DNA of 64,000 nt from contig JAJFJV010000017.1 of assembly GCA_021773635.1 (NCBI GenBank), positions 62,001 to 126,000 of the forward strand, read 5' to 3'. Shown here one piece after another: positions 1-64,000 of this stretch. Source of the stretch: Gammaproteobacteria bacterium (GTDB lineage Bacteria > Pseudomonadota > Gammaproteobacteria > HK1). The position numbers were made by a program, and so were the translations under genes. Within the stretch, counting starts at the first letter, position 1; every line of letters begins with the position of its first letter. The notes beneath the pieces were generated by a model. It saw nothing but the letters and a program-made list of their open reading frames with translations. It searched no databases and had not been told where the DNA came from.

Positions 1-773
1 CTAAAGACCCCGGCCTTGACCACCGCGACCGCATGCAGCAGCGCACTCACCGGTGTGGGCGCAACCATCGCCGCCGGCAACCAGCGGTGAAATGGCAGCA
101 GCGCCGCCTTGCCGATACCAAACATGTAAAGGGCCAGCAACACCCCCACCATGGGCCCGTGTACCGCACCAGCGAGAATTCCGCCGGCACGGAAATCAAG
201 CGTCCCCGCTGCCCACCAGGTCCAGAGGACTGCAAGCAGCAAAAAGGCGATGGAGGTGGTGAGCAGAATTCCGAGATAGGTGCGTCCACCCGCCTTCGCG
301 TCCTCGTTTCCCTTATGCACCACCAACGGATAGGTTGAGAGCGTCAGCGCTTCGTAGAACAAGAACAGGGTCAGCATATTGCCGGCAAAGGCAATTCCCA
401 TGGTGCTCGCGAGGGCAATGGCAAAACAGATATAGAAGCGGGTTTGCTTCTGCTCCTGGTTACCGCGCATATAACCGATGGAGTAGATGGAGTTGATGAT
501 CCACAGGAACGAGGCCACCAGCGCAAAGATCATGCCCAGCGGTTCCAGCAGGAAGGAGAGTTCCAGGCCCGGAAACAATTCGACGAGCAATTGCTCCGGC
601 CGCTCCCCCGCCAGCACCCCCGGAGTCAGGGTGGCAACACAAAGAAACAGTAAAGCAGCGCCCGTCAGAGTCACAGCTTCGCGCACGTTGGGCCAGCGCC
701 CTGTCAGGCTGATAAGCACTGCCGTCGCTGCAGGAATAGCCAGAGCCACAAGCATGGCAGTTGCCGCATTCAT
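1..773 (-). CDS. Second Mrp/NuoL-M-type ion-translocating subunit, cut by the left edge
   Basis: This is the N-terminal 257 residues of a multi-pass membrane protein of the proton-conducting NuoL/M/N-MrpA/D family. The frame stays open to base 1, so the 3' end lies outside the window. It begins ATG in an ATGA overlap with the stop of the preceding mrpD-like gene. Visible family features are long hydrophobic helices, the lysine-containing motif GIGKAALLPFHRWLPAAM and, at the very edge, PTPVSALLHAVAVVKAGVF, both typical of the ion-pumping core. As the last visible gene of the operon it is a second D/A-type pump subunit, probably replacing the N-terminal half of a classical MrpA. Whether it is closer to MrpA or MrpD cannot be told from this part. 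Confidence 0.85.
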   Translation of the reverse strand, partial: MNAATAMLVALAIPAATAVLISLTGRWPNVREAVTLTGAALLFLCVATLTPGVLAGERPEQLLVELFPGLELSFLLEPLGMIFALVASFLWIINSIYSIGYMRGNQEQKQTRFYICFAIALASTMGIAFAGNMLTLFLFYEALTLSTYPLVVHKGNEDAKAGGRTYLGILLTTSIAFLLLAVLWTWWAAGTLDFRAGGILAGAVHGPMVGVLLALYMFGIGKAALLPFHRWLPAAMVAPTPVSALLHAVAVVKAGVF

Positions 774-2248
774 GGGCCCGCTCCCAGCAACGAGGCCGCC
801 GCGCGGCTGGCAACGCCTACAGTCAGCGAGGTATCAAGGCCGAAATAGAAATTGGCGATGATCAATGACCAGGTGGGCAGCAAAATGGAAAGCGGTGCCT
901 CCGAGCGACCTGTGCCGGCGGGAGCAGGGCGCAGATAGGCAGCCTCCACCACCCGCCACACGTACACCACGGCCAGCAGGGAGGTAAACAGGATGAACAC
1001 TGCCAACGGCCACCAGCCGCGCTCCAGCACCGCCAGCACCAGATACCATTTGCTGACGAAGCCGACGCTTGAAGGCACGCCGATAAGGCTGAGACCACCC
1101 GCCACGAAGGCCGCCATGGTCCAGGGCATGCGATGTCCCAGGCCCTCCATATCCTCAAGGCGCGTGGAACCGATGCGGTAGAACACGCAGGCCATGGCCA
1201 TGAACAGGCCTGTCTTGATGAGGGCGTGATTGAACAGATGCAGGATGCTGGCGGTCAGGCTGGTCAACGACGCTAGGCTAATCCCCAGCACCATGTAGCC
1301 GATCTGGGCGATACTCGACCAGGCCAGCAGGCGCTTCACGTCCAATTGGAAGATGGCCACTACGGACGCACTGAGAATGCCCAGCAATGCCAGTGGCATC
1401 AGCACGTATTCCAGCGCCTGAATGCCGAAGGCGTAACCCGCGCCGAAAATCGTGAAGACAAAACGCAGCAGCAGATAGACCGACACCTTGGTGGAAGTGC
1501 CCGCGAGGAAAGCAGTGACCGGGGACGGTGCGCTGGCATAGGCACTGGGTAACCACAGGTGCAGCGGAAAGAGCGCCATCTTCAGGCCAACGCCCACGGT
1601 AAGAAAGGCAAAGGCAGCGGCCACGGTACGACTCTCCCACACCGCCGGCAGACGTGCCCCCATATCCGCCATATTGAGCGTGCCGGTCACCATGTAGATG
1701 AGACCGATGGCGATGACAATGAAGGTGGCACCAATGGTCCCCATAACGAGGTAGCGGAAGGAGGCCACCAGCGCTCGCCGCTCACCGCTAAGGGCAATCA
1801 GTGCATAGCTGGAAATGGAAGAGATCTCGAGAAACACGAAGACGTTGAAAGCGTCTCCGGTAATTGCGATGCCCAACAAGCCGGCAAGACACAGCAGCCA
1901 GCAGGTATAGAGCAGATCGACGCGGTCCCCTTCCACCTCACGCTCAATACTGGCACGGGCACCCGGCAATACCACCGAACTGATGGCGGAAACGATGAGC
2001 AGGACGAAGGCGTTGACCGTATCTACCCGGTACTCGATACCCCAGGGCGCTGCCCAGCCACCCAGCGCATAGGAAATATCCCCGTTTTCCAATACCTGGC
2101 CAAGCAGCAGGGCCGCGATGCCAAAACAGGCCCAGCTCACCAGCGTGGCAAAGCCCCAAGCCAGGCGGGGCCGACGCAACAGCACGCAGGCTGGCGCCGC
2201 CATCAAGGGCAGCACGACCTGAAGCACGGGAAGGTGTGCGGCGATCAT
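770..2248 (-). CDS. mrpD: Na+/H+ antiporter subunit D (MrpD/MnhD-like)
   Basis: A 492-residue integral membrane protein with about 14 predicted helices, belonging to the complex I-related MrpD family that forms the proton or sodium channel of multisubunit antiporters. Seen directly: the glutamate-bearing helix VFVFLEISSISSYALIALSG, the lysine helix KMALFPLHLWLPSAY followed by SPVTAFLAG, and a later lysine/histidine region around LHLFNHALIKTG. It overlaps mrpC upstream and the second pump subunit downstream by ATGA at both ends, so it is translationally coupled inside one operon. Length matches the usual 480-500 residues. Nothing is missing from the conserved core. Confidence 0.92.
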   Translation of the reverse strand: MIAAHLPVLQVVLPLMAAPACVLLRRPRLAWGFATLVSWACFGIAALLLGQVLENGDISYALGGWAAPWGIEYRVDTVNAFVLLIVSAISSVVLPGARASIEREVEGDRVDLLYTCWLLCLAGLLGIAITGDAFNVFVFLEISSISSYALIALSGERRALVASFRYLVMGTIGATFIVIAIGLIYMVTGTLNMADMGARLPAVWESRTVAAAFAFLTVGVGLKMALFPLHLWLPSAYASAPSPVTAFLAGTSTKVSVYLLLRFVFTIFGAGYAFGIQALEYVLMPLALLGILSASVVAIFQLDVKRLLAWSSIAQIGYMVLGISLASLTSLTASILHLFNHALIKTGLFMAMACVFYRIGSTRLEDMEGLGHRMPWTMAAFVAGGLSLIGVPSSVGFVSKWYLVLAVLERGWWPLAVFILFTSLLAVVYVWRVVEAAYLRPAPAGTGRSEAPLSILLPTWSLIIANFYFGLDTSLTVGVASRAAASLLGAGP

Positions 2249-2601
2249 GGGTCTTCTCTCTCTGCAGCCACGATCTCATCCTCTTCCATGGTCCCGTAGG
2301 CTGCGTAAATGCGCACCACCAGCGAAAGCCCTACCGCCGTGGTGGCCACACCCACCACGATGGCGGTGAGGATGAGCACATGCGGCAAGGGGTTCGAATA
2401 AACGCTCACCTGGTCCGAGAGAATGGGAGCACTGCCACCGATAATCTTGCCCATGGTGATGTAGAGCACGAATACCGAGGCCTGAAAGATATTCAGCCCG
2501 ATGATCTTCTTTACCAGATTGGGACTGGTAATCACGATATAGAAACCGGTCATCATCAGAGCGATGACCAGCCAGTAATTGTAGAGACCGAGCGCTTCCA
2601 T
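2245..2601 (-). CDS. mrpC: Na+/H+ antiporter subunit C (MrpC/NuoK-like)
   Basis: A 118-residue protein with three hydrophobic helices, homologous to NuoK and MrpC. The conserved stretch KKIIGLNIFQASVFVLYI followed by PLPHVLILTAIVVGVATTAVGLSL is characteristic of the family. In Mrp complexes this subunit is part of the membrane arm next to the pump subunits. The acidic tail (MEEDEIVAAE) is not needed for the assignment. It starts two bases after the mrpB stop and overlaps mrpD by ATGA. Confidence 0.92.
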   Translation of the reverse strand: MEALGLYNYWLVIALMMTGFYIVITSPNLVKKIIGLNIFQASVFVLYITMGKIIGGSAPILSDQVSVYSNPLPHVLILTAIVVGVATTAVGLSLVVRIYAAYGTMEEDEIVAAEREDP

Positions 2602-2603
2602 AC

Positions 2604-3011
2604 TCAGGACGTAAAGGCGTAGAACAGGCTGGTCATCACCGAAGCCACGGTAATGCCCACCCCCAGCTCGACAAAAAAGATGCCCCAGTGCTGACCGTGC
2701 AGCGGATCGTGGGCGAGTACACCGTAATCCAGATACTGGCCACCCATGAAGATGCCCAGCACGCCCACCCCGGCGTAGAGCAATACCCCCGAGGCCATGA
2801 ACACCCGCAAGGCACCCGGCGGGATCGCCGTCTGCAAATTATCAACGCCGTAGATCAGGCCATAAAGGATCAGACCCACCGCAAAGATTACTCCCGCCTG
2901 AAAACCACCCCCGGGGCCGAAATCACCGTGGAATTGCACATAGAGGGCAAACAGCAGAATCAGTGGCAACAGGATCTTGGCGACCACATGTAAAACGGTA
3001 TGGTGTCGCAT
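2604..3011 (-). CDS. mrpB: Na+/H+ antiporter subunit B (MrpB/MnhB domain)
   Basis: A 135-residue MnhB-domain membrane protein with four predicted helices. The signature FHGDFGPGGGFQAGVIFAVG is near-diagnostic for the MnhB family, and the C-terminal HWGIFFVELGVGITVASVM completes the domain. It lies two bases after the MrpA C-terminal-like gene and two bases before mrpC, in the usual order. In classical Mrp systems MrpB follows MrpA; here the MrpA C-terminal portion is a separate gene immediately upstream. Confidence 0.92.
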   Translation of the reverse strand: MRHHTVLHVVAKILLPLILLFALYVQFHGDFGPGGGFQAGVIFAVGLILYGLIYGVDNLQTAIPPGALRVFMASGVLLYAGVGVLGIFMGGQYLDYGVLAHDPLHGQHWGIFFVELGVGITVASVMTSLFYAFTS

Positions 3012-3013
3012 CG

Positions 3014-3571
3014 CTAGGCTTCCTCTTCCGCCGGTTTCGCCGCCTTGCGGCGCCTGCGGCCCAGCAGGGCGAGCACCCCGACGCCAGCGGTGAAGATCAC
3101 CACCGTCTCGCCCAGGGTGTCATAGCCACGGTAGCTGGCAAGCACCGAGGTCACCACGTTGGGCGGCCCGACTTCGCCCCGGGAGTCCTCAAGATAACGG
3201 GGAGCCACGTGCCTATGTATCGGCGCCGAGGCATCACCATAGGCCGGCATATCCGAGGTTCCATATATCAATACAGCGCCAGTGAGCAACACCAGCAGGA
3301 AGGGACCAAGGGCGAACACCGGTCGTGCTTTTTGTTCCCCGCAGGTAAGCGCCAGGGCGCCAAGGGCTAGAATAATGGAAATGCCGGCCCCTACCGAGGC
3401 CTCGGTAAAGGCCACATCCACCGCGTCCATGACCACGAACAGTGCCGCCGCCAGCAGGCTATAGATGCTGGTCAGCATGGCCGCGGCAAAGAGATTGCGC
3501 TGATACAGTACCCCGACAGCAATGATCAGCATTAACCCGAGGACTGCCTCGTCAATCAGAACCTCGATCAT
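3014..3571 (-). CDS. MrpA C-terminal-like subunit (DUF4040/MbhD plus MbhE-like)
   Basis: A membrane protein of about 185 residues that matches the C-terminal part of MrpA, which in some archaeal and bacterial complexes (MbhD/MbhE) is encoded separately. Evidence: an N-terminal DUF4040-like part with VAFTEASVGAGISIILALGA, and a C-terminal part ending SYRGYDTLGETVVIFTAGVGVLALL, the same ending as full-length MrpA. A longer reading frame reaches back to base 3634, but GGAGG lies five bases before the ATG chosen here, and the longer version would overlap mrpG much more. The gene overlaps the 3' end of mrpG by about 20 bases. It shows the operon is of the split-MrpA type. Confidence 0.88.
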   Translation of the reverse strand: MIEVLIDEAVLGLMLIIAVGVLYQRNLFAAAMLTSIYSLLAAALFVVMDAVDVAFTEASVGAGISIILALGALALTCGEQKARPVFALGPFLLVLLTGAVLIYGTSDMPAYGDASAPIHRHVAPRYLEDSRGEVGPPNVVTSVLASYRGYDTLGETVVIFTAGVGVLALLGRRRRKAAKPAEEEA

Positions 3572-3887
3572 CATCGCCTCCGGTTGCCAGTCGTGGCTTG
3601 TATCCACCGTGCAAGGCCGCCTTGGCCAACGCATGAGCCGCGGTGGGAGAAGTGAACATGATGAACAGCACGATGAGCAACAGTTTCACCGTCACCAGAC
3701 TGAACCCCGCCTGAAGCACAAATCCCGCTAACATCAGCTCTGCACCCATGGTGTCAATGATTCCCGCTGCGTGCAGACGGGTGAAAAAATCCGGCAAGCG
3801 CAGCAGGCCGATCCCCCCCACGATCAGAAAGAAGCCACCGCCCAGAATAAAAGCCCAGGAAAGCAGGTCGCGTGCCATTTCCAGCAT
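3552..3887 (-). CDS. mrpG: Na+/H+ antiporter subunit G (MrpG/PhaG)
   Basis: A 111-residue MnhG/PhaG-family membrane protein with three helices. The N-terminal half contains GIGLLRLPDFFTRLHAAGIID, the clearest motif of the family, and the C-terminal half has FTSPTAAHALAKAALHGG, also typical. The hydrophilic end rich in Gly and Asp (GGDDDRGSD) is unremarkable. Start and stop are shared with neighbours: its ATG overlaps the mrpF stop (TGATG), and its 3' end overlaps the next gene. Role: small membrane subunit needed for assembly of the antiporter. Confidence 0.92.
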   Translation of the reverse strand: MLEMARDLLSWAFILGGGFFLIVGGIGLLRLPDFFTRLHAAGIIDTMGAELMLAGFVLQAGFSLVTVKLLLIVLFIMFTSPTAAHALAKAALHGGYKPRLATGGDDDRGSD

Positions 3888-4177
3888 CAGCCCTGATCCT
3901 CGTCCAGCCGCGCCCGCTTTCCAGGCCCCAGATCTCCGTATTCAAAGAATTTGAGCACCGCGATGATGCCGATGAAGTTGATCAACGCATAGACCAGTGC
4001 GATATCAAGAAACTCGGGGCGCTCCATCAGAAAACCATGGGCCGCAATGAGGAGTACCGTGAGAGTCCCGAAGCTGTTTATGGCGAGAATACAGTCCCAC
4101 ACCGTAGGTCCGAGCAGCGCCCGGGCGAGGATCAGGAGCATGGTGACAATGATGGCGAGGATGGCGGCGGCAAACAC
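3887..4177 (-). CDS. mrpF: Na+/H+ antiporter subunit F (MrpF)
   Basis: A 96-residue three-helix protein of the MrpF/PhaF family. It contains ARALLGPTVWDCILAINSFG and the late segment ERPEFLDIALVYALINFIGI, both conserved positions for this subunit. In E. coli-type nomenclature it is a small accessory membrane subunit of the multisubunit Na+/H+ antiporter. It lies four bases after mrpE and its stop overlaps the start of mrpG, so expression is coupled. Confidence 0.92.
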   Translation of the reverse strand: MFAAAILAIIVTMLLILARALLGPTVWDCILAINSFGTLTVLLIAAHGFLMERPEFLDIALVYALINFIGIIAVLKFFEYGDLGPGKRARLDEDQG

Positions 4178-4181
4178 GAGG

Positions 4182-4655
4182 CTACAGATCCAGGGCCGTT
4201 ACTTTCCGGTCCATTTCGCCGCTTCGAACCCCGTCCGCAGCCTCCCGGTTCAGGGCATGGACTTCAACCTCATCACCCTCCAGATCGATGGCAACCGTGC
4301 CCGGCGTGAGGGTAATGGAATTGGCGTAGGCCACCCTGCCCACCTCGCTTCCCTGGGTGACAGGACTCCAAAAAACTTCCGGGCTGATGGGCAGACGAGG
4401 GTCAAGTATACGCCGGGTAACATCCAGGTTAGCCTTGACGATCTCCATTCCCAGCCACGCCCAATAACCGAACAGGCGAAATACGTGCATGTGCAGGCTA
4501 CGCCCTTCATGGTCCGCCACATCCATGCGACGGGCGATATAGACGACGAGACACGTGGAAAGCAATCCGAGACTCAGCAGGAATATCTCGAAATAGCCGG
4601 ACAGCAATAGCCACAGCGAGAAAGAAGCGAGCCCAAGATAGATGGCGTGAAGCAA
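4182..4655 (-). CDS. mrpE: Na+/H+ antiporter subunit E (MrpE), first gene of the operon
   Basis: A 157-residue MrpE-family protein: two N-terminal helices, then a soluble part with the conserved NSITLTPGTVAIDLEGDEVEVHAL core. The predicted start is TTG, seven bases after a GGAG ribosome-binding site; no ATG is better placed. It is the promoter-proximal gene of the eight-gene antiporter operon, with a 5' leader of about 135 bases from the promoter proposed at 4796-4823. The order E-F-G-(A C-term)-B-C-D-D' differs from the classical A-B-C-D-E-F-G order and matches the arrangement known for Mbh/Mbs-like and some proteobacterial Mrp loci. Confidence 0.9.
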   Translation of the reverse strand: MLHAIYLGLASFSLWLLLSGYFEIFLLSLGLLSTCLVVYIARRMDVADHEGRSLHMHVFRLFGYWAWLGMEIVKANLDVTRRILDPRLPISPEVFWSPVTQGSEVGRVAYANSITLTPGTVAIDLEGDEVEVHALNREAADGVRSGEMDRKVTALDL

Positions 4656-4795
4656 ACCCTGTCTCCGTTTATCCGTTAATCACCACCTCTCCGGCAATAA
4701 TAAAGCCGTGCTTCCGGGGTGTTTAAACCCAGAAGATCCGGGGACATGGTGAAATATCCGGGAATGCGGGAACCGCGAGTTCCAAGGAAGGCAGT

Positions 4796-4823
4796 ATCAT
4801 AGCGGCTCGACGTTTTCAGTCAA
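4796..4823 (-). promoter_or_regulatory. Sigma70-like promoter of the mrp operon
   Basis: On the minus strand TTGACT (-35) and TATGAT (-10) are separated by 16 bases, about 135 bases before mrpE and only about 20 bases after the relA stop. The match to consensus is good (5 of 6 at each box). The position explains how the antiporter operon could be expressed independently of relA, although readthrough from relA is possible because no terminator is visible between them. Confidence 0.6.
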
Positions 4824-4842
4824 CCGGTTCGCGACAATCACC

Positions 4843-7032
4843 TCAGCTGGAACGCCTCGCCTCGATCACATTGGGTAACTGATTCAAGCGATCGAGGATC
4901 CGGCTCAGCTGCGCCAAATCCTGCACCTGGAGAGTCAGGCGCATGGCCACCGTATGGGTGCGTGGCTCGGTCAGAGTGTTCATTGCGCTGATGTCGATAC
5001 GATCATTGGCGAGCACGGTACTCACATCGTGCAGCAGACGCTTGCGATCCCAGGCGCGAAGCTGCACATCCACCCGGTAACCGCCTTCCCCGGCACCGCT
5101 CCATTCGACGTCTATAAGACGCTCCTGATCGTCTTCCCCGAGACGCAGAACATTACCGCAGTCACGACGGTGGACGGTCACGCCACGGCCGCGGGTGATA
5201 TAGCCAATGATGGGCTCGGGGGGCACCGGCTTGCAGCAGCGGGCGATCTGGGTCAGCAGGCTACCCACACCCTCCACCTGAACGTCATCCTTGCCAGGCT
5301 GCGTGGCCCGCAGATGAAGTCCGCCATCATCGTCCCGGGGCAGCGCATCCTGGAGTGCCCCGGCAATCAGACCCGGAGTGATATCGCCGTGACCGATAGC
5401 GGCGTGGAAATCCTCCACGGATACCAGATTGAAGTGCTTCAAAAGAGCCGTGGCTTCCAGCTCACGCGCCCCGAGACGCCGGCGTTCGCGTTCGAATATC
5501 TCCCGTCCGGCGGTGATGTTACGTTCCCGGTCCTGCTCCTTGAACCAATGGCGCACCTTGGCCCGGGCGCGGGCCGAATTCAGGTAACCCATGTGGGGAT
5601 TGAGCCAGTCACGGCTGGGACCACCGCGTGCGGTAGTGAGAATCTCGACCTGTTCTCCGCTTTTCAACGCCCGGTGGAGGGAAACCATGGCACCATCCAC
5701 CCGTGCGCCCCGGCACCGATGCCCCACCTCGGTGTGCACGTGGTAAGCGAAATCCAGCGCTGTCGCGCCCGCCGGGAGATCGATTACCCGACCTTGCGGA
5801 GTCATCACGTAGACACGATCCTCCAGCACCTCTGCCTTGAAGGTGTCGATAAAATGAGCAGCTTCCCGGTCCTCACCCTTCCACTCAAGGATTCGGCGCA
5901 ACCACGCAACCTTGTCATCCAGCGCGCGATCCGCACCGCCACCCTCCTTGTAACGCCAGTGCGCCGCCACTCCGCGCTCGGCATGTTGATGCATCTCGTG
6001 GCTGCGAATCTGGATCTCAAGGGTCTTGCCCGCCGGCCCCATAACCGCGGTGTGCAACGAGCGATAGTTATTTTCCTTGGGCTTGGCGATATAGTCGTCA
6101 AATTCACCGGGGATGTGAGGCCACAGGGCATGTACCACGCCGAGGGCGGCGTAGCAGCTGGCCAGGTCGTCGGTGAGTACCCGTACCGCGCGCACATCAG
6201 AGAGCTGGGAGAAGCTTCGCCCCTTCTGGCGCATCTTTCGCCAGATACTGTAGATATGCTTGGCTCGACCGCTGAGCTCGACCGTCAAACCGGCCGCCTC
6301 AAAAGTGGACTGAAGCGTCTCTACCACCCCGGCAATATAGCGTTCCCGATCGGCTCGCTTCTCTGCCAGCAAGGCGGCAATTTCCGCATAGGTCGCGGGC
6401 TCCAGGAAACGCAAGGCGAAATCTTCCAGTTCCCACTTGAGCCGCCACACTCCCAGCCGGCCCGCCAGTGGTGCGTGAATCTCCAGGGTTTCCCGGCCGG
6501 CAAGCCGGCGCACCTCTGCGCTGGCTCCACGCAACCAGCGCAAGGCCTGGAGTTGCTCCGCGAGCGTGATGATCACCACCCGCACGTCCTCAACGATAGC
6601 GAGCAGCAGCTTGCGCAGTGCCTGCGCCTGCCCCGGCTCACCACGATTTTCCGGTGACTGCCCAAAACGCCTATACCTCGATATCCCTTCCAGGCGCAGC
6701 GCTCCCTCCACCAGCGTGGCAATGACCGGATCCCAGTGGGAACCAATCCGGGTACGCGACAGTCCCAAACCCCGTACACCGAGGTGCAAAATCGCCGCAC
6801 ACAAGGTCTGCTGATCCATCTCCAGCTCGTGAAGTATGCTGGCCACGGCGAGTATGTCTTCGGCAAGGCCTTGCACCACTTCTGGTGGATGCTCATCGGC
6901 CTCGGAAAACGCCATTTTCCAGGCGCGCCGAAGCTCGGCCCGGTCGGCTGGCTTGCGGTCGGTGGCAAGTACGGCGTCGAGCCGTGCTATCGTTGCCGGA
7001 CTTCCGGCCCATGCGTTGTCGAAAACCGCCAT
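4843..7032 (-). CDS. relA: GTP pyrophosphokinase, monofunctional RelA type
   Basis: A (p)ppGpp synthetase of about 729 residues: degenerate HD region, synthetase domain, TGS, and C-terminal ACT domain. The synthetase substrate loop reads GEFDDYIAKPKENNYRSLHT, the EXDD form of monofunctional RelA rather than the RXKD form of bifunctional SpoT/Rel. The HD hydrolase residues are absent (the region reads AAILHLGVRGLG, with no HD or ED pairs), so it should only make the alarmone, from GTP/GDP and ATP on stalled ribosomes. The TGS domain (RVYVMTPQGRVIDLPAGATALDFAY) is intact. The frame extends upstream to base 7152, but family alignment and E. coli RelA length favour the internal ATG at MAVFDNAW. 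Confidence 0.92.
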   Translation of the reverse strand: MAVFDNAWAGSPATIARLDAVLATDRKPADRAELRRAWKMAFSEADEHPPEVVQGLAEDILAVASILHELEMDQQTLCAAILHLGVRGLGLSRTRIGSHWDPVIATLVEGALRLEGISRYRRFGQSPENRGEPGQAQALRKLLLAIVEDVRVVIITLAEQLQALRWLRGASAEVRRLAGRETLEIHAPLAGRLGVWRLKWELEDFALRFLEPATYAEIAALLAEKRADRERYIAGVVETLQSTFEAAGLTVELSGRAKHIYSIWRKMRQKGRSFSQLSDVRAVRVLTDDLASCYAALGVVHALWPHIPGEFDDYIAKPKENNYRSLHTAVMGPAGKTLEIQIRSHEMHQHAERGVAAHWRYKEGGGADRALDDKVAWLRRILEWKGEDREAAHFIDTFKAEVLEDRVYVMTPQGRVIDLPAGATALDFAYHVHTEVGHRCRGARVDGAMVSLHRALKSGEQVEILTTARGGPSRDWLNPHMGYLNSARARAKVRHWFKEQDRERNITAGREIFERERRRLGARELEATALLKHFNLVSVEDFHAAIGHGDITPGLIAGALQDALPRDDDGGLHLRATQPGKDDVQVEGVGSLLTQIARCCKPVPPEPIIGYITRGRGVTVHRRDCGNVLRLGEDDQERLIDVEWSGAGEGGYRVDVQLRAWDRKRLLHDVSTVLANDRIDISAMNTLTEPRTHTVAMRLTLQVQDLAQLSRILDRLNQLPNVIEARRSS

Positions 7033-7204
7033 AATCTCTACACTCTGATGCGCAATACACACAGGGTCCACCGCGCCGCTTCCCACCCCTAAATATCCAA
7101 GAAACCGTACATGTCCGCCAAACTTCGGGTCAATGATTACCGGGGATTCCATCGCCCCCCCTGGAAAGCACCCGCTTTACCACCGCTCGCCGCCGGATGA
7201 TCGC

Positions 7205-10200
7205 ATGATCCGACGCTGTCGCATCCTGCTGACCAGGCTCATGGAACTCCTCATGGTCTGCATCGCCCTCGTTGCCATCAGTCTGGTGGGTGCCCGCCTG
7301 CTGCTCCCGGATCTCACCAGTTTCCGGCCCGATATTGAATCTGCCATCAGCGGACTGCTGGCACAGGATGTATCCATTGGTACGCTGAATGCCCATTGGC
7401 GCGGCTGGACACCGGTTATCGAACTGGCGGACGTCAGGCTGACACAGGGTCAGACTGAAAGTGCAGCACGCTTTACCCACGCCCGCGTGGAGCTCAATTT
7501 ATTTCAAACCCTTCAGCGTGGTGAGCCAGTGCTCAACACGCTGAGTGTCGGCGGCGCCTCGATTACCGTGGTCCGTGGCAGCGACCGGCGCATCCGCATC
7601 CAGGGCCTGGGCACCCAAGGTGGCGGCACGGTACAAAAAAATGGTGAGGCCCTGGTGTCCTTCCTGCTCAACCAGCCCTTCCTTGGTCTGGAATCTGCGG
7701 ACATTATCTGGCACGACCAATTGCGCAAACGCGCGCCCCTGCGCCTGCGCCAGGTCCAGATTCGGGTGCGCAACCAGGGATCCCGACATCGTGCCGAGCT
7801 CTCCTTTCGCCTGCCGGGAAAAAAGGACGCCCAGGCGCGCCTGATCCTCGATCTCAAGGGAACGCCCGAGAGTGGCGAATGGGCGGGAAACTTCTATGGC
7901 CAGGGAACACAACTGGATCTTGGCCGTTGGCCAGCCGCGATACGCCTTGGCAACATCGTACCCACGGGCGGGATCGCTGATTTTGAACTCTGGGGCAAAC
8001 TGAAAGCAGGCGCCTTGCTTGAGCTCAACGGCGAATATGGAGTGGATAATCTCCATCTGGACAATCAGGGCCGCACCCTGAAAATCCACCGCAGCAGTGC
8101 CCAACTCAGTTACCGGGGTATCGGCGGCGGCAGTGGACTGGCGCTGGACAACTTCCACATCGCCACTACCGATATCACGCCACCACCCACCCGTATCGAG
8201 CTCATCTGGACGGAGCCGGAACCCGATGGACGACCCATGCTGCGAGCGCAGGCCGGTGCCATCCAGCTGCCGACCTTGCTACAAATCCTGCCACCCCTGT
8301 TGCCCGCGGGCATTCACCTGCCGGACGCGCTGCTTGATGCCCGCCCACAGGGGGAATTACGCACCCTGAGGCTGGAAACGCGCGCCGGGGGCGGCTATGC
8401 CTTTGCGGGAACAATTAGCCAGCTTCACACCCGGGCGACCGGAAAAATTCCGGGCATTAGTGGCCTGAACGGCACCCTGATTGGTAACGACAGTGGCGGT
8501 ACCCTGCAACTGACCACGGGGGCGCTGAGCGCCGATCTCCCACTCCTCTATCCCACCCCTCTGACCTTCCAAAGCCTGAACGGCAATATCAACTGGGAAA
8601 CATCCGCGCAGGGATGGCGGATTAACGCCGACGACCTGCGCCTGACAGAGGCTGACTTTAAAGCCCGACTGCGTGCCAGCCTCCTCATGGAAACCGGTGC
8701 CGCGGCCCCTCTGCTAGATCTGCAAGTGCGTCTTCAGGGGGGAAATGAAAAGACGGCAAAACGCTACATCCCGTCCCGTCTTCTTTCGCCTAAACTCAAC
8801 AACTGGCTGGACCGCGCCATCCATGCCGGGCGTGTGGAGAGCGCGGATCTGCTCTACCGAGGCCGAACCGCAGATTTCCCCTTTCGCGAACACCAGGGGC
8901 ACTTTGAAACCCGCGCACAAGTACACGACGGGGTACTCCGCTATCTTCCGGGCTGGCCGGAAATAGCGGACGGGAAAGTGACGTTGCTATTTGAAGACGC
9001 CAGCATGGACATTACCGGCAGCCATGGCCGGGTCTTCGACTCGGAACTCTCTGGCGTTCAGGTCCGCATTCCTGATATCTGGTCAAATCAGCCACAGCTG
9101 CAAGTCAATGGCGAGGCACGTGGTGCGGGTAGTGATGGCCTGCGCTTTCTGCGTGAAAGCCCGCTGCAATCACACTTTCAACGCCTGCTGGCAGACCTGG
9201 AGAGTACCGGCAATATTCACCTTGGCCTCAGACTCGATATTCCGCTTGCGTCGGAAAGCGAAGAACCGCGGGTTGCTGGCACCATCGATCTGAAAAACCA
9301 TGCCATCACCAGCCACCGGCTCGGCATGCGTCTTGACGCCCTCAACGGTCAACTCGAATTTGACGAAAACGGCTTGCAAGCCGATGAATTGAGTGCCCTC
9401 TATCTGGAAGCACCGATAACGGCCTCCATAGACACTCAGAGTGATGGAGCTCGGGCTACGGTACTGCACCTGCGGGGACAAGCCGAACCCGACTTTCTGG
9501 GTCGACTGTTCACTGGACTCAAACTGGATGCCAGCACCGTGCTGGATCGGATTGAGGGCCGCGCCGACTGGAAGGCGAGCCTGACGCTGCCCATAGGTGC
9601 TTCCCCGGATGAAGCAGCAGACTCCCGGCTCCGGGTCGAGTCGGACCTGCAAGGCCTCGCGATAAATCTGCCACAACCCCTGAGAAAAGATAAAGACACG
9701 GCAGTTGCTTCCTCACTCAAGCTGCAACTTTCCGAAACCGCATCACAACTGGGCTTTCACTATGGCAGCCAACTCCAGGGACTGCTTTCGCTGCGCCGTG
9801 ATGACAAGGGCACGCAGCTGGAACGCGGCAGTATCGTGCTCAACGGTGGTGAAGCGAGCCTGCCAGACAGCAAGGGGCTGAAACTCAGGGGCGTCTTCAG
9901 GCGTCTGGTGGTTGGTGAATGGCTAAATCTCTTTGCCGCCACAAATAGCACGGGAACGACAGATGCCCCGGCCTTTTTCGAGCAACTCCAGGCTACCAGC
10001 CTGCATGCCGACAGCCTGGAATTGGGGGGCAGGAGTTTTCAGGATCAGGAAATCGAATTCAGGCCGGAGAGTAGTGGTGGCTGGCGCGCACGCGTGGACG
10101 GCCCCACCCTGGCGGGCGATGTGTTGTTGCCGGCTGCCGGAAGCCCGGCCCCGCTGAAGATACGCCTTGATCGTCTGGCGCTATCCCCAACCGTGGGCAG

Positions 10201-11092
10201 CGGTGGCGAACTCGATCCCCACACCCTGCCGGCGCTGGATTTCTATTGCACCGAATTCAGTTATGGCGATCGCTATCTGGGTACTGTGCGACTATCGACC
10301 GAGCCCGTTTCAGAAGGCCTGAAGGTGAATAATCTTGAAATTCTGGCCGAGGGCTTCAAGGTGCAATCGAGCGGCATCTGGAGCCACCTGGAAAATCTGC
10401 ACCGATCGCGCTTTCATATTCAGGCTACCAGCGAGGACCTCGGGCTGATGCTCAGCGCCCTGCAGTTTGAGGGCACGGCCAGCGGTGGTGACACCCTGAT
10501 CGACATGGAGGTCGGCTGGGTAGGCCCCCCCGCAGACTTCTCGCTGGCGACATTGCAGGGCAGTCTGCGCTTCAAGGCCAAACGCGGCCGCCTGCTGGAA
10601 GTCAAAGCCGGACCGACCGGAAGACTGTTTGGCCTGTTGAGTCTGCAATCCCTGCCACGACGCCTGAAACTGGACTTCAGCGACCTGTTCCGCAAGGGAT
10701 TCGCCTATGACCGCATCGACGGGGTATTTGCCCTGGAAGATGGTAATGCCTACACCAACAACCTGGTGATGGAGAGCCCTTCCGCGCGGGTTGAGGTCGC
10801 GGGGCGCACCGGACTACGTACCGAAGACTACGATCAGATCGTCACCGTCACACCACATATTTCCTCCAGCCTGCCGCTCGCCGGCGCCGCCCTCGGCCCC
10901 GCGGGCATCGGTGTCGGTGCCATCATCTGGCTGACCGAAAAGATGCTGAAAAAACCCCTGATTGATCGGGTCGCCCGCTACCAGTACACGGTTACCGGAA
11001 GCTGGACGGACCCGCTGGTAACCCGGATGCCGCGGGGAAGCTCCGGAAAAACGGTCCCCTCGAACAAACCCAACGATACCGCGACACCCTGA
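7205..11092 (+). CDS. yhdP: YhdP-family AsmA-like envelope protein
   Basis: A very large protein of about 1295 residues with one N-terminal membrane helix (MELLMVCIALVAISLVGARL) followed by a long beta-rich region, as in YhdP (E. coli, 1266 residues; DUF3971 and AsmA-like C-terminal domains). Members of the AsmA/TamB/YhdP group span the periplasm and take part in phospholipid movement to the outer membrane. The N-terminal ISGLLAQDVSIGTLNAHWRGWTP region and the C-terminal part with VTPHISSSLPLAGAALGP are typical. The start is the ATG before IRRCRILL; an earlier in-frame ATG at 7133 would add a non-conserved Pro-rich piece. A possible promoter (TTGTCG, 17 bases, TACACT at 7016-7044) overlaps the divergent relA start. 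Confidence 0.9.
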   Translation: MIRRCRILLTRLMELLMVCIALVAISLVGARLLLPDLTSFRPDIESAISGLLAQDVSIGTLNAHWRGWTPVIELADVRLTQGQTESAARFTHARVELNLFQTLQRGEPVLNTLSVGGASITVVRGSDRRIRIQGLGTQGGGTVQKNGEALVSFLLNQPFLGLESADIIWHDQLRKRAPLRLRQVQIRVRNQGSRHRAELSFRLPGKKDAQARLILDLKGTPESGEWAGNFYGQGTQLDLGRWPAAIRLGNIVPTGGIADFELWGKLKAGALLELNGEYGVDNLHLDNQGRTLKIHRSSAQLSYRGIGGGSGLALDNFHIATTDITPPPTRIELIWTEPEPDGRPMLRAQAGAIQLPTLLQILPPLLPAGIHLPDALLDARPQGELRTLRLETRAGGGYAFAGTISQLHTRATGKIPGISGLNGTLIGNDSGGTLQLTTGALSADLPLLYPTPLTFQSLNGNINWETSAQGWRINADDLRLTEADFKARLRASLLMETGAAAPLLDLQVRLQGGNEKTAKRYIPSRLLSPKLNNWLDRAIHAGRVESADLLYRGRTADFPFREHQGHFETRAQVHDGVLRYLPGWPEIADGKVTLLFEDASMDITGSHGRVFDSELSGVQVRIPDIWSNQPQLQVNGEARGAGSDGLRFLRESPLQSHFQRLLADLESTGNIHLGLRLDIPLASESEEPRVAGTIDLKNHAITSHRLGMRLDALNGQLEFDENGLQADELSALYLEAPITASIDTQSDGARATVLHLRGQAEPDFLGRLFTGLKLDASTVLDRIEGRADWKASLTLPIGASPDEAADSRLRVESDLQGLAINLPQPLRKDKDTAVASSLKLQLSETASQLGFHYGSQLQGLLSLRRDDKGTQLERGSIVLNGGEASLPDSKGLKLRGVFRRLVVGEWLNLFAATNSTGTTDAPAFFEQLQATSLHADSLELGGRSFQDQEIEFRPESSGGWRARVDGPTLAGDVLLPAAGSPAPLKIRLDRLALSPTVGSGGELDPHTLPALDFYCTEFSYGDRYLGTVRLSTEPVSEGLKVNNLEILAEGFKVQSSGIWSHLENLHRSRFHIQATSEDLGLMLSALQFEGTASGGDTLIDMEVGWVGPPADFSLATLQGSLRFKAKRGRLLEVKAGPTGRLFGLLSLQSLPRRLKLDFSDLFRKGFAYDRIDGVFALEDGNAYTNNLVMESPSARVEVAGRTGLRTEDYDQIVTVTPHISSSLPLAGAALGPAGIGVGAIIWLTEKMLKKPLIDRVARYQYTVTGSWTDPLVTRMPRGSSGKTVPSNKPNDTATP

Positions 11093-11098
11093 GACGCT

Positions 11099-12217
11099 AT
11101 GCCCCACTCCAGCCTTGGCCCTGATCCGGTAGCAGGCAGCCCCGTCATCGTCGGCCTTTCCGGTGGGGTGGATTCCGCCGTCGCTGCCCTGCTGCTGCGG
11201 GACCAGGGATTCCAGGTGCGCGCCCTCTTTATGAAGAACTGGGAGGAGGATGACGGGCAGGGGCACTGTGCGGCCGCAGAGGATGCGGATGACGCCCGCG
11301 CCGTCTGCACCCGACTGGGCATCGAATTTCATTCAGTTAACTTCAGCAGCGAATACTGGGATCTGGTCTTCGAACGCTTTCTTGCCGCCTACCGGGCCGG
11401 GCTCACCCCCAACCCCGATGTGTTGTGCAATCGGGAGATCAAATTCCACCACTTTCTCCAGCACGCCCTGGATTTGGGAGGTGCTTACATTGCCACCGGC
11501 CACTATGCGCGCCGGGAACAACGGGATGGACTCTGGCGACTGTTAAAGGCGGAGGATTTGGATAAAGACCAGAGCTATTTCCTGCACGCCATCGACCAAC
11601 GTGCGCTGGCTCACACCCTGTTCCCGCTGGGCACACTCAAGAAGGGCGAGGTCCGCCGGCTAGCGAAGGCGGCGCAAATTCCCGTGCACGCCAAAAAAGA
11701 CAGCACTGGAATCTGCTTTATAGGGGAACGTCCCTTCCGTGAGTTTCTCGGCCGCTACCTGGCCCCCAATCCCGGCCCGATGGAAACCCCGGAGGGCGAA
11801 GCCGTAGGTCATCACGAGGGCCTGATGTATTACACCCTCGGCCAACGCCGCGGCCTCGGTATTGGCGGGCGGGCAGGCAGCAGCGGTACACCCTGGTATG
11901 TCGCCGCCAAGGACGAAAGCCGCAATACCCTCATAGTGGTACAGGATCGCGAGCATCCACTGCTTTACAGCCAGCAGCTGGAGGCCGGTGAACTGCACTG
12001 GATTGCGGGCCAAACACCCCGACTACCCCTTGAGTGCCATGCCAAAACCCGCTATCGCCAAGCCGATCAGGCCTGCCGTACGGAGGCACTGAAAGATGGC
12101 CGGGTACGCGTTTTATTCGACCAGGCTCAATGGGCGGTTACCCCGGGGCAGTCGGTGGTTTTCTATCGTGGTGACGAATGCCTGGGGGGAGGCACCATCG
12201 AGAACGCCCGGGCATGA
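11099..12217 (+). CDS. mnmA: tRNA-specific 2-thiouridylase MnmA
   Basis: A 372-residue MnmA (TrmU) that puts sulfur on U34 of tRNA(Glu), tRNA(Lys) and tRNA(Gln). Seen directly: the ATP-binding PP-loop VGLSGGVDSAVAALLL near residue 18, the first catalytic cysteine in NPDVLCNREIKF, and the second in STGICFIGERPF, which together form the persulfide/disulfide pair. Length and domain layout equal the E. coli enzyme (368 residues). It starts six bases after yhdP and its stop overlaps the hflD start (ATGA), the same mnmA-hflD order found in enterobacteria. Confidence 0.96.
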   Translation: MPHSSLGPDPVAGSPVIVGLSGGVDSAVAALLLRDQGFQVRALFMKNWEEDDGQGHCAAAEDADDARAVCTRLGIEFHSVNFSSEYWDLVFERFLAAYRAGLTPNPDVLCNREIKFHHFLQHALDLGGAYIATGHYARREQRDGLWRLLKAEDLDKDQSYFLHAIDQRALAHTLFPLGTLKKGEVRRLAKAAQIPVHAKKDSTGICFIGERPFREFLGRYLAPNPGPMETPEGEAVGHHEGLMYYTLGQRRGLGIGGRAGSSGTPWYVAAKDESRNTLIVVQDREHPLLYSQQLEAGELHWIAGQTPRLPLECHAKTRYRQADQACRTEALKDGRVRVLFDQAQWAVTPGQSVVFYRGDECLGGGTIENARA

Positions 12218-12846
12218 ACCAGAAGATTGCGGACAGGGAACGGGTGCTCGCCCTTGCCGGATTGTTTCAGGCGGTGTCGCTGGTACGCGCCATCGCCCAT
12301 GAGAGTCACTGTCTGGAGGCGCCCATGGCCGCCAGCATCGAAAGTCTGTTCCGTTTTGATGCGGTGGACGCCGCCGCTGTCTTTGGCGGCATCCGTGGCG
12401 TGACCCATGGCCTCGAGGTATTGCAACAGCAGTTGGCCGGGCGTGCCTCGCGGGACCTGGAAATATCGCGCTACACCGCCACGGTGATGCACCTGGAGCG
12501 CAAACTTGGCCGCAACGACCAGCTGCTCGACAAGATCCATCAAGGTATCGTTGCCACCGAGCGCCAGGCCAGTCATTATCACCCGGGTCACGATGCGGTT
12601 ATTGCCGGTCTCGCGGAAGTTTATCGGGGCACCGTGGGCAGCCTGTTTCCCCGTGTACTGGTGCGCGGGGAACGCAACCATCTGGAACTGCCGCGCAATG
12701 CCGAGCGCGTGCGCGCATTGTTGCTGGCCGGGATCCGCGCCGCCGTACTATGGCGTCAGCTGGGAGGTCGCCGCATCGCTTTGATTTTCGGCCAAAAGGC
12801 CATGGCCGAAATGGCCGCCCACCTCGCGGCACAGGTAGGCCCATGA
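12214..12846 (+). CDS. hflD: High-frequency lysogenisation protein HflD homologue
   Basis: A 210-residue, mostly helical protein of the HflD (YcfC) family. In E. coli HflD is a peripheral inner membrane protein that interacts with lambda CII; its normal cell role is unclear. The family pattern ALAGLFQAVSLVRAIAH near the N-terminus and KLGRNDQLLDKIHQGI in the middle are visible. The start chosen gives an ATGA overlap with mnmA; a longer frame beginning at 12178 has no family support. The stop also overlaps the following lipoprotein gene by ATGA. Confidence 0.9.
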   Translation: MNQKIADRERVLALAGLFQAVSLVRAIAHESHCLEAPMAASIESLFRFDAVDAAAVFGGIRGVTHGLEVLQQQLAGRASRDLEISRYTATVMHLERKLGRNDQLLDKIHQGIVATERQASHYHPGHDAVIAGLAEVYRGTVGSLFPRVLVRGERNHLELPRNAERVRALLLAGIRAAVLWRQLGGRRIALIFGQKAMAEMAAHLAAQVGP

Positions 12847-13553
12847 CCCCTTGCCGCTCACTCACCCTGCTGATCCTACTTTGCCTGTTGCTTGCCGGCT
12901 GCAATACCACCCCCCCCTCATCCGATGTGCCCGCCAAACCCTTCAATGTCCGTCAGCTGGGTAAATCCGATATCGATAACGTCGCCGAGGTACATTTGGG
13001 GGAGGTGCTCGCCCATCTGGAAGCCTTGATGCTCAAGCTCTATCGACGCAATCCACGAGAACTGGCCAAGGGCGCCGGCGGCACCCCGGAAACTGCGGTG
13101 CAGGCGGCCTTCGGCCCCGTCCCGGTGGGCAGCCTGTCCGCGCTCCAGGGGAAACGGGGAACCGCCGCCATACAACTTGCCTTCGATAATAATTACCACG
13201 GGGACCGCGTATTCGCCTTTGGCGTTGGTTTGCAACAGATGATGCTCACCGCCTATAACAACAAGCGGGAATTTTTCCTGACCGACGAACTGGACCCGCA
13301 GAAGCTCTACAACAGCGCGCGGAATCTGGAAATCGCCGCCTGGAAGCTACATAACGATCGCAGGCCCGATGGAGCGCTTTATTTGCTCAGCGACTCCACC
13401 GGTAACGAACCACGCAACCTCAGCTACGAACGACTGTTTGGCAAACTCATTGCAACCCAGGACGCGCTGGCAAAAATTATTGCCGGCCACCGCAGCCGTA
13501 CCATCCGCCAAATCATCCAGCGCCTGGCGGGGGCGGTATTTCTACCTATCTGA
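12843..13553 (+). CDS. Predicted lipoprotein of unknown function
   Basis: A protein of about 236 residues that starts with a clear lipoprotein signal peptide: MTPCRSLTLLILLCLLLAGC, with the lipobox LLAG before the cysteine. The residue after Cys is Asn, so outer-membrane sorting is likely. The mature part has a Thr/Pro/Ser linker, then a mixed alpha/beta domain without motifs I recognise (TAYNNKREFFLTDELDPQKL and ARNLEIAAWKLHNDR are the most distinctive stretches). The ATG overlaps the hflD stop (ATGA), so it is the last gene of the mnmA-hflD unit. A much longer frame from 12750 runs through hflD and is rejected because it would destroy the signal peptide. Confidence 0.85.
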   Translation: MTPCRSLTLLILLCLLLAGCNTTPPSSDVPAKPFNVRQLGKSDIDNVAEVHLGEVLAHLEALMLKLYRRNPRELAKGAGGTPETAVQAAFGPVPVGSLSALQGKRGTAAIQLAFDNNYHGDRVFAFGVGLQQMMLTAYNNKREFFLTDELDPQKLYNSARNLEIAAWKLHNDRRPDGALYLLSDSTGNEPRNLSYERLFGKLIATQDALAKIIAGHRSRTIRQIIQRLAGAVFLPI

Positions 13554-13572
13554 AGCGGTAATCCACAACCTT

Positions 13573-13597
13573 TTGCCAAGTCTGCAAAACTTGGCAA
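13573..13597. promoter_or_regulatory. Palindrome upstream of the etf-mcd-acuI genes
   Basis: A perfect 8-base inverted repeat TTGCCAAG / CTTGGCAA with a nine-base centre. It sits in the 157-base gap after the lipoprotein gene and about 115 bases before the EtfBA start. No T-run follows on either strand, so it is not a canonical terminator. It could be an operator for a regulator of the acyl-CoA module or a weak hairpin at the end of the previous operon. Confidence 0.35.
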
Positions 13598-13710
13598 TCA
13601 ACCTTCCCTGCGAAGCCAGATAGACGTCGAATATCGCGTCTGGTCGGCGATGTACACTGACTCTATACTCTGCCCAATAACAACCTGGTGTCGCATAGAA
13701 AGCCAAATAC

Positions 13711-15522
13711 ATGTGTTCTGAATCAGACGACAACATCAACCCCCTGCGCATCGCTGTACTGGTGAAACAGATCCCCGCCCTTGAGGGCATAAGCCTGGAC
13801 AAGAACGGGCGCCTGGTGCGTGAGGGAGTGGAGCTGGAGATGAACCCCTATTGTCGCCGCGCGGTAGCCCAGGGGGTAAAACTGGCGCGTGCCGGCAAAG
13901 GCCACTGCACCGTATTTACCATGGGTCCACCCGCGGCAAGAGATGTCCTGAAAGAGGCGCTGGCATGGGGTGCCGATACCGGGGTGCTGCTGAACGACCC
14001 GGCCTTTGCCGGCGCTGATACGCTGGCCACCGCCCATACACTGGCAGAAGCAATCCGCCAGCGGGGGCCCTTTGATCTCATCCTGCTTGGGCGAAACTCG
14101 CTGGATGCAGACACCGGCCAGGTGGGCCCGGAACTGGCTGAACTGCTGGGGCTGCCCTTCCTGGGTCCGGCACGAAAGCTGGAACACACCGCCAATGCGC
14201 TCAAACTCCGCTGCGAGCACGACGACGGCTGGATGGAAGCCTCGGTCAGTTTGCCGGCGGTAGTGTCGGCGGCCGAGCGCCTGTGTGCTCCCTGCAAGGT
14301 CCCGCGGGAAAAGTGGAGCAGCAACCTTGACGACCATATTTCCACCCTCAATGCCGCAGCCCTTGGCAAAGGCCCATGGGGCAGTGCCGGTAGTCCTACC
14401 CGGGTGGGCGACTCGCGAACGATCCCGGTGGAACGGAGCCCGGTGATGCTCAACGGGTTGATTGACGAACAAGTAAAGGCGGTGGTGCATCTGCTGGAGG
14501 CACGCGGAGTGTTCGCAGAGCCATCCCATGTTGCTTTGAGCGAAGTACCTGCCAAGCAAGCTGGCGAGCAAACAGTGGTTGTGCTGCTGGAGCCAGGCCA
14601 ACACAGGCCAAACCAGGAATGTTGTGGCACCGCGGCCTTGCTGGCGGCAGAAATTGGCGCTGAGGTAACTGCCTTCGTGGCCGAAAAGATGTCGCCCGGC
14701 ACACTCGGCGGCTGGGGAATAGACCGGGCCATTCACCTGCACGGCAGTGACGTGGATGAGGATATCGCGCATGCGGTGAGCGATTGGGCCCAGAGCCATC
14801 AGCCGTGGGCAATCATTGCACCATCCACCCAGTGGGGGCGAATAGTGGCCTCACGTATCGCGGCCCGACTGCAGGCGGGGTTAACCGGTGATGCAATTGC
14901 CCTGGAGGTGAGGGAAGGTCGTCTGGTGGCCTGGAAGCCTGCCTTTGCCGGCATGCTGGCAGTAGAAATTCTGTGCACCTCCCCGGTCCAAATGGCTACT
15001 GTGCGACCGGGTGCCCTGCCCCTGCTCCAGCCGCGCAAGGCGACGGCCAGAATAGTGGAACAGCGCATTGCTGCGGATTCCCGGATATCCATTCACCGCC
15101 GCACCCAAAATGACGAAATCGATGCATTGGCCAATGCCCGTACCGTCATTGGTGTCGGCATGGGGGTTCCACCCGATGAATACGATGAACTCGAGGAACT
15201 CCAGGAAGTGCTGGGTGCGGAACTTGCTGCCACCCGCAAGGTCACGGATAGGGGTTGGCAGCCACGGTCCCGCCAGATCGGTATTACCGGACGTGCTATC
15301 GCCCCGCAACTCTATCTGGCCCTGGGATTGAGCGGCAAGTTCACTCACAGTGCGGGGATACGCAATGCCGCTACGGTACTGGCCGTAAACACGGATGAGG
15401 AAGCGCCCATTTTCGAGTTTGCCGATATCGGCATGGTGGCCGACTGGCGTGAAGTCATCGGACCGCTGGCCGAGGCACTGGCCGAGGTACTCCCCCCCCA
15501 ACCTGGACTAGAGAACAGCTAG
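13711..15522 (+). CDS. Fused electron transfer flavoprotein (EtfB-EtfA)
   Basis: A 603-residue protein that joins both ETF subunits in one chain. Residues 15 to about 260 match EtfB/FixA (IAVLVKQIP at the start, then GRNSLDADTGQVGPELAELL), and residues from about 285 match EtfA/FixB, including the C-terminal FAD-binding part with APQLYLALGLSGKFTHSAG and APIFEFADIGMVADW. ETFs carry electrons from acyl-CoA dehydrogenases to the quinone pool or the reverse. Usually etfB and etfA are separate genes; here there is no stop or frameshift between them. It is followed after 14 bases by malonyl-CoA decarboxylase and then by an acryloyl-CoA reductase-like gene, which points to acyl-CoA metabolism. The partner dehydrogenase is not in the window. 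Confidence 0.88.
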   Translation: MCSESDDNINPLRIAVLVKQIPALEGISLDKNGRLVREGVELEMNPYCRRAVAQGVKLARAGKGHCTVFTMGPPAARDVLKEALAWGADTGVLLNDPAFAGADTLATAHTLAEAIRQRGPFDLILLGRNSLDADTGQVGPELAELLGLPFLGPARKLEHTANALKLRCEHDDGWMEASVSLPAVVSAAERLCAPCKVPREKWSSNLDDHISTLNAAALGKGPWGSAGSPTRVGDSRTIPVERSPVMLNGLIDEQVKAVVHLLEARGVFAEPSHVALSEVPAKQAGEQTVVVLLEPGQHRPNQECCGTAALLAAEIGAEVTAFVAEKMSPGTLGGWGIDRAIHLHGSDVDEDIAHAVSDWAQSHQPWAIIAPSTQWGRIVASRIAARLQAGLTGDAIALEVREGRLVAWKPAFAGMLAVEILCTSPVQMATVRPGALPLLQPRKATARIVEQRIAADSRISIHRRTQNDEIDALANARTVIGVGMGVPPDEYDELEELQEVLGAELAATRKVTDRGWQPRSRQIGITGRAIAPQLYLALGLSGKFTHSAGIRNAATVLAVNTDEEAPIFEFADIGMVADWREVIGPLAEALAEVLPPQPGLENS

Positions 15523-15536
15523 CGACAAGACCACTT

Positions 15537-16949
15537 ATGGCTTCACGGAAAAATGGAACCGGCCTGCTGGAACGCACCCTGCGACGTTTTCGTCGCGCCT
15601 GGCGCGGGACCGGCTATGGCACCCCGCTGGAACCTTTCAGTCCCGGGCTAAACACTGCCGATATCAAACGGCTGCACCGCCAGATCGGCGCCTGCCTGGA
15701 AGCCCGGGGAGGGGAAGTCTCCGCCCGGGCGCGTGCGGCTCAGCTGGGAGAAGCCTACCTGGAACTCAACCCTGCGGGACGACAGCGCTTTCTGGAGGTA
15801 CTGGCACAAGACTACGGAGTGGATCAAACAAAGGTGGGAGAGGCCGTCGCGAGCTATCAGCATGCTTCCGACGAAGATGCACGTCGAACGGCGGAAAATG
15901 CGCTGCGCACCAGCCTGATGGCACCGAGAATCCACCTGTTGAGTCTTTTTAATGCCCTCGATGACGGGGTCAAGTTTCTGGTAGATTTGCGCGGAGAACT
16001 GAGAAGCTTCGCACGCAGTGACCCGGAGCTCGCGGCCCTGGATGCAGAGCTCAGCGCAAGGCTTGCATCGTGGTTCGATGTAGGCTTTCTGACCCTCCGG
16101 CAGATCACTTGGGAAAGCCCCGCATCACTGCTGGAGAAACTGATTGAATACGAGGCAGTGCATGCCATCGATTCCTGGGAGGACCTGAAAAAACGTCTGG
16201 ATTCCGACCGACGCCTGTATGCCTTCTTTCATCCCAATATGCCGGATGAACCCCTTATTTTTGTTGAGGTGGCACTGGTTCGCGGCCTTGCAAGCAGTAT
16301 TCAGCAATTGTTGGACACCGATACCCCGGCGCTCGAAGCCGAGACCGCCGATACCGCCATTTTCTATTCCATATCCAACTGCCAGCCGGGGCTGGCAGGC
16401 ATCAGTTTTGGCAACACCCTGATCAAAAGGGTGGCCAGTGACTTGGCCCGAGACCTGCCGCAACTGAAAAATTTCGCCACCCTGTCGCCTCTGCCCGGCT
16501 TTCGTAAATGGCTTGATGCACAATCCAGCGAAACCCTGGATCCATTAATCGGGACCAGTGATGGCAACCGTGTTCGTGAACTGGCCGAGGCAGAGAACAC
16601 TGTCAGCGCCCTTCATACCCTGCTGGGGAAGGAGGACTGGCCCGATAACGAGCCAGTAGCAAAGGCACTCGAGTCAATAATCATACCGCTGGCAGCTCAC
16701 TATCTCCTCAATGAACGCAGAGAAACCGGCGCACGGGATCGGGTGGCTCATTTTCACCTCTCTAACGGAGCCCGCATCGAACGCATCAACTGGCTTGCCG
16801 ACACCTCGGAACGGGGCCTCCGAAACGGGGCAGGCCTGATGATCAACTACCGCTATGTACTGCGGTACGTGGAAGAAAATCATGAGGCCTATTGCACCGA
16901 TGGGCAAATTACGGCGACATCAGCCGTCCGTAAACTGCTTCAAAGATAG
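15537..16949 (+). CDS. Malonyl-CoA decarboxylase
   Basis: A 470-residue malonyl-CoA decarboxylase (malonyl-CoA to acetyl-CoA plus CO2). The N-terminal half is the helical oligomerisation domain; the C-terminal half is the GNAT-like catalytic domain with FYSISNCQPGLAGISFGN, TLSPLPGFRKWL and the late HFHLSNGARIERINWLAD, where the conserved catalytic Ser and His lie in family members. Length agrees with bacterial enzymes. It is the middle gene between the fused ETF (14-base gap) and the AcuI-like reductase (9-base gap), so the three are almost certainly one transcript. A role in clearing malonyl-CoA or in a C3-acyl-CoA route is inference. Confidence 0.92.
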   Translation: MASRKNGTGLLERTLRRFRRAWRGTGYGTPLEPFSPGLNTADIKRLHRQIGACLEARGGEVSARARAAQLGEAYLELNPAGRQRFLEVLAQDYGVDQTKVGEAVASYQHASDEDARRTAENALRTSLMAPRIHLLSLFNALDDGVKFLVDLRGELRSFARSDPELAALDAELSARLASWFDVGFLTLRQITWESPASLLEKLIEYEAVHAIDSWEDLKKRLDSDRRLYAFFHPNMPDEPLIFVEVALVRGLASSIQQLLDTDTPALEAETADTAIFYSISNCQPGLAGISFGNTLIKRVASDLARDLPQLKNFATLSPLPGFRKWLDAQSSETLDPLIGTSDGNRVRELAEAENTVSALHTLLGKEDWPDNEPVAKALESIIIPLAAHYLLNERRETGARDRVAHFHLSNGARIERINWLADTSERGLRNGAGLMINYRYVLRYVEENHEAYCTDGQITATSAVRKLLQR

Positions 16950-16958
16950 CGGGAAACG

Positions 16959-17954
16959 ATGGATAGCAACTTCAGGGCACTGCTACTCGAAGAAGGCACC
17001 AGCGGCATCTGCGCCTCTATCCAACAGCTTGACGAGAGCCAGCTCCCCGATGGCGACGTCACTATCGCCGTGGAATATTCCAGCCTTAACTACAAAGACG
17101 GCATGATATTGCAGGGGCTTGGGCAGCTGGTGCGCCGCTATCCTCACGTGCCGGGCATCGACCTGGCTGGCCGGGTCATCGACAGCCAAAGTCCCGACTA
17201 TCGGCCCGGCGATCGCGTCGTACTCACCGGCTGGCGCGTAGGCGAAACCCATTGGGGTGGCTACGCAGAACGGGCCCGGGTACGCAGTGAATGGCTGATT
17301 CCCCTCCCAGCGAGCCTCGACTGCCGTACGGCCATGAGTCTGGGGACCGCAGGAATTGCCGCCATGCTCGCAATTCTGGCGCTGGAGGATTATGGGTTGC
17401 GACCAGATGCTGGTGAGGTACTGGTAACCGGAGGTGCTGGCGGCGTGGGCTCCATTGCCATCGCCTGCCTCTCCGCCCTGGGCCATGCAGTGGTAGCGTC
17501 CAGCGGCCGACCCGAAGCGGAAAGCTATCTCAAAGGACTCGGGGCTGAACGGATTGTACCGCGTGCGGAGCTGACCCGGGCTCTGGAGCACCCGCTGGAA
17601 AGCGAACACTGGGCCGGCTGCGTGGATACCGTAGGGGGTGACACCCTGACCCGGGTGCTCGCCGAAACCGCGCCCCACGGGGCCGTTGCTGCCGTCGGTC
17701 TGGCAGGAGGTCAACATTTCAGCAGCAGCCTGTTTCCCTTCCTGCTACGCGGCATTGGCCTGCTGGGAATAGACAGCACTACCTGTCCACGGGCACGTCG
17801 TCTGCAGGCCTGGGAGCGACTGGCCCAGGATCTGCCCAGGGCCCGGTTGGATACGATCACCCGGGAGGTAAGCCTTGATGAATTGCCACAGCTGGCAAAG
17901 GCGATTCTGGCAGGCCAGGTGCGTGGCCGGGTAGTGGTCAATGTTGCAGGCTAA
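16959..17954 (+). CDS. acuI: Acryloyl-CoA reductase / YhdH-type quinone oxidoreductase (AcuI-like)
   Basis: A 331-residue zinc-free medium-chain dehydrogenase/reductase of the YhdH/AcuI group. Family marks: SSLNYKDGMILQGLG near residue 43, PGIDLAGRVIDS, then GDRVVLTGWRVGETHWGGYAE, and the dinucleotide-binding loop VTGGAGGVGSIAIACL. AcuI enzymes reduce acryloyl-CoA to propionyl-CoA with NADPH and detoxify acryloyl-CoA in DMSP or 3-hydroxypropionate metabolism. Placed directly behind malonyl-CoA decarboxylase. The exact substrate cannot be fixed from sequence, because the same fold includes general quinone oxidoreductases. An imperfect 8-base inverted repeat follows the stop but without a T-run. 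Confidence 0.85.
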   Translation: MDSNFRALLLEEGTSGICASIQQLDESQLPDGDVTIAVEYSSLNYKDGMILQGLGQLVRRYPHVPGIDLAGRVIDSQSPDYRPGDRVVLTGWRVGETHWGGYAERARVRSEWLIPLPASLDCRTAMSLGTAGIAAMLAILALEDYGLRPDAGEVLVTGGAGGVGSIAIACLSALGHAVVASSGRPEAESYLKGLGAERIVPRAELTRALEHPLESEHWAGCVDTVGGDTLTRVLAETAPHGAVAAVGLAGGQHFSSSLFPFLLRGIGLLGIDSTTCPRARRLQAWERLAQDLPRARLDTITREVSLDELPQLAKAILAGQVRGRVVVNVAG

Positions 17955-18023
17955 CGCGCGGTTGCCCGGGGAGATGCCGCCCGATGCAACCGCAAATATA
18001 GCCGGATGTTAGACCGTGGCAGC

Positions 18024-18054
18024 AAAAAAAAGGGCTGGCGATAGCCGCCAGCCC
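18024..18054 (-). terminator. Rho-independent terminator of the truncated haemoglobin gene
   Basis: On the minus strand a 9-base GC-rich stem (GGGCTGGCG/CGCCAGCCC, five-base loop) is followed directly by eight T residues. It lies about 30 bases after the stop of the truncated haemoglobin gene. The plus strand has no T-run after the stem, so it serves mainly the minus strand. Confidence 0.9.
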
Positions 18055-18082
18055 CCCGATATTGCAGCGATGCGTGCAGTTG

Positions 18083-18463
18083 TTATCGTCCCAGCACATC
18101 CTTGCGAGTGGTTTCTGCAATGGCAGCAACCTCGGCGATCAGATCATCGGCCACGCCCATTTCCTTCAGGGTGTTACCCAGATTTTCTACCACCGCATCG
18201 AAATGGCTGTCATTGAGCCCACGCTCCAGCAGATGTGCATGCCCCTTGCGCATATCCATACCCGTATAGCCATTGGGACCACCGAAGGCCATAGTCAGAA
18301 AGGCCTTCTGCTTGCCTGACTGTTTGGTCATGTCGGTGTTGTCAAAAAAGTAATTGATGCGATCGTCCGCCAGCACCTTCGGATAAAACTTGTCTACCGC
18401 AGCGTCCACCGCGGCCTGACCACCAAGGCGCTCATACAGGGACAGATTGTTGTCTTCAGCCAT
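18083..18463 (-). CDS. glbN: Group I truncated haemoglobin (TrHbN)
   Basis: A haem protein of about 126 residues with the two-on-two globin fold. It aligns well to group I members: FYPKVLADDRINYFF holds the B10 tyrosine, GGPNGYTGMDM is the conserved loop, and the first His of MRKGHAHLL is the expected proximal haem ligand. Such globins bind O2 and often act as NO dioxygenases. The ATG at MAEDNN is preferred because GGAG lies nine bases before it; an earlier ATG (18478) has no such site. The gene stands alone with its own terminator. Upstream, the AT-rich stretch around 18510-18555 holds a TATAAT-like box but no convincing -35. Confidence 0.93.
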   Translation of the reverse strand: MAEDNNLSLYERLGGQAAVDAAVDKFYPKVLADDRINYFFDNTDMTKQSGKQKAFLTMAFGGPNGYTGMDMRKGHAHLLERGLNDSHFDAVVENLGNTLKEMGVADDLIAEVAAIAETTRKDVLGR

Positions 18464-18633
18464 TGCTACGCTCTCCATACATTTAATTAATCGGAATCGC
18501 CGCCTGGCTGCTGCGACGTGCGGCTTATTATATAGACAATATGCATGTTATAGGAACCCCAAGATTTCGGGGGTCTGCGCGCGGGCAGGCTAATCCCCCA
18601 TTGAGTTCAGGGGAATTGAGGCCATAATACCAA

Positions 18634-18794
18634 GGAGTCTGTCGAACTTAGGGCTGCTCTGCTGCGGAAAAGCCATTTTGGCCATATTTCCCGGTCCTTT
18701 TCGTTTAATAGTCGGGCTATTGGCCTCAAACGACCGGGAAATCCGTCTCAAAATGGCTTCCCCTCACTACGAGCGCCTAAATCCGACAGACTCC
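18634..18794. repeat. MITE-like inverted-repeat element, type 1 (161 bp)
   Basis: A noncoding segment bounded by 19-base terminal inverted repeats: GGAGTCTGTCGAACTTAGG on the left and, read on the opposite strand, GGAGTCTGTCGGATTTAGG on the right (17 of 19 identical). The pairing continues inward in blocks (for example AAGCCATTTT and TTTCCCGGTC recur in inverted order), so nearly the whole element could fold into one long hairpin. It fills most of the 413-base gap between the haemoglobin gene and the following plus-strand gene. No ORF is present. I see no clear target-site duplication. Confidence 0.7.
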
Positions 18795-18876
18795 AAAAGG
18801 CTGGAAATACAGGGTGTTTGGCAAAGCAATCACGGGATAGCGTGACAGCCGAAAATGATCGCGGGGGGCGAGCTTG

Positions 18877-19803
18877 GTGAAGGCGAATATAGAAAACGGG
18901 ACAAAACAGCAGGTCAAGGGCATTGAAAGCGTTTATTACGACGGCTACTGGATTCGTTATTACGAACCGCCACAGGACACCCTGGCGGCGAAGAAACATC
19001 TCATCGATGCCCTGACCAAGCGCCTCTTTCACCATACCGAGCCCGGCATCAACACCCCGGGAGAAAAGCTCGATGAGGCACGCTCAGCCTACGAACAGGA
19101 AGAGGATGCAACCCGCAAGCGCGTAAATGGAGCCATGCTCGCCGGGGCCCTGTTCAACCGGGCTACCGACATCTTCACCATGGTGGTTGAGCTGGAGCAA
19201 AAAGGGGTACTCATCAGCCGTCAGAATGAACTGATGAGGCAATGCGGAGACTATTTTCAAGAGGCACTGGAACTCGGCAAGATGGTCCGCCATTACAGTG
19301 GCCACGAGGGTATTGACGAGCTCTGGGGGGAACCACTAAAGGCCTTTTTGCTACCGGTGGCCGATTTTTACGATAGCCGTTATCTGAAAATCGCCCAGGC
19401 CATGCGTGACATCGATCTGGTGATGAAACAACTGAAAAAAACGCTGTGCAAGGAGCCGGCATACACCACTCTCAAACCCCTTTTTCGCGAACTGGCACTA
19501 GAGGCCAAGACGGTTTGTGAAACCCTGCGTAAAGATCCGGTGATGTTCCAGTTATGGCCACGTTTCGTGGCCGCGGGAGAGGCAGTACTGGGCTTTGTAC
19601 CCGAAACAACAGCGGGAAAGATCCCGCGGGCACGCAAAGACGCCGGGCTGCGGATAATCCAGGAGGCCAAGGCACTCATAGGTTATCTCGCCAGCGCCCG
19701 CGTCCCCATGGCAAAAAGTACTACCAAATTTGTGGCCCGCTGCGATGATTACCTGGAGCAGTATGGCAAGCCCGGAAACAATCATTCCGGTCGTGCCGCC
19801 TGA
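18877..19803 (+). CDS. Conserved-looking protein of unknown function
   Basis: About 308 residues, soluble, mainly helical and charged, with no signal peptide or membrane helix. I do not recognise the family. Distinctive stretches are GIESVYYDGYWIRYYEPP near the N-terminus, FNRATDIFTMVVELEQKGV, and ELGKMVRHYSGHEGIDELWG. There is no ATG near the start; GTG (18877) and the TTG just before it are the candidates, both preceded by a G-rich ribosome-binding site. It is followed, tail to tail, by korB with only 15 bases between. Codon use resembles the neighbours, so it is likely a real resident gene. A helical scaffold or regulator is possible, but nothing supports a specific function. Confidence 0.75.
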   Translation: MKANIENGTKQQVKGIESVYYDGYWIRYYEPPQDTLAAKKHLIDALTKRLFHHTEPGINTPGEKLDEARSAYEQEEDATRKRVNGAMLAGALFNRATDIFTMVVELEQKGVLISRQNELMRQCGDYFQEALELGKMVRHYSGHEGIDELWGEPLKAFLLPVADFYDSRYLKIAQAMRDIDLVMKQLKKTLCKEPAYTTLKPLFRELALEAKTVCETLRKDPVMFQLWPRFVAAGEAVLGFVPETTAGKIPRARKDAGLRIIQEAKALIGYLASARVPMAKSTTKFVARCDDYLEQYGKPGNNHSGRAA

Positions 19804-19818
19804 AGCATCGGAGCTTCG

Positions 19819-20844
19819 CTACTTAACCGTCCAGGTTTCGCCTGAATGCAACAGATTCCGCAGATCCCCGGCACCCCTTAACTCCATCGCCTGTTCCATT
19901 TGCTGCTCCAGCATGCCGTCATAAGTCGCTGATTCCACTGCCCGGAATACCCCTATCGGCAAGGGAAAATTCGGTCGTTCCATGCTGGCCAGGGCAAAGG
20001 CATAGGCCGGTGAATGGTGGTTTTCGTTGTGCACTGCGATATCCGCAGTAGAAATATCCGCACCATCCGCCAGGTCTATGACCGCGGGAACACCGGAGTC
20101 GATACGTATGCCCCGCCGCCGTCCCTCACTGCCGGTGACCAGCGGTTGACCATGTTGCAGTCTCAGCCCCGCATCGACACGCTGTTTTTTGTCCTCCAGT
20201 TCATCCCATTCTTTGTCATTGAATACCGGGCAATTCTGCAGGATTTCTATAAAGGAGGTGCCGCGGTGCTCCTGTGCGCGCCGGAATACATACTGCATAT
20301 GCTCGGCATCCACATCCACGGTACGGGCCACAAAGGTAGCCGCCGCACCGAGGGCAAAGGAGAGTGGGTCAATGGGATGATCGATGGAGCCCAGCGGGGT
20401 GGATTTGGTCTTCATCCCCACCCGTGAGGTAGGCGAGTACTGGCCCTTGGTCAAGCCGTAGACACGATTGTTAAACAACAGGATATTGACGTCCACGTTG
20501 CGCCGGATGATATGCAGCAGATGGTTGCCGCCAATGGCAAGGCCATCACCATCACCGGTCACCACCCACACTGACAAATCCGGATTGCTGGCCTTGATAC
20601 CGGTGGCAAAGGCGGGGGCGCGGCCATGGATGGTGTGAAAGCCATAGGTATCCATGTAATAGGGGAAGCGGCTGGAGCAGCCAATCCCGGACACAAAAAC
20701 TACTTTCTCCGGGGACAAACCCAGCTCGGGCATAACTCGCTGGATGTTGGCCAGAATGGAGTAATCACCACAGCCCGGACACCAACGTACGGTCTGGTCA
20801 CTGGTGAAATCCTTACGCGTTAACTGTGCGGCGGGAGTGGCCAT
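19819..20844 (-). CDS. korB: 2-oxoglutarate:ferredoxin oxidoreductase beta subunit (KorB)
   Basis: A 341-residue thiamine-pyrophosphate-binding beta subunit of a 2-oxoacid:ferredoxin oxidoreductase. Near the N-terminus RWCPGCGDYSI and SGIGCSSRFPYY carry cluster-type cysteines, and the TPP/Mg site is GDGDGLAIGGNHLLH followed by NNRVYGLTKGQ. A further conserved Cys is in LQNCPVFND. Together with the alpha subunit it interconverts 2-oxoglutarate and succinyl-CoA with ferredoxin; direction depends on physiology (oxidative TCA variant or CO2-fixing reductive TCA). Its ATG overlaps the korA stop (TGATG). No ferredoxin gene is adjacent. Confidence 0.92.
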   Translation of the reverse strand: MATPAAQLTRKDFTSDQTVRWCPGCGDYSILANIQRVMPELGLSPEKVVFVSGIGCSSRFPYYMDTYGFHTIHGRAPAFATGIKASNPDLSVWVVTGDGDGLAIGGNHLLHIIRRNVDVNILLFNNRVYGLTKGQYSPTSRVGMKTKSTPLGSIDHPIDPLSFALGAAATFVARTVDVDAEHMQYVFRRAQEHRGTSFIEILQNCPVFNDKEWDELEDKKQRVDAGLRLQHGQPLVTGSEGRRRGIRIDSGVPAVIDLADGADISTADIAVHNENHHSPAYAFALASMERPNFPLPIGVFRAVESATYDGMLEQQMEQAMELRGAGDLRNLLHSGETWTVK

Positions 20845-22682
20845 CAGGAATCATCCTCCGAAGACAGAATTTCATCGATACGTTGGCGAATTTCGCCAAC
20901 CTTGAAGGGTTTGCCCTGAGTCTTGCTCATCACCTCGGCGGGCACGAGGAACTCGGCCCGCAACAAGCGGGTCAAGTGGCCCAGGTTGATCTCCGGCACC
21001 AGGATACGGCGGAAATTCCCCAAAATTTCCCCCAGATTCGGGGGAAAGGGATTGATGTGGCGCAGATGGATACGCGAAACGTCCAGACCCTCTGCCCGGG
21101 CCGCCTCCACCGCCGTGGTACTCGCACCCCGGGTCCTACCCCAGCCCACCACCAGCAATTCACCCTGCTCATTGCCAACCACCTCGAGCGGCGGGATATC
21201 AGCAACTATGCCAGCCACCTTCTGGTCCCGCAGGTGCATCATGCGTTCATTGTTGTCCGGGTCGTAGGATACATTGCCGGTATTTTCTTCCGTGGAAAGG
21301 CCGCCAATACGATGCTCCAGACCCGGCGTACCGGGCACTGCCCAGGGTCGTGCCAGGGTTTTGGGATCACGGCGATAGGGTTGAAAACTTTCCGGTTCAG
21401 GCAGTGGTGGAATACTCACCCGCGGCAAAGATTCGATATCCGGAATTAACCACGGCTCAGTACCGTTTGCCAGGTAACTATCGGATAGCACCACCACCGG
21501 CGTCATGTATTTCACCGCCCAGCGGAAGGCCTCAAAAACAGTATGGAAACAATCTCCCGGGGACGAGGCAGCAAGCACCGGCATGGGGCTGTCTGAGTTA
21601 CGCCCGTACAAGGCCATGGGAAGGTCCCCCTGTTCTACCTTGGTAGGCATGCCAGTGGAAGGCCCGCCACGCTGAATATCAAGGATAACCAGCGGCAGCT
21701 CGGCCATGACCGCGAGGTTGATCGCCTCCTGCTTGAGGGCCAAACCGGGACCACTGGTACAGGTGACGGCAAGACTCCCCGCAAAGGCAGCACCGATAGC
21801 GGCACTGCAGGCGGCAATCTCGTCTTCCGCCTGCATGGTCTTGATACCAAAGTGACCGTAACGCGCCACCTCGTGAAGAATATCGCTGGCCGGGGTAATG
21901 GGATAGGCACCGAGAAACACCTGGCGATCCATCTGTACCCCGGCGGCCACGATGCCCCAGGCAAAGGCCGCATTACCGGTAATGTTCCTATAGGTTCCCG
22001 ATGGAATTTTTGCTGCCGGAACCTGGTAGGAGGTGGGGAGCAACTCCGTGGTCTCGCCGTAGGCATGTCCTGATTCCAGGGCACGCAGGTTGGCTTCCCG
22101 CACCTCACCCCGGAAGCGCCCTCGCAACCAGCGCTGGGTAGGGTCCAGATCACGGCCGTACATCCAGAACATGATGCCGAGAACAAAAAAGTTCTTGCAG
22201 CGGTCGATATCCCGGCTACCGAGATCGATGCCCTCCAGCGCCTTGCGGTTGAGTTGGGTGAGGGGAAGTTCCACTACGTTAAAACGGTCACGCAGCCCCG
22301 GCAGTGGACTTTCCTCGTACTCGGCCCGTGCCAGCGCCCTCTTCTTGAAGGCATCCTGGTTGACGATGAGGGTCCCGCCGGGGCGCAGATCCGCGATGTT
22401 GGTCTTCAGCGCCGCGGGGTTAAAGGCCACCAACACATCCGGCTGATCAGCCGGCGTGTGTACATTGCGTGAGGCAAAATGGATCTGAAAGCCGGAGACA
22501 CCGGCCAGAGTACCGGCAGGGGCACGAATTTCTGCCGGATAATCCGGCAAGGTAGAGAGGTCGTTCCCGGCGAGCATGGTCGACTCGCTAAACTTCCCTC
22601 CCGTTACCTGCATACCGTCGCCGGAATCTCCGGTAAAACGGATGGCAATTTCTTCAAGCTCAACAACCTGCTTTTTCGCCAT
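20844..22682 (-). CDS. korA: 2-oxoglutarate:ferredoxin oxidoreductase alpha subunit (gamma-alpha fusion, KorA)
   Basis: A protein of about 612 residues with the gamma domain at the N-terminus (RFTGDSGDGMQVTGGKFSES) fused to the alpha pyrimidine-binding domain (GAYPITPASDILHEVA, then MQAEDEIAACSAAIGA). This fused two-subunit layout is that of aerobic-type OGOR (KorAB). The second ATG (MAKKQVV) is preferred: GGGGGAG is nine bases upstream of it but almost touches the first ATG. The pair forms a two-gene operon. A MITE-like element lies just upstream, within 25 bases of the start, so its insertion may affect expression. Confidence 0.92.
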   Translation of the reverse strand: MAKKQVVELEEIAIRFTGDSGDGMQVTGGKFSESTMLAGNDLSTLPDYPAEIRAPAGTLAGVSGFQIHFASRNVHTPADQPDVLVAFNPAALKTNIADLRPGGTLIVNQDAFKKRALARAEYEESPLPGLRDRFNVVELPLTQLNRKALEGIDLGSRDIDRCKNFFVLGIMFWMYGRDLDPTQRWLRGRFRGEVREANLRALESGHAYGETTELLPTSYQVPAAKIPSGTYRNITGNAAFAWGIVAAGVQMDRQVFLGAYPITPASDILHEVARYGHFGIKTMQAEDEIAACSAAIGAAFAGSLAVTCTSGPGLALKQEAINLAVMAELPLVILDIQRGGPSTGMPTKVEQGDLPMALYGRNSDSPMPVLAASSPGDCFHTVFEAFRWAVKYMTPVVVLSDSYLANGTEPWLIPDIESLPRVSIPPLPEPESFQPYRRDPKTLARPWAVPGTPGLEHRIGGLSTEENTGNVSYDPDNNERMMHLRDQKVAGIVADIPPLEVVGNEQGELLVVGWGRTRGASTTAVEAARAEGLDVSRIHLRHINPFPPNLGEILGNFRRILVPEINLGHLTRLLRAEFLVPAEVMSKTQGKPFKVGEIRQRIDEILSSEDDS

Positions 22683-22705
22683 GGTTGGCATGCTCCCCCT
22701 GTTAA

Positions 22706-22868
22706 AGGAAGCTCTGATCTATTCGTGAACTCGTAATCTTGCGCCCAAAATTCCCATCTTTATCGTTGCTGCTCTTCGCAATAGAGTGGCTATTACGTGC
22801 GAGCAGCGCCTCAAAGCTGAACATTTTGAATCACAATCTACTTCGCCCAGAATAAATCAGAGCTTCCT
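22706..22868. repeat. MITE-like inverted-repeat element, type 2 (163 bp)
   Basis: A noncoding element with 19-base terminal inverted repeats, AGGAAGCTCTGATYTATTC at both ends in opposite orientation (18 of 19 identical). It lies between korA and clpS, directly upstream of korA. Its ends differ from the type 1 element at 18.6 kb, but the size is nearly equal. No ORF fits inside. The remaining 255 bases up to clpS hold no gene I can support apart from a possible 24-codon leader frame at 23057-23131. Confidence 0.7.
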
Positions 22869-23123
22869 GATTTTCGGTGTGCCTGCAGGATGACGATTTC
22901 CGGCTGTCCGGAACTGTGACCGTCCACCCACCGTGCGCCTGACCACGCCTTATACTCCCTACAGTTACACGATGGAAGCCCCAGTAAACAAAGCTCCCGT
23001 CGATGACGCCGGTAACAGCCACAAAACAAAGCCCGGGATGGACGGTCCAAAGGACTATGAAAGATATCTTGCTCCTGCCATACAGCACCGTCATGGGCGC
23101 GCTATTTGCGCTAAAATTGCGCT

Positions 23124-23444
23124 ATGTCTAACTTGCCCGAACATATTCATGGGGACGGCCTCGCGGTAGAAGAGGCAAAGCCAAAACTCAAGCGCCCGCC
23201 CCTTTACAAGGTCATCCTGCTGAATGATGACTACACACCCATGGAATTTGTGGTGCACATCCTGGAGCATTTCTTTGCTGTGCCCAGCGAACAGGCGGTA
23301 CGCATCATGCTCCAGGTCCATACCGAGGGAAAAGGCGTCTGCGGAACCTACACCCGTGAGATTGCCGAGACCAAGGTTTCCCAGGTCAACCAGTGCGCAC
23401 GCGAGAACGAACACCCGCTGCTGTGCACCATGGAATATGCTTAG
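23124..23444 (+). CDS. clpS: ATP-dependent Clp protease adaptor ClpS
   Basis: A 106-residue ClpS, the N-end-rule adaptor that delivers substrates to ClpAP. The core [20 protein letters not shown] contains the residues that bind N-degron side chains, and the C-terminal half has [19 protein letters not shown]. Typical length. It precedes clpA by a short gap, as in most proteobacteria. Unlike enterobacteria no cspD gene is found upstream. A 24-codon frame upstream overlaps its ATG. Confidence 0.95.
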
Positions 23445-23455
23445 GAGCCTGTCGG

Positions 23456-25727
23456 ATGCCTGGAATGCTAAGCAACGAGCTGGAGATCACCCTTAACGCG
23501 GCCTTCCGCAGCGCCCGCGACAGGCGCCACGAGTACATGACCGTGGAACACCTGCTGCTGGCGCTGCTGGACAATCCGGAGGCCATCGAGGTCCTGCACG
23601 CCTGCGGTCTTCAGTTGAAGGATCTGCGTGACGAGGTCAGCCGCCATCTGGACGAAAACACCCCTGTGCTGGCCGCGGAGGACGAGCGCGAAACCCAGCC
23701 AACACTTGGCTTCCAGCGGGTCCTGCAACGCTCGGTCCTGCACGTCCAGTCGGCGGGCAAGAAGGAGGTCACCGGGGCCAATGTGCTGGTGGCCATTTTT
23801 AGCGAGCGCGAGACCGCCGCGGTTTATTTTCTCAACAAGCGTGATGTCACCCGACTGGATATCGTCAATCATATCTCGCACGGCATCTCGAAGATTCAGG
23901 ATGATGAACTGGGTCGCTTCTCCTCTGAAACAGGCGCGGAAACGGCGGAGGGAGAGGAATCCGGGAGAGCGCTGGATGCCTATGCCAGCAACCTGAATGA
24001 ACAGGCCCGGGAAGGCAAGATCGATCCCCTCATCGGGCGCCAAAAGGAGATTGACAGAACCATTCAGGTACTGTGTCGACGCCGCAAAAACAATCCCCTG
24101 TATGTAGGGGAAGCCGGGGTGGGAAAGACCGCCATTGCCGAGGGTCTGGCCAAGATGATCGTGGACCAGGAAGTACCAGAGGTGCTGGCTGAAAGCACCA
24201 TCTACTGCCTCGATCTTGGCGCCCTGCTCGCCGGCACCAAGTATCGGGGCGATTTTGAAAAACGCTTCAAGGCGATACTTGCGGAGCTGGGTGAGGAACC
24301 CAACGCAGTACTCTTCATCGACGAAATCCATACCATTATCGGTGCCGGTGCGGCCTCCGGCGGGGTGATGGATGCCTCCAATCTGCTGAAGCCCATACTC
24401 GGCTCGGGGGAACTGCGCTGCATCGGATCCACCACCTATCAGGAATATCGTGGGGTCTTCGAGAAGGATCGGGCGCTGGCGCGACGCTTTCAGAAAATCG
24501 ACATCGCCGAACCGAGTGTTGATGAAACCACCCAGATTCTCCTGGGCCTGAAGTCCCGCTTCGAGGAACATCACCAGCTGCGCTTCTCCCGCAAAGCCAT
24601 GCGGGTAGCCGCGGAACTGGCGGAACGCTACATCAACGACCGCCACCTGCCGGACAAGGCTATCGATGTCATCGACGAGGCGGGCGCCTCACAGCAGCTA
24701 CTACCCGCCTCGCGGCGCAAAAAGCTTCTCGGGGTAGCGGATATCGAGGCCGTGGTAGCACGCATGGCACGCATCCCGCCAAAGACTGTTTCCTCCAACG
24801 ACAGAGACGTGCTGCGCCGGCTTGGCCGCGATCTCAGATTGGTGGTCTTTGGTCAGGATCCCGCCATTAAAATGCTTGAAAGTGCTATTCAGATGGCCCG
24901 CTCCGGGCTACGCGAGGTGGAAAAACCCATTGGCTGTTATCTTTTTGCCGGCCCCACCGGGGTAGGGAAAACCGAGGTAACCCGTCAATTGGCACAGATC
25001 ATGGGCATTGCCCTGATACGCTTCGACATGTCGGAATACATGGAGCGGCACACGGTCTCGCGCCTGATTGGTGCCCCGCCCGGCTATGTGGGTTATGACC
25101 AGGGCGGCCTGCTTACCGAGGCGATTAACAAGGAACCACACGCGGTGCTGCTGCTCGATGAAGTGGAAAAAGCACACCCGGATGTCTTCAACCTGCTGCT
25201 ACAGGTCATGGACCACGGTACGTTGACTGACAACAATGGCCGCAAGGCAGATTTTCGTAACGTCATCCTGGTGATGACCACCAATGCCGGGGCCCATGAA
25301 ATGGGGCGGGCCTCCATGGGCTTCACCCAACAGGATCACTCTGGTGACAATCTGGCCGCCATCGAGCGGCTGTTTACACCAGAATTTCGCAACCGCCTGG
25401 ACGCGGTGGTGCCCTTCCAATCCCTGTCACCGGAAAATATTGGTCATGTGGTGGAAAAATTCATCATGGAGCTGGAAAGCCAGCTGGCCGATCGCCACGT
25501 GACCATCGAGCTCGACGATGATGCGCGCCAGTGGCTGGCCGCTCGCGGCTTCGATCCCACCATGGGGGCACGTCCCATGGCACGCACCATCCAGGAACAC
25601 GTCAAGCGGCGCCTTGCGGAGGAGTTACTGTTTGGAAAACTGGAGCGCGGCGGGCACGTCCGCATCAGCGTTAGTGAGGACGAACTCCAATTTAGCTACG
25701 AGATTGAAAAAAGTGAGGCGAAAGCCG

Positions 25728-25738
<11 letters not shown>
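23456..25738 (+). CDS. clpA: ATP-dependent Clp protease ATP-binding subunit ClpA
   Basis: A AAA+ unfoldase of about 760 residues. N-terminal Clp repeats come first ([14 protein letters not shown]), then two ATPase modules: Walker [16 protein letters not shown] with Walker [15 protein letters not shown], and Walker [16 protein letters not shown] with [12 protein letters not shown]. It unfolds proteins for ClpP degradation. AGGAG lies eight bases before the ATG used here (MPGML...); the ATG three codons later matches E. coli ClpA better but is 17 bases from that site. The stop overlaps the mlaC-like gene. No clpP is in the window. Confidence 0.95.
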
Positions 25739-27778
<2,040 letters not shown>

Positions 27779-27796
27779 CCCGGCACGAGGAATACC

Positions 27797-28324
27797 ATGC
27801 CACAACCATCCCGGATCGACTTTGAGAAACTGGCTGCCAGCCAGGACGGGAAAGTACTGGAGGTGGATAGCAGCAAGGAACATCGTCTGGCCACCCTGGC
27901 CATGCTCCGCCATAGCCGCCGTACCGTGCTCATCACCAGCCGGGATCTTGACCCGCCCATCTATGATGATGGCGAAATATGCACCGCCATCAAGAACTTC
28001 ATCATCGCCAACCCACGGGCCAGGGTGCGTATCCTGCTGCAAAATTCCAGCGGCCTGTTCCAGCGTGAACACCGCCTGGTACTGCTGGCACAGCAACTCA
28101 GCAGTTTTATAGCAATTCGTCTGCCAAGAGCGGAAAACGCCAACTATAACCACGCCTGGTTCCTGGCCGACGAGCGCGGCCTGATCTATCGCAAGTTGGC
28201 GGACCGCTATGAAGGCACGGTCTGCTTCAACGATCCGGGTCAAGGCGGAGATCTGGCCCGCAGCTTTGATTTTATCTGGGAAACGGCGGAACCCCACCCC
28301 GGGCTACGCCGCTTGCATATCTGA
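27797..28324 (+). CDS. Conserved protein of unknown function downstream of purB
   Basis: A 175-residue soluble protein. It has the look of a small phospholipase-D-like or acyl-transfer fold (TLAMLRHSRRTVLITSRDLD, then NPRARVRILLQNSSG and NYNHAWFLADERGLIYRKL), but a full HKD catalytic motif is absent, so enzymatic activity is not supported. AGGAA precedes the ATG by five bases. It lies 18 bases after purB and nine bases before the secretin-like gene, suggesting a joint transcript. I cannot give a function. Confidence 0.75.
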   Translation: MPQPSRIDFEKLAASQDGKVLEVDSSKEHRLATLAMLRHSRRTVLITSRDLDPPIYDDGEICTAIKNFIIANPRARVRILLQNSSGLFQREHRLVLLAQQLSSFIAIRLPRAENANYNHAWFLADERGLIYRKLADRYEGTVCFNDPGQGGDLARSFDFIWETAEPHPGLRRLHI

Positions 28325-28333
28325 GACGGCCCG

Positions 28334-29206
28334 ATGCGTTCGCACGGAAAAATCCTGTTTTTCTCACTGCTGCTACTGGCAATCAGCAGCCAGGCCGCTG
28401 GACCATTGATAACCGAGGTGATTCCACTCCACTATCGCAGTGCCGAGGAACTGTTGCCCATCCTGCGCCCGCTGGTTCCACGGCCGGGCACAGTCACGGG
28501 GATGCGCTACCAACTCATCGTACGTGGCACCGCCAAGGATCTTGAGGAGCTGCGCCGCGTGCTCTCCCGCCTGGACCGCGCACCAAGACAATTGCTTATC
28601 AAGGTACGGCGCGGCAGCGGGAGTAGTCTCAATCGCGATAGCACCGAGGCCTTTGGTCGGGCAGGTGGGAAAATTCATCTGGAAACGGGGCGGCGCAGCA
28701 CCCCGGGGGGCGGCCTGATACTGCGCTCGGGTGATGACAAACATGATGCCGGGGTACGCATCCGTCGTACCCGCGGCCACAGCGATGAATCCTCCGTACA
28801 ACAGATTCGGGTTCTGGACGGCCATGAGGCCTTCATCCGGAGCGGACAATCCGTACCCCTGGGACAGCGGCAGGTAACTATTTCTGGCCATGGCACCACT
28901 GTCCACGACACCGTCCAGTACAAGGATGTCACCACCGGCTTTTATGTCATTCCCCGACTTAACGGTGACCGCGTGATACTGAACATCTCCCCACGCAGTG
29001 CTCGCCTGAGTCGCCGTGGCGGTGGTGCCATCGACATCCAGCAAGCTCAAACCACACTATCGGGCCGCCTGGGTGAGTGGATATCGATAGCCGGCAGCTC
29101 GCGCCGTTCCAGCGATACCGAAAGCGGAATCACCCACGCCACTACTGCCCGCGGTGATGAAAGCAAGCAGATATGGCTTAAGGTGGAGGAAATTGTTGGC
29201 CGATGA
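28334..29206 (+). CDS. Standalone secretin-like protein with N-terminal signal peptide
   Basis: A 290-residue exported protein (signal peptide FFSLLLLAISSQAAG). Residues 25-90 form a NolW/secretin N1-like domain: ITEVIPLHYRSAEELLPILR then LIVRGTAKDLEELRRVLSRLD. The C-terminal part resembles the start of a secretin beta domain (VLDGHEAFIRSGQSVPL, TGFYVIPRLNGDRVILNISPR) but is too short for a full gated pore. There is no type II/III secretion or pilus gene nearby. It might be a periplasmic partner of a secretin or a relict. It ends at a palindromic repeat. Confidence 0.8.
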   Translation: MRSHGKILFFSLLLLAISSQAAGPLITEVIPLHYRSAEELLPILRPLVPRPGTVTGMRYQLIVRGTAKDLEELRRVLSRLDRAPRQLLIKVRRGSGSSLNRDSTEAFGRAGGKIHLETGRRSTPGGGLILRSGDDKHDAGVRIRRTRGHSDESSVQQIRVLDGHEAFIRSGQSVPLGQRQVTISGHGTTVHDTVQYKDVTTGFYVIPRLNGDRVILNISPRSARLSRRGGGAIDIQQAQTTLSGRLGEWISIAGSSRRSSDTESGITHATTARGDESKQIWLKVEEIVGR

Positions 29207-29239
29207 AAGCAGGTATCCGCTGCCATGGTTTATGACGGT

Positions 29240-29306
29240 GTAGGGCGGACCATGTCCGCCGGCTATCCCTGTCCACCGTTACCGAGGCGGACACGGTCCG
29301 CCCTAC
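29240..29306. repeat. Palindromic intergenic repeat, copy 1
   Basis: Two 21-base arms in inverted orientation (20 of 21 identical; each begins or ends GTAGGGCGGACC) with a 25-base centre. Each arm itself is a smaller palindrome (GGCGGAC-CAT-GTCCGCC). It lies between the 3' ends of two convergent genes, where it may stop transcription from both sides, although no T-run is present. The arm sequence is shared with the element at 31644-31693. Confidence 0.8.
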
Positions 29307-29351
29307 GAGCTGGTTCCACATCGGTAGGAACTATTGGTTTAGCTTAAGAAT

Positions 29352-30272
29352 TCAGGCGCTGAAGACCTTCAGCAGGGATGACAACTCGGGGATATCGCTA
29401 TCACAGAAAGGCGCCCGCAGGCGTCTCCAGCCCGCATCCTGACGGCTCTCGGCCACTAGCGCCTTGAGGACGGGAATCAGCGGATTCGCCTCAATGGCCC
29501 GGCGCACGCGCGTCACGGCCTGTTGGCGTTCAGGAGCATCCGGATCACCGTCCAGCCAGGCATCGTAAAGCTGCCGGATGGCCCCGGCACACACATTTGC
29601 ATTGGCAGTAATACAACCAGCGCCCCCCTGTTCCAGCATTGGCAGCAACAAGCTTTCGGTCCCCGGGAAAATAGCGAGTTCGGGAAAGTGGCGGATGTAT
29701 TCCAGCGTATGGGCAGCGTCTCCCGAGCTGTCCTTAATCCCGGCGATAATTTCGGGAAAGGTGGTTTGCAGGCGGGATACCACTGTCAACGGGATCGGCA
29801 CTCCGGAGAGTTTCGGGAAGTGGTAGAGATAGAGGCGTAGATCCGGGTGTGCCAGGCCCTCAATCAGATCGGCATACACCCGAAACAACCCCGGGTCACT
29901 AATCCCCTTGTAGTAAAAGGGAGGCACCACCAGGATCCGCGGGCACCCGTTGGCAAGCGCGTGGCGGGCCAATTCCAGGGTGTCAGGCCAGGCACAACAC
30001 CCTACACCCACCATCAGACGCTCGGGCGGCAAACCTCCGGCGAGGACCTGCTCCAGCAACACCTTGCGCTCTCGCACACTAAATGACGGCGCCTCGCCGG
30101 TACTACCCCAGAGCAGCAATCCGTGACATCCCTCGGCAAGAAGATTTTGCCCATGAACAATGAGGCGTGAGGCATCCGCTGCAAGTTCATGATCCAGCGG
30201 GCTCAAAACAGGCGCCCAGATGCCGTGCTCCGGGAAGTGTCTGGCAAGCTGCCCGCGGTCCTCCGACCCCAT
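29352..30272 (-). CDS. DapA/NanA-family pyruvate-dependent aldolase, specificity unknown
   Basis: A 306-residue TIM-barrel enzyme of the dihydrodipicolinate synthase/N-acetylneuraminate lyase family. The Schiff-base lysine is in IAGIKDSSGD and the catalytic tyrosine in RLYLYHFPKL; the phosphate-loop GSTGEAPSFSVRER replaces the usual GTTGE, and the residues that mark true DapA (for example the TGES context and the substrate arginine) are not clear. It is therefore called a family member, not DapA. AGGAG stands ahead of the ATG. The gene is alone, divergent from the desaturase and convergent with the secretin-like gene. Confidence 0.85.
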   Translation of the reverse strand: MGSEDRGQLARHFPEHGIWAPVLSPLDHELAADASRLIVHGQNLLAEGCHGLLLWGSTGEAPSFSVRERKVLLEQVLAGGLPPERLMVGVGCCAWPDTLELARHALANGCPRILVVPPFYYKGISDPGLFRVYADLIEGLAHPDLRLYLYHFPKLSGVPIPLTVVSRLQTTFPEIIAGIKDSSGDAAHTLEYIRHFPELAIFPGTESLLLPMLEQGGAGCITANANVCAGAIRQLYDAWLDGDPDAPERQQAVTRVRRAIEANPLIPVLKALVAESRQDAGWRRLRAPFCDSDIPELSSLLKVFSA

Positions 30273-30441
30273 AAGTCTGGCTCCTGTTTCGACTTCTATC
30301 TGCTACTATAACCGCCTCGCAACAGATTGCCCCTCCGGATATCTTTTGGGTTCTCTATTCCCGTAAAGCAAGCGGCATTACTGCCGCTACACAGTTGTAT
30401 TCCCGAATCATTCCAGTCGTTTAGCGGAGTTCCCAAGGCAT

Positions 30442-31638
30442 ATGTGGTATCAGGGCTTATTACAACCCACGTTATGGCAGGCGACCCTCATCGTACTGCT
30501 GCTCACTCACTTAACCATACTTAGCGTCACCATTTACCTGCACCGCCACTCGGCGCACCGCGCCCTCGACCTGCATCCGGCGCTGGCGCATATTTTCCGT
30601 TTTTGGCTGTGGCTGACCACAGGCATGACCACCCGCGGCTGGACCGCCATTCATCGCAAGCACCACGCCCATTGCGAAACCCCCGAAGATCCACACAGCC
30701 CGGTAATTGAAGGACTGGGCAAAGTCCTGTGGGAAGGAGTTGAGCTCTATCGTGCCGCGGACACCGGGGAAAACCATGACCGCTACGGCAAGGGCACGCC
30801 GGACGACTGGCTGGAACGATGGGTCTATCACCGCTATCCCACCGTTGGACTGGCGATCCTGCTGGTCATCGATCTGCTGCTCTTTGGTCTTATCGGTCTC
30901 AGCATCTGGGCCATCCAGATGCTCTGGATACCACTCTTCGCGGCCGGCGTGATCAACGGCCTGGGGCACCACATCGGCTACCGCAATTTTGAAACGCCGG
31001 ATGCCTCCACCAACCTGCTGCCATGGGGACTCCTGATTGGCGGCGAGGAACTGCACAACAATCATCACACTTACCCGAGTTCCGCCAAACTCTCGGTACA
31101 GTGGTGGGAATTTGATCTTGGGTGGTGCTGGATCCGGCTGTTTGAGATTCTGGGATTGGCGCGGATAAAGCGCACCACACCGGTATTACGTCAGGTGCCG
31201 GGAAAATCAGAGATCGACTGGGACACGGTAGCCGCGATCATCGACAATCGCTTTCAACTCATGGCCCGTTTCGGAAGGAAGGTTATTGCTCCTCTGGTCG
31301 AACAGGAGCAGGCATCGGCTGATGCTTCGAGGAAGGCCCTGTATCAGCGGGCAAAGGCCGTACTCTGTCGGGAACAGAGCCTGATGGATACAGCTACACG
31401 AGAGCGAATCCAGCATCTGCTTGAGCACAGCCAGGTACTCAAGACCGTCTATCAGACACGGCTCGATCTGCAGCAGCTTTGGCTGGACCATGGCGCCAGT
31501 AAGGAAGAATTGCTGGAAGCCCTGAAACGGTGGTGTAAAGAAGCAGAGGAAAGCGGAATACAGGTGTTACAGGAATTTTCTGCGCAACTGCGTGCCTGCA
31601 GCAGTATTCATCCCGCGGGTATCGCGATTCGCGCCTAA
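30442..31638 (+). CDS. Membrane fatty acid desaturase (acyl-CoA delta-9 type)
   Basis: A 398-residue integral membrane desaturase. The three histidine boxes are complete: HRHSAHR near residue 34, HRKHHAH near 71 and HNNHHTYP near 214, with two pairs of membrane helices placed as in stearoyl-CoA desaturases. It introduces a double bond in acyl chains with O2 and an electron donor. The C-terminal 130 residues beyond the catalytic core form a helical extension (RERIQHLLEHSQVLKTV), common in bacterial members. The promoter region shared with the divergent aldolase has no strong boxes. It ends at a terminator-like palindrome. Confidence 0.92.
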   Translation: MWYQGLLQPTLWQATLIVLLLTHLTILSVTIYLHRHSAHRALDLHPALAHIFRFWLWLTTGMTTRGWTAIHRKHHAHCETPEDPHSPVIEGLGKVLWEGVELYRAADTGENHDRYGKGTPDDWLERWVYHRYPTVGLAILLVIDLLLFGLIGLSIWAIQMLWIPLFAAGVINGLGHHIGYRNFETPDASTNLLPWGLLIGGEELHNNHHTYPSSAKLSVQWWEFDLGWCWIRLFEILGLARIKRTTPVLRQVPGKSEIDWDTVAAIIDNRFQLMARFGRKVIAPLVEQEQASADASRKALYQRAKAVLCREQSLMDTATRERIQHLLEHSQVLKTVYQTRLDLQQLWLDHGASKEELLEALKRWCKEAEESGIQVLQEFSAQLRACSSIHPAGIAIRA

Positions 31639-31643
31639 AAAAA

Positions 31644-31693
31644 GCGGACATGGCTCGCCCTACCGATCCACGCGTAGGGCGAGCCATGTCCGC
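31644..31693. terminator. Palindromic intergenic repeat, copy 2, acting as bidirectional terminator
   Basis: A perfect 20-base inverted repeat (arm GTAGGGCGAGCCATGTCCGC) with a ten-base centre. On the minus strand the hairpin is followed directly by seven T residues, so it is a strong intrinsic terminator for galU and hence for the whole polysaccharide locus. It lies between the convergent desaturase and galU genes. Arm sequence is 18 of 20 identical to the copy at 29240-29306. Confidence 0.88.
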
Positions 31694-31702
31694 CGTTCTC
31701 TC

Positions 31703-32581
31703 TTAAGCTAAATCCAGGCCCTTCAGGTAGGCACGGAATTCATCCTTCACTTCCGCATGTTCCAAGCCATATTCCACCGCCGCCTCCAGATAGCCCAGCT
31801 TGTTACCGCAATCGTAACGGCGACCATGAAAACGCCATGACAACACCCTTTCCTCGGCAAGTAGCGCGGCGATACCATCGGTAAGCTGGATCTCTCCGCC
31901 GGCGCCTTTCCCGGTAGTCGCCAACAGCTCCATGATGCGCGGCGTGAGCACATAGCGTCCCACCACCCCCAGAGTAGAGGGCGCCACCGCCGGTGCGGGC
32001 TTTTCCACGATGGCGTCGATGCAACTGGTGCGTTCATCAATGGGGGAAATGTCGACGATGCCGTACTTATCGGTATCGGCACGATTGATCTCCTCCACTG
32101 CAATGACACTGGACTGCTCACGCTCGAAGATCTCGACCATTTGCGAAAGACAGCCCTGCTTGCCTCCATTGATCAGATCGTCGGCAAGAATCACGGCAAA
32201 GGGCTCGTCGCCCACCACCGGACGCGCACAAAGCACCGCATGACCGAGGCCCAACGGCTCAGCCTGACGGATGTAGATACAATTAATGCCTGCAGGCAGA
32301 GTATCCCGGGCCTGCGCCAATAGCGCGTGCTTGCCGCCCTGCTCCAGCTCACTTTCCAGCTCGTAAGCCTTGTCGAAATGGTCCTCGATAGAACGCTTGG
32401 TACGGCCAGTAACGAAGATAAGATCGGTAATCCCGGCCGCCACCGCCTCTTCCGCGGCATACTGAATCAGTGGCTTATCCACCACTGGCAGCATTTCCTT
32501 GGGACTCGCCTTGGTAGCCGGCAAAAAGCGGGTACCCAGACCGGCAACAGGAAATACCGCCTTACGTACGCGAGCGCTCAT
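31703..32581 (-). CDS. galU: UTP-glucose-1-phosphate uridylyltransferase
   Basis: A 292-residue GalU that makes UDP-glucose from UTP and glucose-1-phosphate. The nucleotide-binding N-terminus reads [18 protein letters not shown], and EKP-type residues occur in [12 protein letters not shown]. Length is typical. It overlaps the upstream dehydratase gene by four bases (ATGA) and is the last gene of the polysaccharide locus before a T-rich terminator. It supplies activated glucose for surface polysaccharide. Confidence 0.95.
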
Positions 32582-34461
32582 CGCCGCACCTGCTCAAGTG
32601 GCACCACGTTGGATTTATCATCCTCCGGGCTACGGGAAAATTCCGGCACTAACTTGCTTAATAACATATCGAGTTCCTTGTCATTTTCGCCCTCAGCGAT
32701 CTCAATCATCCGCGTGATGTCATCCAGGCAACGGTCCCAGTGGCGCTCCCGACAACGAGCAAGTAACAGCTTGTCCCGTCCCGTGGCCGTCAAGCCCTCC
32801 TGTTCATGGAACAACTCCTCAAACATTTTCTCGCCAGGACGCAGACCGGTATAAATAATCTCTATCTCTTCGCCCAGGATCTTTCCAGACAGCGCAATCA
32901 TCTGCTCCGCCAGATAACTGATACGAATGGGCTCGCCCATGTCGAGTACAAAGATCTCACCGCCCTTACCCACCACCGATGCTTCCATGATCAGCTGGCA
33001 GGCCTCGGGAATGGTCATGAAATAGCGGGTGACCTCCGGGTGGGTAACTGTCACCGGGCCACCAGCGGCAATCTGCCGGCGAAATAGCGGCACCACACTG
33101 CCCGCGGAATCCAGTACATTGCCAAAACGCACGGTGACGAAATGGGTGGTTGCCCCCTGACTGCTTTTTCCCTGACAGAAAAGCTCTGCCACCCGTTTGC
33201 TCGCCCCCATCACATTGGTGGGGTTCACCGCCTTGTCAGTAGAAATGAGGAGAAAAGTGCTCACGCCGTGGCGTATCGCGGCTTCGGCAAGATTGCGAGT
33301 ACCCCGAACATTGTTGCGTACCGCCTGGCGCAGACGGGTTTCGAGCATGGGCACATGCTTATAAGCCGCAGCATGGAAAACGAAGTCTGGTTTGTGGGTC
33401 GCCAGCACACGCTCGATGCCTACCGCATCGCCCACATCACAGAGACAAACGCGTAACGCCTGCTCGGGAAAGCGTTCCTGTAACTCCCCCTCGATGCGAT
33501 AGAGGTTGTATTCGCTATTATCCAACACCACAAGAATGGCGGGGTTTATTTCAGCAATTTGTCGGCAGAGCTCAGAGCCGATGGAACCCCCACCACCACT
33601 TACCAGCACCACCTTGCCCGAGATACCAGCACGGATGCCATCCCAGTCCAGCGCAACAGGTGCGCGCCCGAGCAAGTCTTCAATAGAAACCTCGCGCAGT
33701 TCCTTTATTGCTGCCCGCCCAGAGACCAGATCCTGCATCCGCGGCAAGGTGCGAAAAGGTACACCCGATTTTTCACACAGCCCCACGAGGCGACGCATTT
33801 GTCGTGAATTGGCGGTAGGCACGGCAATCAGAATGAGATCGATATTCATCTGCTTCACCAGCCGCGGAATACGCCCACACCGCCCGGCAACACGCACACC
33901 GTGGATCTCCTGCCCTGATTTCTCCCGATCATCATCCACAAAGGCGACCGCTGAATAACCATGATCGCGATCCCGCAGCAGGTCCCGCACCAGCATTTCA
34001 CCGGCATGGCCCGCCCCCACAATCAATACCTTGTGCTCAGCCAATTGATAAAGGTGGTGCTCCTTCATCCAGCGATAGATAAGCCGCGGACCGCCAAGGA
34101 AAATACCCAATAACAGCGCATAAATGGGAAATACCGAGCGTGGAATCCCCTCCATACGGGTCAATACAAAAAGGGTCACGGCCGAGAGAGAAATACCCAC
34201 CACTACGGCCTTGAGGATACGCAGGAGATCGGGCACCGAGGCGAAGCGCCATACCCCGCGATAGAGGCCAAAACGCCAGGATGTGAGCCCTTGAACCAGA
34301 ATCACCACCGGCAGCGCACCAAGCGCGGGCTGAAGTACTTCTTCAGGAATAGAATCGAGATTAAAACGCAGCCAGTAGGCCCCTATCCACGCCACTGGAA
34401 CCATCAGGAGATCGTGAGAAAAGGCAGCCCACCTACTTCTAAAATGATTGATAATACTCAC
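32578..34461 (-). CDS. wbpM: Membrane-bound UDP-GlcNAc 4,6-dehydratase (WbpM/PglF/CapD type)
   Basis: A 627-residue protein with four N-terminal membrane helices, a first Rossmann (CoA/NAD-binding-like) domain starting [17 protein letters not shown], and a C-terminal extended SDR domain starting [15 protein letters not shown]. The catalytic stretch is [16 protein letters not shown], where the usual Tyr of YxxxK is Met, as in WbpM and PglF. These enzymes make UDP-4-keto-6-deoxy-GlcNAc, the precursor of D-QuiNAc, D-FucNAc and bacillosamine. WbpM at the end of the cluster matches P. aeruginosa B-band loci. Start is GTG and overlaps the stop of a small membrane ORF (GTGA). Confidence 0.93.
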
Positions 34462-34631
34462 GTTATTTCCGTATTCCAGACATTAATGGCCTTGATATGA
34501 TGGCCCATAATGAGGATAAAAATGTATGCGATAGCCCAGCCTGACAGAAGCAACCATTGGCATTCCAGGAGGCATAAATGCGCCACGATCGTGGGGCCGG
34601 CACAGGCAAGCATCAGGCTATACTCCAGCAT
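34458..34631 (-). CDS. Possible small membrane protein (57 codons)
   Basis: An ORF too short for usual gene callers. It encodes 57 residues, very hydrophobic (LLLSGWAIAYIFILIMGHHI forms a clear helix), and its TGA overlaps the GTG start of the WbpM-like gene, as expected for a coupled gene. A second ATG six codons in has GGAG nine bases before it. I do not recognise it. It could be a true small subunit, or the leftover end of a membrane glycosyltransferase gene that once stood here. Confidence 0.4.
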   Translation of the reverse strand: MLEYSLMLACAGPTIVAHLCLLECQWLLLSGWAIAYIFILIMGHHIKAINVWNTEIT

Positions 34632-34685
34632 AATAACCCGGCGGTGGCTCGGTAATCATGCGCCAAATGGATATCACTTCACGTA

Positions 34686-34955
34686 CTATTCGTAGTGACT
34701 CCACATCCTCAATACATGAACGATTCTTCGTTCTTCATCAAGACGGTAGACAAGTCGGTGCTGAATATTAATGCGGCGAGAATAATAACCTCGCAGGTTC
34801 CCAACTAATTTTTCGAATCTAGGAGGCGCAGCTAAGGGATCAGTTTGAAGCAATTCCAACAACTTGACTGCCTGCTTTTTTAGGCCCGCACCGGATAGAT
34901 TTTTAGCGTCTTTTACCGCTTGGCGGGATAAAATAAGTTGCCATGTCAGAGACAT
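34686..34955 (-). CDS. yoeB: YoeB/Txe-family mRNA interferase toxin
   Basis: An 89-residue toxin. The pattern GYYSRRINIQHRLVYRLD and the terminal RMWSHYE place it in the Txe/YoeB group; the Arg in YYSRR and the C-terminal His correspond to catalytic residues of YoeB, which cleaves mRNA at the ribosomal A site. The usual GKGKPE loop is reduced to PPRFEKL. It follows the antitoxin gene after 18 bases and sits within the polysaccharide operon, in the same orientation. Confidence 0.9.
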   Translation of the reverse strand: MSLTWQLILSRQAVKDAKNLSGAGLKKQAVKLLELLQTDPLAAPPRFEKLVGNLRGYYSRRINIQHRLVYRLDEERRIVHVLRMWSHYE

Positions 34956-34973
34956 TAGCGCTGCATGCCCGTT

Positions 34974-35225
34974 TCACCAATCCAGTTCACGTAGCGGTGT
35001 ACCCTTCTCAATTGGCTCTTTCGCAGCCCTGTGGATACTTTCAACCAGGCCTGAAACCTGATTCAGATAAATGGTCTCTTCAATTGCATGCCAATCCTCG
35101 GCACTCAACACAACAAAGTCTTCTCCAGATCGTCGTGTGACGTGAAGAACATCATGACTTTCAATTACTTGATCAACATTTTTCTTCAAGTGCTGGCGAA
35201 AATAATTTGCCGTAACTTCGTTCAT
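34974..35225 (-). CDS. yefM: YefM/Phd-family antitoxin
   Basis: An 83-residue antitoxin: an N-terminal Phd/YefM DNA-binding fold (VTANYFRQHLKKNVDQVIES, then LHVTRRSGEDFVVLSAEDW) and a more flexible C-terminal part that would wrap the toxin. It comes first in the pair, as is typical, and would repress its own promoter. The 5' gap to the sugar epimerase gene (270 bases) contains a hairpin but no clear promoter or operator. Confidence 0.9.
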   Translation of the reverse strand: MNEVTANYFRQHLKKNVDQVIESHDVLHVTRRSGEDFVVLSAEDWHAIEETIYLNQVSGLVESIHRAAKEPIEKGTPLRELDW

Positions 35226-35251
35226 TGTGGGATAACCCCATTTTTCAGTAC

Positions 35252-35282
35252 TGGGTTGCCGTACAGCTTAGCGAGCAACCCA
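35252..35282. repeat. Inverted repeat in the gap between the epimerase and antitoxin genes
   Basis: An eight-base perfect inverted repeat (TGGGTTGC/GCAACCCA) with a 15-base centre, about 30 bases upstream of the antitoxin start. No T-run follows on the minus strand. It could be a weak terminator for the upstream sugar genes or part of an operator. The rest of the 270-base gap (35226-35496) shows no gene. Confidence 0.35.
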
Positions 35283-35496
35283 AGCTCATGCAACCAAAAG
35301 ACAGCAAAAATGTTCCGGCGATTTTTATCATCTCAAATCAGAAAATATCCTCCAGGTACCAGCCTGCATTTACCGCCATTTTCACCAGCTCCACGATGCA
35401 TTAGGCAATCGCTGGAAACTGTGATTTTGGACTGTCTTCCTTGACGGGGAAGCTTAGGCCCTGAAGTAAATGAGAACATAAGACTCCGATTCTGTA

Positions 35497-36639
35497 CTAC
35501 TTCCGCCAAACGGTATGATTCACGTAGTCGATGTAACTCAGAATGATCCGCACCACCTTTCTGGAAACCGCTCCGGCCTCGTAGTCCGGGGCGATGCTGA
35601 AAGGTCTTCCGGCGCTCTCCGCGTGGTCCACCACCAATTGCACTGCTTGCAGTACCCGCTCAGGGACCAGCCCACTCATTACCAGTGTACCTACATCCAT
35701 ACCCTCGGGGCGTTCATGTGCCTCGCGCAGGGTCACCGCCGGAAAGTTGAGCAGGGAAGCCTCTTCGGTAATCGTCCCGCTGTCTGAAAGTACGCAAAAA
35801 GCATTTTCTTGCAGGTGAATATAGTCAAAAAAACCAAGTGGCTTAAGGAAACGTATACGGGAATTCACCGAACGTGTGGAGGCAGCCTCCAGACGCTTGC
35901 GGGTACGGGGATGCGTGGAGAAGATGACTTCACGGTCAAAACGTTCAATCAGGGCTTCCACAGATTCCAGCAGACATTCCAGACGCGTCTCATCGTCCAC
36001 ATTTTCCTCACGGTGAGCACTTAGGACGAAATAACTGCCGGGTTCCAGCCCAAGATGCTCAAGCACATCCGAGGCCGCAATCTGTTTTGCATGGTGCCCA
36101 AGCACTTCTTCCATGCTTGAGCCGCATTTCATAATTGTTTCCGGCCGGATGCCCTCCTGCAGCAGATAACGGCGCGCATGCTCGGTGATGGTCAGATTAA
36201 TATCGCTGATATGGTCAATAATGCGACGATTAATCTCCTCGGGAACACGATCATCAAAGCAGCGATTTCCTGCCTCCATATGAAAAACGGGAATCTGCCG
36301 GCGCTTGGCAGCAATAGCCGCCAGACAACTATTGGTGTCCCCGTAAAATAGCACTGCATCCGGGGATTCCTGCTCGAACACCTCGTCGGCTGCAATAATG
36401 ACCTTGCCGATGGTTTCCGCGGCAGTCGCTCCCGCCGCCTGCAAAAAGTGATCCGGACGACGAATCTCCAGATCACGGAAGAACACATCGTTCAACTCAA
36501 AATCATAATTCTGTCCGGTATGGACAAGCACATGCTCGACATGACGATCGAGTTCTGCGATAACCCGGCTGAGCTTGATTAATTCGGGCCGGGTACCAAC
36601 AATAGTCATCACCTTGATGCGATTTTGTATCTCCACCAT
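35497..36639 (-). CDS. UDP-N-acetyl-hexosamine 2-epimerase (FnlC/WbvD type)
   Basis: A 380-residue WecB-fold epimerase. Seen: VMTIVGTRPELIKLSRVI at the N-terminus, FYGDTNSCLAA, and HMEAGNRCFDDRVPEE, which is the active-site region. It belongs to the FnlC/WbjD/WbvD group acting on UDP-L-6-deoxy-hexosamines rather than to WecB proper. In this locus it would do the final C2 inversion in making UDP-L-FucNAc or UDP-L-QuiNAc. It follows the dehydratase gene after 11 bases. Confidence 0.85.
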   Translation of the reverse strand: MVEIQNRIKVMTIVGTRPELIKLSRVIAELDRHVEHVLVHTGQNYDFELNDVFFRDLEIRRPDHFLQAAGATAAETIGKVIIAADEVFEQESPDAVLFYGDTNSCLAAIAAKRRQIPVFHMEAGNRCFDDRVPEEINRRIIDHISDINLTITEHARRYLLQEGIRPETIMKCGSSMEEVLGHHAKQIAASDVLEHLGLEPGSYFVLSAHREENVDDETRLECLLESVEALIERFDREVIFSTHPRTRKRLEAASTRSVNSRIRFLKPLGFFDYIHLQENAFCVLSDSGTITEEASLLNFPAVTLREAHERPEGMDVGTLVMSGLVPERVLQAVQLVVDHAESAGRPFSIAPDYEAGAVSRKVVRIILSYIDYVNHTVWRK

Positions 36640-36650
36640 GGGTTTTCCTT

Positions 36651-37718
36651 CTAGCGCAATAATTCGCCACCCTCGACCCGTGCGGCGACCCCAACCATGA
36701 GATCGTGGCCTTCGAGCAGGGCTCGAGTAGCCTCGAGATCAAGAACCCGATCTTCGGAACTGAACTCCTTTTCCAGAATATTCTGTTCCCCTATTTCGTT
36801 ATTACGCAGTTCCGGAAGCATGGGCAAAATGGAGAAATATTCTCCCCTCTCCACGGTATGGTGGCGCTCCTCATCGGACACCATGATCTCGTGCATCTTT
36901 TCGCCAGGCCGGATTCCCGTTATTTCAATCTCCACATCCCGATTACCAATCAGAGCCTTTGCGATATTAAGTACCGTGGCTGAAGGCGCACGAGGAACAT
37001 AGGTTTCGCCCGATTGGCCGCTTCTGATTGCCTCAAAAACCGTATCCACGGCCTCATTCAAACTCAACAGGAAACGGGTCATATCGGGAACGGTTACCGT
37101 TACCGGGCCACCATTGCAGATCTGCTCGTGAAACAGGGGAATCACCGACCCCCGTGAAGCTAATACATTGCCATAGCGCACGCATAGGAAACGCGTATCC
37201 GGCACGAGCACGTTGGCTGAGGTAAAGATTCGCTCCTGCAAGGCCTTGGTCATGCCCATCACATTGACCGGCTTGCAGGCCTTGTCGGTACTCACACCAA
37301 TCACAGTTTCCACAGAATACCCATGCTCACGAATTGAACGGACGATATTCTCGGCCCCCATACAATTGGTAAGCACCGCCTGCGCAGGGAAATACTCACA
37401 GGTCGGCACCTGCTTAAGTGCTGCAGCATTGATGACAATATCCGAATCCCGTGCCGCGCTGCACACATCCGCATAATCACGTACATCGCCGATACGAAAT
37501 TCCAGTGCATGCTGAAAATTGCGGTAGATCACCTCATCCGTGGTGACCGTCTGATGCAAATAGGCAAGCCGCATATCGTGCTGTTTGCCCTCATCACGCG
37601 AAAGAATGATGACCTTTTTTGGTGTGCCCAGCTCTCCGGAAAGAAGGCGTCGAACCAACACCTTGCCCAGAGAACCGGTACCGCCAGTTACAAGAATTGT
37701 CTTGTTTTGAAAAATCAT
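36651..37718 (-). CDS. UDP-GlcNAc C4,6-dehydratase/C5-epimerase (FnlA/WbjB/WbvB type)
   Basis: A 355-residue extended SDR enzyme without membrane part. The cofactor loop is VTGGTGSLGKVLVRRLL; the catalytic stretch is STDKACKPVNVMGMTK with Met in place of the standard Tyr, as in the FlaA1/FnlA group. FnlA-type enzymes turn UDP-D-GlcNAc into UDP-2-acetamido-2,6-dideoxy-4-keto sugars with C5 inversion, the first step to L-FucNAc, L-QuiNAc and L-RhaNAc. Its start overlaps the reductase gene by ATGA and the epimerase gene is next, so the three form one pathway unit. Confidence 0.88.
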   Translation of the reverse strand: MIFQNKTILVTGGTGSLGKVLVRRLLSGELGTPKKVIILSRDEGKQHDMRLAYLHQTVTTDEVIYRNFQHALEFRIGDVRDYADVCSAARDSDIVINAAALKQVPTCEYFPAQAVLTNCMGAENIVRSIREHGYSVETVIGVSTDKACKPVNVMGMTKALQERIFTSANVLVPDTRFLCVRYGNVLASRGSVIPLFHEQICNGGPVTVTVPDMTRFLLSLNEAVDTVFEAIRSGQSGETYVPRAPSATVLNIAKALIGNRDVEIEITGIRPGEKMHEIMVSDEERHHTVERGEYFSILPMLPELRNNEIGEQNILEKEFSSEDRVLDLEATRALLEGHDLMVGVAARVEGGELLR

Positions 37719-38593
37719 TGCTGTTGTTCTCGCCTCGCCATGATCAACTCCGCCAGCTCGTCCAGCATCTTGTCCCAGCCGGGGGCACGATAGCCGGTGG
37801 CCGCGGCAAACCGATCGGCCACCAGACTCCGGTCACAGACAAATGAGTCATCCGGCTGTATATCGATATCATCGCGCCCCAATCGCGTCGACAATTCGCA
37901 CAACAGAGTGTATTTGTCGATGGGTTGGGACGCGACCTGAAAAACACCGGACAGTTCCTGGTGCTGGAGAAGAATTCGTTCGATAACCCGGGCCATCTCC
38001 ATGGTAGTTAAGCCCGTATAAATTGCCTTCCGATATCCCTTTATGGCACCTCTCTGGGCCAGAAACCACTCAATAAGACTGCCCTTTCGGTTGAGTTCCA
38101 GACCGATTATCGAGGTACGCAGGGTCACGCAGTGAGTATCACTCACCTCACCCAGATACTTGGTACGCCCATAGAAATCCTGTGCATCGGACGGGTCGTC
38201 TTCTGTATAGCCCCCGCGATCCCCGGAAAAAACGCAGTCAGTGCTCATATGAATCAGGCGTGCTCCGGCAGCAGCGCAGATGTTACTGAGCTTATGGGGA
38301 AAAACAGCATTCAGCTCAAGGCTCGGCAGGGCGAGTTTAGCCTCATCCCGCTGCTTGATGAGACCGATGGCATTAATGACTGCCTCTGGCCTGAACTGCG
38401 CGAACATGGAGGCCAGGTCCTCTTCATGTCGTACATCGATCCCAGCAAAGATATGCTCCGCCTCAAACAGACCATGTTGCAAGTAGGGCTCTACACCCCG
38501 CCGCAGCGTCACTCGCGTCTCGTGGCAGCTTCCAAAATGCTGCCAAAGTTGATGACCGAGCATGCCGTCCCCGCCAAGGATCAGTATGCGCAT
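37715..38593 (-). CDS. RmlD-like NDP-4-keto-6-deoxysugar reductase (WbvR type)
   Basis: A 292-residue SDR with ILGGDGMLGHQLWQHF at the N-terminus and YGRTKYLGEV holding the catalytic YxxxK. Its length and order are those of RmlD-like reductases. FnlB/WbjC/CapF enzymes of the L-FucNAc pathway are about 370 residues with a C-terminal cupin; this protein lacks that part. The set dehydratase + short RmlD-like reductase + WecB-like epimerase matches the WbvB-WbvR-WbvD route to UDP-L-QuiNAc (via L-RhaNAc). This product assignment is inference from domain structure. Confidence 0.82.
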   Translation of the reverse strand: MRILILGGDGMLGHQLWQHFGSCHETRVTLRRGVEPYLQHGLFEAEHIFAGIDVRHEEDLASMFAQFRPEAVINAIGLIKQRDEAKLALPSLELNAVFPHKLSNICAAAGARLIHMSTDCVFSGDRGGYTEDDPSDAQDFYGRTKYLGEVSDTHCVTLRTSIIGLELNRKGSLIEWFLAQRGAIKGYRKAIYTGLTTMEMARVIERILLQHQELSGVFQVASQPIDKYTLLCELSTRLGRDDIDIQPDDSFVCDRSLVADRFAAATGYRAPGWDKMLDELAELIMARREQQQ

Positions 38594-38659
38594 AACTGCA
38601 TCTCCTTAAGAATACTCACTCGCGCGCACAATCGTTCATGGCCAAATTGTCTCCTTAGT

Positions 38660-40117
38660 TTATTCACCGAGTGAAGCCAGTTCCCCTGTACCCCTTTTTT
38701 TCGCAAACACTCTTCCCACTAGATAGATAAGCAAGATATTTAGCGCAAGGGTCCCAAATAATAGATAACTCCGCCCCGGAACATACCCAAAATGGACAAA
38801 CCTATACGCTACTACCAGAGCCATGAGAGAACACAAGATCACATTGCCTCCACCCCATTTATACACTGCGGCTTCAATTGTTGCGCCCAAGATGCCCAGC
38901 GCCAACATACCGAGAAAAACGAGTCCGTATGAGCCCGGATAAAAAAGGAACCCCACTACTCCCGGTAGCGAAATGAAGTGCCGATTGGACATATCTTGCC
39001 GCGAATACGAGGATTTTGAAATTTTACGATCATACAAACTGGTACCACGGTCGGAATACTTCTCTCGCCACCCCTCCTCCCACAAATCCCAACCCAATTG
39101 GGGATAGCTCGACACAGCCATTACACCCTCCATACCAACCCATCGATCCATAATGAGGATTATAAGTTTTGAACCCACATTCCCCACCTTTTCCGTGCTC
39201 ACCTGCAGCGGTTGCAAACATTGGGAATTCCCCGAATTCTGCCCATAGCATTCGATTCTCATCTGGTTGACCAGAAAAATAGAGGCCGCGAACAACAGCA
39301 GCAGCGTGACCAGCGTCATCACCACGGTTCGGAGACGCCATGAAATATGGTACGCCCGTGCCGCTATATAACAGCCTATTAACAAGGCACTTGCATTGAG
39401 AATCATGCCTCGGCTCAGCATTGAAACATTAGACAGGAATGTCTCTGACAGCATGAGAAGAAACAACAAATATGGAATCTTTTCACGGAGCTGTAGCTCG
39501 AAGTGCAACAACACTGCAGAAATCGACGCAGCACCGAAAAGCAGAAGCCACGTGTAAACTCCCCCGAGCCCATAGGGGAGCAAGGTTCGTGGAACTGTGC
39601 CTCGTTGATATATACCGAGGTATGCATTCGTAAGCGTCACTCCAAGGACTAAAATACAAAAACCAAACCAGACTGTATTTCTATGTTCGTCGTAAAGCTC
39701 TCGAACACCCCCAAGAGAGCTCAACTTGAGTGTCTCCATAGATTGGAATAGGAAATGCCCCCGAATCAGCCGTGCAATCAACAGGCCTGAAATTGCACAT
39801 GACGTGACTAAAAGTGCTTTGTCGTATGCATCAGGGGAATAATCGAAATAACCAACGGATTCATGGAATTTCCCTTCCATAAATACCATTCTTACAGAAA
39901 ATTTTAACCAGAACCCTATCCAGAAAAATACCCCGAGGAAAGTATCGAAAAATATACTCCCTCGCTTCAGGCCCAAGAACAGGAGTGCATTCAGCAAGAC
40001 AGCGAAGGTTACATAGATGTACCCCTCGCCCGGATATTGCCGTAATGTTGCTAGCGTAAAGATACCGCAGCCGGACATAAGAAAATACAACCACACGGGC
40101 TCCATTTGTCTCTTCAT
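38660..40117 (-). CDS. Polytopic membrane protein, O-antigen polymerase-like (Wzy-like)
   Basis: A 485-residue membrane protein with at least ten hydrophobic segments and a large loop (residues about 320-400) rich in Ser, Tyr and charged residues (DRWVGMEGVMAVSSYPQLG, SDRGTSLYDRKISKSS). This general plan, a big periplasmic loop near the C-terminus and low sequence conservation, is that of Wzy polymerases. No family motif is certain. It lies between the sugar nucleotide genes and the Wzx-Wzy-like fusion, and has AT-rich codon use. Confidence 0.65.
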   Translation of the reverse strand: MKRQMEPVWLYFLMSGCGIFTLATLRQYPGEGYIYVTFAVLLNALLFLGLKRGSIFFDTFLGVFFWIGFWLKFSVRMVFMEGKFHESVGYFDYSPDAYDKALLVTSCAISGLLIARLIRGHFLFQSMETLKLSSLGGVRELYDEHRNTVWFGFCILVLGVTLTNAYLGIYQRGTVPRTLLPYGLGGVYTWLLLFGAASISAVLLHFELQLREKIPYLLFLLMLSETFLSNVSMLSRGMILNASALLIGCYIAARAYHISWRLRTVVMTLVTLLLLFAASIFLVNQMRIECYGQNSGNSQCLQPLQVSTEKVGNVGSKLIILIMDRWVGMEGVMAVSSYPQLGWDLWEEGWREKYSDRGTSLYDRKISKSSYSRQDMSNRHFISLPGVVGFLFYPGSYGLVFLGMLALGILGATIEAAVYKWGGGNVILCSLMALVVAYRFVHFGYVPGRSYLLFGTLALNILLIYLVGRVFAKKRGTGELASLGE

Positions 40118-40178
40118 CTTTGATCTCGGCCCGACACCAATGCCAGGAAAGTGAAAATGAAATAGAGAATCCTATTCT

Positions 40179-42644
40179 TCAATATGTTCGCCTTAATTCT
40201 GTTACTGCACTTTTTCCTATATTGGATGTTATATCTATATCTTCTTCTGCCGTTTTCTCTGGTGCACAGAGCCTAGAAAGAAGCACTCCCCAAAGGAAGA
40301 ATGTGATGATTCCGGGATAAGGTTGTCTCAAACCAACCGTGAGCGAGTTATCGACCAGCACCAGAAACAGCACCACTCCTATTAATGCACAAAGCCCCGG
40401 GTTGTCTAAAACTTCCTTCCAGTTTCTCCCCGTCTTCCACAACGTGAACGCAATGAGCCATAAAATCGGACCCAGTGCGACCAGGCCAAAATTGTAGATA
40501 AAATCCAGATAATAATTATGCGCACTTGGATATAGCTTGCGGTCTGGAGGTCTTTGGTGCCCAAATGCCACTTTGTAGTCACTGCTTACAATTTCATCGA
40601 TATAAAAGTTCCAGACTGGCATCCTCTCTGAAATATTTCGTGTAACAGAAACCGTACCATCATTCGCCTTCAAACTTCCGGAAGACAAAGATATCTTTCC
40701 TTCTTGGCGAAGAGTGTTCTCCACCACGGGGATGGCACCATAGGCTCCAGCTATGATCATCAACAACAGTAGCAGGGGATTCTTCCACTGTTTTCCGCGT
40801 TTATACAGTAACCAATATGCAAAAAACGTAGCGGCCCCAACTAAAAGCCCTCCTATTGTGAGAACCGACAGGGATAACATTGCGTATATACCCATGGGAA
40901 CTGACAGCATCATAAGTGCCGTCCGACACACTCTATCCGGCCAAAGTGAAAAACAGGAAAACGTGAAAGCGCATACCAGTATCATAGGCACGTATTGAAG
41001 ATGCTGATAGATACTGAAGATATACAGATAGGGCGTAAGGAAGGGAAAACCCTGCTCCCAGGTAGCAGCCAATTGAAGGGGGATAACCAATGCTATGACG
41101 TACAGAGAAGCCCTAGCAAGGCATCTCAAAACATTCGACCCTTTCCCATAAGTTTGCCCCAGAACAAGGGCCAGCATGGGCAAAATAAACTGAATCAGCA
41201 ATATGATCTTTGCCTGTTGCAAGCCTACACGATCATGCGTAGATAGCATGGACGATATGAGCATTAAACAAAAACACAGAAAAATCACAGATAGACTCAC
41301 GCGCGCACGATTATACTTTCCTATGAGAACAATCGTGCCATAGCAGACAAGCACTGAAATCGGTATGGGCAAACTACGAAGGTCGCCACCTGAATTAACT
41401 AAGGTAATAGCTCCGTCTATTATACGAGGCTGGTCCGAGAAGATTCCTCCTGTGAGCTGAAAAAATAAAGGGAACAGGAGGCCAACTGCGATAGCTATTC
41501 CGAAGATCGGAGCGCCAGTAACGATAATTTCCCTGCCCGACTGGGCAGTCCAGTACGCACTAAAATAAAATATCATTGCGATAACAGCGTTGATGAGAAA
41601 TAGCCAGCTCAGAGCCCCTATTCCCAGCAACGCATAAGCGTACGGTACGACAGCTACGATAAAGATGTTGGTCAGTAAATCGGGGCCAAATACATCTCTA
41701 TCGCCCTGGTGCTGGAGCAATCGAAGTCGGAGACGCTGTGCAAATACCATCACGGCACCCCCAAGAAGGGACGCCCCGATGGCCGACCAGAATACTGCTG
41801 GCCTTCCCAATTCCGCTAGTACCCACCAGTCTGCCATCGAGACAAAAACCAAGCCTGTTCCAATACTCACACTTCCAAGCAGAGCTAGCTTAAGCCAGTT
41901 GGGAATCTCACGTATTCTTCCTTCTCGGGCGTGAAAAACAAGTGTTGGACCGAGAGCCTGCGAGAAAATTGTTCCAAGCATACCCCCGATGGCGAATGCA
42001 GTGAACAAATTCCCCGCAAACATCTTGCCGACAAGCGATAAAATCACCAGGCGGAATACAAAAACTGTAACGCCACTAATAACTGTTGAGCCAAAGTGGG
42101 GAAGCATATATACCCAACCAGAATCTAGCAAACTCGCCGAACGCAAATAACTTCTCAAAAAGTTGCCGTAGGACACCACGGGAACTATAGCCCACAGAAA
42201 AATACCAAGAGACCAGAATGGGCTGCCAAAGACAATCGATATAATGGCAACAGCAAGAAGAAGCGATTGTATTGCAGTAAACCATAGAGCAGAGCCATAA
42301 TTTCTCTCGTACTCTTTGCGAGCCAAGTAGACCTCCGATATCCACTCCGAACAACGTCGCAAAACCAGTGCCAACGCAAGCAGCGGTGTAGCCTCAGTCA
42401 CATAAAGGCTGACAATCAAAGCCACTTCTCCCAAAGGGACCAGCAGAATTAAGCGTGACCTCAGTATATGGAGCCACGATATCTTCGATGAATCTCGCAA
42501 AATGACGCTACGCGCATTGGCTGAAAATGCGAGAAAAACCGCTAAGGTAACTCCCTGTACAATGGCGATCTCCGCGGCCAGCTCCGGTTTTCCCATAACC
42601 CCTGCGGCAATCAGCAGAATCGTCATAGAAGAGCCGTTCAGCAA
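40179..42644 (-). CDS. Wzx-like flippase fused to Wzy/WaaL-like polymerase or ligase
   Basis: An 821-residue protein, far longer than either family. Residues 1 to about 390 look like a Wzx/MATE-type flippase (repeated helix pairs, with YLARKEYERNYGSALWF and a loop REGRIREIPNWLKLALLG). From about 400 to 800 a second set of helices ends with PSAHNYYLDFIYNFGLVALG, a motif of O-antigen polymerases/ligases (HNxxLD). Both halves are in one frame without a stop. The start is TTG; the hydrophobic frame stays open some 22 codons further upstream (YLFPLAFLLNGSS) but without a standard start codon, so the N-terminus could be longer or mutated. A 184-base gap separates it from wzx. Confidence 0.75.
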   Translation of the reverse strand: MLNGSSMTILLIAAGVMGKPELAAEIAIVQGVTLAVFLAFSANARSVILRDSSKISWLHILRSRLILLVPLGEVALIVSLYVTEATPLLALALVLRRCSEWISEVYLARKEYERNYGSALWFTAIQSLLLAVAIISIVFGSPFWSLGIFLWAIVPVVSYGNFLRSYLRSASLLDSGWVYMLPHFGSTVISGVTVFVFRLVILSLVGKMFAGNLFTAFAIGGMLGTIFSQALGPTLVFHAREGRIREIPNWLKLALLGSVSIGTGLVFVSMADWWVLAELGRPAVFWSAIGASLLGGAVMVFAQRLRLRLLQHQGDRDVFGPDLLTNIFIVAVVPYAYALLGIGALSWLFLINAVIAMIFYFSAYWTAQSGREIIVTGAPIFGIAIAVGLLFPLFFQLTGGIFSDQPRIIDGAITLVNSGGDLRSLPIPISVLVCYGTIVLIGKYNRARVSLSVIFLCFCLMLISSMLSTHDRVGLQQAKIILLIQFILPMLALVLGQTYGKGSNVLRCLARASLYVIALVIPLQLAATWEQGFPFLTPYLYIFSIYQHLQYVPMILVCAFTFSCFSLWPDRVCRTALMMLSVPMGIYAMLSLSVLTIGGLLVGAATFFAYWLLYKRGKQWKNPLLLLLMIIAGAYGAIPVVENTLRQEGKISLSSGSLKANDGTVSVTRNISERMPVWNFYIDEIVSSDYKVAFGHQRPPDRKLYPSAHNYYLDFIYNFGLVALGPILWLIAFTLWKTGRNWKEVLDNPGLCALIGVVLFLVLVDNSLTVGLRQPYPGIITFFLWGVLLSRLCAPEKTAEEDIDITSNIGKSAVTELRRTY

Positions 42645-42828
42645 GAAAGCGAGGGGAAAGAGGTATATTTTTGCAGTGATCGTATTAACCTGGCAGTTTA
42701 GATTGAACTAAGTGGTGGTGGCCACACCGCTCCTGAGTGAGTTATAGATGACGTTTCCAAGGCTTATAACGAACTTCAGAAGGAGACAGATATGACCGTA
42801 TGCTTCTACCTACCGGTAGTCCCCAGGC

Positions 42829-44046
42829 TTATACCGCAGCCCGTTTAATTAACTCAGCCGACACACTCAGTGACTTAAAGTAAATTGAAATTGTCACCGA
42901 TGCTGCCGCCAGTAATGTAGCTACTGCCACACCAGTTGCTCCAAAAGATGGAATCAATGCCAAATTCAGAATCACGTTAATCAACAATCCAACAATAATT
43001 AATACAAAAAGGAATTTAAATTTCTCAAATCGCATGATTAAGTTGACATGTGGACTGAACGCAAAGGAGATGATGATGGAGGCGCATAAGATTCGGAAGA
43101 CGGTGACCGCATTCGCATACTTTCCGACATCCACCCAGGGTATAACCCACTGAGCCCCCCAACCAGCCAAGATAACTACTGGCACGAAAAGCACTGAAAT
43201 CAACCTGTGCTTGGAATAAAGCCTTTGCAGATCGCCATAGTCCTGGATCTGTTGAATGAGCGGCAAAAATACTGTATTCACGGCTCCCAGAGCCAAAGCC
43301 AGGACGCTGTAGTATCGAAATGCTGATCCATAGGTAGCCAGCTCGTACCCATTAGATATAAGGCGCAACATAATGACATCAACCTGAATAAACAACGCGA
43401 TAAGTAGGAAGTACCCAAATAAGTATTTATAATCTCGCTTCGACAACTCCATGATTAGACGCCAGGACTCGCCGATCTTCATGCCATCTTTTAGATTTAT
43501 CATCGAACCAGAAAACACCACAAATACAAGTAGCATGATCCCAGTGTGGATGAATAATACTTGCCACGACTTTAGGTCAAACCTGACAATATAAATAACA
43601 ATAGCCAAACAACTTCCCGTCAATGTCGACCGTATAATCTCTATTAAAGAGAATCGGACGAAACTCAACTTTCTCTGAGCATGCGTTTTAGAAAAGTCAG
43701 AAAAACATATTGCAATAACTAGGGCATAAACAAGCCAGTAGAGATCGTAAAAATAATCCGATAATGGAAATGCCACAATAAAAATAATTGTAACTATGAG
43801 CACCTGAAGCAGTAGCAATGATGGCAGCGACGTTTCTAATCCAAGACGGTCAAAGCCAACGATATATATTCTATTAAAACTGCCCGCCACGGCTTGGGAG
43901 ACAAGCGTAGCCACCGAGAATGTGAATATATAGGTGGCGTATTCCACTTCAGACATGAAACGAATCATTGCGATTCCAACAATAACCAATACCGCCTTAG
44001 ATGTGGCATCTGAAAATAACACCTGAATAACAGAACGTATTCTCAT
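42829..44046 (-). CDS. wzx: Oligosaccharide flippase, Wzx family
   Basis: A 405-residue membrane protein with about 12 helices. The N-terminal segment (SDATSKAVLVIVGIAMIRFM) and the repeated pairs of helices are as in the polysaccharide biosynthesis (MATE-like) superfamily; the C-terminal half contains FEKFKFLFVLIIVGLLINVI. Flippases of this type move lipid-linked repeat units to the periplasmic face. It overlaps the methyltransferase gene by four bases (ATGA). Low GC (some lines near 32-40%). Confidence 0.85.
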   Translation of the reverse strand: MRIRSVIQVLFSDATSKAVLVIVGIAMIRFMSEVEYATYIFTFSVATLVSQAVAGSFNRIYIVGFDRLGLETSLPSLLLLQVLIVTIIFIVAFPLSDYFYDLYWLVYALVIAICFSDFSKTHAQRKLSFVRFSLIEIIRSTLTGSCLAIVIYIVRFDLKSWQVLFIHTGIMLLVFVVFSGSMINLKDGMKIGESWRLIMELSKRDYKYLFGYFLLIALFIQVDVIMLRLISNGYELATYGSAFRYYSVLALALGAVNTVFLPLIQQIQDYGDLQRLYSKHRLISVLFVPVVILAGWGAQWVIPWVDVGKYANAVTVFRILCASIIISFAFSPHVNLIMRFEKFKFLFVLIIVGLLINVILNLALIPSFGATGVAVATLLAAASVTISIYFKSLSVSAELIKRAAV

Positions 44047-44930
44047 GCTCGCTCTGGCGTGATAACTGATTTTATCAGTTTTCCTTTTTTCGTAGCATCA
44101 GCCTTGCGACAATGGATTATCAATATCTCCGCCCACTTCTTAAACAATAATGCCGGAGAGAATTTCACGATTTGCCACAAGTTATTTGTATCAATCGAAT
44201 AGTTGAAAGTATCTTCGTTCTCAATTGAAAACCCAGCTTGACAAATGACATACCGTGCATCCTCCAACGTGTATTCTCGGTGGTGCCCCGTGAATGGAGT
44301 TTCTGAATAATATACATCTTGAATTGGTGCCATAACGGTTTGTCCCCTAAAGAATAGAAAGTATCGATTTGGCCAAAATGCGATATTTGGGACCTCAAAT
44401 ATTAACGTTCCCCGGGAACCTAGAACCACTCTCATATTTTCCATCAGTATTTTTGGAGAATGTGCTAGATGCTCTGCGACGGCCATACAGGTTACGCCCC
44501 CAAACGTACTGTGGAGGCTATCGATAGCCGGATCAGATTCAGTAAAGTCGATATCAATAACCCGAATTTCATTCACCTCAAGATGATATTTAATGCGGTC
44601 CAACGAATTTTGGTAGTAACTGAACTTCTCCGCGACTGTCACCTTAAAACCCATCCTCTGCATCACAAGAGGGAACGCTCCAAGAAATCCACCCACATCT
44701 AGAATTGATGCTATATTTTCCCCTTTTAGTATCTCGTATGCTCGCCAATAGCGAGCCTCGGAATCCTGAAGATACTTAGTCGGATTAAACTGTCCAGAAC
44801 GCCAACCCGCATTGTGAGTTGCTATCGCCGATATATCCTTAGGAAGTAACTCTTCTAGTTCCACTAGGACTTCCCTGTATTCCTTTGAAAACCTCTTTCT
44901 CTCTTTTTTTGTATCGTTAGTGGAAAACAT
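44043..44930 (-). CDS. Class I SAM-dependent methyltransferase
   Basis: About 295 residues. The SAM-binding motif is ASILDVGGFLGAFPLVM, then the acidic residue region VTVAEKFSY; later VAEHLAHSPKILMENMR and LIFEVPNIAFWP are typical of Methyltransf_11/23 enzymes from polysaccharide clusters. The ATG used has AAGGAAGG six bases before it; a longer frame from 45023 lacks a site. Likely target: a sugar or lipid-linked sugar, unknown. On its 5' side an IS3 remnant separates it from the next gene. Confidence 0.85.
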   Translation of the reverse strand: MFSTNDTKKERKRFSKEYREVLVELEELLPKDISAIATHNAGWRSGQFNPTKYLQDSEARYWRAYEILKGENIASILDVGGFLGAFPLVMQRMGFKVTVAEKFSYYQNSLDRIKYHLEVNEIRVIDIDFTESDPAIDSLHSTFGGVTCMAVAEHLAHSPKILMENMRVVLGSRGTLIFEVPNIAFWPNRYFLFFRGQTVMAPIQDVYYSETPFTGHHREYTLEDARYVICQAGFSIENEDTFNYSIDTNNLWQIVKFSPALLFKKWAEILIIHCRKADATKKGKLIKSVITPERA

Positions 44931-45119
44931 TCTGATCCTTCCTTTAATAACAATGGGGCTATACGGAAATCTGCGGGTAACTCCTGGGAGAGAAAAACTA
45001 TAATCCGTTATACCTAAGAGCATCTTTCGCCCTTAGTCGGGAGCTACGTAAGCTTCCTCCTACCAGCGAGAAGTTATAATAGGTAAAGCTTTCTGGCCTG
45101 GTACAAGCAAGAGGTTCTA

Positions 45120-45432
45120 ATGAGAAAGTCACGATTTACAGAAACACAGATCGTTTTAATCCTGAAAGAACCAGATGCCGGCGCGAAGATGCCCGAACTC
45201 TGCCGGAAACATCCCATTTCGGACGCCACTTAGCTACAATTGGAAGTCAGGGCATGGCGGCATGGAAGCCTCGGATCTGAAGCGTATTCGGGAACTCAAG
45301 GCTGAGAATGTAAAGTTCAAACGGATGTATGCCAATCTGACACTAGAGAACATCTTGATGAAGGCAGCTGCTTTTCGGGATGATTACTCCCGAGTCGAAC
45401 ACCCCTTTCATGTTATCGAACGAATATTTTAA
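45120..45432 (+). pseudogene. Degenerate IS3-family transposase OrfA
   Basis: An IS3-family OrfA broken by one added base. The start (RFTETQIVLILKEPDAGAK, CRKHPISDAT) runs into TAG at 45231; one frame over it continues YNWKSGHGGMEASDLKRI and ENVKFKRMYANLTLEN, which completes the OrfA helix. Intact relatives read ISDATYYNWKSKYGG, so a single-base insertion at the TAC codon explains the break. No OrfB follows and I see no clear terminal repeats. It lies on the opposite strand, within a 757-base gap of the polysaccharide genes. The remaining 255 bases to the glycosyltransferase (45433-45687) show nothing I can support. Confidence 0.88.
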
Positions 45433-45687
45433 TTCAACAAATCCGTTACCGAGGATCGGCGAAAAATGCTAATCGATTGTTTATGGTCTAGCCAATCTGT
45501 ATATGGCGAAAATATTTCCGCTGGAAGCTGCATCGAGAACGTGCGGCTGCGATCTGTTATTGTCCCGTACCGTCGGGATAGAATGCGGAAATAGTAGCGC
45601 GGTCATGCCCATTGACGCCTATTGTTTGTATGCTTGGTTAGGCCATTATGAGAAGATGGCCGTCACGGTTAATTGTTCAGGGTTTTC

Positions 45688-46851
45688 TTACTGTCGGAGC
45701 GAAGAACCACACGCACTTCGAACACTCTGAATATTTACATATAGTTCTACGTACTTTTTCACAATCAAGTCCCAACTGAAGGACTCTTTGACATATCTCT
45801 GCAACTTGATTCCCATCTTTTCTATGCGCACCCGATCTCCGAGCAGGTTACGCAAGCCATTTTCTATCCCACTAATACTTGCGCCCACAACCACTCCTCC
45901 TCCGATACGCTCAATGTCATTAAAATCACATCCATCTGTAACAATTGCCGGTGTCCCTACGCTACCCGCTTCAAGAACAACGATCGACATCGGTTCCTGC
46001 CTGGAAGGTAATACAAGCAAATCCGCCGCGCGGTATGCCTGAGTTTTTTCATCTTCGCCCAGATAGCCAACAAAGTGAACTTTTTCCGAAACACCATGTT
46101 TAGTAACCATAGCCTTCATTCCCGACAGCATGCCACCATCAGGACCAGCAAAAACTAGATGATGTTTCGGAAATTGATCACATATGTTGCAGAAGGCGAG
46201 GAGCAGCAAATCAGGCCCTTTTATGTGGTTTAGGCGACCCATAAACAAGAGTAGCGGAGAATCTCCCAATCCATGCTTGGATCGAAACTCGATTGTGTCT
46301 TTATTGCCATCCTCCTCCATACTGATCCCATTCGGAATAACCGCTATCCTATTCTCTGCTACTCCGTACTCTTTCAGATGATGCTTGTCGCCCTCGGTAA
46401 CAGCAATGCAATAATCTGCATTTCGCAAAATCCTGCCTCCAATTAGGCTATTAAATATTTTCTTAAGGAGTTTCGATCTTCCATAAATTGGGAGAGAGCC
46501 TGCCGGGCATACAACATAGGGTTTAGAGAATTGCCGTATGAAGAAGTAAGCCAGTAAATTCAGTACTGTCCAATGTCCCATTAAATGCACGATATCCGCC
46601 CTTTGGACACTTTCACTAATCCTACTAAGACATCCCTTCGGAACATAAAATCGGCGCCACAAACAGGGACACACACACATGTCTATTCCATGAAATTTGT
46701 CGCCCGAATGCGACGTTAGTCCAACATTCGTTGTCAATATTCTGCACTCGTATCCTAACTTAGTTATATAACGACTCATCTGAAAGGTTCTTTCAGCAGT
46801 ACCTCCCCCGATAACAGGGTCAATCATCGCGTTAACATTTAGGACTCTCAC
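45688..46851 (-). CDS. Glycosyltransferase, GT4 family
   Basis: A 387-residue GT-B enzyme. Family signs are NAMIDPVIGGGTAERTFQMS near the start, VIPNGI after residue 170, LLFMGRLNHIKGPDLLL, and the C-terminal acidic motif RQEPMSIVVLEAGSVGTP. These belong to the GT4 (retaining) class using nucleotide sugars. Donor and acceptor are unknown. It starts 35 bases after the next glycosyltransferase gene and is AT-rich like its neighbours. The C-terminal tail ends close to the IS3 remnant. Confidence 0.88.
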   Translation of the reverse strand: MRVLNVNAMIDPVIGGGTAERTFQMSRYITKLGYECRILTTNVGLTSHSGDKFHGIDMCVCPCLWRRFYVPKGCLSRISESVQRADIVHLMGHWTVLNLLAYFFIRQFSKPYVVCPAGSLPIYGRSKLLKKIFNSLIGGRILRNADYCIAVTEGDKHHLKEYGVAENRIAVIPNGISMEEDGNKDTIEFRSKHGLGDSPLLLFMGRLNHIKGPDLLLLAFCNICDQFPKHHLVFAGPDGGMLSGMKAMVTKHGVSEKVHFVGYLGEDEKTQAYRAADLLVLPSRQEPMSIVVLEAGSVGTPAIVTDGCDFNDIERIGGGVVVGASISGIENGLRNLLGDRVRIEKMGIKLQRYVKESFSWDLIVKKYVELYVNIQSVRSACGSSLRQ

Positions 46852-46886
46852 CGCACACTCCGGTCAATGTTCATAGGCAAGGTATC

Positions 46887-48233
46887 CTAGCCATTCTCAT
46901 TGGAGATACAAGCCCCATCGACAGCAGAATTATCAATCAAAAAAGAAAGATACTGTCCAGATATTCTATCAACGGTATACGCATTAACAAACTGATCAAT
47001 CCTAGCTTTTTTCATCTTCTTACCTAACGCTTCTTTTAAAAACGTCACCATTGTTTCAACTCGTATCTCGGCTCCATTCTCACAAATATTCAACATCAGT
47101 GGATACTTATTCAAAAATGCTGCCGAGCTATCCTCTGCCAAGACTGAAAAGTTTAGTATGGGCTTTCCGGTATAGGCATACTCTATAACTTTGCTCGGAA
47201 GTTGGTAGCTCGTTGCGTTGCCAATATTAACGAGCACATCAGCCTCTGACATTGCCCTTACAACCTCGGGCTGCCCCGAGCGACCATGAATTTCACAAAG
47301 TGGTCGTAATAATGGATGGCGGTCGAGACATTCCAGCACCAGATTTGTGCTACCAAAAAAATGCAATTCCAGACGGTCAAGTAGGTCCGGGTCAAACGAC
47401 ACCACTCTTTCCATCGCTTTCATGTAAGTTTCGGGTTCACGCAAATGCTTATGAAAGTTTCCTACGTAGAGTAATCGAATTTTCCCATCCGCTGGTCGTG
47501 ATCTGCTCTCATCCATCAAACGTACGAAACCAGGATTCAACAACGGCGGAATTATGCGAAGCTTATTTTCTGAAAATGGGAATATTTCCCCATAAATACG
47601 TGACGTTTCGGCCGTTGTGACACTGAGGCCATCGGCATACCGAAAGACGCGCCCCTCAGCTCGCCTATTGAGAGCCCTATATAACCGTTGATTATTCATT
47701 GTGCTCAACTCCGCGAAACAAAATGGATCTCCACTATCAACGATCCATCGAACTGACGGAAATTGTCGTTTCAATGCCAAACCTACAAGGTGGCCTGTGA
47801 ATGGAGGAGCAACCGTAATGATCGCGTCATAGGTTGAGTGTGCCATTAAGTCTTTGGCACATTTTAGTGCATCTCGATACCAGAGAGCCGCGTAGTCTGG
47901 CCAATAGATCTTTTTCCAGGTCAGGTCGTGAATTGCCTTAACCATACGTTTGATAATAGTGGATGTCGGTGGGTTGCCCTTAACTGCTTTCCCCATATTG
48001 AAAGCTGATCGCCCAAGGAGCATTAGCCGAGCTTTCTCTACGAAGGCACTGCCTCTACGATGAACTCGAACTCCATTTCTTATTTCAACTCTTGGAGATC
48101 CCGGGTCCCAAGAGCATATAACCTCAACGTCCAAACCTTTTTCGCTCAAATATTCCGCCACGGAACCCCACCGTAGTGCCCGCGGTGTCAAATGAGGAGA
48201 ATATGAGTAGGAAATAAGAAGAATTCTATTCAT
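46887..48233 (-). CDS. Glycosyltransferase, GT4-like
   Basis: A 448-residue GT-B glycosyltransferase. Opening ILLISYSYSPHLTPRALRWG and later RLLYVGNFHKHLREPETYMKA with VLVNIGNATSYQLPSKVIEY, which is the sugar-nucleotide binding region in GT4-like enzymes, support this. The typical E-x7-E motif is weak (LPSKVIEYAYTGKP). It overlaps the heparinase-like gene by eight bases. Confidence 0.82.
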   Translation of the reverse strand: MNRILLISYSYSPHLTPRALRWGSVAEYLSEKGLDVEVICSWDPGSPRVEIRNGVRVHRRGSAFVEKARLMLLGRSAFNMGKAVKGNPPTSTIIKRMVKAIHDLTWKKIYWPDYAALWYRDALKCAKDLMAHSTYDAIITVAPPFTGHLVGLALKRQFPSVRWIVDSGDPFCFAELSTMNNQRLYRALNRRAEGRVFRYADGLSVTTAETSRIYGEIFPFSENKLRIIPPLLNPGFVRLMDESRSRPADGKIRLLYVGNFHKHLREPETYMKAMERVVSFDPDLLDRLELHFFGSTNLVLECLDRHPLLRPLCEIHGRSGQPEVVRAMSEADVLVNIGNATSYQLPSKVIEYAYTGKPILNFSVLAEDSSAAFLNKYPLMLNICENGAEIRVETMVTFLKEALGKKMKKARIDQFVNAYTVDRISGQYLSFLIDNSAVDGACISNENG

Positions 48234-50433
48234 AGGTGGTACAGTTCAGTGCCTGTTTCTTTGCTCCACAAAGATACTCTTTAGCAGCTAACCTCATGCC
48301 ATACCCGGGCGAGAACTCAAGCGGACAGACTTTCTCCAGGGAAATCAGATCATTCATCGGGGACCAATCGAGTACAGTGACTCCAGTTGGGCCCAAAGTC
48401 ACATAACGGTAGAACTCGAACCCTGGCCCACGATGTCTTCCTATGAACTCCGATGATCCAAAATATAGACATTCGCCTTCGTTCTTGTGGTCAAGGTAAA
48501 AAACGTGTTCATTTAAGGGGCTCGGTTCCATATTCAATGCCTGTGGTGCAAAATGCGCCGTGACAGAGCGATACTTATTCCGGAGCTTCGGAACTGGCAT
48601 GTACAAATAGGTTCCAGGATCTTTGATGATATCCCTGTCATCAATATTGAGTTCTATAGATAGTTGGTCATTGTGTGCATGTGCACCGACTACATTCTTA
48701 CCCATAGCTCCACAACGAATTGATACGTACGCCCCCTGATAGCGCAATATATAGAGCCCGAAGTCGGGGAACCCAAACGATGTTACGTTATGCGCACTGC
48801 TATCATTTACCGGAAAATCATACCTACTCCTCTTCAACAATGGTGTAGTTTGCCAATCATCAAGAAGGTCCTGCTTTCGCTCATTCGAACCGATACGAAC
48901 AAGTTGGGCATCAGGTTTCATGTCGTTTCGGGGGTAGGATGTTAGTTGAATATTTGACGCGATATTAGCAGCGATCTTTACTTCAGAATGGAAGCCATCT
49001 GTGAATTCATCGAAGTTCCCTCCGTGAAACAGGCCACTAATTGCTGCAACAACGTGTCGGCAGTCTAGATTATCCGCCATCAAATATCGATCGTCCTTCG
49101 CCATCTCCACATAATTGTCAAGATTCATGTAATTATTTTTGGCGTCTTTCATAGAGAGATTATGGTGAAGGGGAAAAAAAATGACGAAACGGCCACTATC
49201 ATTGTCTCCAATTTGAGGAATTAAATTTGTGGGTTTAGAAATTATCAAGATAAACTCGGCCATCTTTTCTAACCGCTCTGAATACCACTTTGGAAAAGGC
49301 GAATCCTTCAGCGAGGACGTAGCTAATCTTGCTTTGATCTTATCCGGGAAGCCCAGAACTAGAGCGGTAGCGTACGCAACCATTTCCGTACAGAGGCAAT
49401 GATAAGCGGTGGATGCCTCGGCACCACTACCGTCTGCGTGAAACTGGTGTTCCACCTCTTTTAATAACTCTCTAAAACCGAACTCGACCCATGGGTCTGT
49501 TCTGTCCGTTCTCGGAAGAAAGGCGGCCGCGAAAAGCAGGCCCACTATGTTCGCCAGGTAATGATTTCCCCGGCCGTGATCAAACCACTCCAGATGTTTG
49601 AGAATATATTCAGCATGGTCGTAAACGCCAGATGCCAGAACGGATTCGAATTCGCTATCGAATTCCGCCCCATGAATACGAAACAAATCGTAAGAAATTG
49701 CCCAGTTAGCAACTCGTATCGCCACATCCATGGTGCACCGCCAGTTGACACCAAAGCGTGGCGGGTTATTTGCACAAAAATCGAGAACTTCATTACGAAA
49801 TTCACGAGCATAAACGTTAGCTAACTGAAATCCGGATTGCCGTGCTCGCGCTGCCCGGAAAGCCCACGCGAGCTGGGTCAAATGTTGCATTCTGGCAAGT
49901 TCCCAAGGCACTTTGATATCGATTCCGCCACCATCTCTGAACGGGATGTGCTGATACCATTGTTTCGCCGACCATCGGTATCCGGACCTAAAATCTATCT
50001 GCCAGTCGATCGGCTCGTAATCACTATCGACAAGCGCCCAAATTCTCCGCGCCTTGGCCAGGTTCCCTCGATTTACGTGTTCGGCCAACCAATTTCCACC
50101 GGTATCACAATTTACGGCTGCTCCCTTGAGATAATAATGCCCATGTAATCCCCTACATTGCATTCCGTACTCGATTTTCGTCCAACCGGAGCCGAGTAAA
50201 TCAAACTGATGTGCTAAATAGTGATCCGTGCTTACTATTAAATTCGGCAAATTCAGGTCAATATCGGTAGTCGCAAGATCGGGCCGAAAAAGTGGGGATA
50301 GGCGGTCAATCTGATGGCTGGAACCATAGGTCGAACGGACCAAATCCAGACAATATTGAACTGTCTTGTAAAGATATGAAAACGGAAACGTAAGAAGCTT
50401 TCTAATGATTCTTGATATAGACCGTCTAGCCAT
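48226..50433 (-). CDS. Heparinase II/III-family protein
   Basis: A 735-residue protein: an N-terminal alpha/alpha barrel-like part (WRCTMDVAIRVANWAISYDL, WFDHGRGNHYLANIVGLLF, EASTAYHCLCTEMVAYA) and a C-terminal beta-sandwich (VGAHAHNDQLSIELNIDDRD, DPGTYLYMP), exactly the layout of heparinase II/III or alginate-lyase like enzymes. HAHNDQLS carries the His used in catalysis in the family. In biosynthetic loci such proteins may trim or modify the polymer. No clear signal peptide is seen, so the location is uncertain. Confidence 0.88.
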   Translation of the reverse strand: MARRSISRIIRKLLTFPFSYLYKTVQYCLDLVRSTYGSSHQIDRLSPLFRPDLATTDIDLNLPNLIVSTDHYLAHQFDLLGSGWTKIEYGMQCRGLHGHYYLKGAAVNCDTGGNWLAEHVNRGNLAKARRIWALVDSDYEPIDWQIDFRSGYRWSAKQWYQHIPFRDGGGIDIKVPWELARMQHLTQLAWAFRAARARQSGFQLANVYAREFRNEVLDFCANNPPRFGVNWRCTMDVAIRVANWAISYDLFRIHGAEFDSEFESVLASGVYDHAEYILKHLEWFDHGRGNHYLANIVGLLFAAAFLPRTDRTDPWVEFGFRELLKEVEHQFHADGSGAEASTAYHCLCTEMVAYATALVLGFPDKIKARLATSSLKDSPFPKWYSERLEKMAEFILIISKPTNLIPQIGDNDSGRFVIFFPLHHNLSMKDAKNNYMNLDNYVEMAKDDRYLMADNLDCRHVVAAISGLFHGGNFDEFTDGFHSEVKIAANIASNIQLTSYPRNDMKPDAQLVRIGSNERKQDLLDDWQTTPLLKRSRYDFPVNDSSAHNVTSFGFPDFGLYILRYQGAYVSIRCGAMGKNVVGAHAHNDQLSIELNIDDRDIIKDPGTYLYMPVPKLRNKYRSVTAHFAPQALNMEPSPLNEHVFYLDHKNEGECLYFGSSEFIGRHRGPGFEFYRYVTLGPTGVTVLDWSPMNDLISLEKVCPLEFSPGYGMRLAAKEYLCGAKKQALNCTTYE

Positions 50434-50477
50434 AACAAGAAACTTCTAAGCAGCCCAAACCATACAAGGGTCAAACT

Positions 50478-51302
50478 TTATCTTATCCCACATTGCATTT
50501 CCTTCAGATATCGACGTACACGTCCAAATGGCCCACGTTTATAGATGCCAACTCTTCCCTGCTCTCCATTTGGCTTCGCCAGAAACATCCAACCACTACT
50601 CGCAAATGTCGGGAGACAATCTGAAATTTTGGCATTCAATTTAAGCAGCCACCTGCTTCGCATCAATTGATCGAAAACAAAGCCACAGAGAAACGTACGA
50701 GGCGCATATCGTTCTATCATAAAACCCGTATCCGTTAATAAACGGGTAATTTCATTGTACGAGAAAAAATTTATATGGGGGCTAACGGCAAGAGTTACTG
50801 GATCTGGATAGGCCGCTAAAACCTTATTACTCAACGATCTTTTTAGTAATCTAAGTAGCTCGTACACACCGATAAGTTTCAAGATGGATTCTCCGAGAGC
50901 TGCCATCTCGAACGGACCATAGCCATTGGGCAGGGTAAGCACCAGACATCCATTATTTGTTATCCTCTGGTGCAGTGAAGCCAAAAAGTCAGCCGGCGAC
51001 TCCACGTGCTCTATAACTTCAGAGGCGATTACCATATCGTATAGTTCGACTCCAAACTCAGAATAATCATGGCCAAACGTGAGATTTTGAGCAACCTGAT
51101 GCCGACGCGCATACTCGATACTATCCCTGTCGCTGTCACTTCCAAAGAACGCAATCTCCGGAAAGAGATTCGCCAGCGGATATGTCACTTTACCGACACC
51201 ACAACCAACATCCAATATCGTTTTTGGTTCAGCCTTCCGAATGATGTTACAGATGAATTTCAGCCGCTTTTCTGTTCCGTAGCTATCCTCACACGGCCAC
51301 AT
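50478..51302 (-). CDS. Class I SAM-dependent methyltransferase
   Basis: A 274-residue methyltransferase with the SAM motif TILDVGCGVGKVTYPLA, then FGSDSDRDSIEYA and the post-motif VIASEVIEHVESPADFL and LVLTLPNGYGP. This is the ubiquinone/menaquinone-like Methyltransf_11 type commonly present in glycan clusters. It overlaps the asnB stop by 14 bases. The C-terminal half (SPHINFFSYNEITRLLTDTG) agrees with cluster-associated members. Target unknown. Confidence 0.88.
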   Translation of the reverse strand: MWPCEDSYGTEKRLKFICNIIRKAEPKTILDVGCGVGKVTYPLANLFPEIAFFGSDSDRDSIEYARRHQVAQNLTFGHDYSEFGVELYDMVIASEVIEHVESPADFLASLHQRITNNGCLVLTLPNGYGPFEMAALGESILKLIGVYELLRLLKRSLSNKVLAAYPDPVTLAVSPHINFFSYNEITRLLTDTGFMIERYAPRTFLCGFVFDQLMRSRWLLKLNAKISDCLPTFASSGWMFLAKPNGEQGRVGIYKRGPFGRVRRYLKEMQCGIR

Positions 51303-53190
51303 ACTGTTTCCACCACATAGCTAGATTCATTAGATACCATAGTTGCTGGCTTTTTCCTTGTTCCTGCAGATGACTAACTGCTCTAGGATCAAGAACATCC
51401 GTGTGTCTGCAAAAATTACTAATTTCTTCGTGCGCTTGACCACCCAATTTATCGAAGAACCATTCGTGTATTGGTACTCCAAAGCCTTGTTTTGGTCGGT
51501 CAATAATCCCCTCCGGCAATAAATCCCGGGCCGATTCTTTGAGAATGTACTTTAAGGTTCCATTCTTTAGTTTTAATCTTTCCGGAATCCCCATAGCTAG
51601 TTGAACCACGTTATGGTCGAGAAATGGCACCCGTGCCTCCAAGCTCGCACCCATGCTCATCTTATCTACCCGCATTAGGAGCAACTCTGGCAATCTAAAA
51701 TTTAAGTCGAGATAACTCATCCAACCAAGATGAGAGGGGGAGTCCGCCCCTTCTAGGTATCGTTTATGAATTCCTTTAATCGCCTCCCATGAGCTACGTT
51801 TTCTGTATTTCAGTCTCATTCGCGGTGATAGCAGTCGTTGCTTTTGGGCTTCCGTAAAGGCTTCAGCCCCTCCCCAGAATATAGGTTGGCCTTCAGAGCC
51901 TCTCCGTAGCCATTCATAATAAAATTTTTCGCCCCTACCGACTGCGCGCAAGCCACCAAGCCCGAGTTTTTTTACTGCGGTTGGGACTGGGAAATCATTC
52001 AGATTCTGCAACTTCAGTAGTGTTTTCCAGCCTGGGTAACCACAGAATAATTCATCTGCACCCTCACCCACTTGACACACGGTAACACCCGCACCACGCG
52101 CCATTTTCGCCAAGTAGTACACTGGAACGCAAACTGGGTCTGCAATCGGCTCATCCTGCAATTGCACCATTTGTGGCAGAAAGTCTAACAGGTCATCTAC
52201 ATTTAGATTTTTCTCGTGGTACTTAGCCGAGAAGAGGTCCGCTACCGTGTGTGCGTATTCGGCCTCATTCGGGTAGCTGCTATTTTGACCCAAATAACCG
52301 ATCGTAAACGTCTTCACCGTATCCGCTCGAAGCTTACTGAAAAGGGCTGTATTAATACTGGAATCTAATCCACCCGAGAGAAACACACCCACGGGAACAT
52401 CGCTCACCGAGCGATAGCGAACCGCATCACGCAATTCTGCCCGTATACTCTCGATGATTTCCCCCTCAGAACAGCTACCCATATCGACTGTATGATTCAA
52501 CACATCCCAATAGCGCTGTTCCTGAATGTTTCCATTCTCTTGAATCCGAATCCAGGTTCCTGCCGACAACTTCTTGATTCCATCAAAGAGAGTCTGGGGC
52601 GCCGGAGTCGTCAAAAAGGACAAATAATGAAATAACGAATCCTCATGTAATTTCCTCTGCTGGTCTGGGTCCTCCAGCAGAGCTTTTATTTCGGAAGCGA
52701 AATTTAGTCGTCCATGGTGCACGCTGTAGTAGAGTGGCTTTACGCCAAGGCGATCCCTGACAAGCCATAGTTCTCGACTGCGCCCGTCCCATAGCGCAAA
52801 GGCAAACATGCCACGCAACCTCTCCAGACAGTCGATACCCCACTCAGCAAATGCATGAAGAATGACTTCCGTATCCGAATGGTCCGTCTTCCAATCAGAA
52901 TGTCCCAAGGCGATGAGCTCAGCACGAAGTTCAGCATGATTATAAATTTCACCATTGAAGGTTATCCATAAAGTTTCATTAGCTGCTGACATAGGCTGCG
53001 CGGCTGCATCAGAGAGGTCAATGATAGACAAGCGACGATGCCCAAAACCAATGCGACGATTCTCGGAAATCCATAGACCTGCACCATCAGGGCCACGATG
53101 AATCATCGTGTCACGCATACGACGCAGAAATTCATCAGTGAGCTCAAATGAGCTGTTCTTAAATACCAGGGAACCCGCTATTCCACACAT
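51289..53190 (-). CDS. asnB: AsnB-like glutamine-hydrolysing amidotransferase
   Basis: A 633-residue asparagine synthetase family protein. The N-terminal MCGIAG provides Cys2 of the class II glutaminase domain, and the synthetase domain holds the PPi-loop VGVFLSGGLDSSIN. C-terminal ends (LPELLLMRVDKMSMGASLE, VPFLDHNVVQLA) are those of polysaccharide-associated asparagine synthase-like proteins. In such loci (for example WbpS) they may amidate uronic acid sugars rather than make asparagine. Substrate is inference. A 276-base AT-rich gap lies upstream. Confidence 0.88.
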   Translation of the reverse strand: MCGIAGSLVFKNSSFELTDEFLRRMRDTMIHRGPDGAGLWISENRRIGFGHRRLSIIDLSDAAAQPMSAANETLWITFNGEIYNHAELRAELIALGHSDWKTDHSDTEVILHAFAEWGIDCLERLRGMFAFALWDGRSRELWLVRDRLGVKPLYYSVHHGRLNFASEIKALLEDPDQQRKLHEDSLFHYLSFLTTPAPQTLFDGIKKLSAGTWIRIQENGNIQEQRYWDVLNHTVDMGSCSEGEIIESIRAELRDAVRYRSVSDVPVGVFLSGGLDSSINTALFSKLRADTVKTFTIGYLGQNSSYPNEAEYAHTVADLFSAKYHEKNLNVDDLLDFLPQMVQLQDEPIADPVCVPVYYLAKMARGAGVTVCQVGEGADELFCGYPGWKTLLKLQNLNDFPVPTAVKKLGLGGLRAVGRGEKFYYEWLRRGSEGQPIFWGGAEAFTEAQKQRLLSPRMRLKYRKRSSWEAIKGIHKRYLEGADSPSHLGWMSYLDLNFRLPELLLMRVDKMSMGASLEARVPFLDHNVVQLAMGIPERLKLKNGTLKYILKESARDLLPEGIIDRPKQGFGVPIHEWFFDKLGGQAHEEISNFCRHTDVLDPRAVSHLQEQGKSQQLWYLMNLAMWWKQYVAV

Positions 53191-53318
53191 CTATTTTCTT
53201 TCCTTCACACCCATGCTTCAGAGTTAGTCATCGGGAAATAGCTTGTCCATTATTCACTTAGGCTGAATTGAAATTACGAGATGAATTCAGGGCGATTTAT
53301 TAATTCGATAACATCCGA

Positions 53319-53402
53319 TTAAATACTTGGAAACCTTGTATAGATACCTTCGTTCAAAATTGCCCAACGTAATTCTGGGTGACTTAGTAAGAACGTCTCC
53401 AT
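53319..53402 (-). CDS. Possible 27-codon ORF between asnB and the two-domain dehydrogenase
   Basis: A short frame METFLLSHPELRWAILNEGI... with AAGGA about five bases upstream of its ATG, in the operon direction. The 276-base gap (53191-53466) holds nothing else. The peptide looks like the N-terminus of a protein rather than a complete one, so it may be a small gene or a truncated remnant. I recognise no family. Confidence 0.22.
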   Translation of the reverse strand: METFLLSHPELRWAILNEGIYTRFPSI

Positions 53403-53466
53403 AGGTGTCCTTTAAGCCGTTAAATTGTTTTCCGCACTTTAAACTGAAGCCGTTCTTAAAATATAA

Positions 53467-55611
53467 TTACTGGAGGCAAACTTCGATGAGATTAGCAATT
53501 TCTGTCGCACGGATTTGATGCCGCAACGATATTGGCCACTCACCCCCCTTTTGGAGCACCTCTGAAAATGCGATCAACTCTTCCTTTTGACCCTTATCTT
53601 CTTTTCTTCCATCTAAATGCCAATCACCGAATCCGACGACATCAAGGCAGCTATAATCGTCGAGTGAAATTACTTTCCCATCACAAAAAATGTCTAATTT
53701 TTCTTTTGGATAAGCTGTTGCACCCAGCGCTGTATAGGTAAGCGTAGCTACTGAACCATCCTGGAACCTGATGGTGGCAACAAAATTATCGGTTCGACTA
53801 TAGTGGCCCGTTGTAGGTTTGATGGCGATCGCATCGACCGATTCGATATCGTGGTCCACAAGATAAAGGAATGCATCGTAGACATGGCATGCCTCGCCCC
53901 GATTACGTCCACCGCCCTCCTTGGAGTGAACCCAATGGTCGAGTGGAATGTAACCTGCATTCATTCGATAGTTGAGGATCATGGGGTTGGTACGATCTCG
54001 AACCAACTCGCGAATTTGTCTCATATGACTCGAGAAGCGCCGATTAAATCCTGTCATTAGCACCGGAATGGATGCATCATCATCTATATCTAAAAAGAAC
54101 TGTTGGATCTCAACCAGTTCATCCTGCGTAAGTGCAAGAGGTTTTTCCACAAGAACATGCTTTCCTGCCTTAAGGGCTGCCAGAACCATAGGTGCGTGCA
54201 GGTCGTGTCTTGTGGTAATAAGCACTGCATCAATAGCAGGGTCTTTCAGAACTTGTTCATACTCAGTCGTTGCATAATTTGCCCCGTATTGTTCCGCCGC
54301 TGCCTTGGCATTGTGGCCCGTACGACTAACGATGGCCTGCAAATGATAACGGCTAGACAAGGACTGAAGAAATGGAAGATGCATCAGCTTAGCGTAGGAG
54401 CCGGCACCTACAACGGCTATGCGTGTGCGATCCGTAGACGACGGGTGTGCCCGTATATTATCGATGCGGCGCCCCAAAGCCTGACCATCTGCAACATCAG
54501 CGTAGCGAAGCAGCACCATGAAAGGACGTCGCTCCTGGTCCGCAAGAGCTTCGTAGGCTTCGCGTGCATCAGCCAGAGGATAAACGACGTCAATACATGG
54601 CCCAACCTTTAGTTTTGCTTCCGCTAACAAGCGCAAATACTCGACCATGTTTCGATTCTCAGTCCAACGAACATAGCCGATTGGATAGTCCAATCCTTCC
54701 TCTTCATAGCGCTGTTCATATCGACCGGGTCCGTATGAAGTTGAAATTAAAAAATCCAGCTCCTTGGCATACAAGTCCCCGCGATTGAGATCCAGGCCAA
54801 CATCACCAACAAGTACCACCCGGCCTTTTTTACGGCACATCTTAAATGCAATGGACACCACTTCATCCGAAGGTGTTGCCGCAGTGATAATGACCCCATC
54901 CACACCGAAGCCATCAGTCAATCGAGCTGTCTTCGTCACCGCATCATCTACGCCGGGATGAATGCCAACATCCATGCCAAGTTCCAGCCCAAGCTGAACC
55001 CGCTCCGACTCAAGGTCCATGCCGATTACACGACAACCATTAGCTTTCAGAAGCTGAATAGTCAGCTGGCCAATAGCTCCTAGACCGACAACAACAAAAG
55101 TCTCTCCAAGAGTCGGCTGCGCCCGGCGGACGCCTTGAAGGGCAATGGCACCCAGGGTTACAGTGCTGGCCTCGGCAAAGCTCAATTCATCGGGTATTGG
55201 CACCGTAAGATTGCGCGGCACACGGATGACTTCCGCGTGAAACGCGTATTCCGATCCGGCACATGCAACGCGATCACCAACAGCTAAGTCAGTCACACCT
55301 GCACCGATCTCAAGTACTACTCCGGCAGCAGAATAACCGCTGGGTCGGACGGCGGTGGTTCGGCTCCTAATCTCACTGTGGGCACGCTTGAATCCCTGCG
55401 CTGCTACCATCTGCATCGCCTTCTTGACGTTCTCTGGCTCTTTCAGGGCACGCTTCCACAGTGGAATACCGCTAGCCCTGACGCCACTCATCTCAGTACC
55501 GATGGAAATACAGGAGTGATCCACGCGCACGAGAACTGTGCCCGCTTCCACGCAGGGTGCCGGAATGTCCGCTAACAGCGCCTGACCTTTCTGGATTAAT
55601 ACCTGTTTCAT
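53467..55611 (-). CDS. Two-domain dehydrogenase: zinc-type alcohol dehydrogenase plus Gfo/Idh/MocA
   Basis: A 714-residue fusion seen in polysaccharide loci. Residues 1-360 are a medium-chain dehydrogenase (VGDRVACAGSEYAFHAEV, then VVVGLGAIGQLTIQLLKANG), and residues from about 395 are a Gfo/Idh/MocA domain (RIAVVGAGSYAKLMHLPFL, VLVEKPLALTQDELVE). Together they may oxidise and reduce a sugar or cyclitol at different positions. It is a well-known but poorly characterised bi-domain family, frequently next to heparinase and AsnB genes as here. Confidence 0.9.
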   Translation of the reverse strand: MKQVLIQKGQALLADIPAPCVEAGTVLVRVDHSCISIGTEMSGVRASGIPLWKRALKEPENVKKAMQMVAAQGFKRAHSEIRSRTTAVRPSGYSAAGVVLEIGAGVTDLAVGDRVACAGSEYAFHAEVIRVPRNLTVPIPDELSFAEASTVTLGAIALQGVRRAQPTLGETFVVVGLGAIGQLTIQLLKANGCRVIGMDLESERVQLGLELGMDVGIHPGVDDAVTKTARLTDGFGVDGVIITAATPSDEVVSIAFKMCRKKGRVVLVGDVGLDLNRGDLYAKELDFLISTSYGPGRYEQRYEEEGLDYPIGYVRWTENRNMVEYLRLLAEAKLKVGPCIDVVYPLADAREAYEALADQERRPFMVLLRYADVADGQALGRRIDNIRAHPSSTDRTRIAVVGAGSYAKLMHLPFLQSLSSRYHLQAIVSRTGHNAKAAAEQYGANYATTEYEQVLKDPAIDAVLITTRHDLHAPMVLAALKAGKHVLVEKPLALTQDELVEIQQFFLDIDDDASIPVLMTGFNRRFSSHMRQIRELVRDRTNPMILNYRMNAGYIPLDHWVHSKEGGGRNRGEACHVYDAFLYLVDHDIESVDAIAIKPTTGHYSRTDNFVATIRFQDGSVATLTYTALGATAYPKEKLDIFCDGKVISLDDYSCLDVVGFGDWHLDGRKEDKGQKEELIAFSEVLQKGGEWPISLRHQIRATEIANLIEVCLQ

Positions 55612-55733
55612 ATTCGTTTTCCGGGCCCGTCCACCAAGCCGCGTAACCCAATAGTTGGGATTATCTAAATATGCTGGCTAGTAAATATTTAATAGTTAAA
55701 CGCGTCTATCAGGTACAGCATTGATGGAAATAG

Positions 55734-56954
55734 CTAACCGCGACAGATTTTCTCTAGAAGACCTTCGTATGTCTCGACCACGATCTCCAACGTACAACTG
55801 TCCATAAGATAAGCTCTACCCTTCTTACCCATGCCCTGCCTTTCATCAGCCGACATATCACGAAGTTTCTTGACAGTTGCCGCAAGTGCCACTGAATTTT
55901 GTGATGGACAAGACAGGCCTGCGCCCGCTGATTCGATGAGATCGGCTGCGTCACCTTCCACCGCCATAATCAGGGGTTTCTCACAGGCAAGGTAGGCCAG
56001 AGTCTTGCTAGGAATGGTTATCTTAAATAAAGGATCTTTCTTTAGATGAACTAGAAGTGCATCGGAAATCGAATAGATTTTAGCCATTTTCTGAGGAGAA
56101 AATCGGCCCAGAAATCGTATATTTTCGAGTCCTAAATCCTCGCTCAGTGACTGCAGACGGAGCTCTTCAACACCGCTTCCCGCAAACAGAAATTGGACCT
56201 CAGGATAATCACGCATCTTCTCCGCGGCTTCGATCACCGTATCCAGCGCCTGTACAATCCCGAGATTTCCTGCAAACAGAACATTAAATTTTCCCGCCAG
56301 TCCCAGCTCTTTGGCGAGGGATTTATCATATTCTACTGGCCTGTAGACCTCCGTATCCGCCCAATTTGGAACAACTTCAATCTTCTCCCGCGCAACTCCC
56401 TTTTTAATAAGATTTTTTCGGTATCCGGGTGAAGGAACAGATATCAGTTTCGCCCTCCCGTACAGAAAATTCTGTACGGCAGAAATGGCTTTGACAGCAC
56501 GTCCTTTCCCCACCATCCCCGATGCAAGAACCGCTTCAGGCCAGACATCCTGAACATCAAATAAAATCGGGGCCCGTTTGGCGAGAGATAAAAAGCACGC
56601 CGCGAGGCCAGTTGTAGGTGGCGGCAAGAAGGCATATATGCAATCCACCCGACCCGTCATCCATGAACCAATACCGACGACTGAAAGCATGAAGGATACA
56701 TAATTCAGAATCCTCCGGAAGACAGACTTTCCGCCATGGGGAGAATGCGGAACACGCAGAATATCCGCGTCACCATATGAGTCCCATTGGAAAGCTTTCG
56801 GGCGATATCCTTCATAAAATTCCGACTTAGGATAGGTGGGGAAGCCCGTCAGCAGCGTTACCTGGTGCCCCCTCTTCGCCAGGCTATCAGCAAGCTCATG
56901 CACACGGGGCCCTGGTTCCGGGTAACACCACTGACTAAGAAGCAGTATCCGCAA
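55734..56954 (-). CDS. Glycosyltransferase, WbuB-like GT4
   Basis: A 406-residue GT4 enzyme with MRILLLSQWCYPEPGPRVHE at the start, LLTGFPTYPKSEFYEGY, LFDVQDVWPEAVLASGM, and VVPNWADTEVYRPV. These are close to WbuB, the proposed L-FucNAc transferase of E. coli O26. It fits the 6-deoxy-L-hexosamine pathway genes in the same locus (35.5-38.6 kb). The C-terminal half has FAGNLGIVQALDTVIEAAEK. Acceptor unknown. Confidence 0.88.
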   Translation of the reverse strand: MRILLLSQWCYPEPGPRVHELADSLAKRGHQVTLLTGFPTYPKSEFYEGYRPKAFQWDSYGDADILRVPHSPHGGKSVFRRILNYVSFMLSVVGIGSWMTGRVDCIYAFLPPPTTGLAACFLSLAKRAPILFDVQDVWPEAVLASGMVGKGRAVKAISAVQNFLYGRAKLISVPSPGYRKNLIKKGVAREKIEVVPNWADTEVYRPVEYDKSLAKELGLAGKFNVLFAGNLGIVQALDTVIEAAEKMRDYPEVQFLFAGSGVEELRLQSLSEDLGLENIRFLGRFSPQKMAKIYSISDALLVHLKKDPLFKITIPSKTLAYLACEKPLIMAVEGDAADLIESAGAGLSCPSQNSVALAATVKKLRDMSADERQGMGKKGRAYLMDSCTLEIVVETYEGLLEKICRG

Positions 56955-57011
56955 CGCTCAGTCCATTACCAGCGAGTATGCTGTCAAATCCAACAAACAG
57001 CAGAGCCTGAA

Positions 57012-58262
57012 TTAATTAACAATACGCGGTTCCGGCATGGGCACAATGAACTTCCCACCCTGATCGTGGTAGCGCTGATGCTGCTGCATAATGCTCTCGG
57101 CAAAATTCCAGGCCAGGACCACGACAAAGTCCGGGTGCTGCTCGTAAATCGCCTCTGAAGGAAGCACTGGAATATGGTGTCCGGGACTGAAAAGATTCTG
57201 TTTCAGGGGATTATCATCGACAATAAAATCCAGCACACTCCCGAGCTCGAAATGGGTCAGTAATGTCGTTGCCTTGGTTGGTGCACCATAGCCGGCAATA
57301 GACTTTCCCTCTGCCTTTAGCCCATTCACAAGCTTGCATAAATCCAGCTTGACGCCTTCGATGCGTTGACCAAAGGCCACGAATGATTCTTCCCTGTCGA
57401 GTCCCGCCTGCTTCTCGACTTCCATCAGTTCCGATACAGAACTTCGTACCTGGTATGGCCCATCCTTTCTTTGTGTAATCACCCGAATGGAGCCACCCTG
57501 AGGACTGATACGCTGAACATCTATCACATCCAGTTCCAGGGATGAGAAAAACGCCGTCAGCGGAGCCAGCGAATGGTAATCCAGATGCTCATGATAGATG
57601 GTGTCGAACCAGGCATTCTCATAGACATCTAGCAGATAACCCACCTCGATAACAAAAAGCCCATCATCAGCCAGCCAATGCTTGACACCCTCGACCACCC
57701 CTCTCAGATCATCTATGTGAGCACATGCATTGTGGCTCGTGATCAGCTTCGCTGAACCGTAGGCGTCCCGCCACTTTCTAGCGTGCCTGGCGGCAAAGAA
57801 TTCACAAACCGTATCGATACCACGCTCGCGCGCAATCTGGGCTATTTCAGTGGCAGGGTCTACACCGACGACACGACACCCGGCTTCCTTGAAGAAACTG
57901 AGTGCAGTTCCGTCGTTTGAACCTATGTCGACAACCAGGGCACCCTCGGGAATATCAAACTCCTGCTTCATATGGTGGGCATACTGACGCAGATGCTCGA
58001 CAAAAACGGGCGACGTCGCCGAAACATAAGAATAATTTCTGCGATACAGGATTTCCGGGTCAACCACATGCCCGAGTTGCACATGGGCACAGTCCCGACA
58101 GAAGTAGAGCTCCAAAGGATAAGCCTGTTGAGGCTCATCACATTCATGAGCCTCAACGAAATGGTTTCCGGGAGGAGTCGGGGTCAGTTCAATGACACGC
58201 GTCAGATCGTTGCCATCACATAGCCGGCAGCGGTCCCTGAAATAATAGCCATCTACAGTCAT
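57012..58262 (-). CDS. Sugar C-methyltransferase (zinc-finger plus SAM domain)
   Basis: A 416-residue protein: N-terminal zinc-binding part with CRLCDG and FCRDCAHVQLG, SAM domain with VVDIGSNDGTALSFFKEAG, and C-terminal C-methyltransferase domain with SIAGYGAPTKATTLL and VLAWNFAESIM. This three-part family includes NDP-4-keto-sugar C3-methyltransferases (TylC3, NovU-like) that make branched deoxysugars. The neighbour cupin (15-base gap) could be its partner isomerase or epimerase. EVGYLLDVYENAWFDTIYHE is the typical catalytic-site region. Confidence 0.9.
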   Translation of the reverse strand: MTVDGYYFRDRCRLCDGNDLTRVIELTPTPPGNHFVEAHECDEPQQAYPLELYFCRDCAHVQLGHVVDPEILYRRNYSYVSATSPVFVEHLRQYAHHMKQEFDIPEGALVVDIGSNDGTALSFFKEAGCRVVGVDPATEIAQIARERGIDTVCEFFAARHARKWRDAYGSAKLITSHNACAHIDDLRGVVEGVKHWLADDGLFVIEVGYLLDVYENAWFDTIYHEHLDYHSLAPLTAFFSSLELDVIDVQRISPQGGSIRVITQRKDGPYQVRSSVSELMEVEKQAGLDREESFVAFGQRIEGVKLDLCKLVNGLKAEGKSIAGYGAPTKATTLLTHFELGSVLDFIVDDNPLKQNLFSPGHHIPVLPSEAIYEQHPDFVVVLAWNFAESIMQQHQRYHDQGGKFIVPMPEPRIVN

Positions 58263-58277
58263 ACCAGAAGCTCGCCG

Positions 58278-58721
58278 CTAAACTTCGTAGGGAGTGGGGT
58301 CGAGGAGGTCTATACGAACCGTATCGGCCTCGTAGGTCGCCTGATCACGGGGATTACGACTGATGGCCAGAAGTTGGCAATCTTCCGTGAAAATCGTCGT
58401 GTGATCCTCCATCGGAGGCGTGAAAACCATATCTCCGGCATGCAGGGTAATCTTTGTTGGCTCTTCCTCGCTCCCGGTCGGCCGATAATAGTAATCGAAG
58501 GCGCCGGACAAGATGTACATGTAGTGCCAATCCGTCTTGTGGTAGTGGTTCGAACGCAACGTGCCCTTTTTTGATGTGATCAACGATACATTCTTGGACG
58601 GTAAATTGAGCAAACACTGTATCGATCCCCGCGCATCTGCGTGAGGCTCCTCAAGGGGCACTATCGGCTCATCCGGCCACGATGAAGAATCATCCAGTAC
58701 TGTATTTCGCCAGTCGTTCAT
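58278..58721 (-). CDS. Small cupin protein, likely sugar-nucleotide isomerase or epimerase
   Basis: A 147-residue one-domain cupin: SNHYHKTDWHYMYILSG is the first cupin motif with the two His of a metal or substrate site, and LHAGDMVFTPPMEDHTTIF the second. It resembles FdtA/WxcM-type or dTDP-sugar epimerase-type proteins, but family placement is loose. Because it directly precedes a sugar C-methyltransferase in the transcript, a role on the same 4-keto-sugar is likely. Confidence 0.8.
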   Translation of the reverse strand: MNDWRNTVLDDSSSWPDEPIVPLEEPHADARGSIQCLLNLPSKNVSLITSKKGTLRSNHYHKTDWHYMYILSGAFDYYYRPTGSEEEPTKITLHAGDMVFTPPMEDHTTIFTEDCQLLAISRNPRDQATYEADTVRIDLLDPTPYEV

Positions 58722-58828
58722 TGGTTTTTCAACTCCTTAATAGTGGTGGCGGAGGTTATCTCGCAATTAACTACAATTCCATGCTTGAAAGGCAACAGAT
58801 ACCTTCGCCTGAGTCAACGCAATTTTTC

Positions 58829-60454
58829 TCAATCGTCTTCGGGTTTTTTGAGCTCATCCCGACTCCAGGCTTCTATCGTAACCTGTCGCCCTCGCGCCAA
58901 GGTCAGTTTGTCTTCTGGCGCATCCCGCGTAATCGTGGAGCCTGCACCGATAATAGCGCCTGCGCCAATGGCTACAGGGGCTACTAGCTGGCATCCGGAA
59001 CCAACGAATGCACCCTCACCAATGGTGGTCGGTTGAGTCTTCTTGCCGTCAAAATTGCAGGTGATTGTTCCGGCACCGATGATCACATCATGGCCGAGCG
59101 TCGCATCACCGATATAGGCATGATGGTTGATCTTTGATCCTGAACCGATAAGCGATTCCTTCACTTCAACAAAATTACCAATTTGCGCCCCGTTTTCAAC
59201 GCGGGTTCCCGCCCGAATTCGGGCGTAAGGACCAATGATACAATCTTTTCCAATATCCGCCGATTCAACGATTGAGTTGGTGCGAATATTGGTGCCCTTG
59301 CCTATAGCGCTATCCTCGAGAATACAATTCGATTCAACTGCAACGCCGTCCGCCAGCGTTACCGTTCCTTTCACAATAACATTGCAGTCAATCGTCACAT
59401 TGATACCCACCGACAATTTTCCACGAATATCAACGTGTTCCAGATTACCCGACCCGCCTTTTTCTTTTCTCTCCTGATTCGACATCTTGGCCTCCAAGAG
59501 GCCAACAAGATTGGCCTGATGCGTGGCAGCTCCCCAGAGCCTTTTACGCAGTTTCACATCGGATGTTGCCGATGCAAAATTCGTTAACATCTCAGCAAAG
59601 GCATTGGCCGATTTGATTCGAATCTGCTCCTCCTGGCCACGCTGATCGCGCAAAAGTATGTGCGATTCGTAGTCTGGGGATTTCGAGAAGATGCGATCGG
59701 CCCAAACAGATTTTTTTTTGCCCCAGACAGATACCTCGTTACGGTAGGCACGACCAAAGCCCCACTCTAGGGAAGCGACCTCCCCTCCCGGGAACTCAAG
59801 CGTTGCGTGCCCCCCTCTATCAACCTCGTCATTGGAAGACTTGTCGAGCCTGAACGAGCTTACTCGTGGCAAACCATCAATCAGTTGACCGGCAAGGGAA
59901 ATTGGATAGCAGGCAACATCCAGAAAGGCTCCACCGCCCAACTCAGCAGAACTGCGAAAGCCGGGATTTTCCAGTAGAGGCATACCAAACCAGCAACTAA
60001 GCGCCTCGACACCACCAAAATCTCCCGCCCGGGTCAAATCTGACAGGGACTCAAATTGCGGGTGAAACTGATACATGAAGGCTTCAGACAGGGCAATCCC
60101 CTCACATTGGGCTGCATCAATCAGGGCAAGTGAGCGTTCAGCCCTGTCCGTGAGTGCCTTCTCACAAAGCAGATGTTTGCCAGCCCTGATGACCGCGAGT
60201 CCCTGCTCGTAGTGCAGCCCGATTGGCGTACAGAGGTAAATTGCATCCACATCTTCTGAACTCAGCATTGCCGCGGCATCTGGCCAGACAATTCCTCCCC
60301 ATCTGTCGGCCGCCGCCCGTGCATTTTTCTGATTCCGGGAACAGACACCAGCCAACTCAACCGCATTGCACACATCAATCGCGGGAAGAATGTTCTTCTC
60401 TGCATGGTAGCCAACACCCCATATAGCCAATCGCACTGGAAATTGTTCAGGCAT
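58829..60454 (-). CDS. Gfo/Idh/MocA oxidoreductase fused to a GlmU-like N-acetyltransferase
   Basis: A 541-residue fusion. Residues 8-335 form a Gfo/Idh/MocA NAD(P)-dependent sugar oxidoreductase (AIWGVGYHAEK, then HLLCEKALTD with E98-K99). Residues from about 337 are a left-handed beta-helix very similar to the C-terminal half of GlmU: GPYARIRAG, NFVEVKES, SKINHHAYIGD and GAGTITCNFDG. Comparing with E. coli GlmU, the catalytic His363 corresponds to His444, and the conserved Arg (YARIR), Lys (VEVK), Tyr (AYIGD) and Asn-Phe (CNFDG) are kept. It should therefore be able to N-acetylate an amino sugar. The start overlaps the transferase stop (TGATG). Product unknown. Confidence 0.9.
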   Translation of the reverse strand: MPEQFPVRLAIWGVGYHAEKNILPAIDVCNAVELAGVCSRNQKNARAAADRWGGIVWPDAAAMLSSEDVDAIYLCTPIGLHYEQGLAVIRAGKHLLCEKALTDRAERSLALIDAAQCEGIALSEAFMYQFHPQFESLSDLTRAGDFGGVEALSCWFGMPLLENPGFRSSAELGGGAFLDVACYPISLAGQLIDGLPRVSSFRLDKSSNDEVDRGGHATLEFPGGEVASLEWGFGRAYRNEVSVWGKKKSVWADRIFSKSPDYESHILLRDQRGQEEQIRIKSANAFAEMLTNFASATSDVKLRKRLWGAATHQANLVGLLEAKMSNQERKEKGGSGNLEHVDIRGKLSVGINVTIDCNVIVKGTVTLADGVAVESNCILEDSAIGKGTNIRTNSIVESADIGKDCIIGPYARIRAGTRVENGAQIGNFVEVKESLIGSGSKINHHAYIGDATLGHDVIIGAGTITCNFDGKKTQPTTIGEGAFVGSGCQLVAPVAIGAGAIIGAGSTITRDAPEDKLTLARGRQVTIEAWSRDELKKPEDD

Positions 60455-61473
60455 CAGGCATTTTCCCGTAACGGCCCGTTACGCAGCGAAAACATGATTA
60501 TGGGAAGACAGGCAATGATCGTGAGCAATGGTGCAATCTCGTGCCTCCAGACAGACAGCGCGGCAAGCGGGATTAGCCAGAAAACCTCGATCAGCAGCAC
60601 CAGCCGAACCACCTTCAAATGGTCGTCCCAGATGCGCGCAAGATTCTGGTAAGCGTGGCTACGATGTGCGCGATACCATTTTTTCACAGTAACCACCCGA
60701 ATCAGTATCGTAACAGTGGTATCAACCACGAAATAGCCGAGTAGAATCAACCAGGTCCAGAGGCTCATGCTGTCTCGCCATAGTGATCCGAGAATCAGCG
60801 CCACAATGGTATATGAAAAAAAGCTGCTTCCCGAGTCACCGAGAAATACCTTTGCCGGAGGCCAATTGAAATATGCAAAGCCCGCACTGGCTGCAAAAAC
60901 CAGCGCGGCCAGTAGCGCGAATTCATGGTCATTGTTAATGAATAGGATAAGCATTGCTGCCCCGGTCACATACAGCGTCCCGGAAGTGGCCATGCCATCG
61001 ATTCCATCCATAAAATTAAACAGATTGAAGAACCAGACCATTGCCAATACAGCGGCAATATCCCCAGGCCAACCGAGCTGAATGCTGCCCATACCCAGCC
61101 CAAGGGGAGGCAGACCTCCAAACCAGTAAATAATCCAGACCGCTGCGGCAAACTGTACAAGCAGACGCGAAAGTGCCGGCAACTCAAATTTGTCGTCGGC
61201 GAATCCTACGAGCGCGAAGACCAGCCCACCTACAAAAAATATCAGGATATGTAGGTACTGAATAAGCCCTAACCGGTACCCGATCAGCACGGCAACAAGG
61301 TTGGTGGCAGCAACCACCATCCCCCCCCCACGCGGGGTGATCCCTGGATGAAGACTTCTATAGTTCGGGACTGCGTGAATGTGCAGCCGGAGAGCCAGTT
61401 GCGGGTAGTAAAAGTTAGCTACGAGAGAACAAACAAAAACGGTGCCTAGCAATATAGCGATTGTAATGGTCAC
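60454..61473 (-). CDS. wbpL: Undecaprenyl-phosphate sugar-1-phosphate transferase, WbpL/WecA family
   Basis: A 339-residue membrane protein with 10-11 helices of the polyprenyl-phosphate GlcNAc-1-phosphate transferase family. Motifs: RGGGMVVA, VGFADDKFELPALSR (the DDxxD-like Mg site), NLFNFMDGIDGMATSG, AKVFLGDSGSSFFSY, and the HRSHAYQNLARIW loop, which is closest to WbpL/WbcO enzymes. It would start each repeat unit on undecaprenyl phosphate, probably with a UDP-6-deoxy-HexNAc. It follows the PIG-L gene after 41 bases. Confidence 0.92.
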   Translation of the reverse strand: MTITIAILLGTVFVCSLVANFYYPQLALRLHIHAVPNYRSLHPGITPRGGGMVVAATNLVAVLIGYRLGLIQYLHILIFFVGGLVFALVGFADDKFELPALSRLLVQFAAAVWIIYWFGGLPPLGLGMGSIQLGWPGDIAAVLAMVWFFNLFNFMDGIDGMATSGTLYVTGAAMLILFINNDHEFALLAALVFAASAGFAYFNWPPAKVFLGDSGSSFFSYTIVALILGSLWRDSMSLWTWLILLGYFVVDTTVTILIRVVTVKKWYRAHRSHAYQNLARIWDDHLKVVRLVLLIEVFWLIPLAALSVWRHEIAPLLTIIACLPIIMFSLRNGPLRENA

Positions 61474-61514
61474 GTATTGAGTGCTCGTTCAGCTAACTCT
61501 GATGCCAGCAAGAC

Positions 61515-62210
61515 TCAGCAAAAATCACCCGGATTGAATAAACGAAACGGCGCCTGAAATGCCTCTGCAAGTTGAATACCCGCCTGGCTACCGCGCAGAG
61601 TTGCCAGTGAACGTACAACTTCCTTGCTACGGGGATGTGGATACTCTCTCAGAATCCCGCGATAGCACGCCAGAGCATCCAGTTTTTTCTGTAACAATTC
61701 TTCGCCTATCTCACAAAAGGTCTCGGCTCTGAATTGATCGCCTCCAGCACCAAAGGTCCATTCAGTACACGACAGAATCTCCATGAAATAGAGGGCTTTC
61801 AATGCCGGCACATCGGGTCTGCGCTGGAAAAGCCTCGCTGCTGCCTGACAAGCCCTTGATGTCTGTACATGATCATCGTTGAGATCGGAGGGGTGATGTG
61901 TAAACAACACGTCCGCGCCGGTCTCCAGCATGGCTGCCTCGATGAACTGGACTAACTCCAGGTGAGCAACAGTATTGAGTTTAATATTCGGAAAGTTTCC
62001 GACAATAGGTTCACCCAACCCGAGTATGCTCCGTGCACGCTCCATATCGGCATATAGCTCATCCAGCTCCGGGCGTTCCCGGCGCGCCGCTGCCTGACCG
62101 GATAAAATGCAAGACCTCACCGAAAGACCTTGTGCTGCAAGCAGAGAAGCGGTGGCACCACAACCCAGCACCTCATCATCCGGGTGGGCAACAACAATCA
62201 AGATGTTCAC
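61515..62210 (-). CDS. PIG-L family N-acetylglucosamine deacetylase
   Basis: A 231-residue PIG-L (LmbE-like) zinc hydrolase. The N-terminal AHPDDEVLGCG contains the metal-binding His-Pro-Asp-Asp, and THHPSDLNDDH supplies the further His. Such enzymes remove N-acetyl groups from GlcNAc on lipid or nucleotide carriers. It is the first structural gene after the ops element. Having a deacetylase and an N-acetyltransferase-fusion in the same locus suggests the acyl group of an amino sugar is exchanged, but this is inference. Confidence 0.92.
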   Translation of the reverse strand: MNILIVVAHPDDEVLGCGATASLLAAQGLSVRSCILSGQAAARRERPELDELYADMERARSILGLGEPIVGNFPNIKLNTVAHLELVQFIEAAMLETGADVLFTHHPSDLNDDHVQTSRACQAAARLFQRRPDVPALKALYFMEILSCTEWTFGAGGDQFRAETFCEIGEELLQKKLDALACYRGILREYPHPRSKEVVRSLATLRGSQAGIQLAEAFQAPFRLFNPGDFC

Positions 62211-62290
62211 ATAGGCTCCGGTAATTCCAGAAGAAAGCTATTGCGGTAGATTTTAACAAGTTAATCTTTCCAGGGCCCACCATTCCTTTA

Positions 62291-62304
62291 GGCACGCTAC
62301 CGCC
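62291..62304 (-). promoter_or_regulatory. ops element (RfaH loading site)
   Basis: On the minus strand GGCGGTAGCGTGCC, which contains the full consensus ops core GGCGGTAGCGTG. It sits in the 148-base leader between the regulator gene and the PIG-L gene, upstream of the long polysaccharide operon, as ops sites do in E. coli waa/wb/cps loci. RfaH binds the ops in the paused transcription complex and allows long transcripts to go on. No rfaH gene is in the window. Confidence 0.85.
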
Positions 62305-62305
62305 C

Positions 62306-62324
62306 TGTGAACGCGCAGTTCACA
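62306..62324. promoter_or_regulatory. Palindrome immediately upstream of ops
   Basis: A perfect inverted repeat TGTGAAC-GCGCA-GTTCACA that ends one base before the ops element in the direction of transcription. It could be an operator for the locus regulator encoded next door or an RNA hairpin before the ops pause. The sequence shows only the symmetry. Confidence 0.45.
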
Positions 62325-62339
62325 TGGAAAAATTGTCTT

Positions 62340-62358
62340 CGGCCCCTTCCCGGAGCCG
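62340..62358 (-). terminator. Terminator-like hairpin after the regulator gene
   Basis: Directly after the stop of the winged-helix gene, the minus-strand transcript can form CGGCTCC/GGGGCCG (seven pairs with one G-U, five-base loop). The T-run (TTTTT) begins eight bases later, so it is imperfect as an intrinsic terminator. It would favour partial stopping of transcription before the ops site. Confidence 0.4.
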
Positions 62359-62979
62359 TTATTCGATTTCTCGGGACTTCGACCTAAGGCCGAGAATTCC
62401 TGGAATCAGTATTCGCTCTGACGGAACGCTGTCTGCCAAGTAACGGAGACTTTCCTGAGGCTCGGAAAGCTCGGTAAGCACGCAGGCATGAAAGTCGCCG
62501 CACGCCTCAATGGCATCCCTTACTTCATGACCTAAAAAGCGTCCGTCCTTACCGGATAGATCCAGAATCCCTACCACCTGGATATCTGCCTCGAGGGCGC
62601 GCAGGGAGGCAATTTCCGCCAACTCCGATGCCCCACAGAGCAGAATCTGCTTCCAGCCCCGGCTGCGGCATTCCGAAAAGAGTTGTGCACAAGACTCCCC
62701 CGCCTGCCGGTAAAAGGAGAAAGAACAGGAAAGATAGCGGGCAGTAAGACGCCCCTTCTCGGCAAATCCCTTGGGGGTCAGGTAATAGAGGTAACGGTTG
62801 GCGGGCGCCTGTTGAATCTTTATCAGGCCCTTGCGTGCGCAACGTTTTAGGTAAGAATTTGCGAGTCCGAGGGCAACGTCGAGCCGATGCGCCAGACGGC
62901 GCTGGGTGACGTCATTTCCCTCATCGATGGCCTCGAGGATCCCCAGGGTCAGGGCCTCCTCACGGTCGAGCTCGTTCAT
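62359..62979 (-). CDS. Winged-helix transcriptional regulator with C-terminal Rossmann-like domain
   Basis: A 206-residue protein. N-terminal winged helix: TQRRLAHRLDVALGLANSYL (HTH) and LYYLTPKGFAEKGRLTARYL, like EPS-associated MarR-type regulators. The C-terminal half (ILLCGASELAEIASLRALEA, VVGILDLSGKDGRFLGHEV) resembles the N-terminal nucleotide-sugar binding domain of PglD-type acetyltransferases, so it may sense a sugar nucleotide. It is the first gene of the locus, transcribed from a strong promoter only a few bases upstream, with no ribosome-binding site visible. Confidence 0.85.
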   Translation of the reverse strand: MNELDREEALTLGILEAIDEGNDVTQRRLAHRLDVALGLANSYLKRCARKGLIKIQQAPANRYLYYLTPKGFAEKGRLTARYLSCSFSFYRQAGESCAQLFSECRSRGWKQILLCGASELAEIASLRALEADIQVVGILDLSGKDGRFLGHEVRDAIEACGDFHACVLTELSEPQESLRYLADSVPSERILIPGILGLRSKSREIE

Positions 62980-62988
62980 GGGATGAAC

Positions 62989-63017
62989 ACTATAGATATG
63001 AAGCTAAACCAGGTCAA
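62989..63017 (-). promoter_or_regulatory. Sigma70-type promoter of the regulator and polysaccharide locus
   Basis: TTGACC, 17 bases, TATAGT on the minus strand; 5 of 6 at each box with ideal spacing. The expected transcription start (about 62982) is only about three bases from the regulator ATG at 62979, so its mRNA would be nearly leaderless. Confidence 0.78.
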
Positions 63018-63082
63018 TAACTAACAAAGGGATAAGCTATCAGCGACCTGGAGCAGACTTAATTTCCAGAGTCATAAATTGT

Positions 63083-63112
63083 ATTCCGGCCCCAAGAATA
63101 TGGGGCCGGAAT
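63083..63112 (-). terminator. Hairpin after the right-edge gene
   Basis: A perfect 11-base inverted repeat (ATTCCGGCCCC/GGGGCCGGAAT) with an eight-base loop, about 19 bases after the stop of the minus-strand gene at the right edge. No clear T-run follows, but its stability and position make it a likely terminator. Confidence 0.65.
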
Positions 63113-63130
63113 ATTGCCAAACGTAACGAC

Positions 63131-64000
63131 CTAACGAACGATCTCGCGCCACAGCAAACGACCGGTCTGATTATCGCCGCTACCCGTAGTGTTGGTGACA
63201 TTGAAACCCGGATCAATGGGACCGACGGCGGGGTCCGTACCACCGGAACTACTAGTGCTGCTGCCACTGGTGGTACTCGTGGTGCTTGTAGTACTCGTGG
63301 TCGTGGTGGTACCGCCACTGCTGGTGGTGGTTCCACCGCTGGTGGTTGAACTCCCCTCCGCAGGACAATCACCGCTCTTGGTGAGACCGCCCACGGGAAG
63401 TCCGGGAAAGATTGGGAAGTCCGGAGATGATGGCCCATTGATGGTTACCGGCGAACTGGTTGCACCAGAAAATATATCAAAGTTGTTGCCGGTACTGTCC
63501 TTGATCTTCAGCAGCTGCTGACCCGAAGGTGCACCGCTCCAACTCAGATTGATACTGGTAATCAGGAAGGCATCCTCGCCAAGGGCACGGATACGGATAT
63601 CCCGGACCTTCTCCTTCGGTCCATCCAGACTGGCCTCATCCAGGTCAATCTCCACCGGATTGCCACCGATACCGGCAAGGCCCTCCTCAAAGCTGAGGGT
63701 AGACTGACCGGGATTACCCGCAGTATCAATGTAATCCATCGTCAGGGTGTAGCTGCAAATCCCCCCTCCCGCCGCGGAACCGGGCAGCGTGAGGCTGATA
63801 GCCTGGTCCGCTGTCGAAGCAGAAGGCAAATCAGATTTGTAGGTCACCTTGGACGGATTCTTTTGCTTCACCTCCTTTAGAACCTGACCCGATACCCCAC
63901 CGGTCCAGGTAAGATCGAAACGGTCAATAGTGAGGTCGCCCGCACCGAGGTTCCGTATCTTCACCTTCTGAATTTTATTGTCCTTGAAGTTCAGGCTGGT
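63131..64000 (-). CDS. 3' part of a repeat-containing surface or pseudopilin-like protein, open at the right edge
   Basis: The frame is open to base 64000, so at least 289 C-terminal residues are seen and the start is outside; the GTG at 63964 is only internal. Two copies of a domain about 122 residues apart share KIRNLGAGDLTIDRFDLTWTG and RIRALGEDAFLITSINLSWSG, each followed by SGQxL. Then come a 38-residue Ser/Thr/Gly linker (63239-63352) and a short tail ending TGRLLWREIVR. Such domains with a beta-sandwich look occur in surface or pilus-related proteins. Two cysteines are visible. Family not recognised. Confidence 0.75.
   Translation of the reverse strand, partial: TSLNFKDNKIQKVKIRNLGAGDLTIDRFDLTWTGGVSGQVLKEVKQKNPSKVTYKSDLPSASTADQAISLTLPGSAAGGGICSYTLTMDYIDTAGNPGQSTLSFEEGLAGIGGNPVEIDLDEASLDGPKEKVRDIRIRALGEDAFLITSINLSWSGAPSGQQLLKIKDSTGNNFDIFSGATSSPVTINGPSSPDFPIFPGLPVGGLTKSGDCPAEGSSTTSGGTTTSSGGTTTTTSTTSTTSTTSGSSTSSSGGTDPAVGPIDPGFNVTNTTGSGDNQTGRLLWREIVR

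Follow-up and report, generated by a model that had tools for sequence, protein, structure and literature searches.

The question raised by this locus is why genes for a single-chain electron transfer flavoprotein (ETF), a malonyl-CoA decarboxylase (MCD) and an acryloyl-CoA reductase should stand side by side in a gammaproteobacterial genome. They lie in a 64,000-nt stretch of contig JAJFJV010000017.1, the whole of which is here called the window. A sequence-only reading had proposed these three genes, and their coordinates and families proved exact when compared with the ORF list, Pfam and NCBIfam:

13711–15522, + strand: EtfB-EtfA fusion, single chain (603 aa; Pfam ETF twice plus ETF_alpha)
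15537–16949, + strand: malonyl-CoA decarboxylase, MCD (470 aa; Pfam MCD and MCD_N)
16959–17954, + strand: YhdH/AcuI-type NADPH acryloyl-CoA reductase (331 aa; TIGR02823 above cut-off)

The three genes share the + strand and are separated by 14 nt (ETF–MCD) and 9 nt (MCD–AcuI), an operon-like layout, and we infer that they are cotranscribed as one operon. A scan for sigma-70-like promoters, whose prediction counts were at chance level, returned none upstream of the trio, and an Rfam scan of positions 11000–20000 gave zero matches. The next gene after AcuI in the window codes for a globin, and a 2-oxoacid:ferredoxin oxidoreductase pair (KorAB; ORF list and NCBIfam) is encoded 1.9 kb from the trio.

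The genus, which is uncultured, was represented by three genomes: that of the window (G000, 2.55 Mb), G001 and G002. The trio was complete and in unchanged order in all three, with identities to the window proteins of 76–80% (ETF), 80% (MCD) and 79–81% (AcuI). At dS values of 0.58–1.44, dN/dS ranged from 0.15 to 0.16 for the ETF, from 0.09 to 0.11 for MCD and from 0.13 to 0.14 for AcuI, thus indicating purifying selection on all three genes. In G002, a 145-nt element, having a second copy (87% identical) elsewhere in the same genome, separates ETF and MCD, and in G001 about 9 kb, including a 1038-aa frame, are inserted between AcuI and the globin gene. Since the order is kept in 3/3 genomes despite these insertions, the association is not accidental.

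Both catalytic neighbours of the ETF match well-defined families. The decarboxylase passed the Pfam models MCD (354 bits, cut-off 23.2) and MCD_N (72 bits, cut-off 22.4) and matched the solved structures 4ksf, 4ks9, 4ksa, 2ygw and 4f0x with E values from 4e-95 to 3e-73; the match to the bacterial 4ksf, 4ks9 and 4ksa (E 1.4e-88 or better) spans nearly the full length. The gene neighbours of those enzymes differ from the present ones, and no MatB-type synthetase was recognised among five of the six AMP-binding matches of the window genome. The segments YSIS and FHLxNGA, which we take to be the sites of the catalytic Ser and His, align with the same three structures and are present in the three genus members. 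The reductase contains the Pfam domains ADH_N and ADH_zinc_N and passed NCBIfam TIGR02823, the YhdH/acrylyl-CoA reductase subfamily (423.8 bits vs 297.25), falling just below the cut-off of the AcuI equivalog NF051456 (417.7 vs 440 bits). Full-length matches were obtained to AcuI of Ruegeria (E 3e-116 with 5gxe/5gxf) and to YhdH of E. coli (E 3e-106 with 1o89), whose operon partners differ. Its motifs GGAGGVGS and SSGR, the Arg of the latter presumably reading NADP, occur in all three genus members, and NADPH-dependent reduction of acryloyl-CoA is the activity predicted from family membership.

The 603-aa frame does hold both ETF halves, as first proposed, with EtfB at about residues 12–265 and EtfA at about residues 285–600; Pfam placed the ETF domain in two stretches (184 bits) and the ETF_alpha FAD domain (82 bits) in this one frame. 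All solved ETF structures found by sequence search and Foldseek are two-subunit carriers. The closest of them by sequence are the bifurcating ETFs 5ol2, 7koe, 4kpu, 7qh2 and 6fah: the EtfB half gave E 1.1e-37 with 5ol2_B vs 1.9e-16 with human 1efv_B, and the EtfA half 6e-39 with 5ol2_A vs 2e-27 with 1efv_A. With an AlphaFold2 model of the fusion (pLDDT 86.2, pTM 0.87) as query, Foldseek ranked 5ol2_A first, canonical chains following close behind, and identities to the bifurcating-type EtfAB were 24–34%. Two sites bear on the class of the protein:

13999–14013, + strand: PAFAG, residues 97–101, at the position of the RXFXG NAD motif, Arg replaced by Pro
14104–14130, + strand: DADTGQVGP, residues 132–140, the b-FAD recognition motif of bifurcating ETFs

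In the excerpts of PMC9232219 on which these assignments are based, DGDTAQVGP is given as the b-FAD motif and stated to be absent from non-bifurcating ETFs, RXFXG (for NAD) and SPT (at the EtfB anchor) are named as bifurcation features, and Arg205 is placed at N5 of the b-FAD, a position taken by Arg or Lys in bifurcating enzymes. The fusion is identical to the b-FAD motif at all six positions mutated, according to these excerpts, in that study (D, D, T, Q, V, P); its Lys409 aligns with LctC Arg205, as counted along the alignment, and both SPT and Asp394 are conserved. At the NAD motif, Phe and Gly are retained and the Arg is gone. When 25 fusions were aligned (the window, two from the genus and 22 others), DxDTxQV was found in all 25, followed by GP in 22; the NAD-motif Arg persisted in just two, with Pro at that position in 20, and Lys occupied the Arg205 position in all 22 rows having letters there. 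A candidate CxxC metal site (C192, C195) was dropped, Cys being present in just 16 and 19 of the 25 rows, respectively. By motif, the fusion thus groups with b-FAD (bifurcating-type) ETFs; since the excerpts of PMC9232219 also describe a non-bifurcating ETF of Clostridium propionicum as close kin of the bifurcating ones, the b-FAD motif alone proves nothing on activity. From bifurcating EtfAB, with which it has in common the b-FAD motif, the SPT anchor and the basic N5-contact residue, the fusion differs in being one chain, in the lost NAD-motif Arg, in a replaced recognition loop and in having no linked dehydrogenase.

Canonical ETF (1efv) shares the general fold with the fusion, but in the region where 1efv_B has the recognition loop NEPRYATLPNIMKAKKK the fusion has RLCAPCKVPREKWSSN. 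The genome codes for a separate EtfB that is far closer to 1efv_B (E 2.5e-89; mitochondrial kind), with NEPRYPTLPNIMKAKKK as loop, and the separate etfBA adjoins the sole ETF-QO match of the genome. As a canonical ETF with its ETF-QO is present in the genus, the fusion is an extra, different ETF. The b-FAD-type motif and the canonical ETF with ETF-QO had both been overlooked in the sequence-only reading.

Of 369 gammaproteobacterial genomes, an even draw from a larger group, three gave a match to the fusion with an E value of at most 1e-60, all of this genus, and 35 had MCD; among 55 closer relatives, 16 had MCD. Outside the genus, the flanks fetched for 38 MCD loci (13 with wider flanks and 25 with flanks of at most 1.5 kb, together part of all MCD matches) contained no fused ETF (0/38), and near these loci AcuI was represented by weak MDR relatives only (26% in L111, 35% in L117). 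Within what was searched, the trio is confined to one genus. The co-conservation of the three genes is real, but a combination specific to one genus does not amount to a general pathway. The MCD shares 59.7% identity with its counterpart in a genome of the same family (L002), which fits vertical descent; relatives of AcuI reach 59% in one family genome (G006) and 41–45% in most others.

Across 84,980 species genomes, 24 fusion loci were retrieved: two from the genus, 20 from Actinomycetota and two from Chloroflexota. The 22 outside the genus are mostly 46–57% identical to the window fusion, the contig-cut loci L068 (63%) and L069 (59%) being comparable along some 235 residues only; 16 are complete single frames, four run off a contig end, one has masked bases and one is frameshifted. 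These single-chain ETFs, uncharacterised and from metagenome-assembled genomes (MAGs), have the same one-frame domain order as the window fusion and, unlike the window locus, no match to MCD or AcuI in their fetched flanks (0/22). At least two ETF_alpha matches, i.e., another EtfA beside the fused one, were present in 9/9 fusion genomes tested. Among 99 ORFs within 3.5 kb of the fusion at 20 of the 22 loci, thiolase and amidohydrolase were each found five times, and no acyl-CoA dehydrogenase appeared among the 25 of 79 neighbour families listed. Many neighbour ORFs at the Actinomycetota and Chloroflexota loci are shadow frames of high-GC DNA.

More distant single-frame ETFs (about 601 aa, about 32–33% identity to the fusion) are encoded on Rhodococcus plasmids, annotated as 'FAD-binding protein'; unlike the window fusion, they lie directly 3' of a rubredoxin gene inside an aromatic-degradation cluster. 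A Rhodococcus-style rubredoxin partner was considered and rejected: in a motif search of the window, the 24 scan loci, four genus stretches (L119–L122) and three Rhodococcus loci (L180–L182), the motif was found in L180 and L182 only. The fusion by itself is thus not unique, having single-frame relatives in MAGs of Actinomycetota and Chloroflexota and on Rhodococcus plasmids, but the trio layout was seen in this genus only. The literature search, judged partly from titles, found no account of a fused ETF combined with MCD and AcuI and, judging from titles, no bacterial study pairing MCD with AcuI; the combination looks new, each part having known relatives.

A tree of 43 rows was built from 24 separate pairs and 19 fusions, the other six of the 25 having been left out as cut, masked or frameshifted. 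All 19 fusions grouped together with 100/100 support, and within this clade the genus members formed a group of their own, again at 100/100. The tree gave no resolution at the base of the fusion clade or for the position of the genus in it, so that the direction of transfer is read from the distribution only. Given the close relatives (46–57%) in Actinomycetota and Chloroflexota, the fusion was probably acquired laterally by the genus, which would be the simplest reading.

The absence of an acyl-CoA dehydrogenase near the trio had been regarded as odd, and an ETF partner encoded elsewhere had been suggested. Both points stand: PF00441 gave four matches per genus genome, none linked to the trio, and in G000 none of the four is on the window contig. 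One of the G000 proteins is of FadE type, with 1092.9 bits for FadE_coli (cut-off 1300) and scores above the cut-off of two broader models; another, of 594 aa, adjoins frames of 378 aa and 786 aa, whose start and size alone suggest thiolase and FadB. Malonyl-CoA synthetase (MatB) was searched among five of the six AMP-binding matches of G000, the sixth being weak: model NF005702 gave 292, 272 and 235 bits vs 558 on three proteins, for which other models score better, and was not listed for the other two. No AMP-binding gene lies beside the trio. Carboxyltransferase-family matches number two per genome, of AccA/AccD size, and for this reason the idea that MCD clears a by-product of propionyl-CoA carboxylase was dropped. 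G001 has a prpE-prpB-prpC-prpD cluster, in which PrpB, PrpC and PrpD are above their NCBIfam cut-offs and PrpE scores 768 vs 955 bits; in G002, PrpD is part of a cluster of the same kind, whose frames agree with those of G001 in size and order, the NCBIfam names being those from G001 only. No PrpD match was found in G000, the window genome itself.

On this basis our leading, though still tentative, explanation is that the trio forms one operon clearing or salvaging C3 acyl-CoAs. AcuI would convert toxic acryloyl-CoA to propionyl-CoA with NADPH, MCD would convert malonyl-CoA to acetyl-CoA, and the single-chain ETF would act as electron carrier of a dehydrogenase whose gene lies elsewhere, working alongside the canonical ETF/ETF-QO pair; here we infer the substrates, the direction of electron flow and the ETF partner. 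The likeliest inputs would be 3-hydroxypropionate- or acrylate-type C3 compounds, together with malonyl-CoA derived from acetyl-CoA carboxylase (ACC), and the route would have a reductive branch via AcuI and an oxidative branch ending at malonyl-CoA. In excerpts of PMC3338564, AcuI converts acryloyl-CoA to propionyl-CoA, and mutation of yhdH makes E. coli hypersensitive to acrylate and, to a lesser degree, to 3-hydroxypropionate. In those of PMC6572756, 3-hydroxypropionate (3-HP) is used either reductively, via acrylyl-CoA and propionyl-CoA to the methylcitrate pathway, or oxidatively, malonyl-CoA being a theoretical product of malonate semialdehyde or via 3-HP-CoA; for this reason mcd was considered in Cupriavidus. 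Propionyl-CoA from AcuI could feed the methylcitrate operon in two of the three genomes; that G000 gave no PrpD match and only two AccA/AccD-size carboxyltransferases counts against C3 clearance, as it leaves no clear fate for propionyl-CoA there, and so does the empty promoter scan upstream of the trio. The C3 chemistry of the sequence-only reading is supported, but a malonate route is unlikely: a malonate-utilisation module with MCD as its key step, as in mat operons, is the least probable of the alternatives, since the MCD is present and conserved but no MatB was recognised among the five of six AMP-binding matches and none of these adjoins the trio.

We consider it almost equal in probability to C3 clearance, and likewise possible, that the genes have unrelated roles and share a promoter, with MCD and AcuI acting in housekeeping repair and the ETF a laterally acquired carrier that landed alongside. 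The trio being found in one genus only, MCD occurring elsewhere without the fusion, and the fusion elsewhere adjoining many kinds of gene, with its other close relatives in Actinomycetota and Chloroflexota, all favour this view; the gene order kept across dS of 0.6–1.4 and two insertions speaks against it, but in three genomes only. Flavin-based bifurcation or confurcation by the fusion, which would then contain two FADs and couple a C3-CoA redox step to ferredoxin with an electron donor other than NADH, is unlikely. The motif counts (DxDTxQV 25/25, GP 22/25), Lys409 at the Arg205 position, conserved Asp394 and SPT, read against the excerpts of PMC9232219, the bifurcating top solved relatives and the 2-oxoacid:ferredoxin oxidoreductase pair 1.9 kb off would agree with such an enzyme. 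However, Pro replaces the NAD-motif Arg in the window fusion and the Arg is kept in just 2/25 fusions, mutation of RXFXG abolished NADH use in A. woodii according to the same excerpts, which also hold the closely akin non-bifurcating ETF, no dehydrogenase partner is linked, and the proximity of KorAB may be incidental. Quite improbable, in turn, is an arrangement like the acryloyl-CoA reductase complex of Clostridium propionicum, in which the ETF would supply the electrons that reduce acryloyl-CoA and the neighbouring reductase would be accessory. The best partial matches of the fusion include NCBIfam AcrA (137.4 bits, cut-off 600) and AcrB (122.1 bits, cut-off 475), and one G000 acyl-CoA dehydrogenase has AcrC as its sole listed match (237 of 640 bits), but all three scores are far under the cut-offs, no acyl-CoA dehydrogenase is linked, and the neighbouring reductase, an NADPH enzyme of the MDR family whose nucleotide motif is intact, should need no ETF.

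The genus-specific operon offers a small, concrete gene set for finding what such an ETF serves. A clade of one-chain ETFs having the bifurcation flavin motif without the NADH Arg tests which features bifurcation needs. A bolder proposal, likewise unlikely, is that a single-chain two-flavin ETF, having given up NADH for another donor, bifurcates or confurcates at the C3 acyl-CoA node and is connected to the ferredoxin pool that the 2-oxoacid:ferredoxin oxidoreductase close by uses. If true, the two-flavin reading would stand for an unstudied clade of fused ETFs across Actinomycetota and Chloroflexota.

The fused ETF, malonyl-CoA decarboxylase (MCD) and AcuI-type reductase genes (the trio) were compared, together with their surroundings, with the two other genomes of the genus, G001 and G002. 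The neighbouring features were as follows:

Window 12750-13553, + strand: 267-aa frame, overlapping the DUF489 (HflD-type) gene
Window 18874-19803, + strand: 309-aa frame, TTG start as listed
Window 19819-22691, - strand: 2-oxoacid:ferredoxin oxidoreductase, two subunits (KorA/KorB)
L047:9816-9960 (G002): repeated element, 145 nt, lying in the gap that separates ETF from MCD and bounded by 12-nt inverted ends
L121:562-9516 (G001): insertion of ~9 kb, separating AcuI from the globin gene

Across the genus, the oxidoreductase pair is 92-96% identical, whereas the trio reaches 76-81%. Both flanking frames returned zero matches in Pfam and NCBIfam scans; the 267-aa frame is present in all three genus genomes, at 75-78% identity, and the 309-aa frame shows 86% identity in G001 and G002.

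A second copy of the 145-nt element, 87% identical, was found in G002 (L185:466-611), and the element looks like a small mobile repeat. The G001 insertion carries frames of 1137, 361, 408 and 1038 aa, and past it the gene order resumes in locus L186 with the globin gene, the counterpart of the 309-aa frame (18874-type), KorB and KorA.

A methylcitrate (prp) cluster was found in G001 and G002 (loci L184 and L185). The search for PrpD in the window's genome (G000, 99.6% complete) gave zero matches, reflecting either gene loss or an assembly gap.

Outside the genus, the fused ETF of L057, a locus titled as a Bifidobacterium breve MAG, is almost identical to that of L052, from an Acidimicrobiia MAG (tree branches of 0.02), and the Bifidobacterium label is therefore probably wrong. 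On two Rhodococcus plasmids, a rubredoxin gene is immediately followed by an overlapping single-chain ETF gene (L180:7729-9791; L182:7723-9791), both being part of an aromatic-degradation cluster.

Follow-up and report, generated by a model that had tools for sequence, protein, structure and literature searches.

Which reaction is to be expected of a protein in which a sugar oxidoreductase runs, within one reading frame, into the acetyltransferase half of GlmU, and would such a protein still act on GlcN-1-P? The window analysed here, a stretch of 64,000 nucleotides, holds a gene of this kind at 58829..60454 on the minus strand. It consists of one uninterrupted reading frame that encodes 541 aa, and the fusion of a Gfo/Idh/MocA ketoreductase domain with a GlmU-type acetyltransferase domain in this frame is real. 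Pfam models place GFO_IDH_MocA at residues 8-123, its C-terminal domain at residues 136-249 and hexapeptide repeats thereafter, in agreement with the initial annotation, which had described the N-terminal part as a Gfo/Idh/MocA oxidoreductase. On the minus strand, the KijD10-like NDP-sugar 3-ketoreductase domain, named after its KijD10 match, occupies residues 1-330 (~5-330; 59465..60454), the hydrophilic linker MSNQERKEKGGSGNL residues 324-338 (59441..59485), and the GlmU-type left-handed beta-helix acetyltransferase domain residues 339-536 (58847..59440). The ATG of the fusion gene overlaps the TGA of the WecA/WbpL-like gene 5' of it (TGATG), and the two are thus probably co-translated.

It is unlikely that two separate proteins are involved, fused only by assembly or sequencing or with the acetyltransferase made from an internal start. 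Such a start could lie at codon 324 (window 59485), an in-frame ATG just 5' of the GlmU-type domain with GGAGG 5 nt upstream and the sole in-frame start of the whole ORF with a GGAGG-type motif, and the absence of the fusion from every other genome searched also fits this explanation. However, one frame reads both domains with a plausible hydrophilic linker between them, the other two frames yield no better domain ends, on which ground a frameshift between the domains was provisionally rejected, and the KijD10-like homologue extends beyond the residue equivalent to codon 324. Judging from the motif, it is possible that codon 324 gives an additional, free acetyltransferase product of ~24 kDa.

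For the oxidoreductase half, the best PDB match is the sugar 3-ketoreductase KijD10 (E 3.5e-39 over residues 5-318), a dTDP-sugar enzyme of Actinomadura kijaniata (PDB 3rbv, 3rc1) which matches the whole N-domain, including both catalytic residues. In the alignment to 3rbv, K99 and Y183 of the fusion are aligned with K102 and Y186 of KijD10, the residues mutated in structures 3rc7 and 3rcb, and the components of the KijD10 type, namely a Rossmann domain (PF01408) and a Gfo/Idh C-terminal domain (PF22725) with the Lys and the Tyr, are present. The closest unfused homologue found (genome G027, 39% identity) is encoded directly 3' of an NDP-hexose 2,3-dehydratase (PF03559, E 2.5e-61, 207 bits), in a cluster that also holds RmlA, RmlB and a WecE-like transaminase. 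Actinobacterial plasmids carry five other relatives, likewise in NDP-deoxysugar clusters and in three cases directly after a 2,3-dehydratase, so that each of the six relatives with an inspected neighbourhood is in such a cluster and four adjoin an NDP-hexose 2,3-dehydratase. The KijD10 match and the clusters of the relatives together argue for an NDP-deoxysugar ketoreductase and not a general sugar dehydrogenase, and the N-domain is predicted to be a KijD10-type ketoreductase for NDP-deoxyhexoses, which sharpens the original oxidoreductase assignment. Nevertheless, KijD10 is a single-domain enzyme of a dTDP-2,6-dideoxysugar pathway, whereas no NDP-hexose 2,3-dehydratase was detected in the source genome of the fusion using the PF03559 model that scores 207 bits in G027. 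The sugar nucleotide handled by the fusion is probably UDP-linked. Another Gfo/Idh/MocA domain is found in the window as part of a 714-aa protein (53467-55611), where it is fused with a zinc-type alcohol dehydrogenase, and an AsnB-like gene adjoins.

The acetyltransferase half is matched by the GlmU model TIGR01173 over residues 339-534 (E 5e-70). The match covers model positions 255-450 only, which are the acetyltransferase half, and the score is 236.6 against a cut-off of 366.85. This result bears out both the identification of the C-terminal part with the acetyltransferase half of GlmU and its placement in the GlmU type rather than the PglD/WbpD type. The domain is 50% identical to the GlmU of the source organism itself and 46-50% identical to the acetyltransferase halves of the E. 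coli, S. pneumoniae and M. tuberculosis enzymes, and its PDB matches reach E 1e-55, so that the similarity greatly exceeds what chance would give. It has in common with GlmU the whole left-handed beta-helix, the C-terminal tail, the catalytic His/Glu and the acetyl-CoA residues. Unlike GlmU, the fusion has a Gfo/Idh/MocA domain in place of the N-terminal uridyltransferase (NTP transferase) domain, carries replacements of N377 and K392, and is located in a polysaccharide locus. In the AlphaFold2 monomer model, the Rossmann and beta-helix parts are confident and the middle domain is poor (mean pLDDT 67.6); the pocket would be that of a trimer.

To compare residues, the acetyltransferase half of the fusion was aligned with 51 GlmUs including that of E. 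coli. R414, K432, H444, Y447 and GAGTITCN correspond to R333, K351, H363, Y366 and the loop of E. coli GlmU, and all GlmU residues named in the initial annotation are therefore present; His444 (59123..59125, minus strand) stands at the position of the catalytic base H363. Among the 24 columns that are invariant in up to 51 GlmUs, 22 are kept in the fusion, including E349, K351, H363, Y366, N386 and A423, and the near-invariant R333, A380, S405 and R440 are kept as well. The catalytic Glu is E349, and the acetyl-CoA residues are A380, S405, A423 and R440, the latter two as in the E. coli GlmU structure. The Glu/His pair has been described as the key catalytic residues of GlmU, and Ser and Ala positions as contacts to acetyl-CoA (PMC11947611). 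The sole losses in invariant columns are N377, which is replaced by Ile458 (59081..59083), and K392, which is replaced by Thr473 (59036..59038; both minus strand); these positions are Asn and Lys, respectively, in 51/51 GlmUs. In a modelled V. cholerae GlmU, six polar contacts to GlcN-1-P were reported, R330, K348, Y363, N374, N383 and K389 (PMC12345230), which are R333, K351, Y366, N377, N386 and K392 in E. coli. Four of the six are kept in the fusion, and both losses are substrate contacts; if losses were random among the invariant columns, the chance that both would be GlcN-1-P contacts is 0.036. The earlier statement that active-site residues are kept is thus correct for the catalytic residues but not for N377 and K392, exactly the two positions absent from its list.

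The source genome also carries an ordinary full glmU, which adjoins glmS and ATP synthase (atp) genes. In a domain tree, the domain of the fusion falls outside the GlmU clade of its own genus, on a long branch (length 1.07) that emerges close to the base of the proteobacterial GlmUs, its exact position being weakly supported. A recent copy of the native glmU was ruled out on this basis, and the tree suggests that the domain is an old or imported paralogue rather than a fresh copy. The loss of two GlcN-1-P contacts, together with the presence of a normal glmU, indicates a paralogue that would not be a GlcN-1-P enzyme. An amino sugar, perhaps in the form of a sugar-1-phosphate, was the substrate proposed in the initial annotation; on this view the C-domain would still N-acetylate GlcN-1-P, or a nearly identical sugar-1-phosphate, as an additional GlmU-like source for the polysaccharide locus. 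This proposal could draw on the retained equivalents of R333, K351, Y366, N386 and H363, and on the ability of a GlmU acetyltransferase half to work alone, since a C-terminal fragment of M. tuberculosis GlmU acetylates without the uridyltransferase half (PMC4619583). However, the Ile and Thr at two contacts that are otherwise constant, the complete GlmU encoded elsewhere in the genome, and a partner domain from an NDP-sugar family make it very improbable.

A change of substrate is the simplest reading of the alignment, in which the only invariant positions changed are on the substrate side: acetyl transfer would be kept, with a different sugar as acceptor. The C-domain is accordingly described here as probably a GlmU-derived paralogue that is still an acetyl-CoA-dependent acetyltransferase. 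The loss of two invariant pocket residues and the long branch in the tree could also be expected of a domain that no longer catalyses any reaction and acts for the ketoreductase as a trimerisation scaffold. We give this explanation little credence, because the catalytic His/Glu and all acetyl-CoA-contacting residues are kept, the other invariant columns are intact, and a retired domain is not expected to lose substrate-side residues only.

How unusual is this architecture? A search for the domain pair, as had been suggested along with the first description of the gene, gave no second GlmU-type fusion in 55 relatives or in 369 class, 398 phylum and 17 order genomes (overlapping sets). None was found among plasmids (80% coverage), among viral contigs, or with seed peptides in 84,980 species, a search that would miss distant copies and in which near neighbours of the source genome were perhaps left out. 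The GlmU-type fusion gene has thus been seen in one genome. Two candidates were rejected: an apparent fusion (L007, 231-530 in the match table) is an ordinary GlmU, and a 258-aa GlmU fragment (G314) results from a contig edge.

The claim that no enzyme with this combination has been described holds in so far as no other GlmU-type fusion was found, but fusions of Gfo/Idh and acetyltransferase domains of the WbpB-WbpD type do exist. One is encoded on contig 5 of the same genome (L128:11427-13007), with a WlbB-like acetyltransferase half (3mqg, E 4e-62), and a full-length, single-frame counterpart is found on the Azospirillum plasmid NZ_CP029830. These proteins share with the GlmU-type fusion the fold classes and their order, with Gfo/Idh first and a left-handed beta-helix sugar N-acetyltransferase after it. 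However, both of their halves come from other families, and the C-domain of the GlmU-type fusion is 27% identical to the WbpB-WbpD protein of the same genome over 171 residues. In addition, a WbpE-type aminotransferase follows the WbpB-WbpD fusion of the same genome, whereas none adjoins the GlmU-type fusion; in the wbp pathway, the order of action is WbpB, WbpE and WbpD (PMC4031482). The layout of Gfo/Idh plus left-handed beta-helix N-acetyltransferase is therefore already known, and what is new is its assembly from KijD10-like and GlmU-like halves.

The neighbouring genes bear on the sugar that may be made. Upstream of the fusion on the minus strand are a WecA/WbpL-like polyprenyl-phosphate sugar-1-phosphate transferase (60454..61473; PF00953 2.1e-32; ECA_wecA 1.1e-24, below cut-off) and a PIG-L family de-N-acetylase (61515..62210; PF02585 1.3e-15). 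Downstream, also on the minus strand, are a 147-aa cupin that is a candidate sugar epimerase (58278..58721; Cupin_2 1.2e-7; Polysacc_synt_C 9.4e-6, below cut-off) and an NDP-sugar 3-C-methyltransferase of the mycarose/kijanose type (57012..58262; PDB 4rv9, E 1.4e-95; TcaB9 3ndi, 2.3e-67; Methyltransf_13/14), closest to the 3-C-methyltransferases for mycarose and kijanose/tetronitrose-type sugars. The cupin/C-methyltransferase pair recurs in two genomes (G134 and G260) at ~50% identity (50-54% for the cupin homologues beside the C-methyltransferase), and is followed there by an epimerase/dehydratase-like SDR and a separate Gfo/Idh protein. The Gfo/Idh proteins near the pair elsewhere are distantly similar to the fusion N-domain (23%). 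Seen in three genomes in all, the pair (window 57012-58721; L133, L134) resembles a module for making a branched sugar, for which no product has been named. A PglF/WbpM-type UDP-GlcNAc 4,6-dehydratase (32578..34461, minus strand; PF02719 1.2e-111) probably supplies a 4-keto-6-deoxy amino sugar, and the wider locus also holds an FnlA-like, RmlD-like and WecB-like set. At 40179-42644 of the window, an 821-aa membrane protein has a flippase-like first half and an O-antigen polymerase/ligase-like second half, a possible fusion noticed by eye only.

The PIG-L enzyme is the sole obvious amine-exposing enzyme in the gene run of the fusion, and no aminotransferase is found near the fusion, with DegT matches on contigs 5, 11 and 14 and none on contig 9, to which the window belongs. 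Deacetylase and acetyltransferase fusion stand close together in the same run. The 3-keto substrate and the amine have no certain source, because the genome lacks a detectable 2,3-dehydratase and the gene lacks a nearby aminotransferase. As a speculation, the amine could be exposed when PIG-L deacetylates a UDP-GlcNAc derivative, or be introduced by an aminotransferase encoded on contig 5.

Considering these results together, we regard it as on balance probable, though by no means certain, that the protein is a bifunctional ketoreductase/N-acetyltransferase for a surface deoxy-amino sugar and no longer serves GlcN-1-P. First, the N-domain would act on a nucleotide-linked deoxysugar as an NAD(P)H-dependent reductase of a keto group, which is most likely the one at C-3. 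Second, the C-domain, as a trimer with acetyl-CoA and with His444 as base, would N-acetylate an amino group on this intermediate or on one that follows it in the pathway; the sugar pocket of the C-domain would have been re-specialised by N377I and K392T, with GlcN-1-P no longer a substrate. We infer that both halves work in a shared pathway and that the substrate is nucleotide-linked rather than a 1-phosphate. With the downstream cupin and 3-C-methyltransferase, the product would probably be a branched deoxy-amino sugar for O-antigen or exopolysaccharide. Virenose of Coxiella, also a gammaproteobacterium, has been proposed in silico as a TylCIII-type 3-C-methylated LPS sugar (PMC3539893), and this precedent and the neighbourhood make a 3-C-methyl deoxy-amino sugar a reasonable guess. 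The sugar is thus perhaps 3-C-methylated, and any naming of the exact sugar is speculative. A fuller scenario, which we offer tentatively and consider rather doubtful, is that the acetyltransferase domain of a GlmU was separated from the uridyltransferase, became linked to an NDP-deoxysugar ketoreductase and was re-specialised to N-acetylate a branched (3-C-methyl) nucleotide-linked amino sugar; neither this bifunctional enzyme nor, probably, the sugar would have been described before.

GlmU is an essential and highly conserved housekeeping enzyme and an antibiotic target. The fusion provides a natural paralogue of its acetyltransferase in which the catalytic residues are kept and exactly two invariant substrate contacts are changed, and is therefore a ready experiment on how the pocket chooses its sugar. 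For the organism, the fusion gene suggests that an unusual sugar is present on the surface, which may be a 3-C-methyl amino sugar.
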